Shown piece by piece: positions 1-49,418 of a DNA stretch of 49,418 nt. Source of the stretch: a virus; IMG/VR virus record IMGVR_UViG_3300044699_000006, positions 1-49,418 of that record. The stretch is one strand, 5' to 3'. The first letter of the stretch is position 1, and every line of letters begins with the position of its first letter. Below the pieces are notes generated by a model. The model was not told where the DNA came from. It was given only the letters and a program-made list of their open reading frames with translations, and did not search any database. The position numbers and the translations under genes are program-made.

Positions 1-32
1 ATTCTGGGGGGAGATGGAACAATATTAGTTTT

Positions 33-58
33 GGGGTGTGGGGGTGGGGTGGTGGGGG
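33..58 (+). other. G-quadruplex-type G-run cluster
   Basis: Runs of 4, 5, 4, 2 and 5 G lie within 26 bases, separated by loops of one to four bases, which meets the usual G4 pattern. Another six-G run lies just upstream at 6-11. The cluster sits in the divergent region between the leftward late promoter and the rightward leader unit. The right copy (47695-47721) has one more G. Role unknown; packaging, replication or transcription control are all possible. Confidence 0.6.
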
Positions 59-190
59 ATGATGGAGTTCTCACACACTAACAGCTACCAGTCAACGATA
101 AACTTTGCGGTATAAAGTAATAGTTAAGTCTAAGCTTTATACATTAGGTCTGTATAGACTTGTCCGGCCAGCCTGCCTGCACACTAGAGA

Positions 191-412
191 ATGACCCCAC
201 AAAGACCAGTAAAAGAGCATAACGAAAGAAAAGCGAAAATTGCCCTAGCAGGCACGAACGATACAGGGTCAATGGGTAAGGTGCGCCATCTGATTAGGTC
301 CGCTCATATTGGATTCTGGGGCATTCTAGGGCATATTGCAAAATCGGGATTTGCATCATTTACAGCCAAGATTTTGATTAATCAAAAAGTACTCTACTGG
401 AGTACCCTTTAA
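191..412 (+). CDS. Doubtful 73-residue ORF upstream of the leader promoter
   Basis: This open frame begins at ATG after a weak purine stretch and ends inside a cluster of hairpins. The product resembles no family I know, and no good Shine-Dalgarno sequence or promoter is seen. A perfect 16-base palindrome lies within its 3' end, which is more typical of regulatory DNA. It is kept because the frame is identical in both terminal copies and fills a region otherwise without genes. I consider it more likely non-coding. Confidence 0.25.
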   Translation: MTPQRPVKEHNERKAKIALAGTNDTGSMGKVRHLIRSAHIGFWGILGHIAKSGFASFTAKILINQKVLYWSTL

Positions 413-432
413 AGGTTAGGTCATTCAACCTT
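372..432 (+). promoter_or_regulatory. Palindrome and two hairpins upstream of the leader promoter
   Basis: Bases 372-387 (TTTTGATTAATCAAAA) are a perfect 16-base palindrome. Two small hairpins follow: GTACTC/GAGTAC at 389-394 and 400-405, and AAGGTT/AACCTT at 412-417 and 427-432. All lie within about 80 bases upstream of the TTGACA at 454. An operator or insulating element is plausible; no known site is recognised. Confidence 0.4.
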
Positions 433-453
433 AAAAATAGTTTGAAATAGTTG

Positions 454-483
454 TTGACATAGGATTAGGCTCATGAGACATTA
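454..483 (+). promoter_or_regulatory. Candidate promoter of the structured leader unit
   Basis: TTGACA at 454-459 is a perfect -35 box. At the proper distance (17-18 bases) only a weak -10 is found (GACATT/ACATTA at 477-483). It is the best placed start for the transcript carrying the hairpin leader, the two ORFs and the terminator at 1614-1654. The weak -10 suggests activator dependence or a different start. The same sequence recurs near 48117. Confidence 0.4.
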
Positions 484-684
484 GATAGGTAAGTTCGTGG
501 ACGGCAAGCGGAAAGCTTGCAAGGAGAACACGGGGCCATTCTCTAGGCGGACCAGATGCTAGTAAGTCGATTCTGGAAACCTAGATAATCCAGTGTGAAG
601 TTCTTTGAAAACTAAATAGATGGCGCACGGGTTAAAAGTTCCCTAAAGCCTATCGGTCTATCAGCTAACAAGGAGATAGAGCGT
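484..684 (+). ncRNA. Structured 5' leader upstream of the acidic-tail gene
   Basis: About 200 bases without a convincing gene lie between the candidate promoter and the start at 685. Visible hairpins are GCAAGC/GCTTGC (504-509, 515-520, loop GGAAA) and a two-part stem, CTAGG/CCTAG (543-547, 580-584) enclosing CCAGA/TCTGG (552-556, 572-576). From 614 the sequence enters the long-range stems described separately. The ribosome site AAGGAG lies at 670-675. I know no riboswitch or leader class that fits. Confidence 0.45.
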
Positions 685-1284
685 ATGGCAATTAAGACGT
701 ATGAATGCCGCATTGCACGACGCGGTAAGGCAGCGAAGGGAACGGTTTTAGTCACGACGTTTGGCAAGCCTGTAATCGCAAAGGATGCCAAGCCTACGGA
801 CCCGGTTAAGTTTTGGGATTACTCAGAACTTGCCAAAGTGGACCAAGACGTTGCAATTAAGGCAACGACAGAATCCACTGGTCTTACCGCATCGGAATTG
901 CTTTTCCGCGCGGCTGACATCGTGAACAAGTCCGAAGGAATCAAAGGACAAGGGCAGACGGTTCTGCTTACAGCGCGTATCTTTAACGAAGGTCTTGCGA
1001 CCGACGTTACCGAAGCGAAGAAGCTTGCCGCTCTTTGGGTTAGCATTCGCTCGCAGAACGCTGCCGTTGGACTTCCGGTTCCTGAGATTGACGACCTGCT
1101 TAAGCTTCGCAAGAAGTTCGTTGCGGACCTTAAAGCAAAAGGTCAGTGGGTTATCGCGGATAAGAAAGAATCCGCATTGCCCAGACTCGTAGACAATCGT
1201 CCGAAGGAAGAAGAGTCGGACGAAGAAGAAGTGGACGAAGAAGAGTCCGAAGAAGATACGGACGAAGAAGAATCCACCGAGTAA
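685..1284 (+). CDS. Unknown 199-residue protein with acidic C-terminal tail
   Basis: I do not recognise the family. The first 160 residues look globular and soluble with mixed charge; the last 30 or so are almost wholly Glu, Asp and Ser. An acidic tail of this kind may mimic nucleic acid or shield a basic partner. AAGGAG at 670-675 fixes the ATG. Codons are richer in C/G at third positions than in the following small genes, suggesting high expression. The gene sits alone with the 1357 gene between its own promoter and terminator, in the loop of stem P2. A second copy at 48348-48947 is the terminal repeat. Confidence 0.8.
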   Translation: MAIKTYECRIARRGKAAKGTVLVTTFGKPVIAKDAKPTDPVKFWDYSELAKVDQDVAIKATTESTGLTASELLFRAADIVNKSEGIKGQGQTVLLTARIFNEGLATDVTEAKKLAALWVSIRSQNAAVGLPVPEIDDLLKLRKKFVADLKAKGQWVIADKKESALPRLVDNRPKEEESDEEEVDEEESEEDTDEEESTE

Positions 1285-1356
1285 GTCAACCGGACCGATA
1301 GGTTTTATGGAGCCTTTAACCAGTGTTTTGTTAGTGGGCAGGAAAGAGAATCACTG

Positions 1357-1566
1357 ATGGCATACGTGAGCCCAAACTACAAGACGAAGAAAGAGTTTAA
1401 GGCGGCTGTTCTGGCTGCGCTTATTCATCGGCCTTTCAATCCTTCTGGGATGTTTCCAACTGAGCAGAATGGAATCGAGTTCATTGAAGGTCCGCATTAT
1501 CCGCAACCGCACAAGTGGTATGCGGAGTGCAAGGTTATCGACGGCGTAGTTGTTTCTGTCAAGTAA
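1357..1566 (+). CDS. Unknown 69-residue protein, second gene of the leader unit
   Basis: This small soluble protein is of no recognised family; a Pro- and aromatic-rich centre (FNPSGMF, HYPQPHKWY) suggests a compact fold. Its ATG follows AGGAAAGAG at 1340-1348, which lies at the loop end of stem P3 and can partly pair with TCTTC at 1575-1579, so translation may respond to folding. Codon style matches the 685 gene. In the right copy (49021-49230) an extra C opens an in-frame extension to 48970, and one Ala becomes Gly. Confidence 0.7.
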   Translation: MAYVSPNYKTKKEFKAAVLAALIHRPFNPSGMFPTEQNGIEFIEGPHYPQPHKWYAECKVIDGVVVSVK

Positions 1567-1613
1567 GTAAACAATCTTCAGCCCACTAATAAAGCATTGC
1601 GCCATCTATTTGA

Positions 1614-1654
1614 GGGAAAAGTGTCTATGAGAGTAGATGCTTTTCCCTTTTTTT
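1614..1654 (+). terminator. Strong Rho-independent terminator of the leader unit
   Basis: A 14-base-pair stem (1614-1627 with 1634-1647, two G-U pairs) closes a six-base loop and is followed by seven T. It lies three bases after the end of the P1 stem, so the structured transcript ends immediately beyond its closing helix. Confidence 0.9.
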
Positions 1655-2160
1655 ATGCCTTCAAGTTATAATCTATAGCCTATAATTTATAACCTTTATA
1701 TATTATAACCAATAGATTATACAAAAGTAAGGGATGATACCGGCTACTTACCGGCCTGTTACCGTATGTTGACCGGCTACCTCCGGGTTATTGACCGGGC
1801 CTTGATAATGCAGGTTCGACCAATGTTTACGGGCCTTTTCGCTTACCCCTCCCCCTCTATGCCAGGTGATTGATATAGGTGGTATGGGTATGTGTGGGGT
1901 TGTGTTTATGGGTATGCCTTTTATATATATAAAAAAAATTATATATAAAGAACAAACAACTAAAGAACAACACCCTGTCCTCAAAAGGAGACACTACCCT
2001 ATATCCTATCACTGTGGTATAATGGGGGACGTAGGCCGAAGTCTATGTAACGATAGGACTTAGGCCCCATATCATAGGCCGGTCGATAGGCTAGAAACAG
2101 GCCGGTATGTGACCGGAGACTAGCCGGTCGATTCTAAGAGGAGTTTAAACTAAAGCTCTT
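1655..2160. other. AT-rich and ACCGG-repeat non-coding region, candidate origin
   Basis: No convincing gene is seen over 500 bases. Bases 1665-1725 are almost pure A/T with repeated TATAACC/TATAAT elements. From 1739 to 1801 short motifs with ACCGG recur five to six times, including ACCGGCTAC twice (1739, 1772). A purine/pyrimidine-biased stretch and ATATATA tracts follow (1850-1950). More CCGG motifs occur at 2076-2090, 2100-2116 and 2121-2133, with a hairpin at 2034-2043/2057-2066. An AT-rich unwinding element beside iteron-like repeats is what a replication origin looks like; this is inference. Confidence 0.45.
2015..2023 (+). promoter_or_regulatory. Extended -10 promoter for the first early operon
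   Basis: TGGTATAAT is a perfect extended -10 element (TGN plus TATAAT). No good -35 is present, as is usual for this class. It lies about 150 bases before the first gene of the rightward operon, with a hairpin (2034-2066) and CCGG repeats in the leader. Confidence 0.5.
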
Positions 2161-2175
2161 AAGGAGTTAAAAGGA

Positions 2176-2535
2176 GTGGATAAAGAGATAAAGAAAAGAA
2201 AGTTCTTTAACTCTTTAGAGAGAGTTAGAGAAAAACAGGAGAAAGAAAAGACTCAGACTAAATTAGGAGAGAAATCTGAGTCTGAGTTTAAATCCTACGG
2301 TGTTAATTGTAACCAGAAAAAGAGGTTAACACCCAAAGATTTGAAGAGAGTAAGACAACAGAAGCTAGTCGATAACTGGAGAAAAGAAAAGTTTCTTACA
2401 GAAAGAAAAGAAACTGAAATAGATGGGATAAAGAGAGAAAGGTTTGAGGAAAGGCAACGAAAGAATATCGTCGTTGTAATCAATGGTAGGTTAGTGTTTC
2501 CTTTTCGTGATATAAAGGCAAAGGAGAAGAGATGA
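2176..2535 (+). CDS. Highly charged unknown protein, 119 residues
   Basis: The start is GTG with AAGGAG at 2161-2166. Roughly half of the residues are Lys, Arg or Glu and much is predicted helix, so a coiled coil or nucleic-acid-binding protein is possible. No family is recognised. It is the first gene of the early operon and overlaps the next start by four bases, which implies translational coupling. Confidence 0.6.
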   Translation: MDKEIKKRKFFNSLERVREKQEKEKTQTKLGEKSESEFKSYGVNCNQKKRLTPKDLKRVRQQKLVDNWRKEKFLTERKETEIDGIKRERFEERQRKNIVVVINGRLVFPFRDIKAKEKR

Positions 2536-2798
2536 AACTCTATAGGTTCTATCAAGTATCAGGCTTCATTGAAGTAGAAGCCGCCTCGGAACAACATGCT
2601 AAAGATTTGGCGTATAACTCTGAGAGAGGAACTCACAATCCCATTATGATTAGCACCGCAATGGGTAAGGCTGGAGAAAGAACTAACAAAGCCTTTGTCT
2701 ATGTCTCAGCATTAGGTAATCCAGTAGAGATTAACCCGGCTACTGGAGCAGAAATCAATTCCACTTTCCCTGCTCTTACTTTAGTGGAGAAGAAGTAG
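2532..2798 (+). CDS. Unknown 88-residue early protein
   Basis: It begins with MKLYRFYQVSGFIEVEAASE, a beta-strand opening, followed by a helix. This resembles small phage proteins of the type that start with a strand and carry an A-x-x-A-x-x-L-A helix, but no family is named. It overlaps the previous gene (ATGA) and the next ATG follows its stop directly. Confidence 0.6.
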   Translation: MKLYRFYQVSGFIEVEAASEQHAKDLAYNSERGTHNPIMISTAMGKAGERTNKAFVYVSALGNPVEINPATGAEINSTFPALTLVEKK

Positions 2799-2930
2799 AT
2801 GGAGAAGCTAGTATTGCGAGCTGGTAAGAACATGACCCTAATCATTTGCAAGAAGTGCAAAAACTCAAGGGTTGTAACAAAGGGCATTAGAACATCTTGT
2901 TCATACTGTAAGGAGAAGAGAAATGGATAG
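2799..2930 (+). CDS. Small zinc-ribbon protein, 43 residues
   Basis: The ATG follows the preceding stop without a gap and the frame closes with TAG at 2928-2930, overlapping the next gene. Two CxxC pairs (C17/C20 and C34/C37) spaced by 13 residues form a classic minimal zinc ribbon. Partner unknown; such proteins often bind nucleic acid or polymerase. Confidence 0.65.
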   Translation: MEKLVLRAGKNMTLIICKKCKNSRVVTKGIRTSCSYCKEKRNG

Positions 2931-3318
2931 AAGAGAAACAAATCACAAGTGGTATTCTTCGTTCGATGAAGAACATATGCTTTTCATTATCGAGACGGAT
3001 GAAGAAGAGGGAGATAAAGAAATCCCTGCAACTTATACCGTTTGTGGAACATGCGACGGTAAAGGAAAACACGTCAATCCGGCTATCGACTCCAATGGAT
3101 TATCGGAAGAGGATTTCGATAGAGACCCCGATTTTAGGGAGGATTACTTCTCAGGACTTTATGATGTTCCTTGTAATGAATGTAAGGGGAATAGAGTATC
3201 TCCTGAAGTTGATTGGAAGAAGTTAACTCCTGAACTCAAGAAGTATGTAGAGGATTGGATTCAGGAGCATTACTCTTACCAGCAAGAGTGTGAGATGGAA
3301 AGAAGAATGGGCTGTTAA
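2923..3318 (+). CDS. DnaJ-type zinc-finger protein, 131 residues
   Basis: Two cysteine motifs, CGTCDGKG and CNECKGNR, match the CxxCxGxG repeats of the DnaJ cysteine-rich domain, separated by an acidic linker. The C-terminal third is a charged helix ending in Cys. There is no J domain. Phage proteins with this finger alone are common and of unknown role. It overlaps the 43-residue gene by eight bases. Confidence 0.65.
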   Translation: MDRRETNHKWYSSFDEEHMLFIIETDEEEGDKEIPATYTVCGTCDGKGKHVNPAIDSNGLSEEDFDRDPDFREDYFSGLYDVPCNECKGNRVSPEVDWKKLTPELKKYVEDWIQEHYSYQQECEMERRMGC

Positions 3319-3342
3319 TTTAGCAGTCCTAAAAGGAGAGCT

Positions 3343-3593
3343 ATGGCATCACATAGGCGTTTGATTGCAAGGAGAGGAGATTTTATCAAGTATTGGCAAC
3401 TGAATTACTTTAGGAAACCTAAGGTTAAGTTCGTTGTCATTAGCTGTGATGTTTGTTACCCAAAGAAAAAGATTGGGAACAAAAAGATTGGCCGGGTTTG
3501 GAACTTAGTAGAGGAATAATATACAAGGGAAAGGTAATTCCTTTCCTTAAGTTATCCAAGGATGATTTAAGGAAGAGAATTAGCTCTTCATAG
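3343..3593 (+). CDS. Small CxxC protein with a probable one-base frameshift
   Basis: From ATG 3343 (AAAAGGAG upstream) the frame gives a basic protein with CDVC (residues 35-38) and stops at 3519. If one A is added to the A5 run at 3466-3470, or the ribosome slips back one base on AAAAAG, the frame continues as WEQKDWPGLELSRGIIYKGK and beyond to TAG at 3591-3593, 15 bases before the next gene. The extension reads like protein and fills an otherwise empty gap. A sequencing deletion is likelier than a programmed -1 shift. Function unknown. Confidence 0.5.
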
Positions 3594-3608
3594 TATAGGA
3601 GGTCTGAG

Positions 3609-3752
3609 ATGGTAGAAGTTATTCTCGTTACGCAGGAAAACATGCAGGCTGTTATTCAGGCTGCAAAGGATAAGGGTCAGAGGATTCTGGCTCTTTCTCC
3701 TTCCAAGATAGTAAAGGGAGTTGTTACTGTTTACTCCCTCGTAGTCCAGTAA
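3609..3752 (+). CDS. Unknown 47-residue protein
   Basis: ATG with AGGAGG at 3598-3603. The product is a strand-helix-strand-strand sequence: VEVILVTQ, then NMQAVIQAAKDKGQR, then ILALSPSKI and VVTVYSLVV. No family is recognised. The strong ribosome site and short spacing in the operon support it. Confidence 0.55.
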   Translation: MVEVILVTQENMQAVIQAAKDKGQRILALSPSKIVKGVVTVYSLVVQ

Positions 3753-3793
3753 GTAAGAGTAAAGAGCGGAAAGGAAAGGAGGTAGAGTAACGT

Positions 3794-4213
3794 ATGCATC
3801 TCAAAAAGGTAAACAGATTAGTGTTTAAGGAGCGTATTCCTGCTCTTAGAAGATTAGAGAAGGATTATGTTTCCTTTTCATTGTCCTGTAGACATAAGGA
3901 TATGCTGCGTTGCTCTACCACTAGACACTTCCGCTCTTGTTATAGTAAGGATGGGATTAACGCTCATATTCCATACTCACTATGCACAAAGCCTTCTTAT
4001 GCAATTATTGGTAAGAAGGATAGGTCAGGAGACTATATCTGGAGAGCTTTTGTCAGATACTCTAAGAACTATGAGTATTATGGCTATCCAGATGTTTTGA
4101 TAGTCTACAAGATTTATGGTAATCCGCCTCCTGATGTTAAGGACGAAATACTTGTTTGCCTTCACAGGAATAACAGTCGGATAGAGTTCGTTAACGATGA
4201 CGCAGGTTACTAA
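3794..4213 (+). CDS. Unknown 139-residue early protein
   Basis: The ATG follows AAAGGAGG at 3776-3783. The product is basic and rich in Tyr, Arg and His with two or three Cys (CRHKDMLRC, CTKP), so weak zinc binding is possible. The family is not recognised. It is the last gene before a 270-base non-coding gap. Confidence 0.55.
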   Translation: MHLKKVNRLVFKERIPALRRLEKDYVSFSLSCRHKDMLRCSTTRHFRSCYSKDGINAHIPYSLCTKPSYAIIGKKDRSGDYIWRAFVRYSKNYEYYGYPDVLIVYKIYGNPPPDVKDEILVCLHRNNSRIEFVNDDAGY

Positions 4214-4257
4214 TTAGGAAACTAAAATGATTATAGAAAACTCTACTTAGAAGCAAG

Positions 4258-4381
4258 ACCCTAACTTTAACAGGCTCATTCTCTTATGAGTCTCTGGATA
4301 TTGTATCGTGATACATATGCCACAGCTTGCGGGTTGTGGGAGTATACAATAACTGGAGTTGAATGAACTGGTAAAGAGGGT
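4258..4381 (+). ncRNA. Candidate multi-hairpin small RNA
   Basis: In a gap without genes, an outer stem (4258-4262 and 4265-4268 with 4373-4376 and 4377-4381) encloses three arms. Arm one is 4273-4279/4286-4292. Arm two is 4299-4306/4344-4351 with an inner stem 4320-4326/4333-4339. Arm three is 4357-4360/4366-4369. This is cloverleaf-like but too long for a tRNA and lacks a recognisable T loop. It could be a trans-acting RNA or a processed leader of the following operon. Confidence 0.4.
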
Positions 4382-4409
4382 TTAAATAAATATAATTAAA
4401 ACTCATAAG

Positions 4410-4459
4410 CTAACTGAGGTTATCGCCTGAGAAACGATATGCTTTCCTCAGTTAGTTTT
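4410..4459 (+). terminator. Hairpin with T run, weak terminator or attenuator
   Basis: CTAACTGAGG (4410-4419) pairs exactly with CCTCAGTTAG (4446-4455) and is followed by TTTT. The 26-base loop contains an inner ATCG/CGAT pair. The T run is short, so partial termination is more likely. It separates the candidate small RNA from the genes starting at 4487. Confidence 0.5.
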
Positions 4460-4486
4460 CTCGGTGGTTAATATATAGGAGGTCAA

Positions 4487-4561
4487 GTGGAAGTAGCAGT
4501 TTTTGTTATTGGTTGGACAATTTACTTTGTGGTTTTGTTTAGGAAAGGAGAAAAGAAATGA
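4487..4561 (+). CDS. Single-pass membrane micropeptide, 24 residues
   Basis: GTG start with AGGAGG at 4478-4483. The product is an 18-residue hydrophobic segment (VAVFVIGWTIYFVVLF) and a basic tail RKGEKK, the positive-inside pattern of a one-span membrane peptide with its C-terminus in the cytoplasm. The stop overlaps the next ATG as ATGA. It could act on the membrane (holin-like or modulatory), which is speculative. Confidence 0.6.
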   Translation: MEVAVFVIGWTIYFVVLFRKGEKK

Positions 4562-4806
4562 CATTCCGCGAACTAAGGCGTGAACTAGAAAAAGAAAGCC
4601 CAAAGCCTATTCGTTGGATGAACTCTGGAATAGTAGAGTTAGCTTACCTAGAACCTAACGGAGCTGTCTCTATCAGTAATGTAGTATCCGGTAAACAGTA
4701 CTTCCTGCCTAGAAGAATAACAGAGCTTAATGTAGAGTTCATTAAAGAGGATGCTCTTATTCCTTTGGGCAGTCTTATTCCTAAATCTATGAGAGGTGTG
4801 AAGTGA
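4558..4806 (+). CDS. Unknown 82-residue protein
   Basis: Coupled to the micropeptide by ATGA; AAGGAG precedes the start. The sequence alternates a helix (FRELRRELEKE) with short beta strands (GIVELAYLEPNGAVSI). No family is known. The last bases overlap the next GTG. Confidence 0.55.
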   Translation: MTFRELRRELEKESPKPIRWMNSGIVELAYLEPNGAVSISNVVSGKQYFLPRRITELNVEFIKEDALIPLGSLIPKSMRGVK

Positions 4807-4991
4807 GCGTTCTTATTTCAGCAGGTCTAAAGGTAGTAAGGTTTAAACAGGAGAAGGAACCAAACAGAACACAAGAAGTAGTCTGTCGCTCAATAGAAGT
4901 TCACGGTAAAGATTTGTACATCTTCTTTATCGTAAATGGAATCAAACGCTGCAATATCTACACCAATGTAATTGATATTGTTGTTTTATAG
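4803..4991 (+). CDS. Unknown 62-residue beta-rich protein
   Basis: GTG start overlapping the preceding stop (GTGA). The product is mostly predicted strands (LKVVRFKQEK, LYIFFIVNGI) with two Cys. Not recognised. Together with its neighbours it forms a chain of coupled small early genes. Confidence 0.5.
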   Translation: MSVLISAGLKVVRFKQEKEPNRTQEVVCRSIEVHGKDLYIFFIVNGIKRCNIYTNVIDIVVL

Positions 4992-5000
4992 GGAGGGTTA

Positions 5001-5252
5001 ATGGAGGAGGATGAGGAAGTAATTCCTGTTACTCTCTACAAAGTAGACCTTAACAAAGGAGGATACGATACAAACGGTAAGTATTGGGGAACTGGACAAA
5101 GGCTTTACTATTACCACTTTGAAAGTAAAGACTTAACTTATATTGTTAGCCATATCCGGGCAGAAAACCGGAACCAGGCTAAAAGAATAGTGGAGTCTTT
5201 TCATCCACAGTATAAGTTTAGTTTCAAGAAGCATTTTAGAGACAACGACTAA
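5001..5252 (+). CDS. Unknown 83-residue protein
   Basis: ATG after GGGAGGG at 4990-4996. Acidic N-terminus, then an aromatic-rich middle (QRLYYYHFESKDLTYIV) and a helix with NRNQAKRIVESFHP, a layout seen in small phage proteins with an A-x-x-I-V-x-S helix. Family unknown. Confidence 0.55.
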   Translation: MEEDEEVIPVTLYKVDLNKGGYDTNGKYWGTGQRLYYYHFESKDLTYIVSHIRAENRNQAKRIVESFHPQYKFSFKKHFRDND

Positions 5253-5265
5253 AAAGGAGATAGAG

Positions 5266-5544
5266 ATGAAGTACAGATACTATAAGAAGCAGATTGCTCC
5301 GCGTTTGATTAACAAAGAAAAGCGGGAAAATTATGCAGGCGGATTACCACCTGAGGTTAGAGAAGGACTCTTTGCTATTGCAAGGAAGGAAAAGAAATCC
5401 GTTTCCTGGGTATTGGAACAGGTAATTATCGACTACTTTGGATTAAAGAAACCGAAGTACAAACTTCCTGCTGTAAAGGAAGAAGAACAGGAGAAGCATA
5501 AGGCAAAGGTGATTGAACTTTCCCTGGTAAAGTCTAAGCGATAA
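5266..5544 (+). CDS. Ribbon-helix-helix-like DNA-binding protein
   Basis: Ninety-two residues. Residues 26-57 (GGLPPEVREGLFAIARKEKK followed by SVSWVLEQVIIDYFG) fit the strand-helix-turn-helix pattern of CopG/Arc-type repressors. The N- and C-terminal arms are basic or charged. A likely transcriptional regulator, and the promoter at 5546-5574 begins directly after its stop, so it may control that promoter or itself. Confidence 0.6.
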   Translation: MKYRYYKKQIAPRLINKEKRENYAGGLPPEVREGLFAIARKEKKSVSWVLEQVIIDYFGLKKPKYKLPAVKEEEQEKHKAKVIELSLVKSKR

Positions 5545-5545
5545 C

Positions 5546-5574
5546 TTGACTTTAAGATTAGGGTGTGATACAGT
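5546..5574 (+). promoter_or_regulatory. Sigma70-like promoter
   Basis: TTGACT (5546-5551), 17 bases, TACAGT (5569-5574). It lies between the RHH-like gene and the gene at 5610 and would drive the helicase block. Confidence 0.55.
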
Positions 5575-5609
5575 GGGCTTGTTCGTTTCTGAGAAGGAGT
5601 TAAAGTAAA

Positions 5610-5801
5610 ATGTTTTATCTTAACGCGGAGTGGGTAGATGGAACGGACCATGACCTATACAAGTTCAAGACTTTAGATGAAGCAATAGAATATATAAAGG
5701 AGGAAGAGATAGTAGACTTTGCATTATCTACCAGGACTATAGGGCATCCTGAACAAGACTACATTCTGATAGAAGATGTTCCTGATGGAGAACAGTCTTA
5801 A
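5610..5801 (+). CDS. Unknown 63-residue acidic protein
   Basis: ATG preceded by AAGGAG at 5595-5600. The pattern is strand-helix-strand with an IEYIKEEEI helix. It overlaps the next gene in another frame. No family is recognised. Confidence 0.5.
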   Translation: MFYLNAEWVDGTDHDLYKFKTLDEAIEYIKEEEIVDFALSTRTIGHPEQDYILIEDVPDGEQS

Positions 5802-6453
5802 ACAAAACGGAAGATGTAATACTTGTGAGATAGAGGTAGAAGATAGGTATTACATCTTCTGTTCTATCAGGTGTTCTAAGATTTGGTATTGGCTAAAGGA
5901 GTTCCAAATGGGACAATACGATATTGACAAGGAAGTTTACAAGAACTGGTTAGAAGAGAAGGTTAAACTTGTAGAGGCAATGACTACCCGCGAGGAAATT
6001 GAATCTCGCATTGTAGAGATTAGTAAGATAGAGTTCTTCGCTAAAAGAGAATGGGCACTACTTCACCAGCAGTATGATAAGATTACTGGCCGGAAAGGTA
6101 TTGCTCCTTGGCTTAAAGCGGAAAGAGATTCGCTCATTACTGACCCGAACATTAAGGTTGATTTTGATAATGAGCCTAGAAAGAAAGAGAAGAAACCAAA
6201 GAGTAACAATCTTCAAGAGTTACTGGGCATTAACATTGGAGACTTGACTAAGGAACTAAAGAACAAGTCTGCTAATGGAACTAAGGAAGAAAAGAAAGTA
6301 GCACTAGGGGATTTCATGTCCCAATTAGCATCAGCGGGATTGTCTAAGACTGAGGCTAAACCTAAAGCAACAGAACAAGAAGTCCAGGATAAAGCAGCAG
6401 CTCTCAAAGAAAAGATGAGACTTGCTAAAGAAGCTGCTATTGCTAAGAAGTAG
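5785..6453 (+). CDS. Zinc-ribbon plus coiled-coil protein upstream of helicase
   Basis: The frame is open from ATG 5776; ATG 5785 is equally possible. The N-terminus carries CNTC...FCSIRC, a four-Cys ribbon. Long charged helices follow, and the last 60 residues are Ala/Lys/Glu-rich. An internal ATG at 5908 has a better ribosome site (AAAGGAG at 5895-5901) and could give a shorter product lacking the ribbon. Lying directly before the SNF2 helicase, it may be a helicase loader or accessory factor (inference). Confidence 0.5.
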   Translation: MENSLKQNGRCNTCEIEVEDRYYIFCSIRCSKIWYWLKEFQMGQYDIDKEVYKNWLEEKVKLVEAMTTREEIESRIVEISKIEFFAKREWALLHQQYDKITGRKGIAPWLKAERDSLITDPNIKVDFDNEPRKKEKKPKSNNLQELLGINIGDLTKELKNKSANGTKEEKKVALGDFMSQLASAGLSKTEAKPKATEQEVQDKAAALKEKMRLAKEAAIAKK

Positions 6454-6461
6454 AGACTAAT

Positions 6462-8189
6462 ATGACAATCTTTTGCAATCAATGCCTTGAACAAAGAGAA
6501 GTTAAGGCAACGATAGGAAGAATGAGCCGACTATCTTGTAGGCATTTAATGGTTACTCCGCCTACTGAAGAAGAAACGAAAAAGATAGTTCAGCAAATTG
6601 AAGATGACTTAAAGGAAGAGTCTATTCTTCAAGAGCTGAAAACGAAGAAGGCTGAGATAGTCTTTGACGAAACTCAGTTCCACAACAAAAAGACTAAGGA
6701 CACTCCTTATCCTTTCCAGCTTAAGGGTATCCAGTTTGCAATCGACCATGCCTTTAGAGTATTGATTGCAGATGAACAGGGATTAGGTAAAACGGTTCAG
6801 GCTTTAGGCGTTTTGTTTTACGCTATGAAGCATTGTCCTGATGAAGTCTTTCCGGTTCTTATTACCGCGAAGTCTAACATTAAGATGCAATGGATGGTAT
6901 CTCTCCTTAATTGGTGTGGGATGGAGTATATTCCACAGATTATTGAGGATGGTAAGTCACCACCCATTGGAGGATTCAATGTCTATATTGCATCCTACGA
7001 TATCTTCCGTAGATATTCCAAGTCTACTAAGATAACTCTCAAGTCTAAGTGGGGTCATGAAATTGAAACCACTAAGAAAGAGAATCCTTTCTATGACTTT
7101 CCCTTTAAGACTATCATCATGGATGAGGTCCAGGCTATTAAAGGAGAGAGTCAAAGAACAGAAGAGATGAAAAGGATATGCGAGGGCAAGAATGTAATAG
7201 CTCTAAGCGGCACACCGATTAAGAACAATGCCGCTGAGTATTACACAATCCTGCATATCCTAGCACCTGATAAGTTTCCTACTCGTAAAGGATACCTCGA
7301 TTACTGGGTTAAGACTGAGGTAGTTAATGGTTACGAGAAACATACGGGTATCAGATATCCTGAGAAGTTTGCGGAGTATACAAAGGATATCGTTATCCGT
7401 AGGACTAGAGAAGAAGTAAAGGAAGAGATTGGACTTAGGGTAACAAAAGCCAATCGTATTTTCTACCACGTAGACTTTGAATCGGATAAGCTTAAGGCCG
7501 CTTACAAAGCAGCAGAAGCAGAGTTTATCCGGCAGATGGAAGAAGATACTAAGAAGAAGAATCCGGTTGAGTTAATCGCTCGCCTCTCTATCATGCGTCA
7601 TTTGGTAGGATTGAATAAGATTCAGCCTACTGTAGACTTAGCGATAGAGTTCCTGCTAGAGAATCCTTCCGGTAAGTTAATCATCTTTGCACATCACGAA
7701 GATGTAATGAAAGCTATCCATTTACTCCTGGCTAATTGGTGCAAGGATGGAGGATATGAAGTTCCTCTATTCTATCACTCAGGATTAAATCAAATGGAAC
7801 GCTTTGAGATGGTTGCTAAGTTTGTAGATAACAAGAACATCCCATTCCTTATTGGTTCTACATTAGCAATGGGAGAAGGAGTCGATAGATTACAGGAGGT
7901 ATGTAACGATTGTATTATTGCAGAGAGACAGTGGAATCCAGCTAACGAAGAACAAGCTGAGTCTAGATTAGTTCGTATCGGACAGAAGAAAGGATTTGTT
8001 AATGCAACATATCCTACCGCAACCGATACGATTGATGAGTATTTCACTGAGATTATCGAAACCAAACGAAGGAGTATGAAGGAAACATTAGACGGTAAGA
8101 CAGCGGTATGGGATGAGACTGGGTTGTTAACTGCTCTCTATGATGCAATCATGGCAAAGGGCAGGAAGAAAACAAAGAAGGGGTGGTAA
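6462..8189 (+). CDS. SNF2/superfamily 2 DNA helicase
   Basis: 575 residues. The N-terminus has a short Cys motif (CNQC, with C26). Helicase motifs occur in order: motif I DEQGLGKT (about residues 104-111), motif II DEVQ (about 220), motif III ALSGTPIKN, then in the second RecA lobe LIIFAHHED, a GVDRLQ motif and QAESRLVRIGQKKG (motif VI, arginine fingers). These are hallmarks of SNF2-type translocases used by phages in place of a hexameric helicase, probably for replication or recombination. The stop is six bases before the next gene. Confidence 0.9.
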   Translation: MTIFCNQCLEQREVKATIGRMSRLSCRHLMVTPPTEEETKKIVQQIEDDLKEESILQELKTKKAEIVFDETQFHNKKTKDTPYPFQLKGIQFAIDHAFRVLIADEQGLGKTVQALGVLFYAMKHCPDEVFPVLITAKSNIKMQWMVSLLNWCGMEYIPQIIEDGKSPPIGGFNVYIASYDIFRRYSKSTKITLKSKWGHEIETTKKENPFYDFPFKTIIMDEVQAIKGESQRTEEMKRICEGKNVIALSGTPIKNNAAEYYTILHILAPDKFPTRKGYLDYWVKTEVVNGYEKHTGIRYPEKFAEYTKDIVIRRTREEVKEEIGLRVTKANRIFYHVDFESDKLKAAYKAAEAEFIRQMEEDTKKKNPVELIARLSIMRHLVGLNKIQPTVDLAIEFLLENPSGKLIIFAHHEDVMKAIHLLLANWCKDGGYEVPLFYHSGLNQMERFEMVAKFVDNKNIPFLIGSTLAMGEGVDRLQEVCNDCIIAERQWNPANEEQAESRLVRIGQKKGFVNATYPTATDTIDEYFTEIIETKRRSMKETLDGKTAVWDETGLLTALYDAIMAKGRKKTKKGW

Positions 8190-8195
8190 TATTAT

Positions 8196-8513
8196 ATGCC
8201 TACTAAAAGACCAAGGCAGTATTATCTTAAGCAAAAGATATGTCCTAACTGTAAGTGTCGTGAAGTAAAGGAGGGTTATACCGCTTGCGAGGTTTGTTTA
8301 GAAGCTAACAGTAAATGGATGAGAGAGAACAGAGCTAGGAAGAATAAGTATAACAAAGAAAGGTACGATTCTTTAGTTCAGCAAGGACTATGCGTTGTGT
8401 GTAAGAATCCAACTGATGGTAATGTTTATTGTAAGCTTTGTACAACTAGGAAGGTAAGTGACAGAGCTTACAATAGACCATTACACTCAAGAAATAGTTG
8501 GTCTAAGCGGTGA
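8196..8513 (+). CDS. Protein with two zinc ribbons, 105 residues
   Basis: First ribbon CPNCKCREVKEGYTACEVC (residues 16-34), second CVVCKN...YCKLC (residues 66-82), joined by a basic helix rich in Arg, Lys and Asn. This composition suggests nucleic-acid binding. The same type of C-terminal ribbon ends the homing-type nucleases of this genome, but no nuclease motif is seen here. The ribosome site is weak. Confidence 0.55.
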   Translation: MPTKRPRQYYLKQKICPNCKCREVKEGYTACEVCLEANSKWMRENRARKNKYNKERYDSLVQQGLCVVCKNPTDGNVYCKLCTTRKVSDRAYNRPLHSRNSWSKR

Positions 8514-8529
8514 ACTAGAAGGAGGAACT

Positions 8530-8736
8530 ATGATATACTTGATGGATAAGGAAGAGATAGAGGAGTTTAAACAAACAGTAAAGAAGCATTGGAAAGATGT
8601 TTCTTTAAAGGACATTGATATAGGCATACAATATAACAAGAGGTTGAGGCAGCAGATGGAGATTAGAATAGAAGTCTTGGAGGAGATGAAACTTGAAAGA
8701 CAATCTGACCGAAAGAGTAAACAGTATCCTGATTGA
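8530..8736 (+). CDS. Unknown 68-residue helical protein
   Basis: I choose ATG 8530 because AGGAGG lies at 8520-8525; the frame is open further upstream but would overlap the preceding gene. The product is mostly amphipathic helix (EEIEEFKQTVKKHW and RLRQQMEIRIEVLEEMK). It overlaps the next gene by 44 bases. Confidence 0.5.
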   Translation: MIYLMDKEEIEEFKQTVKKHWKDVSLKDIDIGIQYNKRLRQQMEIRIEVLEEMKLERQSDRKSKQYPD

Positions 8737-8947
8737 GATTTGCATAGAGTATAGAGAGATAATCTCTGACACTAATGCAGTCCTTTCAGTATTAGAAGAT
8801 ATGCCTGGAATAGATGACGAGGTAAAGCAGCACGTTGTTAATTTCAGGGCATTAAATCTGGGCCGGCTAGAGAAAGTCCAGGAACTTATTGACAAGTTAA
8901 AGGCAATGTGTTTTAATGCAATGCCTGACCCTGGCATTACTCACTAG
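8693..8947 (+). CDS. Unknown 84-residue helical protein
   Basis: The start is TTG preceded by GGAGGAG at 8680-8686. The product is all-helical with acidic faces and a C-terminal MPDPGITH. No family is recognised. It belongs to a cluster of small helical proteins between helicase and nuclease. Confidence 0.45.
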   Translation: MKDNLTERVNSILIEICIEYREIISDTNAVLSVLEDMPGIDDEVKQHVVNFRALNLGRLEKVQELIDKLKAMCFNAMPDPGITH

Positions 8948-8957
8948 AGGAGTTAAA

Positions 8958-9362
8958 GTGGAAGAAGATATTAAAGCTCTCAGAGAACTAAGAAAGGCTG
9001 TTCATACAGAGACAGACCTTTTCATGGAACAGATTAGAATCTTTGAGAGTATGTTAAACCAGCTTCAGCTAGGATTACAGTGCTGGATTGACATAAGAAA
9101 CGATGGAGAAAAGAAAGCTGAACTTCCAATCCGCAAAGTAGGATATGGTAAGTTAAAGAAATGGGGATTAGTTATTGCAGAAGGAGATAACTACTGGCCC
9201 ATAGAAGAAGCTCCAAAGTTTCTAAGAATTGCAGCAGTTCCATTTCTTCCTGAGCTAGTAAAGCAAATGAGGAATGCAACTGTTAAGCATATTAGTAAAC
9301 TTGGAAAAGTTACTGAGGAAGTAAAGCAACTCAACGAGCTTTTAAAGGAGACAAAAGAATGA
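8958..9362 (+). CDS. Unknown 134-residue helical protein
   Basis: GTG 8958 follows AGAGGAG at 8946-8952; an upstream ATG at 8916 in the same frame lacks a good site. Long helices flank a short strand-rich centre (KVGYGKLKKWGLVIAEGDNY), where the gene says how it folds but not what it does. It overlaps the next start (ATGA). Confidence 0.5.
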   Translation: MEEDIKALRELRKAVHTETDLFMEQIRIFESMLNQLQLGLQCWIDIRNDGEKKAELPIRKVGYGKLKKWGLVIAEGDNYWPIEEAPKFLRIAAVPFLPELVKQMRNATVKHISKLGKVTEEVKQLNELLKETKE

Positions 9363-9676
9363 AGAGAATACCAATCCGTATTGTTGAGGTTCATGTTCAT
9401 AGAAGTAAAAAGAATCCGCGACTAGGACATGCAGTTGCTATTCTTTTTCCTTGCACTCACAACAAATACCTGGGACTTACTCTATATAAAGGAGAAAAGG
9501 ATACTACTGTCTATAGAACACAAGGCTGTAGAGTAATCAAGTTTGAAGATTACGACGTGATGGATAAAGAAGTCTGTAAACTTTGTCCTCATGATGAGTT
9601 TTGGCTGGATAGTCTTGACGCTAACACGACACTGGACGATTTTGTTGACGTGCTTGAAGCGATAGACGACGTTTAA
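9359..9676 (+). CDS. Unknown 105-residue protein
   Basis: Coupled to the preceding gene by four bases, with AAGGAG at 9345-9350. A basic, beta-rich N-terminal half (RIVEVHVHRSKKNPRLG) is followed by a Cys-containing acidic half ending in a DDFVDVLEAIDDV helix. Not recognised. It is the last gene before the promoter at 9704. Confidence 0.5.
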   Translation: MKRIPIRIVEVHVHRSKKNPRLGHAVAILFPCTHNKYLGLTLYKGEKDTTVYRTQGCRVIKFEDYDVMDKEVCKLCPHDEFWLDSLDANTTLDDFVDVLEAIDDV

Positions 9677-9684
9677 TCTAGGAA

Positions 9685-9732
9685 GTGTCACCTAAAAAAT
9701 CGCTTGACACCGTAATTAGGACGTGGTAAACT
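9685..9732 (+). promoter_or_regulatory. Promoter with overlapping inverted repeat
   Basis: TTGACA (9704-9709), 17 bases, TAAACT (9727-9732). GTGTCA at 9685-9690 and TGACAC at 9705-9710 form an inverted repeat covering the -35 box, a natural operator position. It drives the 9848 gene. Confidence 0.65.
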
Positions 9733-9744
9733 AGACGTGTAAGC

Positions 9745-9815
9745 GTCCGGGCTGGACAGTGTAGTCTATAACGGACAAAGTTTTGACAGAGCGTAGACTT
9801 TGGGATGGTCCCAAA
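9745..9815 (+). other. Structured 5' untranslated leader
   Basis: GTCC/GGAC and GTCCG/CGGAC alternatives (9745-9776) are followed by a perfect seven-pair hairpin, TTTGGGA (9799-9805) with TCCCAAA (9809-9815). It ends 32 bases before the ATG at 9848. It may stabilise the transcript, and it argues against the in-frame upstream start at 9800. Confidence 0.5.
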
Positions 9816-9847
9816 TCTATAAAGTAGACAAAGAAGAGGATAAGATA

Positions 9848-10390
9848 ATGGCTATCGAACTCGTTGAAGTTTCCAAGAACACCCGCGGCATTAACTCACG
9901 CGAGATTAAGTACAAGGCAATCGGAAAGTATGTGGAGAAGAAGGTTGCCCGTGAGTCTAAGCCTGTCTTTAATGAAGATGGGAGTCCGAAGCTTGACGCT
10001 AAAGGTAATCAGGAACGTGAGCCTTTGGGTAAGGATGCGGAAGGCAAGCTGATTACTATCGAAGAGATTGTCAATGAGTTTACCAGCGAGGGAGTTCTTA
10101 CCGATATCGCTGATGCTCTTTCACTCGTTGACAATAACGAGCAGGTTCTTCTGGATTGTTTTGCTGAAGGGTATAACGAACGTGCTTATGCTCTTGAAGC
10201 GAACAAAGACGAACTGGACGAGTTCCTTTCCACTATGGAGATGAACGACGAACAGAAAACGGTTTTCAAGCGAACTGCTCGACAGCTTAACCGTGGCACT
10301 GGGATTGAATTGCTTGAGGCAGCAGAGATGATTAAGTCGATGATGCTCAAGGCAAAGGCAAAGGCTACTCCGGTTCCTGCCGCTGTCTAA
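9848..10390 (+). CDS. Unknown 180-residue protein, own promoter and terminator
   Basis: Start ATG 9848 with GAGGAT upstream, chosen because a hairpin occupies the earlier frame. Strand-rich N-terminus (IKYKAIGKYVEKK), a loop with NEDGSPKLDAKG, then helices and a Pro/Ala tail ATPVPAAV. Codon use is richer in C/G third positions than in neighbouring genes, as in the 685 gene, and the transcription unit is monocistronic; together these suggest high expression. No family is recognised; a small histone-like or DNA-associated role would be a guess. Confidence 0.65.
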   Translation: MAIELVEVSKNTRGINSREIKYKAIGKYVEKKVARESKPVFNEDGSPKLDAKGNQEREPLGKDAEGKLITIEEIVNEFTSEGVLTDIADALSLVDNNEQVLLDCFAEGYNERAYALEANKDELDEFLSTMEMNDEQKTVFKRTARQLNRGTGIELLEAAEMIKSMMLKAKAKATPVPAAV

Positions 10391-10417
10391 GTAAAGGTCA
10401 AACAAACCTTTAAGGTT

Positions 10418-10460
10418 AAGGGTCAAGGGAGTAAAATCCTTTGGCCCTTTTCCTTTTCTA
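10418..10460 (+). terminator. Rho-independent terminator after the 9848 gene
   Basis: A 13-pair stem (10418-10430 with 10437-10449, two G-U pairs), loop GTAAAA, then TTCCTTTTC. It isolates the 9848 unit from the next promoter. Confidence 0.85.
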
Positions 10461-10752
10461 TTTCTTTTCTTTGTAATAAAACTAACAAGCTTTATCTTTA
10501 AACTGTCCCTAAATATGGACGAAGTAAGGACGTTTTTATGGACGTTTTTCTAGGCTCTAGGATGCCCTACAATCGACGATCCACACTTGAGGCTAGTAAG
10601 ACCCTAGCCAGAAAAGAAGTCGGCCCATATCCAGACCTGACCAGCCTAATAAGATTCTGGTAGAGGTTTAGACCTGCACGCGATCGCTACGGACCATCCA
10701 GGAAATAAACATATAAAGGTAATAGACTTTATAATCACTGGAATTAAGGGGC
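10461..10752. other. Non-coding region between two transcription units
   Basis: About 290 bases without a convincing frame. GGACGTTTTT occurs twice in tandem (about 10523-10547) and GGACG a third time nearby. GGCTAG and CTAGCC flank a short spacer near 10592-10610. CCAG motifs recur at 10630-10700. A TATAAT at 10730-10735 lacks a -35. The direct repeats could be binding sites for a regulator or a secondary replication element. Confidence 0.35.
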
Positions 10753-10782
10753 TTGACACGGGCACCCTGAGTATGTTATAAT
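10753..10782 (+). promoter_or_regulatory. Consensus sigma70 promoter
   Basis: TTGACA (10753-10758), 18 bases, TATAAT (10777-10782): both boxes are perfect. It lies 11 bases before the ATG at 10794, so the leader is very short and AAGGTGAT is the only ribosome site. It drives the nuclease-polymerase operon. Confidence 0.85.
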
Positions 10783-10793
10783 AAGGTGATACT

Positions 10794-11666
10794 ATGTCTG
10801 ATGAGAAACGAATACTAGCATTAGATTCTCAAATACTTGATGCGATTCAGAAGTGTGGTTTCTTTACATACCTGAACTTCATTAAGAATTATAGACCTAA
10901 TGAGATACCTGGTCCTATTGAGCGAGGTGATTTAGGACATACCTTGCTTGAGGTTTACTATAAACTTTTACAGAAGGGTACTGCTTGGGATGAGGCGGTT
11001 GAGCAGGCTACTATTAAAGGCCGCGAACATTACCAGGGATTACATCTTGACCTACAAACATCTGAGTGGGTAATTAAAAACTTCCATGACTATACTGAGT
11101 ATTACAAGTACGATGGTATTGAGATACTTGGTGTAGAAGAATCGTTCTCTTTTGTTATACATGAGGATGATGAACTCATTGTAGTATACGAAGGAAAGAT
11201 AGACCTTCATGCCAAGTTTCCTACACTTGGTAACTCTCTAATGGATCATAAGTGGAGAGCTATGAAGGCGGATTATATTGGATTAGATAACCAGCTTCTT
11301 GGTTACTCCGTTAAGGAGGATACTAATCTAGTATATGTAAATGAGGTAGGTCTACAAAAGACTTATACTCCAGAGAAAAGATTCCGTAGAGTTCCGGTTC
11401 CTATTGGTAGAGGAGTTAAAGAACGATGGATTAAGAACACAATCATGTGGGCAAAGATTCTGGATTACAATATCCAACAGAATGTTTGGCCGCAAAGTCA
11501 TCTTAAAACTCCACCAGCAGGGATAACACAATGTGCAAAGTGCCAATACAATAGGATTTGTAACTCAGAAAACGATGAGGAAATGGTACGAAAGATTCAA
11601 GACCACTTCCATATTGGTGAAAGATGGTCAGCTCATAAACAAGAGGCAGTAGAGAATGGCGACTAA
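10794..11666 (+). CDS. Cas4/RecB-type PD-(D/E)XK exonuclease
   Basis: 290 residues. Motifs occur in family order: C21, GDLGH (H49), GKID (D137), DHK (D151, K153) and a QxxxY-like QLLGY (about 168-172). Three Cys in CAKCQYNRIC near residues 250-260 plus C21 match the four-Cys iron-sulphur cluster of Cas4/AddB-type nucleases. It probably resects DNA ends for replication and recombination. It overlaps the next gene by 11 bases. Confidence 0.8.
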   Translation: MSDEKRILALDSQILDAIQKCGFFTYLNFIKNYRPNEIPGPIERGDLGHTLLEVYYKLLQKGTAWDEAVEQATIKGREHYQGLHLDLQTSEWVIKNFHDYTEYYKYDGIEILGVEESFSFVIHEDDELIVVYEGKIDLHAKFPTLGNSLMDHKWRAMKADYIGLDNQLLGYSVKEDTNLVYVNEVGLQKTYTPEKRFRRVPVPIGRGVKERWIKNTIMWAKILDYNIQQNVWPQSHLKTPPAGITQCAKCQYNRICNSENDEEMVRKIQDHFHIGERWSAHKQEAVENGD

Positions 11667-11982
11667 ACATTTACACAAGTACAGATTAAAGGACCTGGCT
11701 AGAAAGAAAGATACTCCTCCTTACTTAGTTTATATTTGCATTAAGCAAGACTGCACTCATCATGTAAGGATTGATTTAGTAGAAGGTAAAGCGGCTGAGT
11801 GTAACCGTTGCGGTGAGCCTTTTATTATGAGGCTAACTAAGCTTAAGCATGGAGATAGGATTATTGTTCGTCCTCACTGTGATGAATGTACTAAGACTCC
11901 GGCTAGGGTAAAGGAAAAGAAAGAAACAGTTAAGAGTTCTATTGATGAGTTAATGGACAGCATTCTTCCGAAAGGTTTGTGA
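11656..11982 (+). CDS. Zinc-ribbon protein, 108 residues
   Basis: Cys motifs CIKQDC, CNRC and CDEC place two zinc ribbons across the protein, the second with basic flanks. It overlaps the nuclease gene upstream and the next ATG downstream. A small nucleic-acid-binding accessory is likely. Confidence 0.55.
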   Translation: MATKHLHKYRLKDLARKKDTPPYLVYICIKQDCTHHVRIDLVEGKAAECNRCGEPFIMRLTKLKHGDRIIVRPHCDECTKTPARVKEKKETVKSSIDELMDSILPKGL

Positions 11983-12134
11983 TGACTGTAGAAGATTTAA
12001 TCTTTGCACTCAAGCGTTTAACTAGAGGTAAAGATGAAGCAGATTTTGATGTTGTCTATGAAGTAGATGACAATGAAAATACTGCTGAGATTTACGACGT
12101 TGAACTTAAGGATGGAAAGGTAGTATTGAAATGA
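11982..12134 (+). CDS. Unknown 50-residue acidic protein
   Basis: The ATG overlaps the preceding TGA and the stop overlaps the next ATG (ATGA), so it sits in a coupled chain. The pattern is one helix (VEDLIFALKRL) then three strands with many Asp and Glu. Not recognised. Confidence 0.5.
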   Translation: MTVEDLIFALKRLTRGKDEADFDVVYEVDDNENTAEIYDVELKDGKVVLK

Positions 12135-12370
12135 ACAGAGGAATACTTAAGCCATTCTACAAGTTACAGATTGTTACACCTGATGGTATCCAATCTGTGG
12201 AGTGTACTAGCACTAACAAGGCTGACCTTAGAGAAGTATATAAGAAGTATGCTCATGAAGCCGGCTCAGTAGTATTGTTTAAGGAGATAGATGATGAGAA
12301 GGTTCCTGAAGAGTTGGAGCTGGAAGGTTATGCACCGGCTACGACATCTCCTGAAACTAAACAAGTGTGA
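12131..12370 (+). CDS. Unknown 79-residue protein
   Basis: Coupled start (ATGA). Basic strand-rich N-terminus and acidic C-terminus ending in a Pro/Thr tail. Family unknown. It overlaps the following zinc-ribbon frame by 80 bases. Confidence 0.45.
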   Translation: MNRGILKPFYKLQIVTPDGIQSVECTSTNKADLREVYKKYAHEAGSVVLFKEIDDEKVPEELELEGYAPATTSPETKQV

Positions 12371-12485
12371 CAATAAGACACAGTGGATAGGAGATAAGTT
12401 ATTCCACGTAGTTTATTGTACTGAGTGTCATAAAGAGATGTTCCGCTTTTCCACAGGTGTTATGAAAAAGAAGTGGGATAAGTAA
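12291..12485 (+). CDS. Small zinc-ribbon protein
   Basis: ATG 12291 or 12294 follows AAGGAG at 12281-12286 inside the preceding gene; ATG 12330 is an alternative with less overlap. The C-terminal half has a lone Cys followed by CTEC, a compact ribbon, and a basic end (MKKKWDK). The overlap makes the start uncertain, but the C-terminal part looks coding. Confidence 0.45.
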   Translation: MMRRFLKSWSWKVMHRLRHLLKLNKCDNKTQWIGDKLFHVVYCTECHKEMFRFSTGVMKKKWDK

Positions 12486-12950
12486 ATGGACATAGGAATT
12501 GTAGGTTCAGAGGGTGCAAAGTTTACTCCGGTTACTGAAGAAGCAGCTAGGATTATTATAAGGGAGTTGATTGCACCTTATAACAAAGTAGTTTCAGGCG
12601 CTTGTCACTTAGGTGGAATAGACCTTTGGGCAATAGAGGAAGCTAAAGCAGCAGGTAAAGAGTACGTAGAGTTTCCTCCTAAGTTTAAGACTTGGGAATA
12701 CTATAAGAAAAGGAATCTACAGATAGCAACCTATGCTGACATAGTAGTTTGTATTACAGTGAAAGACTTACCTCCTGGCTATAAAGAGAAAGGCTTTGAA
12801 AGATATTGCTATCACTGTAATACAGACCAGCATATTAAAAGCGGTGGTTGCTGGACTGTTAAGCAGGCAATAAGGAAAGGTAAGTACGGAAGAGTAATCG
12901 TGATAGGAGAACCAAGTGATAGTAGAAGTAAAGAGATTCAACCAGAGTAG
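12486..12950 (+). CDS. SLOG-like (DprA/LOG-type) nucleotide-binding protein
   Basis: 154 residues. MDIGIVGSEGAKFT at the start and VVSGACHLGGIDLWAIEEA further on match the G-x-x-G and S-G-G-A-x-G-x-D motifs of the SLOG Rossmann fold, followed by strand ADIVVCITV. A short Cys/His insert (CYHCNTDQH) is unusual. SLOG proteins bind nucleotides or cyclic signals; in phages their role is poorly known. The start ATG follows the preceding stop directly. Confidence 0.6.
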   Translation: MDIGIVGSEGAKFTPVTEEAARIIIRELIAPYNKVVSGACHLGGIDLWAIEEAKAAGKEYVEFPPKFKTWEYYKKRNLQIATYADIVVCITVKDLPPGYKEKGFERYCYHCNTDQHIKSGGCWTVKQAIRKGKYGRVIVIGEPSDSRSKEIQPE

Positions 12951-13116
12951 AGAAGTAATTAAGCTGGATGTTTTCTCTTCTGTCACACTGGTAAGGTTTC
13001 ACCCGGCTGGACTAATGGAGCTTACTATTAATGGAGAGATAAAATATATTAGGATGTTAGTAACGGACCCTATTAGCATTACAGTGGAGAATGACAATGC
13101 CGAATCTCAATTCTGA
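12916..13116 (+). CDS. Unknown 66-residue beta-rich protein
   Basis: GTG with GGAGA at 12906-12910, overlapping the SLOG-like gene by 35 bases and the next start by 26. Alternating strands with one MELTINGEIKYI hairpin suggest a small beta barrel. Not recognised. Confidence 0.45.
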   Translation: MIVEVKRFNQSREVIKLDVFSSVTLVRFHPAGLMELTINGEIKYIRMLVTDPISITVENDNAESQF

Positions 13117-13897
13117 ATCGTATGAAAAGTATGTTCGTGCTCTATTGGTAGGTCCTACTGGTAGAGGTAAGACTATTGCTGCCTCTAGCTGGCCTGGTAA
13201 GACTTGTATCTTTGACTTTGACGGCAGACATAAGCCAGTTATTGATTGGTATCCAGAACGAGTTAAGAACGGAGACTTCTTTGCTGAAGTTATTACGCCG
13301 CAAAACTTCTGGACTGTTTTCAAACCGTTGGTGGATAATATTTGTAAACATAATATTTTTGATAATCTTATTCTGGATGGTATTACATCTCTTTCCACTA
13401 CGTCCGTAGTAATGCAGATGCTAGTTAAAGGTTCCTTTGCTAACTGGTTTGGTAAGAAGGATGCTAATCCAGAAGAAGGTAAAGGTTCTAAGGTAACAGC
13501 AGGTGGTATTATGGTTCCGGGATGGGATGAGTTTAATGGAGAAGCAATGATTATCTCCACCCTTCTGGAAACATTGAAGTCTATTAAGTGTAACCTGTTT
13601 GTTACTGCTCACCCGGTTCAGCGAACTGCTATTGATGCTAAGAAGAAAGCAGTTAAGTATTCTAGCATCACCACCTTTGGTCCTAAAGTAGAGTCAATCA
13701 TTCCTACCTACTTCGATGAGGTATGGTATTTTGATTATAAGATTGATTCTGATAATCAAGGCAGAGAAGTAATCCGCCGCACCTGCTACACTCAACCTTG
13801 CGAAGATTACTTTGAAGCTAAGACTGCAATGAAATTACCTCCTGTTATTGATTACACTGATGCCAACCTCTATGAGTTGGTGAAGGATTATCTATGA
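13091..13897 (+). CDS. RecA/Sak4-like phage ATPase
   Basis: 268 residues; ATG 13097 is an alternative start. Walker A GPTGRGKT lies at residues 21-28, the strand CIFDFDGR follows, and NLILDGITSL is the Walker B strand. The size and single RecA core fit Sak4-type single-strand annealing or recombination ATPases and the related AAA_24 phage family. With the Cas4-like nuclease upstream and the SSB-like gene downstream it would form a recombination module. I cannot separate Sak4 from other AAA_24 members by eye. Confidence 0.65.
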   Translation: MTMPNLNSESYEKYVRALLVGPTGRGKTIAASSWPGKTCIFDFDGRHKPVIDWYPERVKNGDFFAEVITPQNFWTVFKPLVDNICKHNIFDNLILDGITSLSTTSVVMQMLVKGSFANWFGKKDANPEEGKGSKVTAGGIMVPGWDEFNGEAMIISTLLETLKSIKCNLFVTAHPVQRTAIDAKKKAVKYSSITTFGPKVESIIPTYFDEVWYFDYKIDSDNQGREVIRRTCYTQPCEDYFEAKTAMKLPPVIDYTDANLYELVKDYL

Positions 13898-14349
13898 ACA
13901 TAGCTTTAGTCAATAAACTTTGGGAAAGTACAGAGTTAAAAGATACCCATTGGTTATGGACTGGTGCTTTAGTTAGTGGTGGTTATGGGCAGGTTTACTA
14001 TAACAGAACATACTGGAGAGTTTCTAGATTAGCTCTTTGTTTATATTTAAAGTTAAAGTACTCAGACTACTCATGGGACGCTTGTCATATCTGTGAGTAT
14101 AAGAACTGTTGGAATCCTTTACACTTGTATCAAGGAACAAGACAAGACAATACGAGTGATGCAATTATAAAGGGTACAGCTTATGATGTAAGTATCCATA
14201 GCTCTAATAAGACACACTGTCCACAAGGACACAGTTACTCAGGAAGCAATCTTTATATTACTCCTGAAGGTAAGAGGGTTTGTCGAGCTTGTAGACAAAT
14301 CACAAAAACAAGATACAGAAAAAATTGGGGAGCTTTACATTCCCATTAA
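13894..14349 (+). CDS. HNH homing-type endonuclease with zinc-ribbon tail
   Basis: 151 residues, coupled to the ATPase gene (ATGA). The core reads DACHICEYKNCWNPLHL, with the Cys/His pairs and N-P-x-H-L of HNH_3 endonucleases, and a following EGTRQDN-like GTRQDNTSDAI. The C-terminus carries CPQGHSYSG and CRACRQ, the ribbon often seen after HNH domains. A free-standing mobile gene inserted between the ATPase and SSB-like genes is likely. Confidence 0.8.
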   Translation: MNIALVNKLWESTELKDTHWLWTGALVSGGYGQVYYNRTYWRVSRLALCLYLKLKYSDYSWDACHICEYKNCWNPLHLYQGTRQDNTSDAIIKGTAYDVSIHSSNKTHCPQGHSYSGSNLYITPEGKRVCRACRQITKTRYRKNWGALHSH

Positions 14350-14434
14350 GAATGTCCTAGTCACTCAATAACGAGGGCAGGACAGAAGAAGGTGCCAACA
14401 AAAAGAGCACCTAAAGTGAAAAGGTGAGATAACA

Positions 14435-14839
14435 ATGGCAGACGAATCGATTGTTTGGGGTATTACAGCCGACGACATCAGCAAGAATAGGTTAGTCGAT
14501 GCCCCAAGCTGGCTACCCACAGAGATTGTAGACTTTGCAGTAGAAGATGCAAAGGCAGGTGATAGCAAGAACGTCCACCTTACCATTAAGGTTTTCGCTG
14601 GAGATTACAAGGGACTTGAGAACCCCTTTATCTACTTCAGTGAGAAGATGCCGGTAATGATGGCTCCTCTTCTTATCGCTTGTGGCTTTCCCCAGAATCC
14701 TGATAAGAGCTTTTCAGTTAAGCTCTCTAAGGGAACCATGATTGGAAAGAAGTTCCTTGCTCATTGGGTTAGGGGAACTTACAACAACAAGCCCGTTAAT
14801 CAGATTGACGATTGGGCTTCACTCCCGACTAACGAGTAA
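14435..14839 (+). CDS. Probable ssDNA-binding protein (DUF669-like)
   Basis: 134 residues. Strand-rich body with VHLTIKVFAG, then GKKFLAHWVRGTYNNKPVNQ and an IDDW end, close to the small phage single-strand binding proteins (DUF669 type) found beside Sak-like ATPases. The codon use is more C/G-ending than average, in keeping with an abundant protein. The assignment rests on pattern and context. Confidence 0.5.
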   Translation: MADESIVWGITADDISKNRLVDAPSWLPTEIVDFAVEDAKAGDSKNVHLTIKVFAGDYKGLENPFIYFSEKMPVMMAPLLIACGFPQNPDKSFSVKLSKGTMIGKKFLAHWVRGTYNNKPVNQIDDWASLPTNE

Positions 14840-14872
14840 GTAATTCCTAGGACACGCGAGTTTTGGTGGTTG

Positions 14873-14902
14873 TTGACGTGGCTGTTAGTATGTGTAGTAT
14901 TA
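14873..14902 (+). promoter_or_regulatory. Promoter upstream of the sponge-like gene and tRNA
   Basis: TTGACG (14873-14878) and, 16-18 bases on, TAGTAT/GTATTA. CCACCA-type complementary sequences flank it (TGGTGGT 14864-14870 and ACCACCA 14917-14923), a possible operator or hairpin. It would drive 14943 onward. Confidence 0.5.
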
Positions 14903-14942
14903 ACAGCGAAGAAAAACCACCAGCTATAACAAAGGAGAACTG

Positions 14943-15161
14943 ATGAATACAGTAGACCAGATTGATGAAGCGTTTCAATACCATGCCCCTACTACTGAAC
15001 AGATTGCTAAGATGGAGGAGCTTAGACGTTTAGCTCATGACTTAGCTCATTGCATTATGGCTGAGTGTCCTGCTTCAGCAGATAGGAGTGCAGCTTTAAG
15101 GAAACTTAGGGAATGCATTATGACTGCTAACGCTTCCATTGTTCTTAATGGAATGATTTAG
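14943..15161 (+). CDS. Acb2/Tad1-hairpin family protein, candidate anti-CBASS sponge
   Basis: 72 residues, AAAGGAG upstream. The sequence is two helices: an N-terminal TTEQIAKMEELRRLAHDLAH and, from residue 42, CPASADRSAALRKLRECIMT followed by ANASI. This CP-x-S-x-x-x-S-x-A-L-x-x-L-x-E-x-x-M-x-A-N-A-x-I pattern is typical of the hairpin family that includes Acb2 (T4 Vs.4-like) and the core of Tad1. Known members bind and sequester cyclic oligonucleotides made by CBASS or Thoeris defences. Here the role is inferred from the motif. It lies directly upstream of the tRNA. Confidence 0.65.
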   Translation: MNTVDQIDEAFQYHAPTTEQIAKMEELRRLAHDLAHCIMAECPASADRSAALRKLRECIMTANASIVLNGMI

Positions 15162-15177
15162 TAGATAGTTAACAAGT

Positions 15178-15261
15178 GGGACTATGGCGGAACTGGCATA
15201 CGCACTGGACTTAAAATCCAGAGGTAGCAATACCATAAGGGTTCGACTCCCTTTAGTCCCA
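15178..15261 (+). tRNA. tRNA-Leu (UAA)
   Basis: Acceptor GGGACTA (15178-15184) pairs with TAGTCCC (15254-15260), discriminator A. The anticodon arm is CTGGA-CTTAAAA-TCCAG, giving anticodon TAA. A long variable arm and T arm AAGGG-TTCGACT-CCCTT follow, as in type II tRNAs. CCA is not encoded. The gene is transcribed with the early operon and would support UUA/UUG reading. Confidence 0.95.
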
Positions 15262-15280
15262 ATACCAAAGGAGAAAGACA

Positions 15281-15460
15281 ATGATTGAACTCCTAGTAAT
15301 CCTGGTAATTCTAGGCGTAGGTCTTTATCTAATCGAGACTTACGTACCTATGGCTCAGCCAATCAAAGTTATTATTAGGGTTGTAGTAATCCTTGTTATT
15401 GTTCTCTGGTTGCTCCGTGTCTTTGGGATTGTTGATATCCCGATTAGGACTCTTAGATAA
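15281..15460 (+). CDS. Two-span small membrane protein (Thivi_2564-like)
   Basis: 59 residues, AAAGGAG upstream. Two hydrophobic spans (ELLVILVILGVGLYLI and VIIRVVVILVIVLWLL) flank a short loop with ETYVPMAQPIK. The Y-x-P-M ... I-K-x-I-I motif is characteristic of the Thivi_2564 small membrane protein family common in phages. The two-span layout fits a holin, but nothing else links it to lysis and it lies in the early operon. Confidence 0.6.
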   Translation: MIELLVILVILGVGLYLIETYVPMAQPIKVIIRVVVILVIVLWLLRVFGIVDIPIRTLR

Positions 15461-15461
15461 T

Positions 15462-15749
15462 ATGGATTCATTAGAGTCTTTAGTAAAAGGTTTAAGAACC
15501 CAAAGAGACTGGGTAACAGAGGTCAATAACCTAGCCCTGCTAATAGAAAAGTTAGATGGGCTAGGTAAAGTTACGTCAACCCGCGAACTATCCAAACTAC
15601 TAGATAGGTCTAAGTCTTGGATAGGTGTTTCGTTAGTCCTAATAAAAGGGCTGAAGCTTTACCCAGAGATAGAGAAGATTAGAAACCGTAACGCAGCATA
15701 CACTTTCCTACAAAAGAAAAACAAACTAAGGAGATTTCTAGAATCATGA
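15462..15749 (+). CDS. Small HTH protein (ParB/KorB-like helix-turn-helix)
   Basis: 95 residues from ATG 15462. Residues 43-60 (TSTRELSKLLDRSKSWIGVS) have the layout of a helix-turn-helix, followed by LKLYPEIEKIRNRNAAYTFL, as in ParB-type HTH domains without the nuclease-like N-terminus. Probably DNA-binding. The end overlaps the next ATG (ATGA). Confidence 0.55.
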   Translation: MDSLESLVKGLRTQRDWVTEVNNLALLIEKLDGLGKVTSTRELSKLLDRSKSWIGVSLVLIKGLKLYPEIEKIRNRNAAYTFLQKKNKLRRFLES

Positions 15750-16180
15750 ATAACTCGCTAAAGATTGCTACTATCACTAGCCGATTTGACATTACCAAGA
15801 AGCAGTTAGAAGGATTTAGGGAACTGCTTCCTAACTTTGTTAAGGAGAAGAACTCCTTTATTGTAGGTGGAGATGATGCGGATTATGATATCTATCTCAC
15901 CTTGTTAGGTCAGGGATTTGATGTAGAAGTATTTCCTCATTCTGGTAACATGAATGAGATTAGTAGGTTTAGTGGAGCAGCAGTAGTTAATCACTCTCTT
16001 CCGCTGAGGGAACGTAATAAGAGAATGATTGATGAAAGCGGAATCGTTATTGGTATTCCGCAAATATTCAATGAGTACGAAGATAGTCCCGCCTGGAAAA
16101 CAATTCGTTACGCTATCCAGAACGACAAAGAAGTTTACGTTATCTCACCCAATGGTTACATTTGGGGTCTTGGTGCTTAA
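15746..16180 (+). CDS. Second SLOG-like Rossmann protein
   Basis: 144 residues. Strand KIATITSRF, helix, then FIVGGDDADYDIYLT, GQGFDVEVFPH, GIVIGIPQIFNEYEDSPAW and EVYVISPNG: the alternating strands and G-G-D-x-x-x-D signature resemble the LOG/SLOG fold that binds nucleotides. The overall similarity to the 12486 product is modest. Coupled at both ends. Confidence 0.5.
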   Translation: MNNSLKIATITSRFDITKKQLEGFRELLPNFVKEKNSFIVGGDDADYDIYLTLLGQGFDVEVFPHSGNMNEISRFSGAAVVNHSLPLRERNKRMIDESGIVIGIPQIFNEYEDSPAWKTIRYAIQNDKEVYVISPNGYIWGLGA

Positions 16181-16362
16181 TGAAAAATACAAAAGAGGTA
16201 GTAAAGAGATGGATTGAGGTAGCATTAGAGGAGGGTAAACTAACTAGCTGGGAGAATGAGTTTCTTGTTAGTGTAGGAGAACAGTTAGAAAGAAAAGGTT
16301 CACTGAGTGAGAAGCAAGAAGAAATAGTAGAGAGGATTTACGCAGAGAAAACTTCTCTTTAA
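16180..16362 (+). CDS. Unknown 60-residue helical protein
   Basis: ATG overlapping the preceding TAA. Charged helices and a SEKQEEIVERIYAEK end; no family is recognised. The small size and tight coupling are like its neighbours. Confidence 0.5.
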   Translation: MKNTKEVVKRWIEVALEEGKLTSWENEFLVSVGEQLERKGSLSEKQEEIVERIYAEKTSL

Positions 16363-16376
16363 AGACAGAGGCAAGT

Positions 16377-16559
16377 ATGATTCTAACAGAAAAACAGGTG
16401 GAGGATATAAAGTTAGGTAACGGAGACTCTAACTGGATAAAGAAGTTCTGTGAGTCGCATGAGGAACTAAGAAAAGAAAGAGATGAACTACAGTTAAAGA
16501 TTAGAAGGGTGCTACTAGAGAGAGCAACAATCAGAGAAACGGTATGTAACGATGAGTGA
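16377..16559 (+). CDS. Unknown 60-residue coiled-coil protein
   Basis: N-terminal helix with a KLGNGDSNW turn, then a heptad-like stretch ELRKERDELQLKIRRVLLER. The C-terminal bases overlap the next ATG by eight. Possibly a small oligomerising regulator; function unknown. Confidence 0.5.
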   Translation: MILTEKQVEDIKLGNGDSNWIKKFCESHEELRKERDELQLKIRRVLLERATIRETVCNDE

Positions 16560-16818
16560 TGAAGAAGAACAGAAGCTAATATGCTACGTATGTAGAGAGC
16601 CGTTTAAGGATCATGACCTGGTTATTCCATTGATTGCTGGTATTAAAGCACCCTTTGGACATTTCCATGTTACGATCCTTCAACACTTTCTATGTGGATT
16701 AAACCATTACTTGGACAGTATGATGGAGGCACCTAATATTGCTAGTGTTGATAAGACTGCAATAGAAGCTAAGCTAATGGAAATCCTATCCAAGATGAGT
16801 GAAGGAACAAAACAATAA
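16552..16818 (+). CDS. Small Cys/His protein upstream of DNA polymerase
   Basis: 88 residues. CYVC near the start and H/C pairs further on (HFHVTILQHFLC) can make one zinc site. The remainder is helix. It ends one base before the polymerase ATG. A polymerase accessory is possible by position only. Confidence 0.5.
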   Translation: MSDEEEQKLICYVCREPFKDHDLVIPLIAGIKAPFGHFHVTILQHFLCGLNHYLDSMMEAPNIASVDKTAIEAKLMEILSKMSEGTKQ

Positions 16819-16819
16819 T

Positions 16820-19292
16820 ATGCCTAACATGGTAGCAGGACAAGGGAATCCTTATGCTAAGTTAGTAATACTAGGAGACTTCCCTAATCAAACAGAAGAT
16901 AGGATTCAGAAACCTTTTCTCGGTTCATCAGGCGATCTATTAGATAGAGTATTCACTGAACTAGGATATGCTAACTGGAGAACAGAGTTTTGGCTAACCT
17001 ATGTTTACAGGTATAGACCCCCGTTCAACGATATCAAACAGATTGAAACAGTCTGTGATATTGAAGAGGAGACTCAAAGATTATATAGAGAGCTTCTTTC
17101 TATTAATGCTAATTGTATTCTTACTATTGGTCCTAAAGCTCTCGAAGTCACAACAGGAGTATCCAAGCTATTAACTTATAGAGGTTCAATTCTACCATCC
17201 CAAGTAGGTGATGCTAAGATAGTAGGAACAATTCATCCTGGTCATCTAGTAAGAGCAACAGATGAATCAGAGGACCACGATGAATCAAAAGGAATGTTCT
17301 CTTACGTATGGAAATGGGTGTTACAAAATGACATCAAAAGAGCGATCCTTGAATCGAAAACAATGGGCTGCGACCTACCTAAAAGGTCACTCCTTATTGC
17401 AAGAAATAGTGTTGACGTATCAAGATTTATTGATAGGGGATTCAAAAGCTCGGACAGAGTATTTGCAGACATTGAAACAATTGAATGCACAATACCAGGA
17501 TGTATTAGCCTCGCTTACAACGAATACGAAGCTATCTCAATCCCGCTTTTTTCAAGAGTTGGACGATATGAACTCTCAACAATCCCAACCACCGACCTTG
17601 CCTTCATCTGGCAAAAGCTAGACTGGTTGTTTAGGAATAAGAAAGTAGGCGGACAGAACTTTAAGTTTGACCAAGCTAAGATGGAGATGTTAGGCTTTAG
17701 GTTCTTAGGACTAAAGACTGATACGTCTCTCAAAGCTCATACTATTAACCCGGAGATTCCATATGTTGGCTTGGCTTTTCTCGCATCCATCTGGACAAGA
17801 GAACCGTACTATAAAGATGAGGGTAAGGAGTTTATCTTTGGAAAGCATGATATCGACAGGTGGTATCTCTATAATGCTAAAGACTCCGCGGTGGATTGTG
17901 AAGTTGATAGAGTACAAGAACGAGAACTGGAAGTTTTATCCGATACTTACAAGACGGATCTTAAAGCATTTTATTATAATTATATTACCAAGCTCCACGA
18001 TTTTTACTTTGACATGGAGAAGGTTGGATTTGCCGTTGATAATGGAGTAAGAGATTATCTTATTGCCAAGTATCAAACCTGGGCTGACCATGTTCAAGTT
18101 CAATTAGATGTAGCAGTAGGACGAGGAGTTAATTACAACTCTCCTAAGCAAGTGAAAGAACTGCTATACGAGCAGATGAAGATTAAACCTATTGATAGGG
18201 ACCACGGGACTAACGAAGATGTTATCGCTAGACTTCTAAAGGATAAGATTACCGATGACTCCAAAAGAAACGTACTATCGAACATCCTCACACTACGCAG
18301 AGTTAATAAAACTCTATCAACATATCTCTACGCAATGCCAGACTTTGATGGCAGAATGCGAACCCAAGTTAGAATTGTTGGAACGGAAACAGGCCGATCT
18401 TCAGACGGTGTATTGGACCCACCAACTAGACCCTGTAAGATTGGATATGCATTTAAGACACTCACGAAAGCACGGAGATATCGGACAAGACATTAGAGGC
18501 GTTCTTATCACTGATCCAGGATTTGTCATCGTTAACATTGATCTTAGTCAGGCAGAAGGAAGGATCGTCGCACTCTTAAGTGATGATGATATTCTACTTA
18601 AAGCATATGATAAGATTGATATTCATAGGCGGACAGCATCCCTAGCACTATTCACTGGTCAGCTTAATCTATCCTATGATTTTGATCCTGTAGCTGATGT
18701 ATTAGGCAAGGATAGTCCTGAGCGTTTCATAGGTAAGAAGGTTCGTCATGCCGGAAACTATGAAATGCAATGGAAAGAGTTCCTAAAGAATGTTATCTCT
18801 GACTGTAGGAGATTCCACATTAGCTTTACTATGAGTGCTTTTAGTGCCAAGCAAATCCTTGAGAGATTCCATGCAGCTTCACCTAACATATCTCAAGTCT
18901 TTCATAAAGAGATTAGAGAACGGATTGATATGGACCGTGCTCTTATTAATCCTTTTGGTAGGCTTCGTAGGTTCTTTGAAAGACCGGGTCCTAGACTGTA
19001 TAAGGAAGCTGATGCTTTCATTCCACAATCAACAGTAAAGGATAGACTTACTCAGTCAGCGTTAGAGATTAAAGAGAAGAAGTATCCGATTCGGTTAGCT
19101 AATGAGGCTCACGATTCTCTTACCTATCTCATGCCCATCGGTGAGTATGTAGATATCTGTAAGGAACTTAAGCCTATTATGGAACAACCTATTGACTTCT
19201 CTACCTGCTCAATTAAGAGAGGTTCATTGGTTATTCCATGTGACTTTGAGTATGGTGATAACTACAAAGACCTATCGAAGCTCCGTTTCTAA
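16820..19292 (+). CDS. Family A DNA polymerase with UDG-like domain, frameshifted
   Basis: ATG 16820 (GTG 16799 is alternative). An N-terminal uracil-DNA-glycosylase-like domain (EDRIQKPFLGSSG; TIHPGHL) precedes a 3'-5' exonuclease with Exo I DIE (D217, E219), Exo II QNFKFD and Exo III YNAKDSAVD. Then come the family A motifs: TETGRSS, motif A NIDLSQAEGR, and motif C in which the usual HDE reads HDS. The frame breaks at 18464-18470 (ACGAAAG): dropping one A joins ...KTLTK to HGDIGQDIRG, as polymerase homologues require; otherwise TAG stops at 18496. Probably a single-base error. It replicates the phage genome. Confidence 0.85.
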
Positions 19293-19303
19293 AGTAGATA
19301 AAC

Positions 19304-20500
19304 ATGAGCTGGTTAGACTTACTCATAAAAGAGACTGACTTTGTTGAGACACCTAAACAGTGGATTTATTGGAGCGGCTTAACCACTATATCTGCAATAG
19401 TGTCCCCAAATATTAACATCAACAAAGGAGCTTATAAACTCAAGCCAAACTTGTATGTATTACTGATAGGCAGAAGCGGATTAGGAAAAGGCTTTGGCCC
19501 ATCTGTTAGTAGGAAGCTAGTACAGATGGTAGACAACACTAGAGTTATATCTGGGAGAGGGTCCATTGAAGGCATCATTAAAGAACTGGCTATTGTTAAA
19601 GCTAAAGAGAATGGCTCTATACCATTTAAGGATGCACGAGGCTATTTATGTAGTGGAGAGTTTGCCTCTTCCTTATATGAAGCAACACATGCCCTTACCA
19701 TCCTTACTGATTTATATGATGCTCATTACAATCCAGAGTGGGTTAATACACTTAAGAACTCGCCTGTTGAGAAGCTTCGCTTTCCGTGTCTTACACTCCT
19801 AAGCGGAGCTAATCAAGATATGTTTGACTTAACAGTAGATAAATCCCACTTAGGAGGAGGGTTTATTGGGAGAACTCTACTGATTAATGCAGACAAAAGA
19901 TACCGTGCTAACTCAATGATATATGAGGATGGTGAGGAAGTTAATGAAGTAGATTATAATAAACTAGCAGAGTATCTTAAGCAGTTATCTAAGCTTGAAG
20001 GGTCAATGACTTGGAGTAGTTCAGCTAAGAAGCTTTACAATCAGTGGTTCTATCCCTACAGAGAGGCAGAAGTAGAAGATAAGACTGGTACTCATGATAG
20101 AATGAATGACCATGTAATTAAGATTGCAGCTTGCATATCCCTATCCCGCAAACTAGATATGATAATTGAGGATACGGATGTAGAAGAGGCAATTACTGCA
20201 TGTTCTGCTCTTAGTAATACGGCTAGGAAGGTAGCAGGAATGCAGGGTAAGAGTAATATATCTACACTAATCAAGTCTTTCTTAATGGTAATGTTAGGTG
20301 CAGAGAGTTATGAATTAACCAGGAAGCAAGTATTGCAAAAAGGATTTGGAGACTTTGATTCTGCTGAATTGGACCAGGTAGTAGAGACTCTAAATCAGAC
20401 AGGATTTGTGGTTCAGCTTACAGGTGGCAAGGAAATTAAATACAAGCTTACTAAGGTATGTATTGAGTGGTGGGAGAAAAACACAAAGGGGAAAAAGTAA
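19304..20500 (+). CDS. P-loop protein, DUF3987/helicase-like
   Basis: 398 residues. LLIGRSGLGKGF at residues 54-65 is a Walker A loop; a Walker B strand is less clear (AYLCSGEFASSL region). The later helical part has a winged-helix-like end. Its size and position after the polymerase resemble DUF3987-type phage replication proteins, thought to act as helicase or helicase loader. A DnaB-like role is possible since no other hexameric helicase is present. Confidence 0.5.
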   Translation: MSWLDLLIKETDFVETPKQWIYWSGLTTISAIVSPNININKGAYKLKPNLYVLLIGRSGLGKGFGPSVSRKLVQMVDNTRVISGRGSIEGIIKELAIVKAKENGSIPFKDARGYLCSGEFASSLYEATHALTILTDLYDAHYNPEWVNTLKNSPVEKLRFPCLTLLSGANQDMFDLTVDKSHLGGGFIGRTLLINADKRYRANSMIYEDGEEVNEVDYNKLAEYLKQLSKLEGSMTWSSSAKKLYNQWFYPYREAEVEDKTGTHDRMNDHVIKIAACISLSRKLDMIIEDTDVEEAITACSALSNTARKVAGMQGKSNISTLIKSFLMVMLGAESYELTRKQVLQKGFGDFDSAELDQVVETLNQTGFVVQLTGGKEIKYKLTKVCIEWWEKNTKGKK

Positions 20501-20652
20501 TGGATACAATCACTCTTACACTAGAAGAGGCAAGAGCCTTAGTAAAAGAGTTAGAACATATATACATCTCCTATGAAAATCCTGTAGCTACTGCTGTTAC
20601 TTACCGCCTAATGAAGTTTGTAAAGGAGAATGAAAATGTTGGGAAGAGTTAA
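20500..20652 (+). CDS. Unknown 50-residue protein
   Basis: ATG overlapping the preceding TAA. One EEARALVKELEHIYIS helix and a second helix ending near VKENENVGKS. It overlaps the cold-shock-like gene. Not recognised. Confidence 0.5.
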   Translation: MDTITLTLEEARALVKELEHIYISYENPVATAVTYRLMKFVKENENVGKS

Positions 20653-20860
20653 GTGTATTAAGCCTTCTCTCTATGGCTTTATTCTGGATGAGGATGGCAA
20701 TGAATACTTCTTTCATGCTCAATACTATAAAGGAGATTGGGAAGAGCTGAAAGCATTATCTCCTCCTGTAACACACAAAGGGCCAGTAGTCCAATTTAAT
20801 CCAACTACCGGCCCTAAGGGTTTACGCGCTGAGAACGTAGAGTTTATTAACGAGTTCTAA
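20630..20860 (+). CDS. Cold-shock-domain-like protein
   Basis: 76 residues, AAGGAG upstream; ATG 20636 is also possible. GRVKCIKPSLYGFILDEDGN followed by EYFFHAQYY matches the start and RNP1/RNP2 region of the cold-shock fold, with VQFNPTTGPKGLRAENVEF as the closing strand. Such proteins bind single-stranded RNA or DNA. It is the last rightward gene and a leftward terminator hairpin is built into it. Confidence 0.75.
   Translation: MKMLGRVKCIKPSLYGFILDEDGNEYFFHAQYYKGDWEELKALSPPVTHKGPVVQFNPTTGPKGLRAENVEFINEF
20779..20815 (-). terminator. Leftward terminator inside the cold-shock-like gene
   Basis: AGGGCCAGTAGT (20779-20790) and ACTACCGGCCCT (20804-20815) pair over 12 positions; in the leftward transcript the one off-pair becomes G-U, so the stem is better in that direction. 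TTTGTGTG follows in leftward orientation. It would end late transcription. Confidence 0.6.
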
Positions 20861-23800
20861 GGTTTAGGAATGAACTCGAACGGGTTCTTTTTCTTTCTAT
20901 AAATAAATGGCATCTCGCTCACCTTAATAACAGCCTCAGGAATAGATGACCTACCTGTTGCTACATTATAAGGACCAGCAATCTGAGGCGGACCTAGATT
21001 AATAGTCTGGGCTAATGTATTAGCTGCTCTAGTCCTAGCCGGAATATAGTTACCATACCTAGTGGTAGTATCAAAGAGATTCTTCTCTCCTTTATAATCC
21101 TCTCCAGTAAGTATTTCTGTTCCAACCCTACCTAATGGAGAAAGTCTATTACCAGCAAACTCAGAGAACATTTCTCCTGCACCCTTACTAAACTTCTCTC
21201 CTTCAGAACCAGCAGCTTTAGCCATCTGTACTGGATACTTAAACATATCAGCAGCAGTACCAAATAGCTTGACACCTTTAGTATGATCTGGGTCAAAGTA
21301 AAGATTGAACATCTCGGAAGGTTCATTCTCTACCATGTATTTACCAGTCATAGCTTTCTGCATTAAATTAGCAGCAGTATATATACCAAGAATCCTACCA
21401 CCAGCTTTCATATAAACTCTACTTTGCGGAGTACCTTTTCCTCTAAGCTCATTAGCAAGAGACTTAGGAATATTTACCCCTAACTTAACAGTAGTTCTTA
21501 ACCAGTCAGGTGCTAATAAAGCAAGGCTAGAAATAGACTGGAAAGTTTTATTGTTAAATAGTAAATCAATATTAGGACCACCATAGAAATGATCTGTAAT
21601 CTCTGTTGCTTTAGCTCCTGCTTCAGCCTCACTCATTCCAGCTTTCTTAAACTTAGCAAAGTTATCCTTCCAAGCTTCCCACTTTAAAGCTGGTAACATT
21701 TTCTCAAACATAGGTCCTTCCCAGAACTTATGTTGAAGTTCAGTGACTTTGTTAATACCCTTCTTAACCTTACCAAATCTACCTTCTTCACTCTCAAAGA
21801 ACTTAGGACCGGTTCCTTCTGGATTTTCTACGTTAGGATTATACTTATGTTTCTTAGTAGCTTCAATAATCTGAGGATTTTCATCCGTAAGTAATTGAGC
21901 TGCTGACTCTGGATTCCAGCCATACTTAATAGCTTGCTTCATCCTAGAAAAGCCACCCTCTTGCCAAGCTCTACCTTGAAATGGACTACCCATACTCATT
22001 CCATGAGCAGTAAGTAAAGGCTTGTTAGGAATTAATCCAGATGATAAAGCTAGACCTTTAGCCTTACCAACTACCTTCTTTAATGGTGTTAGGAATCGGT
22101 CTGGAGTCTTATCCAAGTAGGTTTCTAAAGCTCCCTTTACTTCTGGATGAGCGTACCAACCTTTAAAGGAACCTGATTCTCCACCAACAGGAACCATTCC
22201 AGGTCCAGCACTACTAGCCTGAGAAACATAACCTTCCTTCTTAAGCTCTCTTAATGCTCTAACATCTGCTATTAACTTATTGGCCCGCTTTCCATACCAT
22301 TGCATTAATTCGATTGGACTCATCTTAGGCTTAAGTCCAGCCTTAATACCTTCTGCATAGTTCTGATATACAGAACGGAATTGGAATGAAGCATTAGCAT
22401 TAATCTGCCTCTGTCCACCATATGCCTTAGCAATTTCAGCAGGTGTATTATCCCACATCTGAGTTAAATAGTTTTCCTTCCTATCTAACTCAATACCATT
22501 CTTCCTTAGCTCATCAAACATATCATCATAAAACTTACTAACATCAGGATGCAGACCTCTAGCCATTTCATCCTGGAACTGGACAATCTGTTCCTTAGTT
22601 CTGCTACTTAAATGTTTAAAGTTATCTCTAATACCTTTAGCAATTAAGTCACCAGCATTCCTAGTACCAATTAACTTTTCCATAATAGATTTAAGTTTAG
22701 GATTCTGATCCATAAACTTTCTATTATTTCTCCAACCTAACTTACCATGAACTTCAGTCGGCTCAACTCCCTTATACTCTAAGGTAACATCACCGGCAGC
22801 ATTAGTACTCTTAACTTCCCAACCTTCAGCTTTAAGAGAAGCAACTTCAGCAGCAGTAGGAGTATTAAGAACATGTTTAGTACCAGGCTTAATAGTCTTA
22901 CCTACTGGATCAATTTCCTCAGCAGCAACCTTCTTCTTACTTTCCTCAATATCCTTTAAGATTTGCTTATAGGATTTCTGACCACGACCAATAACATCTT
23001 TTACTCCTGAAACATTAGGAGGCGGTTTAGTAGGAGCAGGAGGCTCTACTACTGGAGGTGGTTCAATAGTAGGACTACCAAACCTTGTTCCTCTAACTGG
23101 CTCAAATCGCTCAGCAATAGGACCTTTAATAGGAGCACTAGGTAAAGTAGGCTCACTGTAATCAAGCTTAGGATTCCTTACTTTACCTTTCAATCCTTCA
23201 CCTAACTCTACAGTCTTAGCTGGACCGCCCCAATTTTCTCTAGGACCAGATAACCCTTCAATAGGTTCAACAGGTGGTAAATCAGTAGACTTACCAGCAC
23301 CTTCTGCTAATGTTCTTAACCTGCTAACATTAGGAACTTCTGGTCTTAATCTATCAGGAACAGAAGCTAATGTTTGGTCAGCTAAGTAATCACCTTGAGT
23401 AAGCTGGCGACTAACTTTCTTACGCTTAATAAGTTCAGCTAAGTCCTGAGAAATATAAACAGGATTCTCTCCCTTAACTTTAAGGAAGTTTCCTGACTTT
23501 GCCATCCTAACTTTACCATCAGCAGAAAGATGAACAGGAACAGTCCTATCTCCTTCTGCTTGTAAGGAGTAAGGATTACCTTTGTCGCTAGTAATACCTT
23601 GTGACCTAGGCTGGCTATAAGGTTCAGGCGGCTGTCTTACTCCAGGCTTATCAAAGTCCCAAGGTTCTGTAACCTTATTAGGTAATTCAACAGCACCTGG
23701 AGTTTTAACTGGTTCAGTAAAACCAGGTCGTCTAATTTCTCCACCCCTACCAGCGGCAGCAGCTCCTATTTCCTCATTACCTTTTAAAGCTTTTCTAATC

Positions 23801-24906
23801 TTATCAGCGGCAGCAGTAATACCAAAGTCTGCTCCCATGAATCCGCCATCGAAATCTTTAGGCAAAGAATCAATAGGAGGTAATGTTTCCTTAGCAGGAT
23901 CAATAGGTTCAAATGGAGACTGTTTAACTCTAATAGGCTCAGGCGGAGCTGTTCTTCTACCTGCACCAAATGGTCCCTGTCTTGGTTCAACAACTTCAGG
24001 AGTAACAATAGGAGGCTTAGGCGGAACTTCAGAGTATTGATCTAATGACCTTAACCATTCAGGAGTATTGATATCGAAAGCGTCAGCAACAGCACCACTA
24101 GGATGAGAAATAAATCTCTCAGTAGATGGAGATACACCTACAGGTCTACCAGGTCCTAGTAATTTAGGCTGAGCATTACGCTTGATTTCATTCCTACGTT
24201 TAATCTCTAATTCACCAGTAGGAGTATAAGGATCAACACCTGCATACTCTGTTAATTGAGGTAATGATTGTCCATGTTCAAATGGACCAGGATACTTAGG
24301 AACATCTACATTTGGAACAATAGTAGGTTTTGGAGGAACTTTTGCCTTTGGTTTAGATAAGAATGATTTCATGCCATAAAGAGATAGGGCACCTAATCCT
24401 ACATCTAATCCTAATGCACCTAATGACTTCCTATCCCAATCTTCTTGAATATTAGAGATAGGCACACCAGCAGTTTCAGCTAGTCTTTTAGCTGTATATG
24501 CAGTAGGATGACCAGACTTAATTGCACTTTCAGCTAACTCTGTTGATTGACCCTTAATATCTCCTGCCATATCTCTAATAGAGTGGAATGGCAAAGCAAT
24601 AGTCTTAGCTGCCTTGATAGGATTAGTTAGAGGGTTATCCTTAAGCTGATTAGCAAAGCCAGTAGCCATTTCTAATCCCCTACTAGCAACACTAGGAGGA
24701 GGCTTAGCAAAGTCAGCTTTATCCTGTTCAATAAGATCGTCATACTGACCAGGATATTTGGCTGTTACTGCGCTTTCAATATCATCATCACTTAAATCGT
24801 CATACTGTCCTGGATACTTACTTCTCCAAGCAGTAGCAATAGTACTCTTTCTCTTAGGAGCAGGAATACCTTTAGTAGCTTTATTAGTGAGCGTGGATTG
24901 GGCCAT
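20857..24906 (-). CDS. Very large ejection/internal virion protein, 1349 residues
   Basis: It begins with a tandem repeat of the unit SKYPGQYDDL. Residues about 180-650 are Pro/Glu-rich and low complexity (many PPxP, PIK and TEP motifs), and the second half is a globular and helical domain with many Lys. No lysozyme or transglycosylase motif is visible. It is the last and longest late gene, after two gly/gln-rich proteins, as the core ejection proteins of podoviruses are. It probably travels in the capsid and is injected with DNA. Confidence 0.6.
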   Translation of the reverse strand: MAQSTLTNKATKGIPAPKRKSTIATAWRSKYPGQYDDLSDDDIESAVTAKYPGQYDDLIEQDKADFAKPPPSVASRGLEMATGFANQLKDNPLTNPIKAAKTIALPFHSIRDMAGDIKGQSTELAESAIKSGHPTAYTAKRLAETAGVPISNIQEDWDRKSLGALGLDVGLGALSLYGMKSFLSKPKAKVPPKPTIVPNVDVPKYPGPFEHGQSLPQLTEYAGVDPYTPTGELEIKRRNEIKRNAQPKLLGPGRPVGVSPSTERFISHPSGAVADAFDINTPEWLRSLDQYSEVPPKPPIVTPEVVEPRQGPFGAGRRTAPPEPIRVKQSPFEPIDPAKETLPPIDSLPKDFDGGFMGADFGITAAADKIRKALKGNEEIGAAAAGRGGEIRRPGFTEPVKTPGAVELPNKVTEPWDFDKPGVRQPPEPYSQPRSQGITSDKGNPYSLQAEGDRTVPVHLSADGKVRMAKSGNFLKVKGENPVYISQDLAELIKRKKVSRQLTQGDYLADQTLASVPDRLRPEVPNVSRLRTLAEGAGKSTDLPPVEPIEGLSGPRENWGGPAKTVELGEGLKGKVRNPKLDYSEPTLPSAPIKGPIAERFEPVRGTRFGSPTIEPPPVVEPPAPTKPPPNVSGVKDVIGRGQKSYKQILKDIEESKKKVAAEEIDPVGKTIKPGTKHVLNTPTAAEVASLKAEGWEVKSTNAAGDVTLEYKGVEPTEVHGKLGWRNNRKFMDQNPKLKSIMEKLIGTRNAGDLIAKGIRDNFKHLSSRTKEQIVQFQDEMARGLHPDVSKFYDDMFDELRKNGIELDRKENYLTQMWDNTPAEIAKAYGGQRQINANASFQFRSVYQNYAEGIKAGLKPKMSPIELMQWYGKRANKLIADVRALRELKKEGYVSQASSAGPGMVPVGGESGSFKGWYAHPEVKGALETYLDKTPDRFLTPLKKVVGKAKGLALSSGLIPNKPLLTAHGMSMGSPFQGRAWQEGGFSRMKQAIKYGWNPESAAQLLTDENPQIIEATKKHKYNPNVENPEGTGPKFFESEEGRFGKVKKGINKVTELQHKFWEGPMFEKMLPALKWEAWKDNFAKFKKAGMSEAEAGAKATEITDHFYGGPNIDLLFNNKTFQSISSLALLAPDWLRTTVKLGVNIPKSLANELRGKGTPQSRVYMKAGGRILGIYTAANLMQKAMTGKYMVENEPSEMFNLYFDPDHTKGVKLFGTAADMFKYPVQMAKAAGSEGEKFSKGAGEMFSEFAGNRLSPLGRVGTEILTGEDYKGEKNLFDTTTRYGNYIPARTRAANTLAQTINLGPPQIAGPYNVATGRSSIPEAVIKVSEMPFIYRKKKNPFEFIPKP
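20872..20892 (+). terminator. Rightward terminator inside the last late gene
   Basis: GAACTC (20872-20877) pairs with GGGTTC (20882-20887) around GAAC, then TTTTTC. It lies 12 bases past the stop of the last rightward gene, inside the 3' end of the opposing late gene. Confidence 0.75.
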
Positions 24907-24918
24907 TGTTTATTCACC

Positions 24919-26166
24919 CTACCTCTTAATAAAATCCCTAAGACCACCCTCATCAGGCTTACCAGCACCAGCAGCACCAGGAGTATTAGGTTGTGCAACT
25001 CCTCTACCACCACTTGCTAGAGAAGCAGCAATGATAGATGAGATTTTTGCCTTAACTCTCTTATCAGTCTCACTATCACCAAGCTCAAGACCAGCAATTT
25101 GATAAGGTGGTTTAGGTGCAATCATCTGACTACCATTAGGTCCAGCAGTAATATCAACAAAGTCTAACATATTAAGACCCATTAACTCAGGATCACTATT
25201 AAACTTCTGACTTAAATCATTCCAGACTTTTTGAGCCTGCTGACCAGGAGTTAATGATTTACCAATAGCATCTCTCTTAGCTTTAGCAGCCTCTACTACT
25301 CCCTCATACTTCTTATTAGCAGCATAGTTAGACTTATCAACTCCAAGCTGAGCAATCCTTTCATTACTCTGTCTGTTTGGTAACTGTGCTTTAACCTTTG
25401 CTGCCTCTTCAGCTTCAAGGTCAGCAGCATGTTCTGCTGGAGTTCTGCCAAGTTTAAAGCTTCTAAGAACATTACCCTTAGCATCATAAGTAGTAGACAT
25501 ACCAGTATTCTTATCTTCAACAGTATACTCACCCTTATGTTGAAGATCATACGCAAGACCTTCCATCTGAAGCTTAGTAAGACCAGCTCTTTCTACTGCT
25601 TCATTTTGTCTTAATATTAACTCAGCATTCTGCCTATCATTCTCTGCACCCTTCCAATGTTCTCCTCTTTCAAACTCAAGAGACTTAATCTTATCCTGAA
25701 TATCCTGGTCCTCAAACTGAGCAAGGTTGCCTAATCCCTTAACCTTCTCATTGTATCTTTCATCAGACCTCATTTGTGGAGCATAGTAAGATGATAAACC
25801 AAATTGAGCAGCTTGAGCCGCAGGAGTACCACCTAAAGCTGAACCACCTGCTGCAATAGCTGCACCTAACTTAGCCCACTTACCTCTTTCAATAACAGGT
25901 GAACCTTCCTGAACAGCTTGTTGATAAGCTAACCTGTTAGGTCTGTTACCAATAGCTTTATTATATTCATCTACAAAGTTCCGCTCTGGTGGCTTAGGCG
26001 GAATAGCATTAGGATTACCTACCTGTTGAGGAAAGGCTCCTTGTGGATTAGTTCCCATTCCCTGTGAAGGGTCTAATCCTCCTCCAAATAAGTTATATGG
26101 ATTAGGACTTCTCCTGCCAATTACAGGATTGAAAGGAAGAAACTTTGTCTGAAATGGGTTAGGCAT
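24919..26166 (-). CDS. Probable internal virion protein, 415 residues
   Basis: N-terminal Asn/Pro/Gly-rich region (MPNPFQTKFLPFNPVIGRR), Ala-rich helices with GYAASG-like segments, long coiled helices and a C-terminal Gly/Pro tail. It is separated from the 1349-residue gene by 12 bases. Composition and place in the ejection cassette suggest a T7 gp15-like role; no homology is proved. Confidence 0.5.
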   Translation of the reverse strand: MPNPFQTKFLPFNPVIGRRSPNPYNLFGGGLDPSQGMGTNPQGAFPQQVGNPNAIPPKPPERNFVDEYNKAIGNRPNRLAYQQAVQEGSPVIERGKWAKLGAAIAAGGSALGGTPAAQAAQFGLSSYYAPQMRSDERYNEKVKGLGNLAQFEDQDIQDKIKSLEFERGEHWKGAENDRQNAELILRQNEAVERAGLTKLQMEGLAYDLQHKGEYTVEDKNTGMSTTYDAKGNVLRSFKLGRTPAEHAADLEAEEAAKVKAQLPNRQSNERIAQLGVDKSNYAANKKYEGVVEAAKAKRDAIGKSLTPGQQAQKVWNDLSQKFNSDPELMGLNMLDFVDITAGPNGSQMIAPKPPYQIAGLELGDSETDKRVKAKISSIIAASLASGGRGVAQPNTPGAAGAGKPDEGGLRDFIKR

Positions 26167-26177
26167 TGTAATCTCCC

Positions 26178-27677
26178 TTATCCTCTACCGCCAGGAAGTG
26201 GCTGTCCCGGATTAGATATTCTATATAATTGGTCAGCATTCCATCCCTGACCACTAGGTCCAGTTGTTACACCTTTAGTTGCACCTCCACCTAATCCAGC
26301 TAATCCACCCATACCAGTCATAGCACCACCAACGGCACCTGCAACATTACCAATAGTTTGCAGATTCTCCATCATGGTAGTTCCACGATTGGCAGTAGCC
26401 ATACCTAACATAGCACCTTGTGTATCATACTTATTATTCAATGCCTGCTGACTTAACGTATTGTAATTCTGTGCAGCAGTCAGGTTAGTTCCATATAGAT
26501 TCTCTAAGCCACCAATACCATACTGTTTCTGTTGATTACCATATTCGGTAAGCCACTTCTGATAATCAAGATTAGCACCAGCAGCAGCTTGAGCACCAGC
26601 AGCGCCTCTAGCAGCATTAGAAGCATCTGCTGATTGTTGCATCTGTGCTTGATTTACATCCCACTGGTCCATACCACCAGCTTTCTGTAAACCAAATTGG
26701 TCTAAACCACCAGCTTGCTGTAATCCCCACTGACCGAGATTAGTCTGTGAACCAGCAAGTCCCTGTAATCCTTGTAACTGATTACCAGTAATAGCTTGCT
26801 GAACACCTGTTCCTTGAGTAGCAGCAGCACCAGCACCAGCTAACTGATTAGATGTTCTTAATCCAGCTAACTGCATATTCTGATTAGATAAGAAATCTCC
26901 AGCTTGCTGCTTACCAGCTCTAACCTGATTTTGTAATTCCTGTTCGGCAGCAATTCTATCTGCACCTTGCTGTTGAGCACCTTGTCTTGCCATCTTAAAG
27001 TCAACAGCACCAGCACCAGCTAAATTACCACCCATTGCTGTGCGTTGTCTATCAAGATTATCTTTCAATGCTCCAAAGTAAGCAGGAGAACTAGCAGCAG
27101 ATTTAGCTCTAATGAGAGCCTTATCCTGGTCAGTAAAGCCACCAGTCTTTTCTCTATCAAGAATAGACTCTCTATTAATATTAGCCTTATCTTCATCGGT
27201 AATGCCACCAGTCTTACCAATACCAGTTAAGGTATCGACATTACCATAAATCTGATCTAACTTACCCTTATCAAAACCACCTTCTGCTCCTGCTAACTTC
27301 CTCATTCCGGTATCTGATTCACCGTAATCAGGACGATAAGCAGAACCATAAGCGGATGATATGCCACTATAGTTAGAACTTCTTCCGGCTAATGGATTAG
27401 AAACACCTCCACCTCCACCGCCACCACCAGCAGCAGCACCATATTGGTCTACTGCTTTTTGCATTCTATCTTTATCTTCTTGTGTTAATCCACCACCACC
27501 AGCGAAATCAGAGTATCCTTTATAAGCACCAGAATAATCCTGTGTGCCTCTATCAAATACAGTCTGTTCACGCTCGTTGTGTTTGGCAATAGTCTGACCG
27601 TAATCTTTTTCGGCCTGACCTACCTTTTCATAGGAAGTCTTGAACAGTTTGGACTTATCGTCTTTAGCCATTGTCAT
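26178..27677 (-). CDS. Gly/Gln-rich internal virion protein, 499 residues
   Basis: Long tracts of Gly and Ala, an eight-Gly run near residue 90, and repeats of QQAGGLDQFGLQKAGGMDQW. Gln-rich helices with AG spacers are typical of ejection proteins that form a channel. ATG 27677 or 27671. It overlaps the GNAT-like gene by 14 bases. Function by context. Confidence 0.5.
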   Translation of the reverse strand: MTMAKDDKSKLFKTSYEKVGQAEKDYGQTIAKHNEREQTVFDRGTQDYSGAYKGYSDFAGGGGLTQEDKDRMQKAVDQYGAAAGGGGGGGGVSNPLAGRSSNYSGISSAYGSAYRPDYGESDTGMRKLAGAEGGFDKGKLDQIYGNVDTLTGIGKTGGITDEDKANINRESILDREKTGGFTDQDKALIRAKSAASSPAYFGALKDNLDRQRTAMGGNLAGAGAVDFKMARQGAQQQGADRIAAEQELQNQVRAGKQQAGDFLSNQNMQLAGLRTSNQLAGAGAAATQGTGVQQAITGNQLQGLQGLAGSQTNLGQWGLQQAGGLDQFGLQKAGGMDQWDVNQAQMQQSADASNAARGAAGAQAAAGANLDYQKWLTEYGNQQKQYGIGGLENLYGTNLTAAQNYNTLSQQALNNKYDTQGAMLGMATANRGTTMMENLQTIGNVAGAVGGAMTGMGGLAGLGGGATKGVTTGPSGQGWNADQLYRISNPGQPLPGGRG

Positions 27678-28044
27678 CCAGGTTTAAGAATAACGGTGTA
27701 CCAGTACAAACACCGTAATTGAATCTTTCTACTAATAGCTTTGCGAATCCTTCATCCTTTACATAAGAATGAAGTTGGTCGATTCCCATAGCCTTAGCAG
27801 TTTCCGTTGACTTTTCTGACAATAACTTTAAAGACTTTACTTTAGTAGCTCGGGGAGTAGTCCTATCTGGAACAAAGACTACTTCTACATATTTCTTAGT
27901 ATATCCCCAAGCCACCATCTTACCATTATCCTCTACTACAAACATGTAAAGGATGTGTTTCAGTTCAGGAAACGGAAAGGAGTGTCCCTTGTTAATCCTT
28001 TGCATTTCCGGAATATCTTCTGGACTAGCTGACCGGATGGTCAT
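27664..28044 (-). CDS. GNAT acetyltransferase-fold protein in the ejection cassette
   Basis: 126 residues. MTIRSASPEDIPEMQRIN, then VVEDNGKMVAWGYT, a strand and RTTPRATKVKSLKLL with a helix and AMGIDQLHSYV fit the order of a GNAT fold (strand-helix-strands, then the loop for acetyl-CoA). GNAT-like proteins occur at the gp13 place in several podoviruses. Enzyme activity is not certain: the acetyl-CoA loop is not the usual R/Q-x-x-G-x-G/A. Confidence 0.55.
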   Translation of the reverse strand: MTIRSASPEDIPEMQRINKGHSFPFPELKHILYMFVVEDNGKMVAWGYTKKYVEVVFVPDRTTPRATKVKSLKLLSEKSTETAKAMGIDQLHSYVKDEGFAKLLVERFNYGVCTGTPLFLNLDDNG

Positions 28045-28405
28045 TTGCGTTCTTAATCCATTCCAAAGTTTTTAACGCTTCGCGGGAAGAAGAACCAATA
28101 GACCAAGGAACTTTACTAATGTAATCGTATAGTAAATCAAACTCATTATCATTAAGTCTAATCTCTTTAGCTACATCTGTAGTAAAGTCTAACTCCCTAT
28201 CCAGTTCCTTACTTCCACCAACAGTCTTACCACAATCACAAGGCTTAGAGATGAACTCAATCTTATCTAGTAGCTCAATCTCTAGGCGGAGAACAGATAA
28301 TCCTTTTTGAGTATTCTGATTACCTAAAATAAATAAGCCATGAAAGATATACTCAAAACGCTTCTTGCTTAAATCATCATCAGTAAATCTCAGAATACGG
28401 GTCAT
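28025..28405 (-). CDS. Unknown 126-residue late protein
   Basis: A CDCG motif (residues 56-59) and acidic and helical stretches. It overlaps the GNAT-like gene by 20 bases and follows the tail-collar gene by 9. It might be a head or fibre accessory; no family is recognised. Confidence 0.5.
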   Translation of the reverse strand: MTRILRFTDDDLSKKRFEYIFHGLFILGNQNTQKGLSVLRLEIELLDKIEFISKPCDCGKTVGGSKELDRELDFTTDVAKEIRLNDNEFDLLYDYISKVPWSIGSSSREALKTLEWIKNANDHPVS

Positions 28406-28414
28406 TACTCACTC

Positions 28415-29797
28415 CTAGTTTTTCTGACAGTAAACAACCGTTACGTAAGGTGGATAAGAGTCTGCCGCAGAAGTATTACCATTAACCTGATGGTTATGAT
28501 TACCTACGCCATCAGTTCTACCGGAAATATTTACATTAGTGGTTAAATCAACTCTAACATTAAATCCGTGAGTATGTGCTCCTACTGTTTGGAAACTTCC
28601 ACCAGCGTCAGCAGTTTGAACTCCAACAGATGCTCCACCAGTACTTCCACCGAAATCTCCACCAGCACTACCTGAACCACTACCACTAAATCCGTGGTCA
28701 TGTCCACCAGCATCAGATGTATTTAATCCAAATGAATGGCTATGTTGAGTAGCTCCACCTGCTGCTCCATAGCCGGTAGAACCCATTGGAAAGCGGCCAT
28801 CTAAAGCTGCTACTCTAGTCCAACCAGCAGGACAGTTAGTAGAAAATAATGCAATCATTCCAGAAGGAATAGTTTCTCCCGGAGTTCCAGAAGTAACAAC
28901 CTGCCAAGTTAAATCGCCTCTAAGGAATGTAGAAGAATTAGCTACACCTGCACCTAACCTAGCAGCAGCTACTTGTCCATCAGTAATATTAGAAGCATTG
29001 AGATTAGTAATACCACCACCATAACAAGTAACAACACCATCCCAACTCATTGTTAATAAATCAGCAGAAACAGTATAGCCATCATCTAATCTCTGCCACC
29101 GCATAGTATCTTGGAAATGAAATAGCCTCATTCTGTGTTTGCCAGCTATAGCAGTATTAGAGAGGAAACTCATTCCAGGATAATTAGATACAAATCCAAT
29201 AGGAGTTTCTGGACCGCTATCAGCGTAATAAATATTTTGTCCTTGAAAACCATTAGGACCGGGACCAGTAGCAACTGGACCTAATCTAGCTAATGGAATA
29301 GTTCCTTGAGTAATATAAGAACCGTCGAATGATCTAATATTTACACCTGGAGCTAGGACTATTTGACCACCATTCCAAAGTAACACATCACCAAACTGTG
29401 TTCCTGCTAAAGCTGAACCAGTTCCACCTCTAGCTAATGCTAAAACTCCAGAAGTAATATCATTAGCATTATAAGCTACACCAGTAATAGAACCACCAGT
29501 AATATTAACAGCATTGGAGTTCTGTGTTCCCATTGTTCCAATGCCAAGATTAGTTCTAGCTTGTGCAGGATTAGTAGCGCCTGTTCCTCCGCCTCCTACT
29601 CCAATAGCTTTATCATTCCAAGTACCACTACCAAACTCTTGGAAAATATTAGTTGATCTATTATATCTAAATGTGCCATCTGGTTGATTCACAGAGGCAG
29701 TAAACTGCATTAAAGCAGCATCAACAAACTTCGCATTCATCTCGGCTACAAAATCTAAGTAGCCGGATGTAGTAGTTGGTTTATTCCAGTCAGCCAT
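28415..29797 (-). CDS. Tail fibre with tail-collar domain, 460 residues
   Basis: The N-terminus has AQARTNLGIGTMGTQNSNAV and ALARGGTGSA, repeat-like segments of phage fibre shafts. The collar domain begins with IPSGMIALFS and CPAGWTRVAALDGRF, and the end is Gly-rich with spaced His pairs (HSH, HDH, HTH, HNH) that likely hold metal in the trimer, as in T4 gp12 and related fibres. It should bind the host receptor. Confidence 0.85.
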   Translation of the reverse strand: MADWNKPTTTSGYLDFVAEMNAKFVDAALMQFTASVNQPDGTFRYNRSTNIFQEFGSGTWNDKAIGVGGGGTGATNPAQARTNLGIGTMGTQNSNAVNITGGSITGVAYNANDITSGVLALARGGTGSALAGTQFGDVLLWNGGQIVLAPGVNIRSFDGSYITQGTIPLARLGPVATGPGPNGFQGQNIYYADSGPETPIGFVSNYPGMSFLSNTAIAGKHRMRLFHFQDTMRWQRLDDGYTVSADLLTMSWDGVVTCYGGGITNLNASNITDGQVAAARLGAGVANSSTFLRGDLTWQVVTSGTPGETIPSGMIALFSTNCPAGWTRVAALDGRFPMGSTGYGAAGGATQHSHSFGLNTSDAGGHDHGFSGSGSGSAGGDFGGSTGGASVGVQTADAGGSFQTVGAHTHGFNVRVDLTTNVNISGRTDGVGNHNHQVNGNTSAADSYPPYVTVVYCQKN

Positions 29798-30060
29798 TAG
29801 AGTCCACCTACTGCTGGCAATCTTAATGATTCTTCTTTAATTTTCCAGGCTTCTATAACATCAGAAGTCCAAAGAAAATTAGCAATGTCTTGAACTTTTG
29901 TTGGCCTTTGTGAAACATCTTCACCTGGAACTACTACATACCTATTGTATGTTCTAGATAGTTCTTTACCATCCTCAATAACTACTATATCCTCTCGAAC
30001 TTGCATTACTGAATCTTCGAGGATTTCGATTGAGCCAACAACGATTTCTTTAGTAATCAT
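29797..30060 (-). CDS. Unknown 87-residue protein between two fibre genes
   Basis: Strand-rich N-terminus (EIVVGSIEILEDSVMQVRED) and a C-terminal helix. It is coupled to the preceding gene (overlap 30057-30060) and to the fibre gene. A small fibre chaperone or structural linker is possible; function unknown. Confidence 0.5.
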   Translation of the reverse strand: MITKEIVVGSIEILEDSVMQVREDIVVIEDGKELSRTYNRYVVVPGEDVSQRPTKVQDIANFLWTSDVIEAWKIKEESLRLPAVGGL

Positions 30061-31133
30061 GGGATTTGGTAGGTAAAAGTCACCATTACTCTGGTGCCGG
30101 GTTGAATGTGAGCGTAAGTAAAAACACCATTAATACCCGGACTAGCAACATTCACATAGTTAAAGTATGAGATAGCATTTGAAGCACCCATATATACAAG
30201 AACATTATAAACTGGTATGGTGAAGTTAATATAGTAGCCAATAGTGCCACCAGTATACACTCCAACATTCATGTATGGAAAACCTTTAAGTATAAGATTT
30301 CCAGCTCCGCCAGTTCCTACGTTAGTGATAGACACATCACAAGTAACAGTAACCTGTCTACCAATCTTTGTATATATTCCTTGTTGAATATCGTAAGCTT
30401 GTCCTGTTGCTTCTGCACCATCACCTTGAAATGATGGAGTCCAATTACCTTCTTCATAATCATCTAGTAAAAGAGGATTAGATGATTCAGGTCCAGGAAT
30501 ATATAAAGCCTTAGCTTGAACATATGGACCTTGAAAGACAGCAATTCCATCACTTTGAAAGATGTGTTGACTAATAGTTGCTAATGCATCAGTTGTTGAT
30601 TCAAGATACAAATTACCATTATTATAACTTACAAATCTCCATGTCTTTTGATTGACAGGACTGTTAGGATCAAACATCTGTATCTGACTATTATTGCCAT
30701 TTGCTCTTAAATAAGATCCTAAAGCTCCTCCTCCTGCAACAATATCTCCAACAGCATCTATTCTACCGGATCTACTAAAAATAATACCCTGATTTAATGG
30801 AACAGTTTCAGCATCATTAACGGGATAGAACTGAATACCACCAGCGCCAGTTGTAAATTGATGCCATCTTTTAAGGTCAGCGCCTAATGCTGGATTACTC
30901 CAAAGAAGAGCAGCATTAACAGTTACACCAAGTCTAAGAGAACCATCAATTACTTGACCACCTACAAAATTATTAATCCTATCAATGTAGGCAACATTAG
31001 GCGGTAAAGGAATCGTTCCACCAATTATGTAAGCACCACTAATTGGTAATACTATCCACGGTCCTGCTCCTGTTTGACCGGGAGAGGTATCATATTCCCA
31101 AAATTGTATTCCAGTATTATAGCGAATAAACAC
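30057..31133 (-). CDS. Tail fibre protein, 358 residues
   Basis: Gly-rich N-terminal half, then a C-terminal module LLLDDYEEGNWTPSFQG...GIYTKIGRQVTVTCD, an arrangement found at the ends of many phage fibres and tailspikes. It is directly coupled to the FN3 protein upstream (shared base). Confidence 0.7.
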   Translation of the reverse strand: MFIRYNTGIQFWEYDTSPGQTGAGPWIVLPISGAYIIGGTIPLPPNVAYIDRINNFVGGQVIDGSLRLGVTVNAALLWSNPALGADLKRWHQFTTGAGGIQFYPVNDAETVPLNQGIIFSRSGRIDAVGDIVAGGGALGSYLRANGNNSQIQMFDPNSPVNQKTWRFVSYNNGNLYLESTTDALATISQHIFQSDGIAVFQGPYVQAKALYIPGPESSNPLLLDDYEEGNWTPSFQGDGAEATGQAYDIQQGIYTKIGRQVTVTCDVSITNVGTGGAGNLILKGFPYMNVGVYTGGTIGYYINFTIPVYNVLVYMGASNAISYFNYVNVASPGINGVFTYAHIQPGTRVMVTFTYQIP

Positions 31134-32551
31134 TAGATAATTCCTCTAGCTTTCCAGCTAACAACTGCACTATGTCTATTACCAGAAGAGTCAAACACTA
31201 GAACTCTAAAGTTATCTTTAGTAACCTCATCACAAACTGCATAAAGAGGTTGCAATGAAACTGCTGGTGTTGATGTAACAGAATTAATACCAATGAAAAT
31301 CTTATTATAAGTAACTAATGTTCCACCTACATCAGCCGCTAAAGCTTCAGCAGAGCCAGAATCTAATGTTAAAGTAACACTAAGAACAACATGCAAGTTA
31401 GAAACAAATACAACAGACTTATCATCAATATTGGTAAATGTTAACAGAACTTTAACGTAACGGAAGCTGGTTGCTAAGACACTTTCAGCAATAACCGGAG
31501 TAGAGTAAGTAATGTTATCGTCAGAATAGGAAATAGTAGTGAAGATATTAGTAGAGCCGTAAATCTGAAACTTAGAGTAATCAACAACTATCTTAATATT
31601 CTTTTGGACAGAACCAAAATCAAATACTTCTTCATAGGTTCCATCACCTAAATAGGATGGTTGGAAATAGAGAGGATAGCCTTGGTCTACTTGGTCCTGC
31701 GGAGAAACAAAACCAAAAAACTGGAAATGTTCTTCCCAAGTCTGAACTAATGCTGGACCAAGAATACCTGGAATACCATCAATAATAGTAAACTGAGTTC
31801 TTACATATGTTCCATTATACTGAGCAGGAATGCTACCAATGAAGGCAAACTCAGAGGGGTCATGTAGAGTGATAGTTTGGACTGCTGATTCAGCTCCAAT
31901 ATTACCAACAATATCTACTGCCCTTACTGAGTAGGAATACGTCCCGCCAATCTGTTCCTGAATTAGTTTAAATGTTCCGCTAATCGTACCAATCTCAATG
32001 CCATTTTTATAGATGATATAGTAATCAATTCTCCAGATTGAGGCAGGAACAGTCCATCTTAGTAATACTGTGGAAACAACACCTTCTAATTCTAAAGAAG
32101 GAGCACCAATCTGTGGAACTACTAAGACAGCCTGAGCAGTATCACCATAAGCACCAGCAATGTTAGCTGCTCTTAATAAGAAGTTGTAGGTTCCATATAC
32201 AAGGTCTAGGAAAACCGGATCAACATTAGCTACGTCAGAAGCGGTAACAATAACTGGTCTAGCAGTTTCCCAAACTTCTCCCATCCTAATAGCATACCGG
32301 AAAGCACCATCTAAGATATCCCAATCTAATCTTAAGTTATCGGGATAAGCTGTCCCGGTAAAGTTAGCAGGTGCTCCTAAGAGTCTTACTCCACCAGGAG
32401 TTTGAGAATCATCTTGTAAAGGTTTAGACGGAAAGATTTCCTCATGAACTTTGTAAAGATCATCTACTAATAACTGCAATGCTCTAAACAGAGTTGGATT
32501 CTGTTTATCGTCAATGCGTATTAAGTTCTTTACAGCGTTCTCGTTGCTCAT
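31133..32551 (-). CDS. Structural protein with fibronectin type III-like domains
   Basis: 472 residues. From about residue 50 there are two beta-sandwich units of FN3 type: APANFTGTAYPDNLRLDWDI with YNFLLRAANIAG, and LLRWTVPAS with YYIIYKNG and YSYSVRAVDIVG. The remainder is beta-rich. FN3 domains on virions often bind surface sugars. It lies between the nozzle-like and fibre genes. Confidence 0.7.
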   Translation of the reverse strand: MSNENAVKNLIRIDDKQNPTLFRALQLLVDDLYKVHEEIFPSKPLQDDSQTPGGVRLLGAPANFTGTAYPDNLRLDWDILDGAFRYAIRMGEVWETARPVIVTASDVANVDPVFLDLVYGTYNFLLRAANIAGAYGDTAQAVLVVPQIGAPSLELEGVVSTVLLRWTVPASIWRIDYYIIYKNGIEIGTISGTFKLIQEQIGGTYSYSVRAVDIVGNIGAESAVQTITLHDPSEFAFIGSIPAQYNGTYVRTQFTIIDGIPGILGPALVQTWEEHFQFFGFVSPQDQVDQGYPLYFQPSYLGDGTYEEVFDFGSVQKNIKIVVDYSKFQIYGSTNIFTTISYSDDNITYSTPVIAESVLATSFRYVKVLLTFTNIDDKSVVFVSNLHVVLSVTLTLDSGSAEALAADVGGTLVTYNKIFIGINSVTSTPAVSLQPLYAVCDEVTKDNFRVLVFDSSGNRHSAVVSWKARGII

Positions 32552-32552
32552 A

Positions 32553-34460
32553 CTAACCTAAGCGCGGAGTTTCTGCCCAGAGAGGTTTAACATCTACAGA
32601 GAGGTCAAAAATCTTGAACCAATCTCCAGCATTCAGATTAGACATTAACTTGATAGACATCTTAGGGTCAGTGAAGTTAATGGGCTTCTGGTAATATAAG
32701 TTTGGTAATGGACTTAATGTCCACTTAGGCGGAATAGAACTCTTCTTCTTATTGATACTATAGAGATAGATGTTTAAGAAACCTTCCCCTTCCATTCTTC
32801 CTTCAATGAAAGAGAAATGATTAACCTGGTGTCCTTTAGTGGACATTAAGAAACTTTCAATATAGGAAGTAATCCTAGTATTGTCGTCTAATACAGTAGT
32901 CGGGTCAGCTTGATAGATATGTCCTTCAAAACCAGCCTGCTTCAACACAGTTTCTACATTACTGTTAGTATCAATAACAATAGTAGAAACCTGCCAAGGA
33001 AATGCCCACAGACTCCAACGAACTAATCCACCTACTAATTGCCCGTATCTGTTAAACGCATTATTGTAGTCGCCAGATAATATATGACTGCACTCAACAG
33101 AGTTATCCAAAGGAACCGCAGCATAAATGATTTTATTTTCTGGATCATCTACTAATTGAACCTTATTGAATTGCTTCTTGTTAATCCTATCCCACAAATC
33201 TACAATGTTAGAAGTAAAAGGTGGGTCTTGGAATCCGCCTCCTTCATACACATAGATTCCAGATTTGTCACCTTGAAAGAATCTCTTAACTGATGTTCCT
33301 CTAGAGTCAAGAATCTTGGAAACAGAAAAAACTTCTGCTCCTACTGCTTTATCTAAAGGATCACAACGCCAGGTATCAGGATCGTTACCATTATCTACAG
33401 TAACATAGGTTCTGTCTTGAGTCTGAATAAATAGAGAGGTTTCATGGTCAACTACGTTTTTAATTGAACTGATTGCGTCAGATGGGTCAAGATAGAGTTG
33501 ACCACCAGTCTGATCAAAAATCTCCACAAAGATTGGCTTAGAGAAGAACACATAATGTTCAAACTCTGGAACTCCCCACAGACACATACGATTGTTATAT
33601 ACAGTTAATCCTAATCCGCAAGGAAGTACGTTTCTAGAATCGAATAGATAATCAGCACTATCAACAAGATCGTCATCAAAGAAATTAATATCATGAAGGA
33701 AGGTAGTAGTATTATCACCAAGCCTACCTCCCGGACAAAAGAAGAATTCGTAGCCAAATTGGTTTCCTGTGTATAAACCTGGAGGAATAGATTTAGTAAT
33801 GATTATCCGCCTAGCGATAGTTCCTACTGGACCAACAGGAATAGCATCTACATTAAGTTTAAATCCACCAGGACTATCAATAGTAGAAAAGATTTCCGGA
33901 CCAGGTGCAGTAATAAATCCTGATGAGGTTTCAAAACAGACTGCAACAATATATGTCCCTAATCCTAAATCACCAGAATTAGTAGACATAGATAGTGCAA
34001 GAGTAAATCCAGAAGGTGGTGCTCCTCCTGCTGGTCTTAAGGTTCCCGGTCCCGCTCCTTCATATACCTGTATATTATACCCAGGGATACCGCTAACACG
34101 ATCATGAAAAGTAATGTAAGCGCGATTAAGATAGTTAAGAGCACTGAAGTCCTTAAACGCTACATTGGTAATAAGCGGGACATCGTAAAGAGAGTCCCAC
34201 AAATTACCATCAAGGTCTAGAATTAAGTAGCGAGAAGTTTCGTTTAATCGCTTATAGACAAAGAACCTTCTAATATTATCCTTAGTGAAAACTTTAGTAA
34301 AGCCATCTCTAGTCCTAACCTCAACTTGTTCAAATTGAGTATTAAGACTATCAATGAAGAATCCCGGAGGGCAGGCGTCATCAATGCCATTAGCATATAA
34401 TCCTTTAAACGGATTTACAGCTAATTGAGCATGATCTCTAAGAGAGCTGGTCTTAGCCAT
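32553..34460 (-). CDS. Tail nozzle-like beta-propeller protein, 635 residues
   Basis: Repeated strands with the patterns NNRMCLWGVPEFEHYVFFS, SLFIQTQDRTYVT and IYAAVPLDN recall the propeller-forming tail nozzle (T7 gp12-type) proteins. N-terminal NPFKGLYANGIDDACPPGFF is a typical start for this kind. It follows the connector genes and precedes fibres, a podovirus tail position. Its start overlaps the homing endonuclease stop by eight bases. Confidence 0.55.
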   Translation of the reverse strand: MAKTSSLRDHAQLAVNPFKGLYANGIDDACPPGFFIDSLNTQFEQVEVRTRDGFTKVFTKDNIRRFFVYKRLNETSRYLILDLDGNLWDSLYDVPLITNVAFKDFSALNYLNRAYITFHDRVSGIPGYNIQVYEGAGPGTLRPAGGAPPSGFTLALSMSTNSGDLGLGTYIVAVCFETSSGFITAPGPEIFSTIDSPGGFKLNVDAIPVGPVGTIARRIIITKSIPPGLYTGNQFGYEFFFCPGGRLGDNTTTFLHDINFFDDDLVDSADYLFDSRNVLPCGLGLTVYNNRMCLWGVPEFEHYVFFSKPIFVEIFDQTGGQLYLDPSDAISSIKNVVDHETSLFIQTQDRTYVTVDNGNDPDTWRCDPLDKAVGAEVFSVSKILDSRGTSVKRFFQGDKSGIYVYEGGGFQDPPFTSNIVDLWDRINKKQFNKVQLVDDPENKIIYAAVPLDNSVECSHILSGDYNNAFNRYGQLVGGLVRWSLWAFPWQVSTIVIDTNSNVETVLKQAGFEGHIYQADPTTVLDDNTRITSYIESFLMSTKGHQVNHFSFIEGRMEGEGFLNIYLYSINKKKSSIPPKWTLSPLPNLYYQKPINFTDPKMSIKLMSNLNAGDWFKIFDLSVDVKPLWAETPRLG

Positions 34461-34911
34461 TTAGCCTTTGCCTTCTTTTGTAGTCAATCATCTGCAATTT
34501 ACTACAAGTTCGACATTTAGTATATCTACCATATTTATATGTATTCTCTTTAGATTTCTCATGACCACAAAAAAACTTAAATCTACTTCTTACTGTATCA
34601 GTCACTTTCCATTTATTAATTATTTCTAAAATTTTAGCTTTGCGCCTACTCTTCATTAATGTATATATTGTAAACATCCACTCTATTGCTGCCTGTCCAA
34701 GAATACTTACATGATAGCCATCCTTATGATTTATAAGATGACTATTATCTTCTTTATAATAAGGTCTTTTCCATATAGATGAAATATGTTTGATAACATC
34801 TTCATCTGTCATCTTTACTTTAATTTTTGGACTTCCACCTTCTTGAAAATCAAAAGACCCTTCACCCTCAATAATACCAGCAAGCCACGCAATCTCCACA
34901 GACTTTATCAC
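34453..34911 (-). CDS. LAGLIDADG homing endonuclease A
   Basis: 152 residues. The single LAGLIDADG motif is WLAGIIEGEGSF (residues 9-20), so it should act as a dimer. A C-terminal zinc ribbon follows (FFCGHE...KCRTCSK). GTG start with GTAGGAGG upstream. It is paralogous to the 44111 product. Being free-standing between the connector and nozzle genes, it may cut related phages lacking it. Confidence 0.85.
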   Translation of the reverse strand: MIKSVEIAWLAGIIEGEGSFDFQEGGSPKIKVKMTDEDVIKHISSIWKRPYYKEDNSHLINHKDGYHVSILGQAAIEWMFTIYTLMKSRRKAKILEIINKWKVTDTVRSRFKFFCGHEKSKENTYKYGRYTKCRTCSKLQMIDYKRRQRLNG

Positions 34912-34970
34912 ATTTACCTCCTACACTTTGAGAGAGATGGGTGGGAATATTTCTACTCCAACCCATCCCT

Positions 34971-35348
34971 TTAGAGCCACTTTATACTAACTTGTCGAAG
35001 ATAAAGTAAGCGTTGATAGGTATCGCTACTTAATCCCGCAGGAACTGCACCTGCTGCTACTTCTGCACCGCCAACAATTACTGAAACCTTTAACTTACCA
35101 GTAGCAGGAAGATACTGAGCGAAGTAGGCATTACCTACAATATTAGCCCAGAATGGCTGAGAAGGAACGCCTGGAAGCGGCATACCTAAACCAGCACCAT
35201 CTACTGTATTAGCTAAAGGATTGAAAGCAATACCACCAGTAGTGTAAGTATCTGGACCAGCGGTAACTGTTAACAATCCGACGGCATGAACTTTCTTACC
35301 GTCATCCCAAACCTTCTTAGTAGTGAAAGTTCCTTTAGCTTCAGCCAT
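34971..35348 (-). CDS. Head-decoration-like protein, 125 residues
   Basis: Strand-rich with DDGKKVHAVGLLTVTAG, GIAFNPLAN and LKVSVIVGGAEVAAGAVPAG. This is the make-up of head decoration or tail beta proteins, but no family is certain. It follows the adaptor gene by two bases. Confidence 0.45.
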   Translation of the reverse strand: MAEAKGTFTTKKVWDDGKKVHAVGLLTVTAGPDTYTTGGIAFNPLANTVDGAGLGMPLPGVPSQPFWANIVGNAYFAQYLPATGKLKVSVIVGGAEVAAGAVPAGLSSDTYQRLLYLRQVSIKWL

Positions 35349-35350
35349 GA

Positions 35351-36010
35351 TTACCTCGTGTAAGTTGTGTAACGGTTTAGCTTAAACGGTCTGCGTCGGA
35401 ATACTCTAGCCTGGTTCTGTTTCACTTCCTTCTTTAGGAGCTTGGCTAATTTGATCATTGCCTGTGCTTCTAAATCAATGGCCTTAACACGGTTTTGACC
35501 AATGTGCTCGGCAGCTAAAGCGGCAGTATGGTAGGCTAGATAATTCAACGCATGAGTTAATTCTACAGGTGAGTTAGCTCCTGCAATAGAAGCAATTAAC
35601 CTGTAGTATCTAACTCTCAGTAGTTTGTTCTGTGTGGAACCTGGAGTATTAATCTGTTGCTCTCTCCAAGACCATGCACCTATTTCTCTAGCAGGAATGC
35701 CATTAGGAAGAAAATCACGTTGAGCAACAAAGCGATAATAATCATCTGTTTCGTTTGAATTCTTTTCATATACTTCAATAGGAACGATAAAATCTGCTGG
35801 TAATACTGGCGTCTTTGTTCCAACAGGAAGAACTAGGTCAACTGATACTTCCTTAGGAACAGTAGCACCATTGTCTACTAGCTCATCAGAAAGGTCATCG
35901 TTAGCAATTTTAAGATATGGTAAAAGAACCTCATCCGTATAGAGGTCTTTTGCAACATCGTTCAAAACTGCTCTAGAACGATCCATTACTTCTGTAGCTA
36001 GTACTGCCAT
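35351..36010 (-). CDS. Head-tail adaptor (connector) protein, 219 residues
   Basis: Helix-rich start with RAVLNDVAKDLYTDEVLLPY, then strands and a helical end with AAEHIGQNRVKAIDLEAQAM; this layout resembles podovirus adaptors such as P22 gp4 or the tail tubular A type. Basic C-terminal tail (RRRPFKLNRY). It would bind the portal ring. Confidence 0.55.
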   Translation of the reverse strand: MAVLATEVMDRSRAVLNDVAKDLYTDEVLLPYLKIANDDLSDELVDNGATVPKEVSVDLVLPVGTKTPVLPADFIVPIEVYEKNSNETDDYYRFVAQRDFLPNGIPAREIGAWSWREQQINTPGSTQNKLLRVRYYRLIASIAGANSPVELTHALNYLAYHTAALAAEHIGQNRVKAIDLEAQAMIKLAKLLKKEVKQNQARVFRRRPFKLNRYTTYTR

Positions 36011-36016
36011 TGTGTC

Positions 36017-36655
36017 CTACTTTGCAACAGGTAACTGTTTTACGTCAGGAGGAATTAAACCAAACTCGATAGCCTTCTGACGGTTAATGATTGCCTTGCA
36101 ATGAATACAGATAACTGCCCTAGCATCAATCTGTGAGAAGCAAGCAGGGCAATCCATCATTCCTTCGTTAGTGTTGTAGTCAGCTAACCATTCAGCCTTG
36201 TAACCCAAATAGGTAGCTGCATAACGCTGATGCTGAGAGATTAGACCTAACTTGTGGTACTGGTTCCAATCATCATCAGCCTTCTTACAAAGATTTTCAA
36301 ACCATCGTAACTGCTTTAGCTGGAGGTCTGATAGTTCCTGTTTATGGTCTTTAAGAATCTGTTCGCGGGTTAACTTACCCTCAAACCACATCATTCCCGG
36401 ACCAGCTTCTTCTGACGCTTCAATAACAGTATTAACAAAATCATCTACTAAGGACTTAGCAATGTGATGTGCAGCAACCGGAATAACAATAGAGTGCTCA
36501 GTAGCCGGCATACGCTGGATATAGGATGATTCTTCAATATACATTAAAACAAAATCATCTTTAGGAGCAGCAGGAATCCTGAAATAGCCTCTAGCAATAG
36601 GCTTAATCTCAATCGTTTCAAACGGACAGATGCTAAGAACGGTTGCTGATGGCAT
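36017..36655 (-). CDS. Zinc-ribbon structural-region protein, 212 residues
   Basis: A helical middle and a C-terminal four-Cys ribbon CPACFSQIDARAVICIHC (residues 174-191). It overlaps the gene upstream by 23 bases. Its late-cluster place suggests a virion or assembly role; not recognised. Confidence 0.55.
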   Translation of the reverse strand: MPSATVLSICPFETIEIKPIARGYFRIPAAPKDDFVLMYIEESSYIQRMPATEHSIVIPVAAHHIAKSLVDDFVNTVIEASEEAGPGMMWFEGKLTREQILKDHKQELSDLQLKQLRWFENLCKKADDDWNQYHKLGLISQHQRYAATYLGYKAEWLADYNTNEGMMDCPACFSQIDARAVICIHCKAIINRQKAIEFGLIPPDVKQLPVAK

Positions 36656-37187
36656 TGGCTTTACCTTTTGGAATTAACGTGGATACTTTAAACGTAGGCA
36701 ATTCCTTGATTGGGTCAGGTGCATCAAGAATGCCATACACTTTGTCGCTCTCTTCAGATTGCTTCTTCTCTTCTTCCTGCCTATGATCTTCTTCTGACTT
36801 AAACTTCTTCTCAGCTCTTTCTAAATGTCCTACCGCAAACTCAATTGCTTTCCAGTTTAAAGGAAGAGTATTATCATCCTTATCTAGGAAAGGAAGAATC
36901 GGCTCGTAGGTAAACTTGTCGTGCAGTAAATCCTGTCTATTAGTATTAGGCTCAACTCTTTCAAGGAGCCAACAATCTTTCATATACCAATACTTCTTAA
37001 TCTCTACTAATCCTTCTTTTCTTCCTAACCACAATCCAGTATCCTGAGTTAAGATATCGTAGGAACCATATCGTTTCTCAGTCTGGAACTCTGAACGGAC
37101 AATACGATACTTCTGTTTCCCGGTAATAGGTTCATTACCGTAGAGCCTTAATAACCTTTCGTTAATTTCTTGTTCAAGTGAGTACAT
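36633..37187 (-). CDS. Unknown 184-residue late protein
   Basis: I choose ATG 37187 (GAGGA upstream) over in-frame ATG 37286, which would run into the structured gap behind the capsid gene. Basic N-terminal half, a long Lys/Glu/Gln coil at residues 125-150, and a Pro-containing tail. The place right after the capsid gene suggests a head-completion protein. Confidence 0.5.
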   Translation of the reverse strand: MYSLEQEINERLLRLYGNEPITGKQKYRIVRSEFQTEKRYGSYDILTQDTGLWLGRKEGLVEIKKYWYMKDCWLLERVEPNTNRQDLLHDKFTYEPILPFLDKDDNTLPLNWKAIEFAVGHLERAEKKFKSEEDHRQEEEKKQSEESDKVYGILDAPDPIKELPTFKVSTLIPKGKANAISNRS

Positions 37188-37255
37188 TTTATCCTCAGTT
37201 AAGTGGAGCTGATAAAGTCCTTGGAGAGTCCCTACCAGCCCCACTCTCCCTTTTT

Positions 37256-37307
37256 CCCTCTTGTTGCTCCCCAGCTGAAGCAGCACCAGCCGCTTAAAAC
37301 AAGAGAG
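37256..37307 (-). other. Hairpin behind the capsid gene
   Basis: CTCTTGTT (37258-37265) pairs with AACAAGAG (37298-37305), extended to about 11 pairs on the leftward transcript with one G-U. No U run follows, so it is unlike a terminator; a processing site or mRNA stabiliser for the abundant capsid message is plausible. The rest of the gap 37188-37318 holds no gene. Confidence 0.4.
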
Positions 37308-37318
37308 ATACCTCTTTA

Positions 37319-38578
37319 TTAATAACCAGTTGGAACCTGGAGGTTATCAATATACGCCTGAGCAGGTGGGCAATCGCAGAAGAGATTCCACGATGCAACA
37401 ATATAGAACACCTGCGACGTTGCCACTCCACCTGAAGGACCGCGCATCTCAAAAATCTTACGGCCTTCTACAGTGTAGTAATCAATAGGAGTCAGTTCTG
37501 CACGACCCCAATGATCGTTAGTAAGGAAATCGATTCGTGTCTTATTCCACACGAAGTTAGGCTTAATAGGTGCCCCAGCTAAACGCATGTTTTCGCTGAA
37601 GAACAGATTAAGACCCTGTTCGGATGCTTCCTTATTGATAACGGAAACAAGCTGGCCTAATGCTTCATAAGCCTGCACCTGGCAAGGATGCATCCAAGCA
37701 GTAAGCGGAGTCTTGTTATCCATTCCCAAACGATCGCCAATCGCATTAATTGCACGACGAGCGAAAGCTGGAGCTAAAGCAGCAGATGCAGCATTAACAC
37801 GGTTGGCCTGAACTTCTGGCGTAGTAGCTCTCGGTAAACCTAACCAGCTACCAACAGTGCTATTCTGAACGTGGTAGGGAACACCAAAAAGTCCAACAGG
37901 ATTTGCACCTGCTAAACCTTCAGGAACAACCACATCACCAGGAGCAATAGCTGCAACGGTTGCATCGACTTGAATCTTCTTGTTGACGAGATCATACGCA
38001 ATGATCTTTACAGGAGTAGCGTTCTTAGGCGCTGCTAATGCAGAGTCATAGATGGTAATGCGCTGACCTTTCCGCATCAGCTTAACACCATAACCATCAG
38101 TCGTAAAGGTTAAGGTATCATTGGCTAACGTGGTAGTTGCTAAAGAAGTAACGGTTCCGATAACGCCAGTTCCGTTAGTCATGCACTGAGCTTCAGTCTG
38201 ACGACGGAACTCAGGCATTGCTTTAGCCATAAGCTCTTTAAAGAGGTTAACAACAGCCTTGCGGCTATCGTCAGTTCCCCACTGAGCCTTAGTATTCCAC
38301 TGGATGGCGTGCTTGAAGTTCACAGTGTTGATAACAGCCTTATCGTAAGTCTGGCCATCACCAATACCTAAATCTCCGCCATCAGGATTGTAGTAGCCGA
38401 AGTATCCACCCGGACCAATAGCTAAAGGAATACGCATATCTCGTTCAGAGATAACTTCCGTATCCTTCTTTTCTACGGTCGAGAAGAACTTCGCTGATTC
38501 CAACTCATAAAGCATGGAGAGCTTCTTACGAACCTTCTCCATTTCAACTGAGAGCAACTGGGTTCCGCCGACAGCCAT
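37319..38578 (-). CDS. Major capsid protein
   Basis: 419 residues, AAGAGGAT upstream. A helical N-arm (VRKKLSMLYELESAKFFSTV), then IGPGGYFGYYNPDGGDLG, central ANRVNAASAALAPAFARRAI and C-terminal strands. The order scaffold then capsid and the size fit an HK97-fold capsid subunit. C/G-ending codons are more frequent here than in neighbours, in line with very high expression. Motif evidence is weak; context is strong. Confidence 0.8.
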   Translation of the reverse strand: MAVGGTQLLSVEMEKVRKKLSMLYELESAKFFSTVEKKDTEVISERDMRIPLAIGPGGYFGYYNPDGGDLGIGDGQTYDKAVINTVNFKHAIQWNTKAQWGTDDSRKAVVNLFKELMAKAMPEFRRQTEAQCMTNGTGVIGTVTSLATTTLANDTLTFTTDGYGVKLMRKGQRITIYDSALAAPKNATPVKIIAYDLVNKKIQVDATVAAIAPGDVVVPEGLAGANPVGLFGVPYHVQNSTVGSWLGLPRATTPEVQANRVNAASAALAPAFARRAINAIGDRLGMDNKTPLTAWMHPCQVQAYEALGQLVSVINKEASEQGLNLFFSENMRLAGAPIKPNFVWNKTRIDFLTNDHWGRAELTPIDYYTVEGRKIFEMRGPSGGVATSQVFYIVASWNLFCDCPPAQAYIDNLQVPTGY

Positions 38579-38590
38579 GTTAGTATCCTC

Positions 38591-39910
38591 TTAAGACTTG
38601 AGGTATTTCGGTTTACCGTTCAAGATATCCATATCGGTTGTCTTTGAACGATCCACCCTGCTAAAATCAATCTTATCTTCACTTTTGTTGCCACCCAACC
38701 CAGCAGGTACAAGTCGGCGTGACTCAGACTTTGGTTGCTCTTTGAACTTGATTCCTGCTTCTCGCAAGACTCTATTTCTAATAGCCGGTAGAGCTTGTCT
38801 TGCTCGTTGCAGGTAAGCCTTAACAATACGTGATTTCCAATCTGGGGAGTATTTAGAAGATTTGGCCTGATCGAACAAGGAGTTAATACCTCCTAAGTAT
38901 CGTTTGTCAGAGCCTAATACCTCATCAACTCCTAAAAAGATATCTCGAATGATGTTCCGCTTCTGGTAATCATCGAGCTTAATGCCATCGAGTTCTTTAG
39001 TAATAGACAGTTTCATTGAGTGGTTGACTACCTCAGTGATTCCGCCTTTGAACTCTTGAGCTTTAGTTCCTTCGTACTCTTGCTTCTCCTTTTCCCAAGC
39101 TTCCTGCTCCTTAGTCTTAGTAGCTTTCTTTCTATCTTCTAAAGGAGCCTTAATATCCTGGGTTTCAAACCAATACTGATGAGCATGAATAGCTACTGCT
39201 GCAAGATTCTTATTGTTCGTTTTCAGAGCATCATGATACATTGCCATTAACGCTCGCTTCATTGGCTTGAGCATTACTTCGCCATAAAGCTGAGGGTTAA
39301 TCTTGCCAATAGAATCTAGAATAGTATGTGAGAAATCTTCAAAGGATTCCTCATTGGTATTCTTAAGAGCTTTAAGGAAATTTCCAGTCTTTTCTACGTC
39401 TCCTGAGGAAATGTCCTTATACATTGCTGCGAGGTAGTAAGAGTTCTGAGCAGCTTGTTTGGCTTCTTCAGGAGTATTAAAGACTTCGCCAAACTGCTTA
39501 TCGCGCTCTAAAGCTTCTCTTAATCCAGGAATCTTTTTGAATAAATCTGGAGCAGCCTTCTTAACAGCCTTAGTTAAATCGGACTGTGTTAAGGCTCCTT
39601 CATCTTCATCTAGTCCGTCATCCCCAGACCCATCAGATCCTTCATCATCGGCATCGCCTTCTTCTTCATCTTCATCTTCTTCATCTGTTTCTTCGGTTTC
39701 TTCTCCTCCTTCTTCTTCATCTTCATCTTCTGAAACGGATTCATCTTCTTCTCCGTCTCCATCGGAAACTTCTTCATCTTCGGGAATGGCATCGTCGTCT
39801 CCGTTTAAGATATCACGGTCTGAGGGATCATTAGCTGATGTATCTCCAGTAATAGGAGCAGTAGGAGTTACACCGTCTGGAGAATAGAGAACTTTGGGAA
39901 GCTTAAACAT
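38591..39910 (-). CDS. Capsid scaffold protein
   Basis: 439 residues from ATG 39910, which begins two bases after the portal stop with GGTGG just upstream. Residues about 25-110 are almost all Asp, Glu, Ser and Gly; then helical and coiled segments and a basic tail. This is the typical make-up of a phage scaffold placed before the capsid gene. No protease motif is seen. Confidence 0.7.
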   Translation of the reverse strand: MFKLPKVLYSPDGVTPTAPITGDTSANDPSDRDILNGDDDAIPEDEEVSDGDGEEDESVSEDEDEEEGGEETEETDEEDEDEEEGDADDEGSDGSGDDGLDEDEGALTQSDLTKAVKKAAPDLFKKIPGLREALERDKQFGEVFNTPEEAKQAAQNSYYLAAMYKDISSGDVEKTGNFLKALKNTNEESFEDFSHTILDSIGKINPQLYGEVMLKPMKRALMAMYHDALKTNNKNLAAVAIHAHQYWFETQDIKAPLEDRKKATKTKEQEAWEKEKQEYEGTKAQEFKGGITEVVNHSMKLSITKELDGIKLDDYQKRNIIRDIFLGVDEVLGSDKRYLGGINSLFDQAKSSKYSPDWKSRIVKAYLQRARQALPAIRNRVLREAGIKFKEQPKSESRRLVPAGLGGNKSEDKIDFSRVDRSKTTDMDILNGKPKYLKS

Positions 39911-39911
39911 T

Positions 39912-42218
39912 TTAACCACCTAATCCTGTTGAAATTGTATCCGGTGGCATACCTGCCGGTGTTTCATTGGGAGTATCAGTTCGCATTTGCTGCATCATCT
40001 GATGAGCTTTCCAATGTAACACAACATTCTGGTAGCCGGACGGATTATCTGACTTAGCTTTCTGACCCTTGGAACTGTTTAACCAAACCTTACAAACTTC
40101 TTGCTCGACCTGATGGTCATCGAACTCTTCTGGTGCAATAGAAGATTCAAATCCTAGTGGAGAATTAGGACTTGGGGTAGGCTGTTGCTGTAACAGTAAA
40201 GAAATCTCTCGATACTGTTTAGTTCTATCATTAATGCCAGGGATGTAAAGTTCAGGGATTGCTAATGCTCTCTTAACCAACTCGTTATTCTGAGGATGGG
40301 CAAGAACAGCCATTAACATATCATCCTTAGACTGAACAAGCTGCATTAATGTATCTTTAATCTGACCACTGGAAATTGGTAAGAGCTCAGAGAACTCAGG
40401 TTCACAATTACCAACCTCACCACGCTTAAGAGCCATGTGGTCTACAGTAGTAGATTCAAATCCGGCTGAGTTCTTCTCAGTAATCTTCTCGTCGTAGTCC
40501 AGTAAGTCAGCATACTCTTTAACTGCCTTACCAATTACATCTGCCCATAGATAAGAGGCAATAGTAGATACAGTTCCTAATCGCTGAAGTGCTTGGTTCT
40601 GAGATTTAGTATACTCCGTGGCTGTAGACGATCCTGGTACCGAACCTCCATATACAGTTGGAAAATCGCCAGTGACAAACTCAGCAAGATTCTTGTACTT
40701 TTGAGTAAGTCCCATAACTTCAGGCGAGAGTTGTGCAGTTCTTGTCTCGAAGAAGTTATCTCCAATATTCTTGCCGGGTTCCTTGAAAGCCTGAGTGACA
40801 TTACCTGGCTTCGCTTGGTTATTTGCATACTTATTGAAGTCAATAGCATCTGAAGCAATAAACAGCTCAGAGATACCATGCTCCATTGTCTGCAATTCAA
40901 GTTCGTCAATCTCCGCGTTAATGTCTTGAATCATTGCTAGGTTAGTTCCTAAAGGTTCAGCATGAACTGATGAAGCTCTAGGATCGAGTCCCATTGTCCA
41001 ATGGTCATCCATATCTTCACCATTGATTTCAACAGGATCGTTACCAATATAGATTACGTAAATACCTTCTGGGTACTTTTTCTTGATTTCGTCTACTTCA
41101 TCCCTGTTAGAGCTATCCTTAGAACCACAAAGAAGCTCTAATTGCCAAGGACGATACCAGACACACTTAACTACAGCGGTATTTTGCGGCTGGTTATTGA
41201 GATAGATGGAAGGATAACGGATGGAGTTGTCAACAGAGGTATCAGAAGTTGAAGCTTGGATACCTTCGATTAACGGTTCTTCTCCATTAGGACCCGGAAC
41301 ACAAAAAATAGAACGTAAACTTGCAACAGACTGGTCGAACTTGAGTATAAGATATCCGCAATGTTCTGGAGTGCGGGCAGAATAAGGAACTTTGACGTTA
41401 AGTACGCCAAAAGGATCAATAATAACACGGGATTTTTCCTTATTAACTTGGATAGGAACAGAAACCTGGATAGTTCGTGGTTCTACTTCTGTATTAACCT
41501 GCTGCTGACAGGAAACACACTGAATATTAACAGGTTCTTCTCCACCTTCACCAAAATCATAACCACAAACAGGACAAGAATGGTTGTAAGAAGTCTGATC
41601 TTCTAAGGAAGTTTCTTCTACCTGGTAAAATCCAAACTTTCTGTCTTTTTTACTATAAGAGTAAACGAAAGGAGTGCCCTGATTAAACAAAATAGAAAGA
41701 ATCTTAATATATAATAACTTAGCTTTGTTATGTTTCTGAACAATCTTAGCTAAGGAACTAAAAGCCTCAGCTTTATCAATATCATCTGCATTATCAGCAT
41801 CAGAAGGAAAGAATAAAACGGAAGGAACACCAACAGTAAGAGCAGCGATGATTGACTCACCGTGAGGTCTATAGATATTAATGATACGAGGAGGGATTCC
41901 CTCAGCTTCTTTATCATCCCAATCAGGAATTGCCCAATCATTGGTTAAGTTATCCCAAAATAGAGTTACAATATTATTGAAGTAGAGTTCTAGTCTCTTA
42001 GCTTTTCTAACCCAAGCATAGTGAACAGCTTCATCTTCTCTTTCACATAGAGAAAGAAGAGTAGAAAGAGGAGCTTTCCAATTATCTGGAATAGCAGTAG
42101 CCTGTTTAGGCTTCTCCTGTGTATCATCTAACACTTGCATATCAGTTTGCTCTGGCATAGGAGTATTAACTAGACCAGGAGCGGAAGGTTTGTTAATAGT
42201 TCCAACAGGAGGAATCAT
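39912..42218 (-). CDS. Portal protein with an embedded zinc ribbon
   Basis: 768 residues. Position between terminase and scaffold, long size, and helices such as YIKILSILFNQGTPFVYSY indicate a podovirus-type portal. A four-Cys ribbon CPVCGYDFGEGGEEPVNIQC (residues 215-234) with C237 is inserted in the wing region. The C-terminal part has Gln-rich helices (LLLQQQPTP). It forms the DNA passage and docks the terminase. Confidence 0.8.
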   Translation of the reverse strand: MIPPVGTINKPSAPGLVNTPMPEQTDMQVLDDTQEKPKQATAIPDNWKAPLSTLLSLCEREDEAVHYAWVRKAKRLELYFNNIVTLFWDNLTNDWAIPDWDDKEAEGIPPRIINIYRPHGESIIAALTVGVPSVLFFPSDADNADDIDKAEAFSSLAKIVQKHNKAKLLYIKILSILFNQGTPFVYSYSKKDRKFGFYQVEETSLEDQTSYNHSCPVCGYDFGEGGEEPVNIQCVSCQQQVNTEVEPRTIQVSVPIQVNKEKSRVIIDPFGVLNVKVPYSARTPEHCGYLILKFDQSVASLRSIFCVPGPNGEEPLIEGIQASTSDTSVDNSIRYPSIYLNNQPQNTAVVKCVWYRPWQLELLCGSKDSSNRDEVDEIKKKYPEGIYVIYIGNDPVEINGEDMDDHWTMGLDPRASSVHAEPLGTNLAMIQDINAEIDELELQTMEHGISELFIASDAIDFNKYANNQAKPGNVTQAFKEPGKNIGDNFFETRTAQLSPEVMGLTQKYKNLAEFVTGDFPTVYGGSVPGSSTATEYTKSQNQALQRLGTVSTIASYLWADVIGKAVKEYADLLDYDEKITEKNSAGFESTTVDHMALKRGEVGNCEPEFSELLPISSGQIKDTLMQLVQSKDDMLMAVLAHPQNNELVKRALAIPELYIPGINDRTKQYREISLLLQQQPTPSPNSPLGFESSIAPEEFDDHQVEQEVCKVWLNSSKGQKAKSDNPSGYQNVVLHWKAHQMMQQMRTDTPNETPAGMPPDTISTGLGG

Positions 42219-42223
42219 TTTGG

Positions 42224-42601
42224 TTACTCAACTTCCACTTGCTCGTAGTTTTCTTCTTCCTTAGTAATAGGAACTGCTCTATGCCTAGATTGATTAGCTA
42301 ATACTTGTTCTCTAACACGAGTATGGATTGACTTATATCCTCTGGAGGATTTGAAGTCTACTTCTTTCCTAATCCGCTCAGGAGCATCAGCTTTCATTTC
42401 AGCTCTTAACTGGGCAAGTTCATCTTGTAAATAAACAATGAACTCGTCTTTAGCTCTAATGGTACCTTCTAAAGCCTCTACGACGGAAAGTGGTGAGGTT
42501 TTGTTCTTTCCCTCGTTTTGCTTCAAGGTATTCCATCTTCCTGTAAAAAGAAGTTTGATCCCCATTAACCAATCCATTAATAGCTTCTTGAGACTTTTCA
42601 T
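42224..42601 (-). CDS. Unknown protein overlapping the terminase end
   Basis: 125 residues from ATG 42601 with AAGGAA upstream; 146 bases overlap the terminase 3' end in another frame, so a later start is possible. Helical and charged, with KDEFIVYLQDELAQLRAEMK likely coiled coil and an acidic end. The part after the terminase stop looks coding. Function unknown. Confidence 0.5.
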   Translation of the reverse strand: MKSLKKLLMDWLMGIKLLFTGRWNTLKQNEGKNKTSPLSVVEALEGTIRAKDEFIVYLQDELAQLRAEMKADAPERIRKEVDFKSSRGYKSIHTRVREQVLANQSRHRAVPITKEEENYEQVEVE

Positions 42602-44111
42602 TATGTTCCATTTCCTTAGCGTAAATAACCTGATGTTCCTTTACTCCGCCTAATAGTATTCTTACACAATCATAAGGATCATCACCGTCAAACTCTTTAA
42701 CATCTTCTTTCTTCTTACCTTCTTCTGGCGTTTCTTCGTATACACAAGCTGGAATCGTTTCTACTAATAGAGGACAAGTATTGAATATCTGTAACTTAGG
42801 TAGATTAGTTTCCGGCTTCTCAGCCTCAAACATCTTAACGTAATCTACGTAAGCGGTTTGTCCATATAAGCGGAAAATCTTATCTGCATAATCCTTACTA
42901 AACTCTCCACCGTAAATCTTAGCCGGGTTCTCTTTAGGTTGCCACCTTAAGAACTCGTGGAGATTAGTCTTTCCGTTGAGCCGGTTCTTCTCACCTAATT
43001 GAATCTGACACTTGAACTCTGCTTTTCTTAATGCCTTAGTAAGTTGCTCGTATATAGTGGAAGGCTCGCCTCTGTTTTGATCCGCTGAGTGACAAATAAG
43101 AACCTTAAGTAATGCCTCACGTTCTTCCTGCTCGGTTAAATTAATAAGATCAGTTAAGTAATCTACAATCAGCTTTTCCTTAAATGCGTATTCCCTATAG
43201 ATAAACAGTCTACCTGTAGGAGATAACGCTGCCCAATAGATTACGGTGTAAGCGGCATATCCCCAATCAATACCAATGAATCTAGGCCACCAACTCGGAA
43301 TAGCAAAAGGATCAATGACGTGTCTTGCATTAGGTGGTTCGTCTGAGAGAGGCTCCAGTCTGAACTCTTTAAAGACTTGGCCTTCATAAGTATCCCAGTC
43401 ACCGTAAAGTTTAGCTTTCTTTTCTGCTTCACTCAGAGACATCAACTGCTGGATGTACTCTGGGTTATTAGCTAAGAGCGTAGGATTGTCTTGAATCCTA
43501 GCCGGAATGAACATCCGCTTCAGTCCGGTCTTACTATCTTTAATTAATGTATAACCTTCTTTGTTAGGCTTAACAAATCTGTTCTTAAAATAACTATGAC
43601 CTACGTTTCCAGGGTTTGTTCCACTTCTAGCAATAGCTGGAAGGTCTGCACATCGGCTCCGTAACCGAGACATGACAAGATAACTATACTGAAACTCTGT
43701 GAAATGTGTAGCTTCATCATAAGAGATTAAGTTATATTGATCCGAATCGAACTTACGGATATCATCTTCTTTGTCAGCACCACCGAAATACTGAACTGCA
43801 CCAGAAGGAAAAGTCCACTTCTTCTTAGTTTCGTTAAAAACACCACCAAGAGAAGGATAAATCTCTTTACTTCTAGAAATTAATTCCGTTTCTAATTGCT
43901 TAAGATTCCTTCTAAGAATGATTCCTTTATATAATGGGTGCTCATGAAATTGATATATTAATGGCATCCATACTGCTACTTCAGTTTTTCCTGCACCAGC
44001 AGCTCCACCGTAAAGTGCCTCTTTAACGGTCCAGGGTATTGCTAGAAAATCTGATTGCTTTTTGGTAGGATTGAACTCTCGTTCAACTACCGATTGCACT
44101 TGTGGTTGCAT
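42456..44111 (-). CDS. terL: Terminase large subunit
   Basis: 551 residues. Walker A GGAAGAGKT at 35-43, Walker B strand YNLISYDEAT, coupling motif SGTNPG in ARSGTNPGNVG, and the nuclease start FIGIDWGYAAYTVIYW with a catalytic Asp; later DD motif in FDGDDPYDCVRI. It packages DNA with the small subunit and portal. Its ATG touches the stop of the preceding endonuclease gene. Confidence 0.95.
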   Translation of the reverse strand: MQPQVQSVVEREFNPTKKQSDFLAIPWTVKEALYGGAAGAGKTEVAVWMPLIYQFHEHPLYKGIILRRNLKQLETELISRSKEIYPSLGGVFNETKKKWTFPSGAVQYFGGADKEDDIRKFDSDQYNLISYDEATHFTEFQYSYLVMSRLRSRCADLPAIARSGTNPGNVGHSYFKNRFVKPNKEGYTLIKDSKTGLKRMFIPARIQDNPTLLANNPEYIQQLMSLSEAEKKAKLYGDWDTYEGQVFKEFRLEPLSDEPPNARHVIDPFAIPSWWPRFIGIDWGYAAYTVIYWAALSPTGRLFIYREYAFKEKLIVDYLTDLINLTEQEEREALLKVLICHSADQNRGEPSTIYEQLTKALRKAEFKCQIQLGEKNRLNGKTNLHEFLRWQPKENPAKIYGGEFSKDYADKIFRLYGQTAYVDYVKMFEAEKPETNLPKLQIFNTCPLLVETIPACVYEETPEEGKKKEDVKEFDGDDPYDCVRILLGGVKEHQVIYAKEMEHNEKSQEAINGLVNGDQTSFYRKMEYLEAKRGKEQNLTTFRRRGFRRYH

Positions 44112-44572
44112 TAACTTGCCCTAGAGTAGCAACCTTTACAACGAGTATACTTACCAACATAAAGAACATTATTAGTATCTACTGGCCCATGCAAGCTGCA
44201 AACTTTCTTTCCGTCAACCATAGTAATAAACTTCTTATGATTCTTGCCACTGTTTAATACTGTGTGACTTTTCCACTCCGTAATAATTTCAGAAATCTTT
44301 TCCTGTCTACGCCTACCTATAAGCATATACAGAGTGAACATCCAACCAATAGCTCGCTCACCTTGCAGGTTAATCTTATAAATAACTTTACCTGAAACAG
44401 TTACATCTTCATGAATACTGCCAGTGCAACTTAAGATAGTATGAGCTTTCTTAATAACATCAAGGTCAACAGATGCTACACAGATTCTAGGTGATCCTCC
44501 CGAAAAGATAAAAGAACCTTCACCTTCTAAGAACCCAGCTAACCAATACAAATCTCTCAAAATAAGCTTCAC
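44111..44572 (-). CDS. LAGLIDADG homing endonuclease B
   Basis: 153 residues from GTG 44572, which has AAGGAG seven bases upstream; a longer frame to 44632 would overlap the preceding gene. Single motif WLAGFLEGEGSF and a C-terminal ribbon (VCSLHGP...CKGC). It shares the pattern GWMFTLYML-GRRRQEKISEI with EWMFTIYTL-SRRKAKILEI of endonuclease A, so the two are paralogues. Inserted directly before terL. Confidence 0.85.
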   Translation of the reverse strand: MKLILRDLYWLAGFLEGEGSFIFSGGSPRICVASVDLDVIKKAHTILSCTGSIHEDVTVSGKVIYKINLQGERAIGWMFTLYMLIGRRRQEKISEIITEWKSHTVLNSGKNHKKFITMVDGKKVCSLHGPVDTNNVLYVGKYTRCKGCYSRAS

Positions 44573-44582
44573 TTTTAACTCC

Positions 44583-44987
44583 TTACACTTTAACGTTAGT
44601 TTTATTGCGCCGGCTCCAGGTGCCACTGACATTCAGCTTACCGACTACCCCGCTACCACCACTCTTTAAAGTAACAGTAGTTGGTTTGTCAGTCTGACCA
44701 GGAATATAGAGATTTAATGAATCAGAGAGGTTGAAGATATCAATATCTACCTTAGTATCATTTCCAACTTTAATAGTAAGTCCACCGGAAACTGGTGCTG
44801 CTAATAAACCAGAGGCAGGTGAGTCATCCTGTTTGTAGGAGTATTGAATAGCGTCTAATACCCAAATCCTATCTTGAGCTTCTGACTCTTTAACGATTGC
44901 AACGTCCTGCCCCGCACCAGAAACATCATGGTCAGTATTGATTGCTCTGTAGGAACCAATGTTTGGATTGATTGTTTTACTAACCAT
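44583..44987 (-). CDS. Unknown 134-residue late protein
   Basis: Start ATG 44987; the longer frame to 45245 overlaps the neighbour and reads as shadow. N-terminal SKTINPNIGSYRAINTDHDV, then strands (GGLTIKVGNDTKVDIDIFNL) and a basic end. Probably a small beta structural protein. Not recognised. Confidence 0.55.
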   Translation of the reverse strand: MVSKTINPNIGSYRAINTDHDVSGAGQDVAIVKESEAQDRIWVLDAIQYSYKQDDSPASGLLAAPVSGGLTIKVGNDTKVDIDIFNLSDSLNLYIPGQTDKPTTVTLKSGGSGVVGKLNVSGTWSRRNKTNVKV

Positions 44988-45027
44988 GATGTTTCTGCCT
45001 CTTTTGTCTTTGTTTGTACTAGAGAAA

Positions 45028-45351
45028 TTACATTCCGCGATACTTAGCCAACAGATTCCAATACTCGTTAGAGGCCGGAATCTCTGACTCGTTGTTGTGG
45101 TAGGTCTTAAGAATCTCACCAATCTTCTTAAGGACTTCTGCCTTAGCTGCCGCTGCCAATTTCTCCTCGTCAGTAGGAGTATGAGGAACTGCAACAGGAA
45201 AAGGTGTATCGAAGTCGGTAGGAAGGTGTGCAGCAACAGTAACAACAGGACGAAGAATCCGTTCCTGTTCTAATGCTTCGCGTGGAGTCTTAGCTAAAGC
45301 GATTGCTGCTGCCTTCTCTGCTTTCGGTGCTTCTTTAGTTTCGGTAGCCAT
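45028..45351 (-). CDS. Unknown 107-residue late protein
   Basis: AGGAGA precedes the ATG. Ala/Lys/Glu-rich helical N-terminus, Pro-containing middle (HLPTDFDTPFPVAVPHTPTD) and a C-terminal helix. Not recognised; by position it may be part of the packaging or head region. Confidence 0.55.
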   Translation of the reverse strand: MATETKEAPKAEKAAAIALAKTPREALEQERILRPVVTVAAHLPTDFDTPFPVAVPHTPTDEEKLAAAAKAEVLKKIGEILKTYHNNESEIPASNEYWNLLAKYRGM

Positions 45352-45370
45352 TGTTGTTCTCCTGTTTTAA

Positions 45371-45613
45371 CTAAACGGAACGAGTGTCGATGAAAACTGT
45401 TTTTAACTCAGCAGCATGTTCAGTTAAGAACTGGAGGACTTCTGCATCTGTCTTAGGAGTAATATATTGAATGGTTCTTACAAGGTGATAGTCTTGAGGA
45501 ATATATTTAAAGTCGTAGGTAATGATCTTCTGAATGGGAGAGTTGAAGTCACCTGGTCTAGTCTTAAAGGTAACTTCTTTTTGAATTGTAACTTCCCAAT
45601 CGCCAATGATCAT
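45371..45613 (-). CDS. Unknown 80-residue late protein
   Basis: Strand-rich with IITYDFKYIPQDYHLVRTIQ and a helix (DAEVLQFLTEHAAELK). The purine-rich AGAGAAAAGAAA precedes the ATG. No family is recognised. Confidence 0.5.
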   Translation of the reverse strand: MIIGDWEVTIQKEVTFKTRPGDFNSPIQKIITYDFKYIPQDYHLVRTIQYITPKTDAEVLQFLTEHAAELKTVFIDTRSV

Positions 45614-45623
45614 TTTCTTTTCT

Positions 45624-46042
45624 CTAACGACGATAGGTACCAGAAACAGAAACTGTATCTAGAAGATTGATGAGCTACTCGCCTCTCTAAACAAGTTTCC
45701 GTTTACAAAAATCTGTACTTCCATGAAAGGAGAGAGTGTTGCACCGCTAAATCCAGTAGGAGTAGCTTCTAATGAAAGGAAGATAGTATCTTTAATAGAG
45801 TCAATAGAAATCTGGAATGGTAGTGTAGTGGTAATCTGTAACAAACCATCTAAGGTATTTGAGTAACGAACTCTAGCTCCAGTTGCATTCCCAATAACTC
45901 GGAACTCGATGTTGTCGTGAATTACTTTCTTAGTACCAGTATCAACAGTAGTGGAAGGTGCTGTTGGTTGCTGGTTGTAGACTCTAGTACAACCTGTTAT
46001 TAGTGCTAGAAGAACTAAGGGAGCAGCAATCACTTTTAACAT
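45624..46042 (-). CDS. Lipoprotein with a probable one-base frameshift
   Basis: ATG 46042: a signal peptide MLKVIAAPLVLLALITGC ends with lipobox LITGC, so the product should be lipidated in a Gram-negative host. The mature part is beta-rich. The frame stops at 45659, but adding one T in the run near 45663-45666 continues it as LDTVSVSGTYRR to a stop at 45624, filling the gap to the next ATG. A spanin-like outer-membrane role is possible, since a partner spanin was not found. Confidence 0.55.
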
Positions 46043-46148
46043 TTTATCACCTATGGAGGTTCTGCTACTAGTTATTTTTTCTACTAAGAAGTAAGTAGAG
46101 ATACTCATAACCAGTAACAGAACCTCAACTACTTAGAACTTAGAAAAG

Positions 46149-46446
46149 CTACTTGGGTTCAGGAGTTTCCGGGAGAGAGTTATCCGGAACAGCAACAGAA
46201 ACCAATACAGGCAACCCACTTCACAACCAGCTTTAAGCCAGGATGAAGTGTAATCGGATTTGTCGGGCGAGGCGGCTGTCCAGGTAAAGTGTTATCAGGA
46301 GCAGTCGGATCAAAAGGAAACACAGGAAGAGTTCCAATAGAGCCAGGAGGAAGCGGAAGTGAATTATCTGGCCTTCCTGGATAACCGCCCGGTAACGAAT
46401 TATCTGGACGACCACCCTCTAAGAACTGAATGTAAGCTAAAGGCAT
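46149..46446 (-). CDS. Proline-rich PDNSLP-repeat protein with probable frameshift
   Basis: ATG 46446 (AGGAGAG upstream; the longer frame to 46488 lacks a site). Repeats GRPDNSLP, PTAPDNTLPGQPP and a later WVACIGF strand belong to a small phage protein type built of PDN(S/T)LP units. The frame stops at 46180, yet dropping one base near 46194-46197 gives VAVPDNSLPETPEPK, the usual ending of such proteins, to a stop at 46149. A one-base error is likely. Function unknown; perhaps structural. Confidence 0.6.
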
Positions 46447-46511
46447 TGTACTCTCCTTCTTTCGTTTATCCCTAGTGAGTAAAATCACTCATAACCAGGA
46501 ATCTTTACTAA

Positions 46512-47063
46512 TTAGACTGTAATGGTTTGGTAGGACTTTTCTTCCTTCATTTGCGGCACATTGATGATAATGGCAGTCCGATTCCTACCACGCTCATCTT
46601 TAGATCCAGTAACTCTATCAAGAATCTTACTCATGTCAGTAGCAATCTTACTAGCTTCTACTGCATCAGTATTTTGTAAGTTGTTAGCAACGTGTCCTAA
46701 TGCTGCTGCTAAATTAGTAACAAGCTGGTCCTGGATTTGTTTCTCCGATTCCAGTTTCCTTTCAGCTATATTAGTCCTGGCTTCTTCAATATCTTTACGT
46801 AACTCTTTATCAACACCAATAGTAGGTGAGGTTAATGCTCTAGAACTGTTGCTTACTGTTTGAGAGCTCACTCCCATTAGTTCAGCAATGTTCTTCTGGG
46901 TATCAATACCTTCTAAGACACCAATAAGAGTTCGTTCTTCGTGAGATAAACGATCTTCCGGTTTACCATTCTTAGAAGAGACACGAATCTTTCTCTCACG
47001 TTCTTTATATAGAACATCTGTTTTGTTTAACCTTTCATCTAACTGTTCTTTGGTAATATACAT
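46512..47063 (-). CDS. Terminase small subunit, likely
   Basis: 183 residues. A helix-turn-helix IAELMGVSSQTVSNSSRAL near residues 60-78 is followed by long charged helices (coiled coil for ring formation), the usual TerS plan. It is the second late gene, and the large subunit lies six genes downstream, with two inserted or accessory genes between. It should recognise the packaging site. Confidence 0.6.
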   Translation of the reverse strand: MYITKEQLDERLNKTDVLYKERERKIRVSSKNGKPEDRLSHEERTLIGVLEGIDTQKNIAELMGVSSQTVSNSSRALTSPTIGVDKELRKDIEEARTNIAERKLESEKQIQDQLVTNLAAALGHVANNLQNTDAVEASKIATDMSKILDRVTGSKDERGRNRTAIIINVPQMKEEKSYQTITV

Positions 47064-47455
47064 TACGCACCTACTCTACTTTCTGAAATCTTTTTGTAAA
47101 GTTCTCGGCAAGGAGAGCAAAGGTGTCCTACTAGAGCTGATCTGTAATTACAACGGATACACCGCTTACTTGTAATAGTAGAGCCATTATACTTAGGTTT
47201 AAGCTTCTTAATTAAGACGCTCTCTAATTCTTTTGGACTATCTGTCTGCCAAATATCAATAACATCTCGCTTATTCCAATCCTCTACTTTTCCAATTACA
47301 TGATGATCTTTATTAAAGGCCCTCTCTGAGCCCTTCGTTGACATTCCAATATATAAATACCTGTTGCCCCGCCTCCAGCCATAGACTATATTTCCACTAT
47401 AATACTCAAACACCTTTATTGATTTGTGTGGTGTAGGAGTAAGACTCTCGCTCAC
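47063..47455 (-). CDS. GIY-YIG endonuclease
   Basis: IVYGWRRGNRYLYIG is the GIY-YIG core, with a catalytic Arg in SERAF and Glu in KELESVLIKKLKPKYN. A C-terminal ribbon CIRCNY...LCSPC follows. The frame opens at GTG 47470, but this overlaps the -10 box, so I start at GTG 47455, which lies at the predicted transcription start and would be leaderless; a later start (GTG 47413) is possible. First gene of the late operon. Confidence 0.7.
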   Translation of the reverse strand: MSESLTPTPHKSIKVFEYYSGNIVYGWRRGNRYLYIGMSTKGSERAFNKDHHVIGKVEDWNKRDVIDIWQTDSPKELESVLIKKLKPKYNGSTITSKRCIRCNYRSALVGHLCSPCRELYKKISESRVGA

Positions 47456-47461
47456 GCGCGA

Positions 47462-47490
47462 ATTATACACTATTTTTAACCTTTTGTCAA
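47462..47490 (-). promoter_or_regulatory. Perfect leftward late promoter
   Basis: On the minus strand TTGACA (47490-47485), 17 bases, TATAAT (47467-47462): a full consensus sigma70 promoter. It drives the whole late operon from the divergent region. Confidence 0.9.
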
Positions 47491-47662
47491 ATCATGCAAA
47501 AATCCTAGCAAAAGTGCCCTGTCCTCAAAGTGTCCACATTCATAATTTTATCTAGTGTCCATAACCCTGGACATCTTTTTAATTTTATATTTTTGATTTC
47601 TTATATTTTTTATTTACTTTTTCTATTATTCTTTATAATAACAATCAGGATCTACCTTTGCG
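47491..47662. other. AT-rich non-coding region behind the late promoter
   Basis: No gene is seen. TGTCC-containing motifs recur (GTCCTCAAAGTGTCCAC, AGTGTCCAT) at 47520-47562. Bases 47575-47645 are nearly pure A/T, mostly T on the plus strand, directly before the G-rich cluster that opens the terminal repeat. AT-rich DNA beside a G run may serve promoter, origin or packaging functions. Confidence 0.5.
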
Positions 47663-48347
47663 ATTCTGGGGGGAGATGGAACAATATTAGTTTTGGGGTG
47701 TGGGGGGTGGGGTGGTGGGGGATGATGGAGTTCTCACACACTAACAGCTACCAGTCAACGATAAACTTTGCGGTATAAAGTAATAGTTAAGTCTAAGCTT
47801 TATACATTAGGTCTGTATAGACTTGTCCGGCCTGCCTGCCTGCACACTAGAGAATGACCCCACAAAGACCAGTAAAAGAGCATAACGAAAGAAAAGCGAA
47901 AATTGCCCTAGCAGGCACGAACGATACAGGGTCAATGGGTAAGGTGCGCCATCTGATTAGGTCCGCTCATATTGGATTCTGGGGCATTCTAGGGCATATT
48001 GCAAAATCGGGATTTGCATCATTTACAGCCAAGATTTTGATTAATCAAAAAGTACTCTACTGGAGTACCCTTTAAAGGTTAGGTCATTCAACCTTAAAAA
48101 TAGTTTGAAATAGTTGTTGACATAGGATTAGGCTCATGAGACATTAGATAGGTAAGTTCGTGGACGGCAAGCGGAAAGCTTGCAAGGAGAACACGGGGCC
48201 ATTCTCTAGGCGGACCAGATGCTAGTAAGTCGATTCTGGAAACCTAGATAATCCAGTGTGAAGTTCTTTGAAAACTAAATAGATGGCGCACGGGTTAAAA
48301 GTTCCCTAAAGCCTATCGGTCTATCAGCTAACAAGGAGATAGAGCGT

Positions 48348-48947
48348 ATGGCAATTAAGACGTATGAATGCCGCATTGCACGACGCGGTAAGGCAGCGAA
48401 GGGAACGGTTTTAGTCACGACGTTTGGCAAGCCTGTAATCGCAAAGGATGCCAAGCCTACGGACCCGGTTAAGTTTTGGGATTACTCAGAACTTGCCAAA
48501 GTGGACCAAGACGTTGCAATTAAGGCAACGACAGAATCCACTGGTCTTACCGCATCGGAATTGCTTTTCCGCGCGGCTGACATCGTGAACAAGTCCGAAG
48601 GAATCAAAGGACAAGGGCAGACGGTTCTGCTTACAGCGCGTATCTTTAACGAAGGTCTTGCGACCGACGTTACCGAAGCGAAGAAGCTTGCCGCTCTTTG
48701 GGTTAGCATTCGCTCGCAGAACGCTGCCGTTGGACTTCCGGTTCCTGAGATTGACGACCTGCTTAAGCTTCGCAAGAAGTTCGTTGCGGACCTTAAAGCA
48801 AAAGGTCAGTGGGTTATCGCGGATAAGAAAGAATCCGCATTGCCCAGACTCGTAGACAATCGTCCGAAGGAAGAAGAGTCGGACGAAGAAGAAGTGGACG
48901 AAGAAGAGTCCGAAGAAGATACGGACGAAGAAGAATCCACCGAGTAA
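48348..48947 (+). CDS. Acidic-tail protein, right terminal copy
   Basis: Identical in sequence to the product at 685-1284 and part of the terminal repeat, not an independent paralogue. See that entry for the domain description. Confidence 0.8.
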   Translation: MAIKTYECRIARRGKAAKGTVLVTTFGKPVIAKDAKPTDPVKFWDYSELAKVDQDVAIKATTESTGLTASELLFRAADIVNKSEGIKGQGQTVLLTARIFNEGLATDVTEAKKLAALWVSIRSQNAAVGLPVPEIDDLLKLRKKFVADLKAKGQWVIADKKESALPRLVDNRPKEEESDEEEVDEEESEEDTDEEESTE

Positions 48948-49020
48948 GTCAACCGGACCGATAGGTTTTATGGAGCCTTTAACCCAGTGTTTTGTTAGTG
49001 GGCAGGAAAGAGAATCACTG

Positions 49021-49230
49021 ATGGCATACGTGAGCCCAAACTACAAGACGAAGAAAGAGTTTAAGGCGGCTGTTCTGGCTGGCCTTATTCATCGGCCTTT
49101 CAATCCTTCTGGGATGTTTCCAACTGAGCAGAATGGAATCGAGTTCATTGAAGGTCCGCATTATCCGCAACCGCACAAGTGGTATGCGGAGTGCAAGGTT
49201 ATCGACGGCGTAGTTGTTTCTGTCAAGTAA
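49021..49230 (+). CDS. Unknown 69-residue protein, right terminal copy
   Basis: Copy of 1357-1566 with one Ala-to-Gly change (residue 22). The extra upstream C makes the frame open back to 48970, giving 17 added residues; this opening is absent from the left copy, so the short start is preferred. Confidence 0.7.
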   Translation: MAYVSPNYKTKKEFKAAVLAGLIHRPFNPSGMFPTEQNGIEFIEGPHYPQPHKWYAECKVIDGVVVSVK

Positions 49231-49277
49231 GTAAACAATCTTCAGCCCACTAATAAAGCATTGCGCCATCTATTTGA

Positions 49278-49318
49278 GGGAAAAGTGTCTATGAGAGTAG
49301 ATGCTTTTCCCTTTTTTT
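49278..49318 (+). terminator. Leader-unit terminator, right copy
   Basis: Same 14-pair stem and seven-T run as at 1614-1654. Confidence 0.9.
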
Positions 49319-49418
49319 ATGCCTTCAAGTTATAATCTATAGCCTATAATTTATAACCTTTATATATTATAACCAATAGATTATACAAAAGTAAGGGATG
49401 ATACCGGCTACTTACCGG

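What the first reader, a model, noticed from the sequence alone, without database searches (positions are those of the whole stretch)
614..1611. Two genes held in the loops of a large three-way-junction RNA
Three long-range stems (12, 33 and 14 positions, 30 of 33 paired in the longest) nest without gaps, so a promoter-to-terminator transcript of about 1.2 kb would fold into a three-way junction with one ORF in each of two arms. Four G-U pairs favour an RNA-level structure. I know no class of RNA with this plan. It could protect the message, hold two proteins' translation in step, or be a structured RNA that also codes.
Basis: partly seen in the sequence, partly recalled or inferred. Interest (0 to 1): 0.85.

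Follow-up and report, generated by a model that had tools for sequence, protein, structure and literature searches.

The report
Phage messages clasped like ribosomal RNA
In a group of soil phages, genes of one operon are each held between the two arms of their own long RNA helix, behind the boxA signal that bacteria place in front of ribosomal RNA, so these messenger RNAs are built like ribosomal RNA precursors, a layout I found described for no other mRNA.

Summary
In the window (a 49.4-kb phage record with a 1.75-kb direct terminal repeat) three long-range stems nest without a gap (614-627/1598-1611, 630-659/1292-1321, 1323-1339/1581-1597), paired with probability near 1 over most of their length and flush with a terminator (1612-1649). 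MFE is 8.7 SD below dinucleotide shuffles. Related soil phages keep the plan with different sequences: 21 of 32 pairs of the stem around the 199-aa gene change on both sides; double-change cells 59 against 19 in shuffles; G-U outnumber A-C 109:50. The unit is a gene-by-gene 'clasp' of about 25-40 bp: 5' arm about 20 nt before the start codon, 3' arm about 10 nt after the stop; up to six follow each other, often abutting, each arm pairing best with its own partner. The first stem follows a boxA-like site (600-618), the rRNA antitermination signal. In Bacillota 16S operons the leader-trailer helix starts inside boxA, as here. Best reading: an mRNA built like pre-rRNA; boxA-modified polymerase helps clasps form, and the duplexes are cut by RNase III or protect single-gene messages. 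Architecture about 0.95 certain; mechanism inferred, about 0.6.

The parts
1..1754 (.). left copy of the direct terminal repeat that holds the whole unit (right copy 47664-49418)
   Evidence: 1751/1756 identical
484..613 (+). predicted structured 5' leader of the transcript (own local fold)
   Evidence: MFE; promoter not identified
600..618 (+). boxA-like rRNA-type antitermination site GTTCTTTGAAAACTAAATA
   Evidence: 1 mismatch to the relatives' motif; 0.31 matches expected by chance in the window at up to 3 mismatches; same motif in relatives and in front of 16S in Bacillota
614..627 (+). outer closing stem, 5' arm (begins in the boxA tail)
   Evidence: 14 of 14 pairs
630..659 (+). clasp 1, 5' arm
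   Evidence: covariation in 8 phages
685..1284 (+). 199-aa ORF (P0001), conserved in relatives, no known family; N-terminal RRGK(G/A)AKG motif, acidic tail
1292..1321 (+). clasp 1, 3' arm
1323..1339 (+). clasp 2, 5' arm
1357..1566 (+). 69-aa ORF (P0002) in clasp 2; the ORF at this place differs between relatives
1581..1597 (+). clasp 2, 3' arm
1598..1611 (+). outer closing stem, 3' arm
1612..1649 (+). intrinsic terminator directly after the outer stem
48263..49263 (+). second copy of boxA, clasps and ORFs in the right terminal repeat

Best explanation
The region encodes a phage mRNA built on the plan of a ribosomal RNA precursor. Near the 5' end the transcript carries boxA, which in bacteria is bound by NusB-S10 and holds the nascent leader on RNA polymerase (with NusA, NusG, SuhB), making it resistant to Rho. 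Held in this way, each 5' arm can meet its 3' arm, made several hundred bases later, at the RNA exit channel (the 'delivery' model of rRNA). Each gene ends up in the loop of its own helix of about 17-40 bp, with its Shine-Dalgarno region outside the helix, so it can be translated with the clasp closed. The helices are RNase III-type duplexes: most likely cut to release end-paired, nuclease-resistant single-gene messages, or else left to seal the ends and insulate neighbouring genes. Shown here: the helices, their RNA-level conservation, self-specific pairing, gene-by-gene geometry, the boxA motif and the likeness of its anatomy to rRNA leaders. Inferred: Nus binding, co-transcriptional assistance, RNase III cutting, stability, early expression.
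For: Stems real and improbable. Covariation in 8 phages: 92.6% of cells paired, 21 of 32 pairs with two-sided change, 59 double-change cells against 19.1 +/- 3.6, 0 of 500 shuffles; slid partners at most 45% paired. G-U 109 against A-C 50, p = 3e-6, under scoring that treats both alike, hence a transcript-strand RNA function. Cognate arms pair at -32 to -58 kcal/mol, non-cognate mostly -5 to -25, strongest -33; local hairpins of abutting arms only -7 to -20; all six clasps form in the MFE of L028. Geometry: median 20 nt from 5' arm to start, 10 nt from stop to 3' arm, median 89% of the loop coding, many neighbours abut. boxA conserved before the clasps. At boxA sites in viral contigs a strong stem (score 50 or more) within 75 nt occurs at 7 of 108 against 0 of 288 control places. 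Bacillota 16S operons: similar motif 85-190 nt before 16S, and in five of seven loci tested the leader-trailer helix starts inside boxA, as in L018 and, at its tail, the window. Published rRNA helices are 27-44 bp and the 16S one is essential (PMC10250234); delivery model: PMC6614801.
Against: No expression, probing or protein-binding data. No promoter found by consensus scan. Most boxA hits in viral contigs show no strong stem. Not every P0001 homologue is clasped (L009, L035, L041 appear not to be), and no boxA matching the pattern with up to 2 mismatches was found in L005, L020, L023, L034 although they have clasps or clasp-like stems. Cultured distant relatives HMO-2011, CRP-1 and HTVC103P show neither in the parts read. 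Host unknown, so the phage boxA could not be set beside its own host's rRNA leader. A terminator right after the outer stem leaves little for antitermination to do in the window.
Confidence: 0.6

Rival explanations
1. The clasps are not cut; they act intact, joining the two ends of each gene's message so that exonucleases find no end, ribosomes are kept from running into the next gene, and a terminating ribosome is close to the start site again. boxA only protects the structured transcript from Rho.
For: Start codon and SD region lie in the loop about 20 nt inside the 5' arm and the stop about 10 nt before the 3' arm, so translation is possible with the clasp closed; the arms are specific for each gene.
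Against: Near-perfect duplexes above 20 bp are ordinary RNase III substrates (general knowledge); rRNA helices of the same length are cut (PMC10250234).
Confidence: 0.22
2. The boxA RNA is mainly a decoy: made from both terminal repeats, it draws NusB, S10 and SuhB away from host rRNA synthesis; clasps only stabilise the decoy.
For: boxA close to the rRNA type; terminal-repeat position doubles the gene dose.
Against: The gene inside is protein-coding and conserved; the clasps of downstream genes far from boxA are kept too.
Confidence: 0.08
3. Arms sequester ribosome-binding sites and regulate translation, as in icaR mRNA of Staphylococcus aureus.
For: 5'-3' UTR pairing within one mRNA is known there and is cut by RNase III (PMC3868564).
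Against: Here the SD region lies between the arm and the start codon, outside the helix.
Confidence: 0.05
4. The arms are DNA elements: terminal inverted repeats or recombination sites of mobile gene cassettes.
For: One cassette (MSEKLTGG...) lies after P0001 in L028/L044 and before it in L020; arms of different cassettes share short motifs.
Against: G-U in excess over A-C on the transcript strand, two-sided changes, arms in one genome differ and are self-specific, no transposase or recombinase recognised in the window's clasped ORFs.
Confidence: 0.04
5. A large structural noncoding RNA of the GOLLD or ROOL kind in which ORFs are incidental.
For: Phages carry such RNAs (general knowledge); the fold is very stable.
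Against: No Rfam match in the region; the ORF is conserved as protein in 13 of the 25 related records searched; loops are about 89% coding.
Confidence: 0.02

Closest known systems
Bacterial pre-rRNA: boxA leader plus 16S/23S leader-trailer helices (rrnTAC, RNase III processing)
   Same: boxA-type motif; helix starting in boxA in five of seven 16S operons examined; helix length 27-44 bp in E. coli (PMC10250234); each functional unit bracketed by its own helix
   Different: the bracketed units are protein genes of a phage, not rRNA; up to six clasps in a row; a closing stem around two genes in the window and L018
Phage T7 early mRNA processed by RNase III at intercistronic sites (from general knowledge)
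   Same: phage polycistronic transcript with RNA duplexes between genes
   Different: T7 sites are local hairpins between genes; here each duplex spans a whole gene, and local hairpins at the junctions are weak
lambda nut sites (boxA + boxB, N protein)
   Same: boxA used in a phage leader
   Different: no N-like protein identified; boxA runs into a long-range arm
icaR mRNA 5'-3' UTR pairing, S. aureus (PMC3868564)
   Same: an mRNA whose own 5' and 3' UTRs pair and make an RNase III substrate
   Different: there the pairing covers the SD region and represses; here a long helix leaves the SD free
suhB and other boxA-bearing mRNAs (PMC5725501)
   Same: boxA in an mRNA leader
   Different: in suhB boxA lies 6 nt from the SD and represses translation; no gene-spanning helix in the passages I read

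Membership tests
pre-rRNA-type transcript (boxA + leader-trailer helix) | boxA-type sequence in the leader | tested here: met
pre-rRNA-type transcript (boxA + leader-trailer helix) | long helix of 5' and 3' flanks beginning at or near boxA | tested here: met
pre-rRNA-type transcript (boxA + leader-trailer helix) | bracketed product is rRNA | tested here: not met
   no rRNA family match; conserved protein-coding ORF. It works like, but is not, an rRNA operon
pre-rRNA-type transcript (boxA + leader-trailer helix) | binding of NusB-S10 and RNase III cleavage | not testable with these tools
   needs biochemistry
lambda-type nut site | boxB hairpin right after boxA and an N-type protein | tested here: not met
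   the long-range arm follows boxA directly; no antiterminator recognised among the window proteins scanned (not all proteins were scanned)
T7-type RNase III intercistronic hairpins | stable local hairpin between genes | tested here: not met
icaR-type SD-masking 5'-3' UTR pairing | SD inside the duplex | tested here: not met
GOLLD/ROOL or other Rfam RNA | match to the covariance model | tested here: not met
transposon terminal inverted repeats | DNA-level conservation, equal rates of G-T and A-C | tested here: not met

The most novel reading that the evidence does not exclude
Several phage lineages use pre-rRNA architecture as a general way of making mRNA: boxA plus a private, self-specific leader-trailer helix for every gene, formed with the help of the host's rRNA antitermination complex, so that each gene leaves the transcript as its own end-sealed message. 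Genes can move as cassettes while their arms diverge and stay self-complementary.
Probability: 0.5. Interest if true: 0.93.

Novelty: categorically new. Interest (0 to 1): 0.87.

Why it matters
I know of no described mRNA in which gene after gene is enclosed in its own long-range helix, and the library searches found none. It would show phages borrowing the rRNA transcription and folding machinery for messages, give a natural assay of the unsettled 'delivery' role of the Nus complex (does it help RNA ends hundreds of bases apart to find each other?), and offer a way to make stable, insulated genes in one transcript. Each step is testable with compensatory mutants.

Tried and rejected
Rfam: only a tRNA and two chance-level hits in the window. 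DNA similarity to phage records: none. P0001: no hit in isolate phages, Pfam, PHROGs or PDB sequences (a sub-cut-off GP67 hit to L034's acidic tail and a weak dsrm hit in L009 were set aside); AlphaFold model (pLDDT 81, pTM 0.47) matched no fold at E below 0.001. Alignment A1 was too divergent for a collection scan. Cultured terminase relatives HMO-2011, CRP-1, HTVC103P: no boxA or clasp; CRP-1 and HMO-2011 have pairs of palindromes of 17-19 nt about 1.2 kb apart, judged a different thing. Host search with terminase gave only distant MAG contigs. The exact boxA pattern was mostly absent from two phylum draws (0 of 100, 3 of 150) because many are MAGs without rRNA and rRNA boxA differs from it at 3-4 positions; solved by going to 16S loci directly. 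Some boxA+stem hits are CRISPR-like repeat arrays (L177) or repeated sequence (L102) and were not counted as examples. The test for stems starting in the boxA tail alone is only moderately significant (6 of 99 against 1 of 295 at score 42; L106 counts twice). Literature: nothing on gene-spanning helices in phage mRNAs; the library lacks most subscription journals and preprints, so novelty is provisional.

Full report
Check of the observation. Folding 484-1655 gives all three stems, abutting, with pair probabilities near 1 over the body of each; 484-613 folds on itself and the terminator hairpin begins at 1612, the base after the outer stem. MFE is -429.8 against -351 +/- 9 for 100 dinucleotide shuffles. 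In a scan of all long-range duplexes of the window the main stem (64.6) beats every block shuffle of the whole 49 kb (largest 47.6 in six). Of 52 genes tested in the window only these two have flanks that pair strongly (-46.8 and -28.5 kcal/mol; next -22.7).

Context. The window is one virus record of 49,418 bp with a direct terminal repeat of 1754 bp, replication genes rightward, structural genes leftward. The terminase has about 30-33% identity to Pelagibacter HTVC103P-like, Roseobacter CRP-1-like and HMO-2011 phages and 60-98% to many viral contigs. The unit lies in the repeat, thus at both genome ends.

Relatives. The 199-aa ORF has homologues in 13 of 25 related records, with an N-terminal RRGK(G/A)AKG motif and no known family or fold. 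In most of them the gene sits between arms of about 30 nt whose sequences differ from those of the window but pair with each other; further genes follow in clasps of their own. L028 has six clasps (relative to boxA 197-228/857-888, 889-915/1191-1217, 1227-1265/1555-1593, 1701-1728/2135-2162, 2163-2192/2591-2620, 2622-2652/3018-3048); L044 and L020 have five or six, L005 four. L018 (with its near-duplicate L017) shows the same closed three-way junction as the window: an outer stem of 27 pairs starting inside boxA, with two abutting inner clasps. The small ORFs in the second clasp are different proteins in different phages. One of them (MSEKLTGG..., 71-84% identical) lies after P0001 in L028 and L044 but before it in L020, each time inside self-complementary arms: the arms diverge, the pairing stays.

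RNA, not DNA. The arms of the P0001 clasp align without gaps in eight phages (A2). 92.6% of cells pair; 21 of 32 pairs change on both sides; 59 double-change cells against 19.1 +/- 3.6 by shuffling (0 of 500); sliding the partner by one base drops pairing to 45%. Swapping whole 3' arms among seven phages gave a mean of 150 paired cells against 190 of 210 for own partners; one of 5000 permutations reached that value. With a score that treats G-U and A-C alike, the clasps contain 109 G-U and 50 A-C pairs (p = 3e-6), which is expected only if the transcript strand is what folds. Within one array each 5' arm pairs with its own 3' arm at -32 to -58 kcal/mol, and with other arms mostly at -5 to -25 (strongest -33).

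Geometry. Over 49 stems with an ORF inside, the ORF fills a median of 89% of the loop, the start codon lies a median of 20 nt after the 5' arm and the stop codon 10 nt before the 3' arm; many successive clasps abut within -4 to +9 nt. The list includes some stems with no good ORF fit. The Shine-Dalgarno region is left outside the helix. Mismatches and wobbles in the family are somewhat commoner around positions 15-20 from the outer end, a possible protein site.

boxA. GTTCTTTGAAAACTAAATA at 600-618 recurs before the clasps as TTCTTTGACAACTGAATA and variants. Scanning viral contigs for the motif gave 108 distinct places; 7 have a strong stem (score 50 or more) within 75 nt against 0 of 288 control places (12 of 108 against 4 of 288 at 45). 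Several hits (L081, L155, L099, L185, L178, L080) lack the 199-aa gene by profile search yet show clasped ORFs, some with the same spacing, e.g. L081: start 24 nt after the arm, stop 8 nt before it. In Bacillota 16S operons fetched by Rfam model the motif, e.g. ATCTTTGAAAACTGAACA, lies 85-190 nt before 16S, and in five of the seven loci tested the outermost duplex between leader and trailer begins inside boxA itself (L240, L241, L245, L246, L247; none was found in L243 or in L250, which is truncated). That is the anatomy of the phage outer stem.

How it most likely works. In E. coli the Nus complex bound to boxA is thought to hold the leader near the RNA exit channel so that distant 3' parts find it ('delivery' model, PMC6614801); leader-trailer helices of 27-44 bp bracket 16S and 23S and are RNase III substrates (PMC10250234). 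The phage transcript has the same parts around genes. I infer that boxA-modified polymerase makes and folds it, and that the clasps either are cut by RNase III to give single-gene messages with paired ends or stay as end seals and insulators. Cutting, Nus binding, stability and timing are not shown.

Membership. It is not an rRNA operon (no rRNA), not a lambda nut system (arm in place of boxB), not a T7-type set of local hairpins, not icaR-type SD masking, not an Rfam RNA, not a transposon end. It works like pre-rRNA.

Limits. Host unknown; promoter unknown; P0001 homologues in L009, L035 and L041 appear unclasped and no boxA was found in several clasped relatives; most boxA places in viral contigs have no strong stem; cultured distant relatives lack it. 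The literature searched is open-access only.

Noticed in passing
window 1740-2130: Iteron-like GACCGG/CCGGT repeats around a stretch (1821-1859, 97% identical in L005, also similar in L018) just right of the terminal repeat: candidate replication origin.
   Followed up: partly
window 281-297: GTGCGCCATCTGATTAG, upstream of the presumed transcript start, can pair with the outer-stem 5' arm and boxA tail (612-628): an alternative partner if transcription starts further upstream.
   Followed up: no
window 16799-18496 and 18255-19292: DNA polymerase is split over two overlapping ORFs: 565 aa (PHROG DNA polymerase) and 345 aa (Pfam DNA_pol_A).
   Followed up: no
window 1-60: Very G-rich start of the terminal repeat (runs of GGGG), possible quadruplex or packaging signal.
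   Followed up: no
window 47664-49418: The two copies of the terminal repeat differ at about 5 positions, among them one extra C in the clasp 3' arm and a GC/CG swap inside the small ORF; true variation or assembly error.
   Followed up: partly
L106 439 and 13060 (reverse strand): Two boxA motifs in inverted orientation about 430 nt apart that are perfectly complementary; meaning unclear.
   Followed up: no
L238: In a Bacillota genome a boxA with nearly the same flank as contig L098 lies near matches to Rfam SQ2397 and pemK RNA: perhaps another non-rRNA use of boxA.
   Followed up: no
L232 1059-1077/2223-2241; L233 59-75/1261-1277: Isolates CRP-1 and HMO-2011 carry palindromic repeats about 1.2 kb apart around their first genes; possibly a protein-binding site or phage promoter element.
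   Followed up: no
window 15177-15262: tRNA-Leu (anticodon TAA) gene.
   Followed up: no
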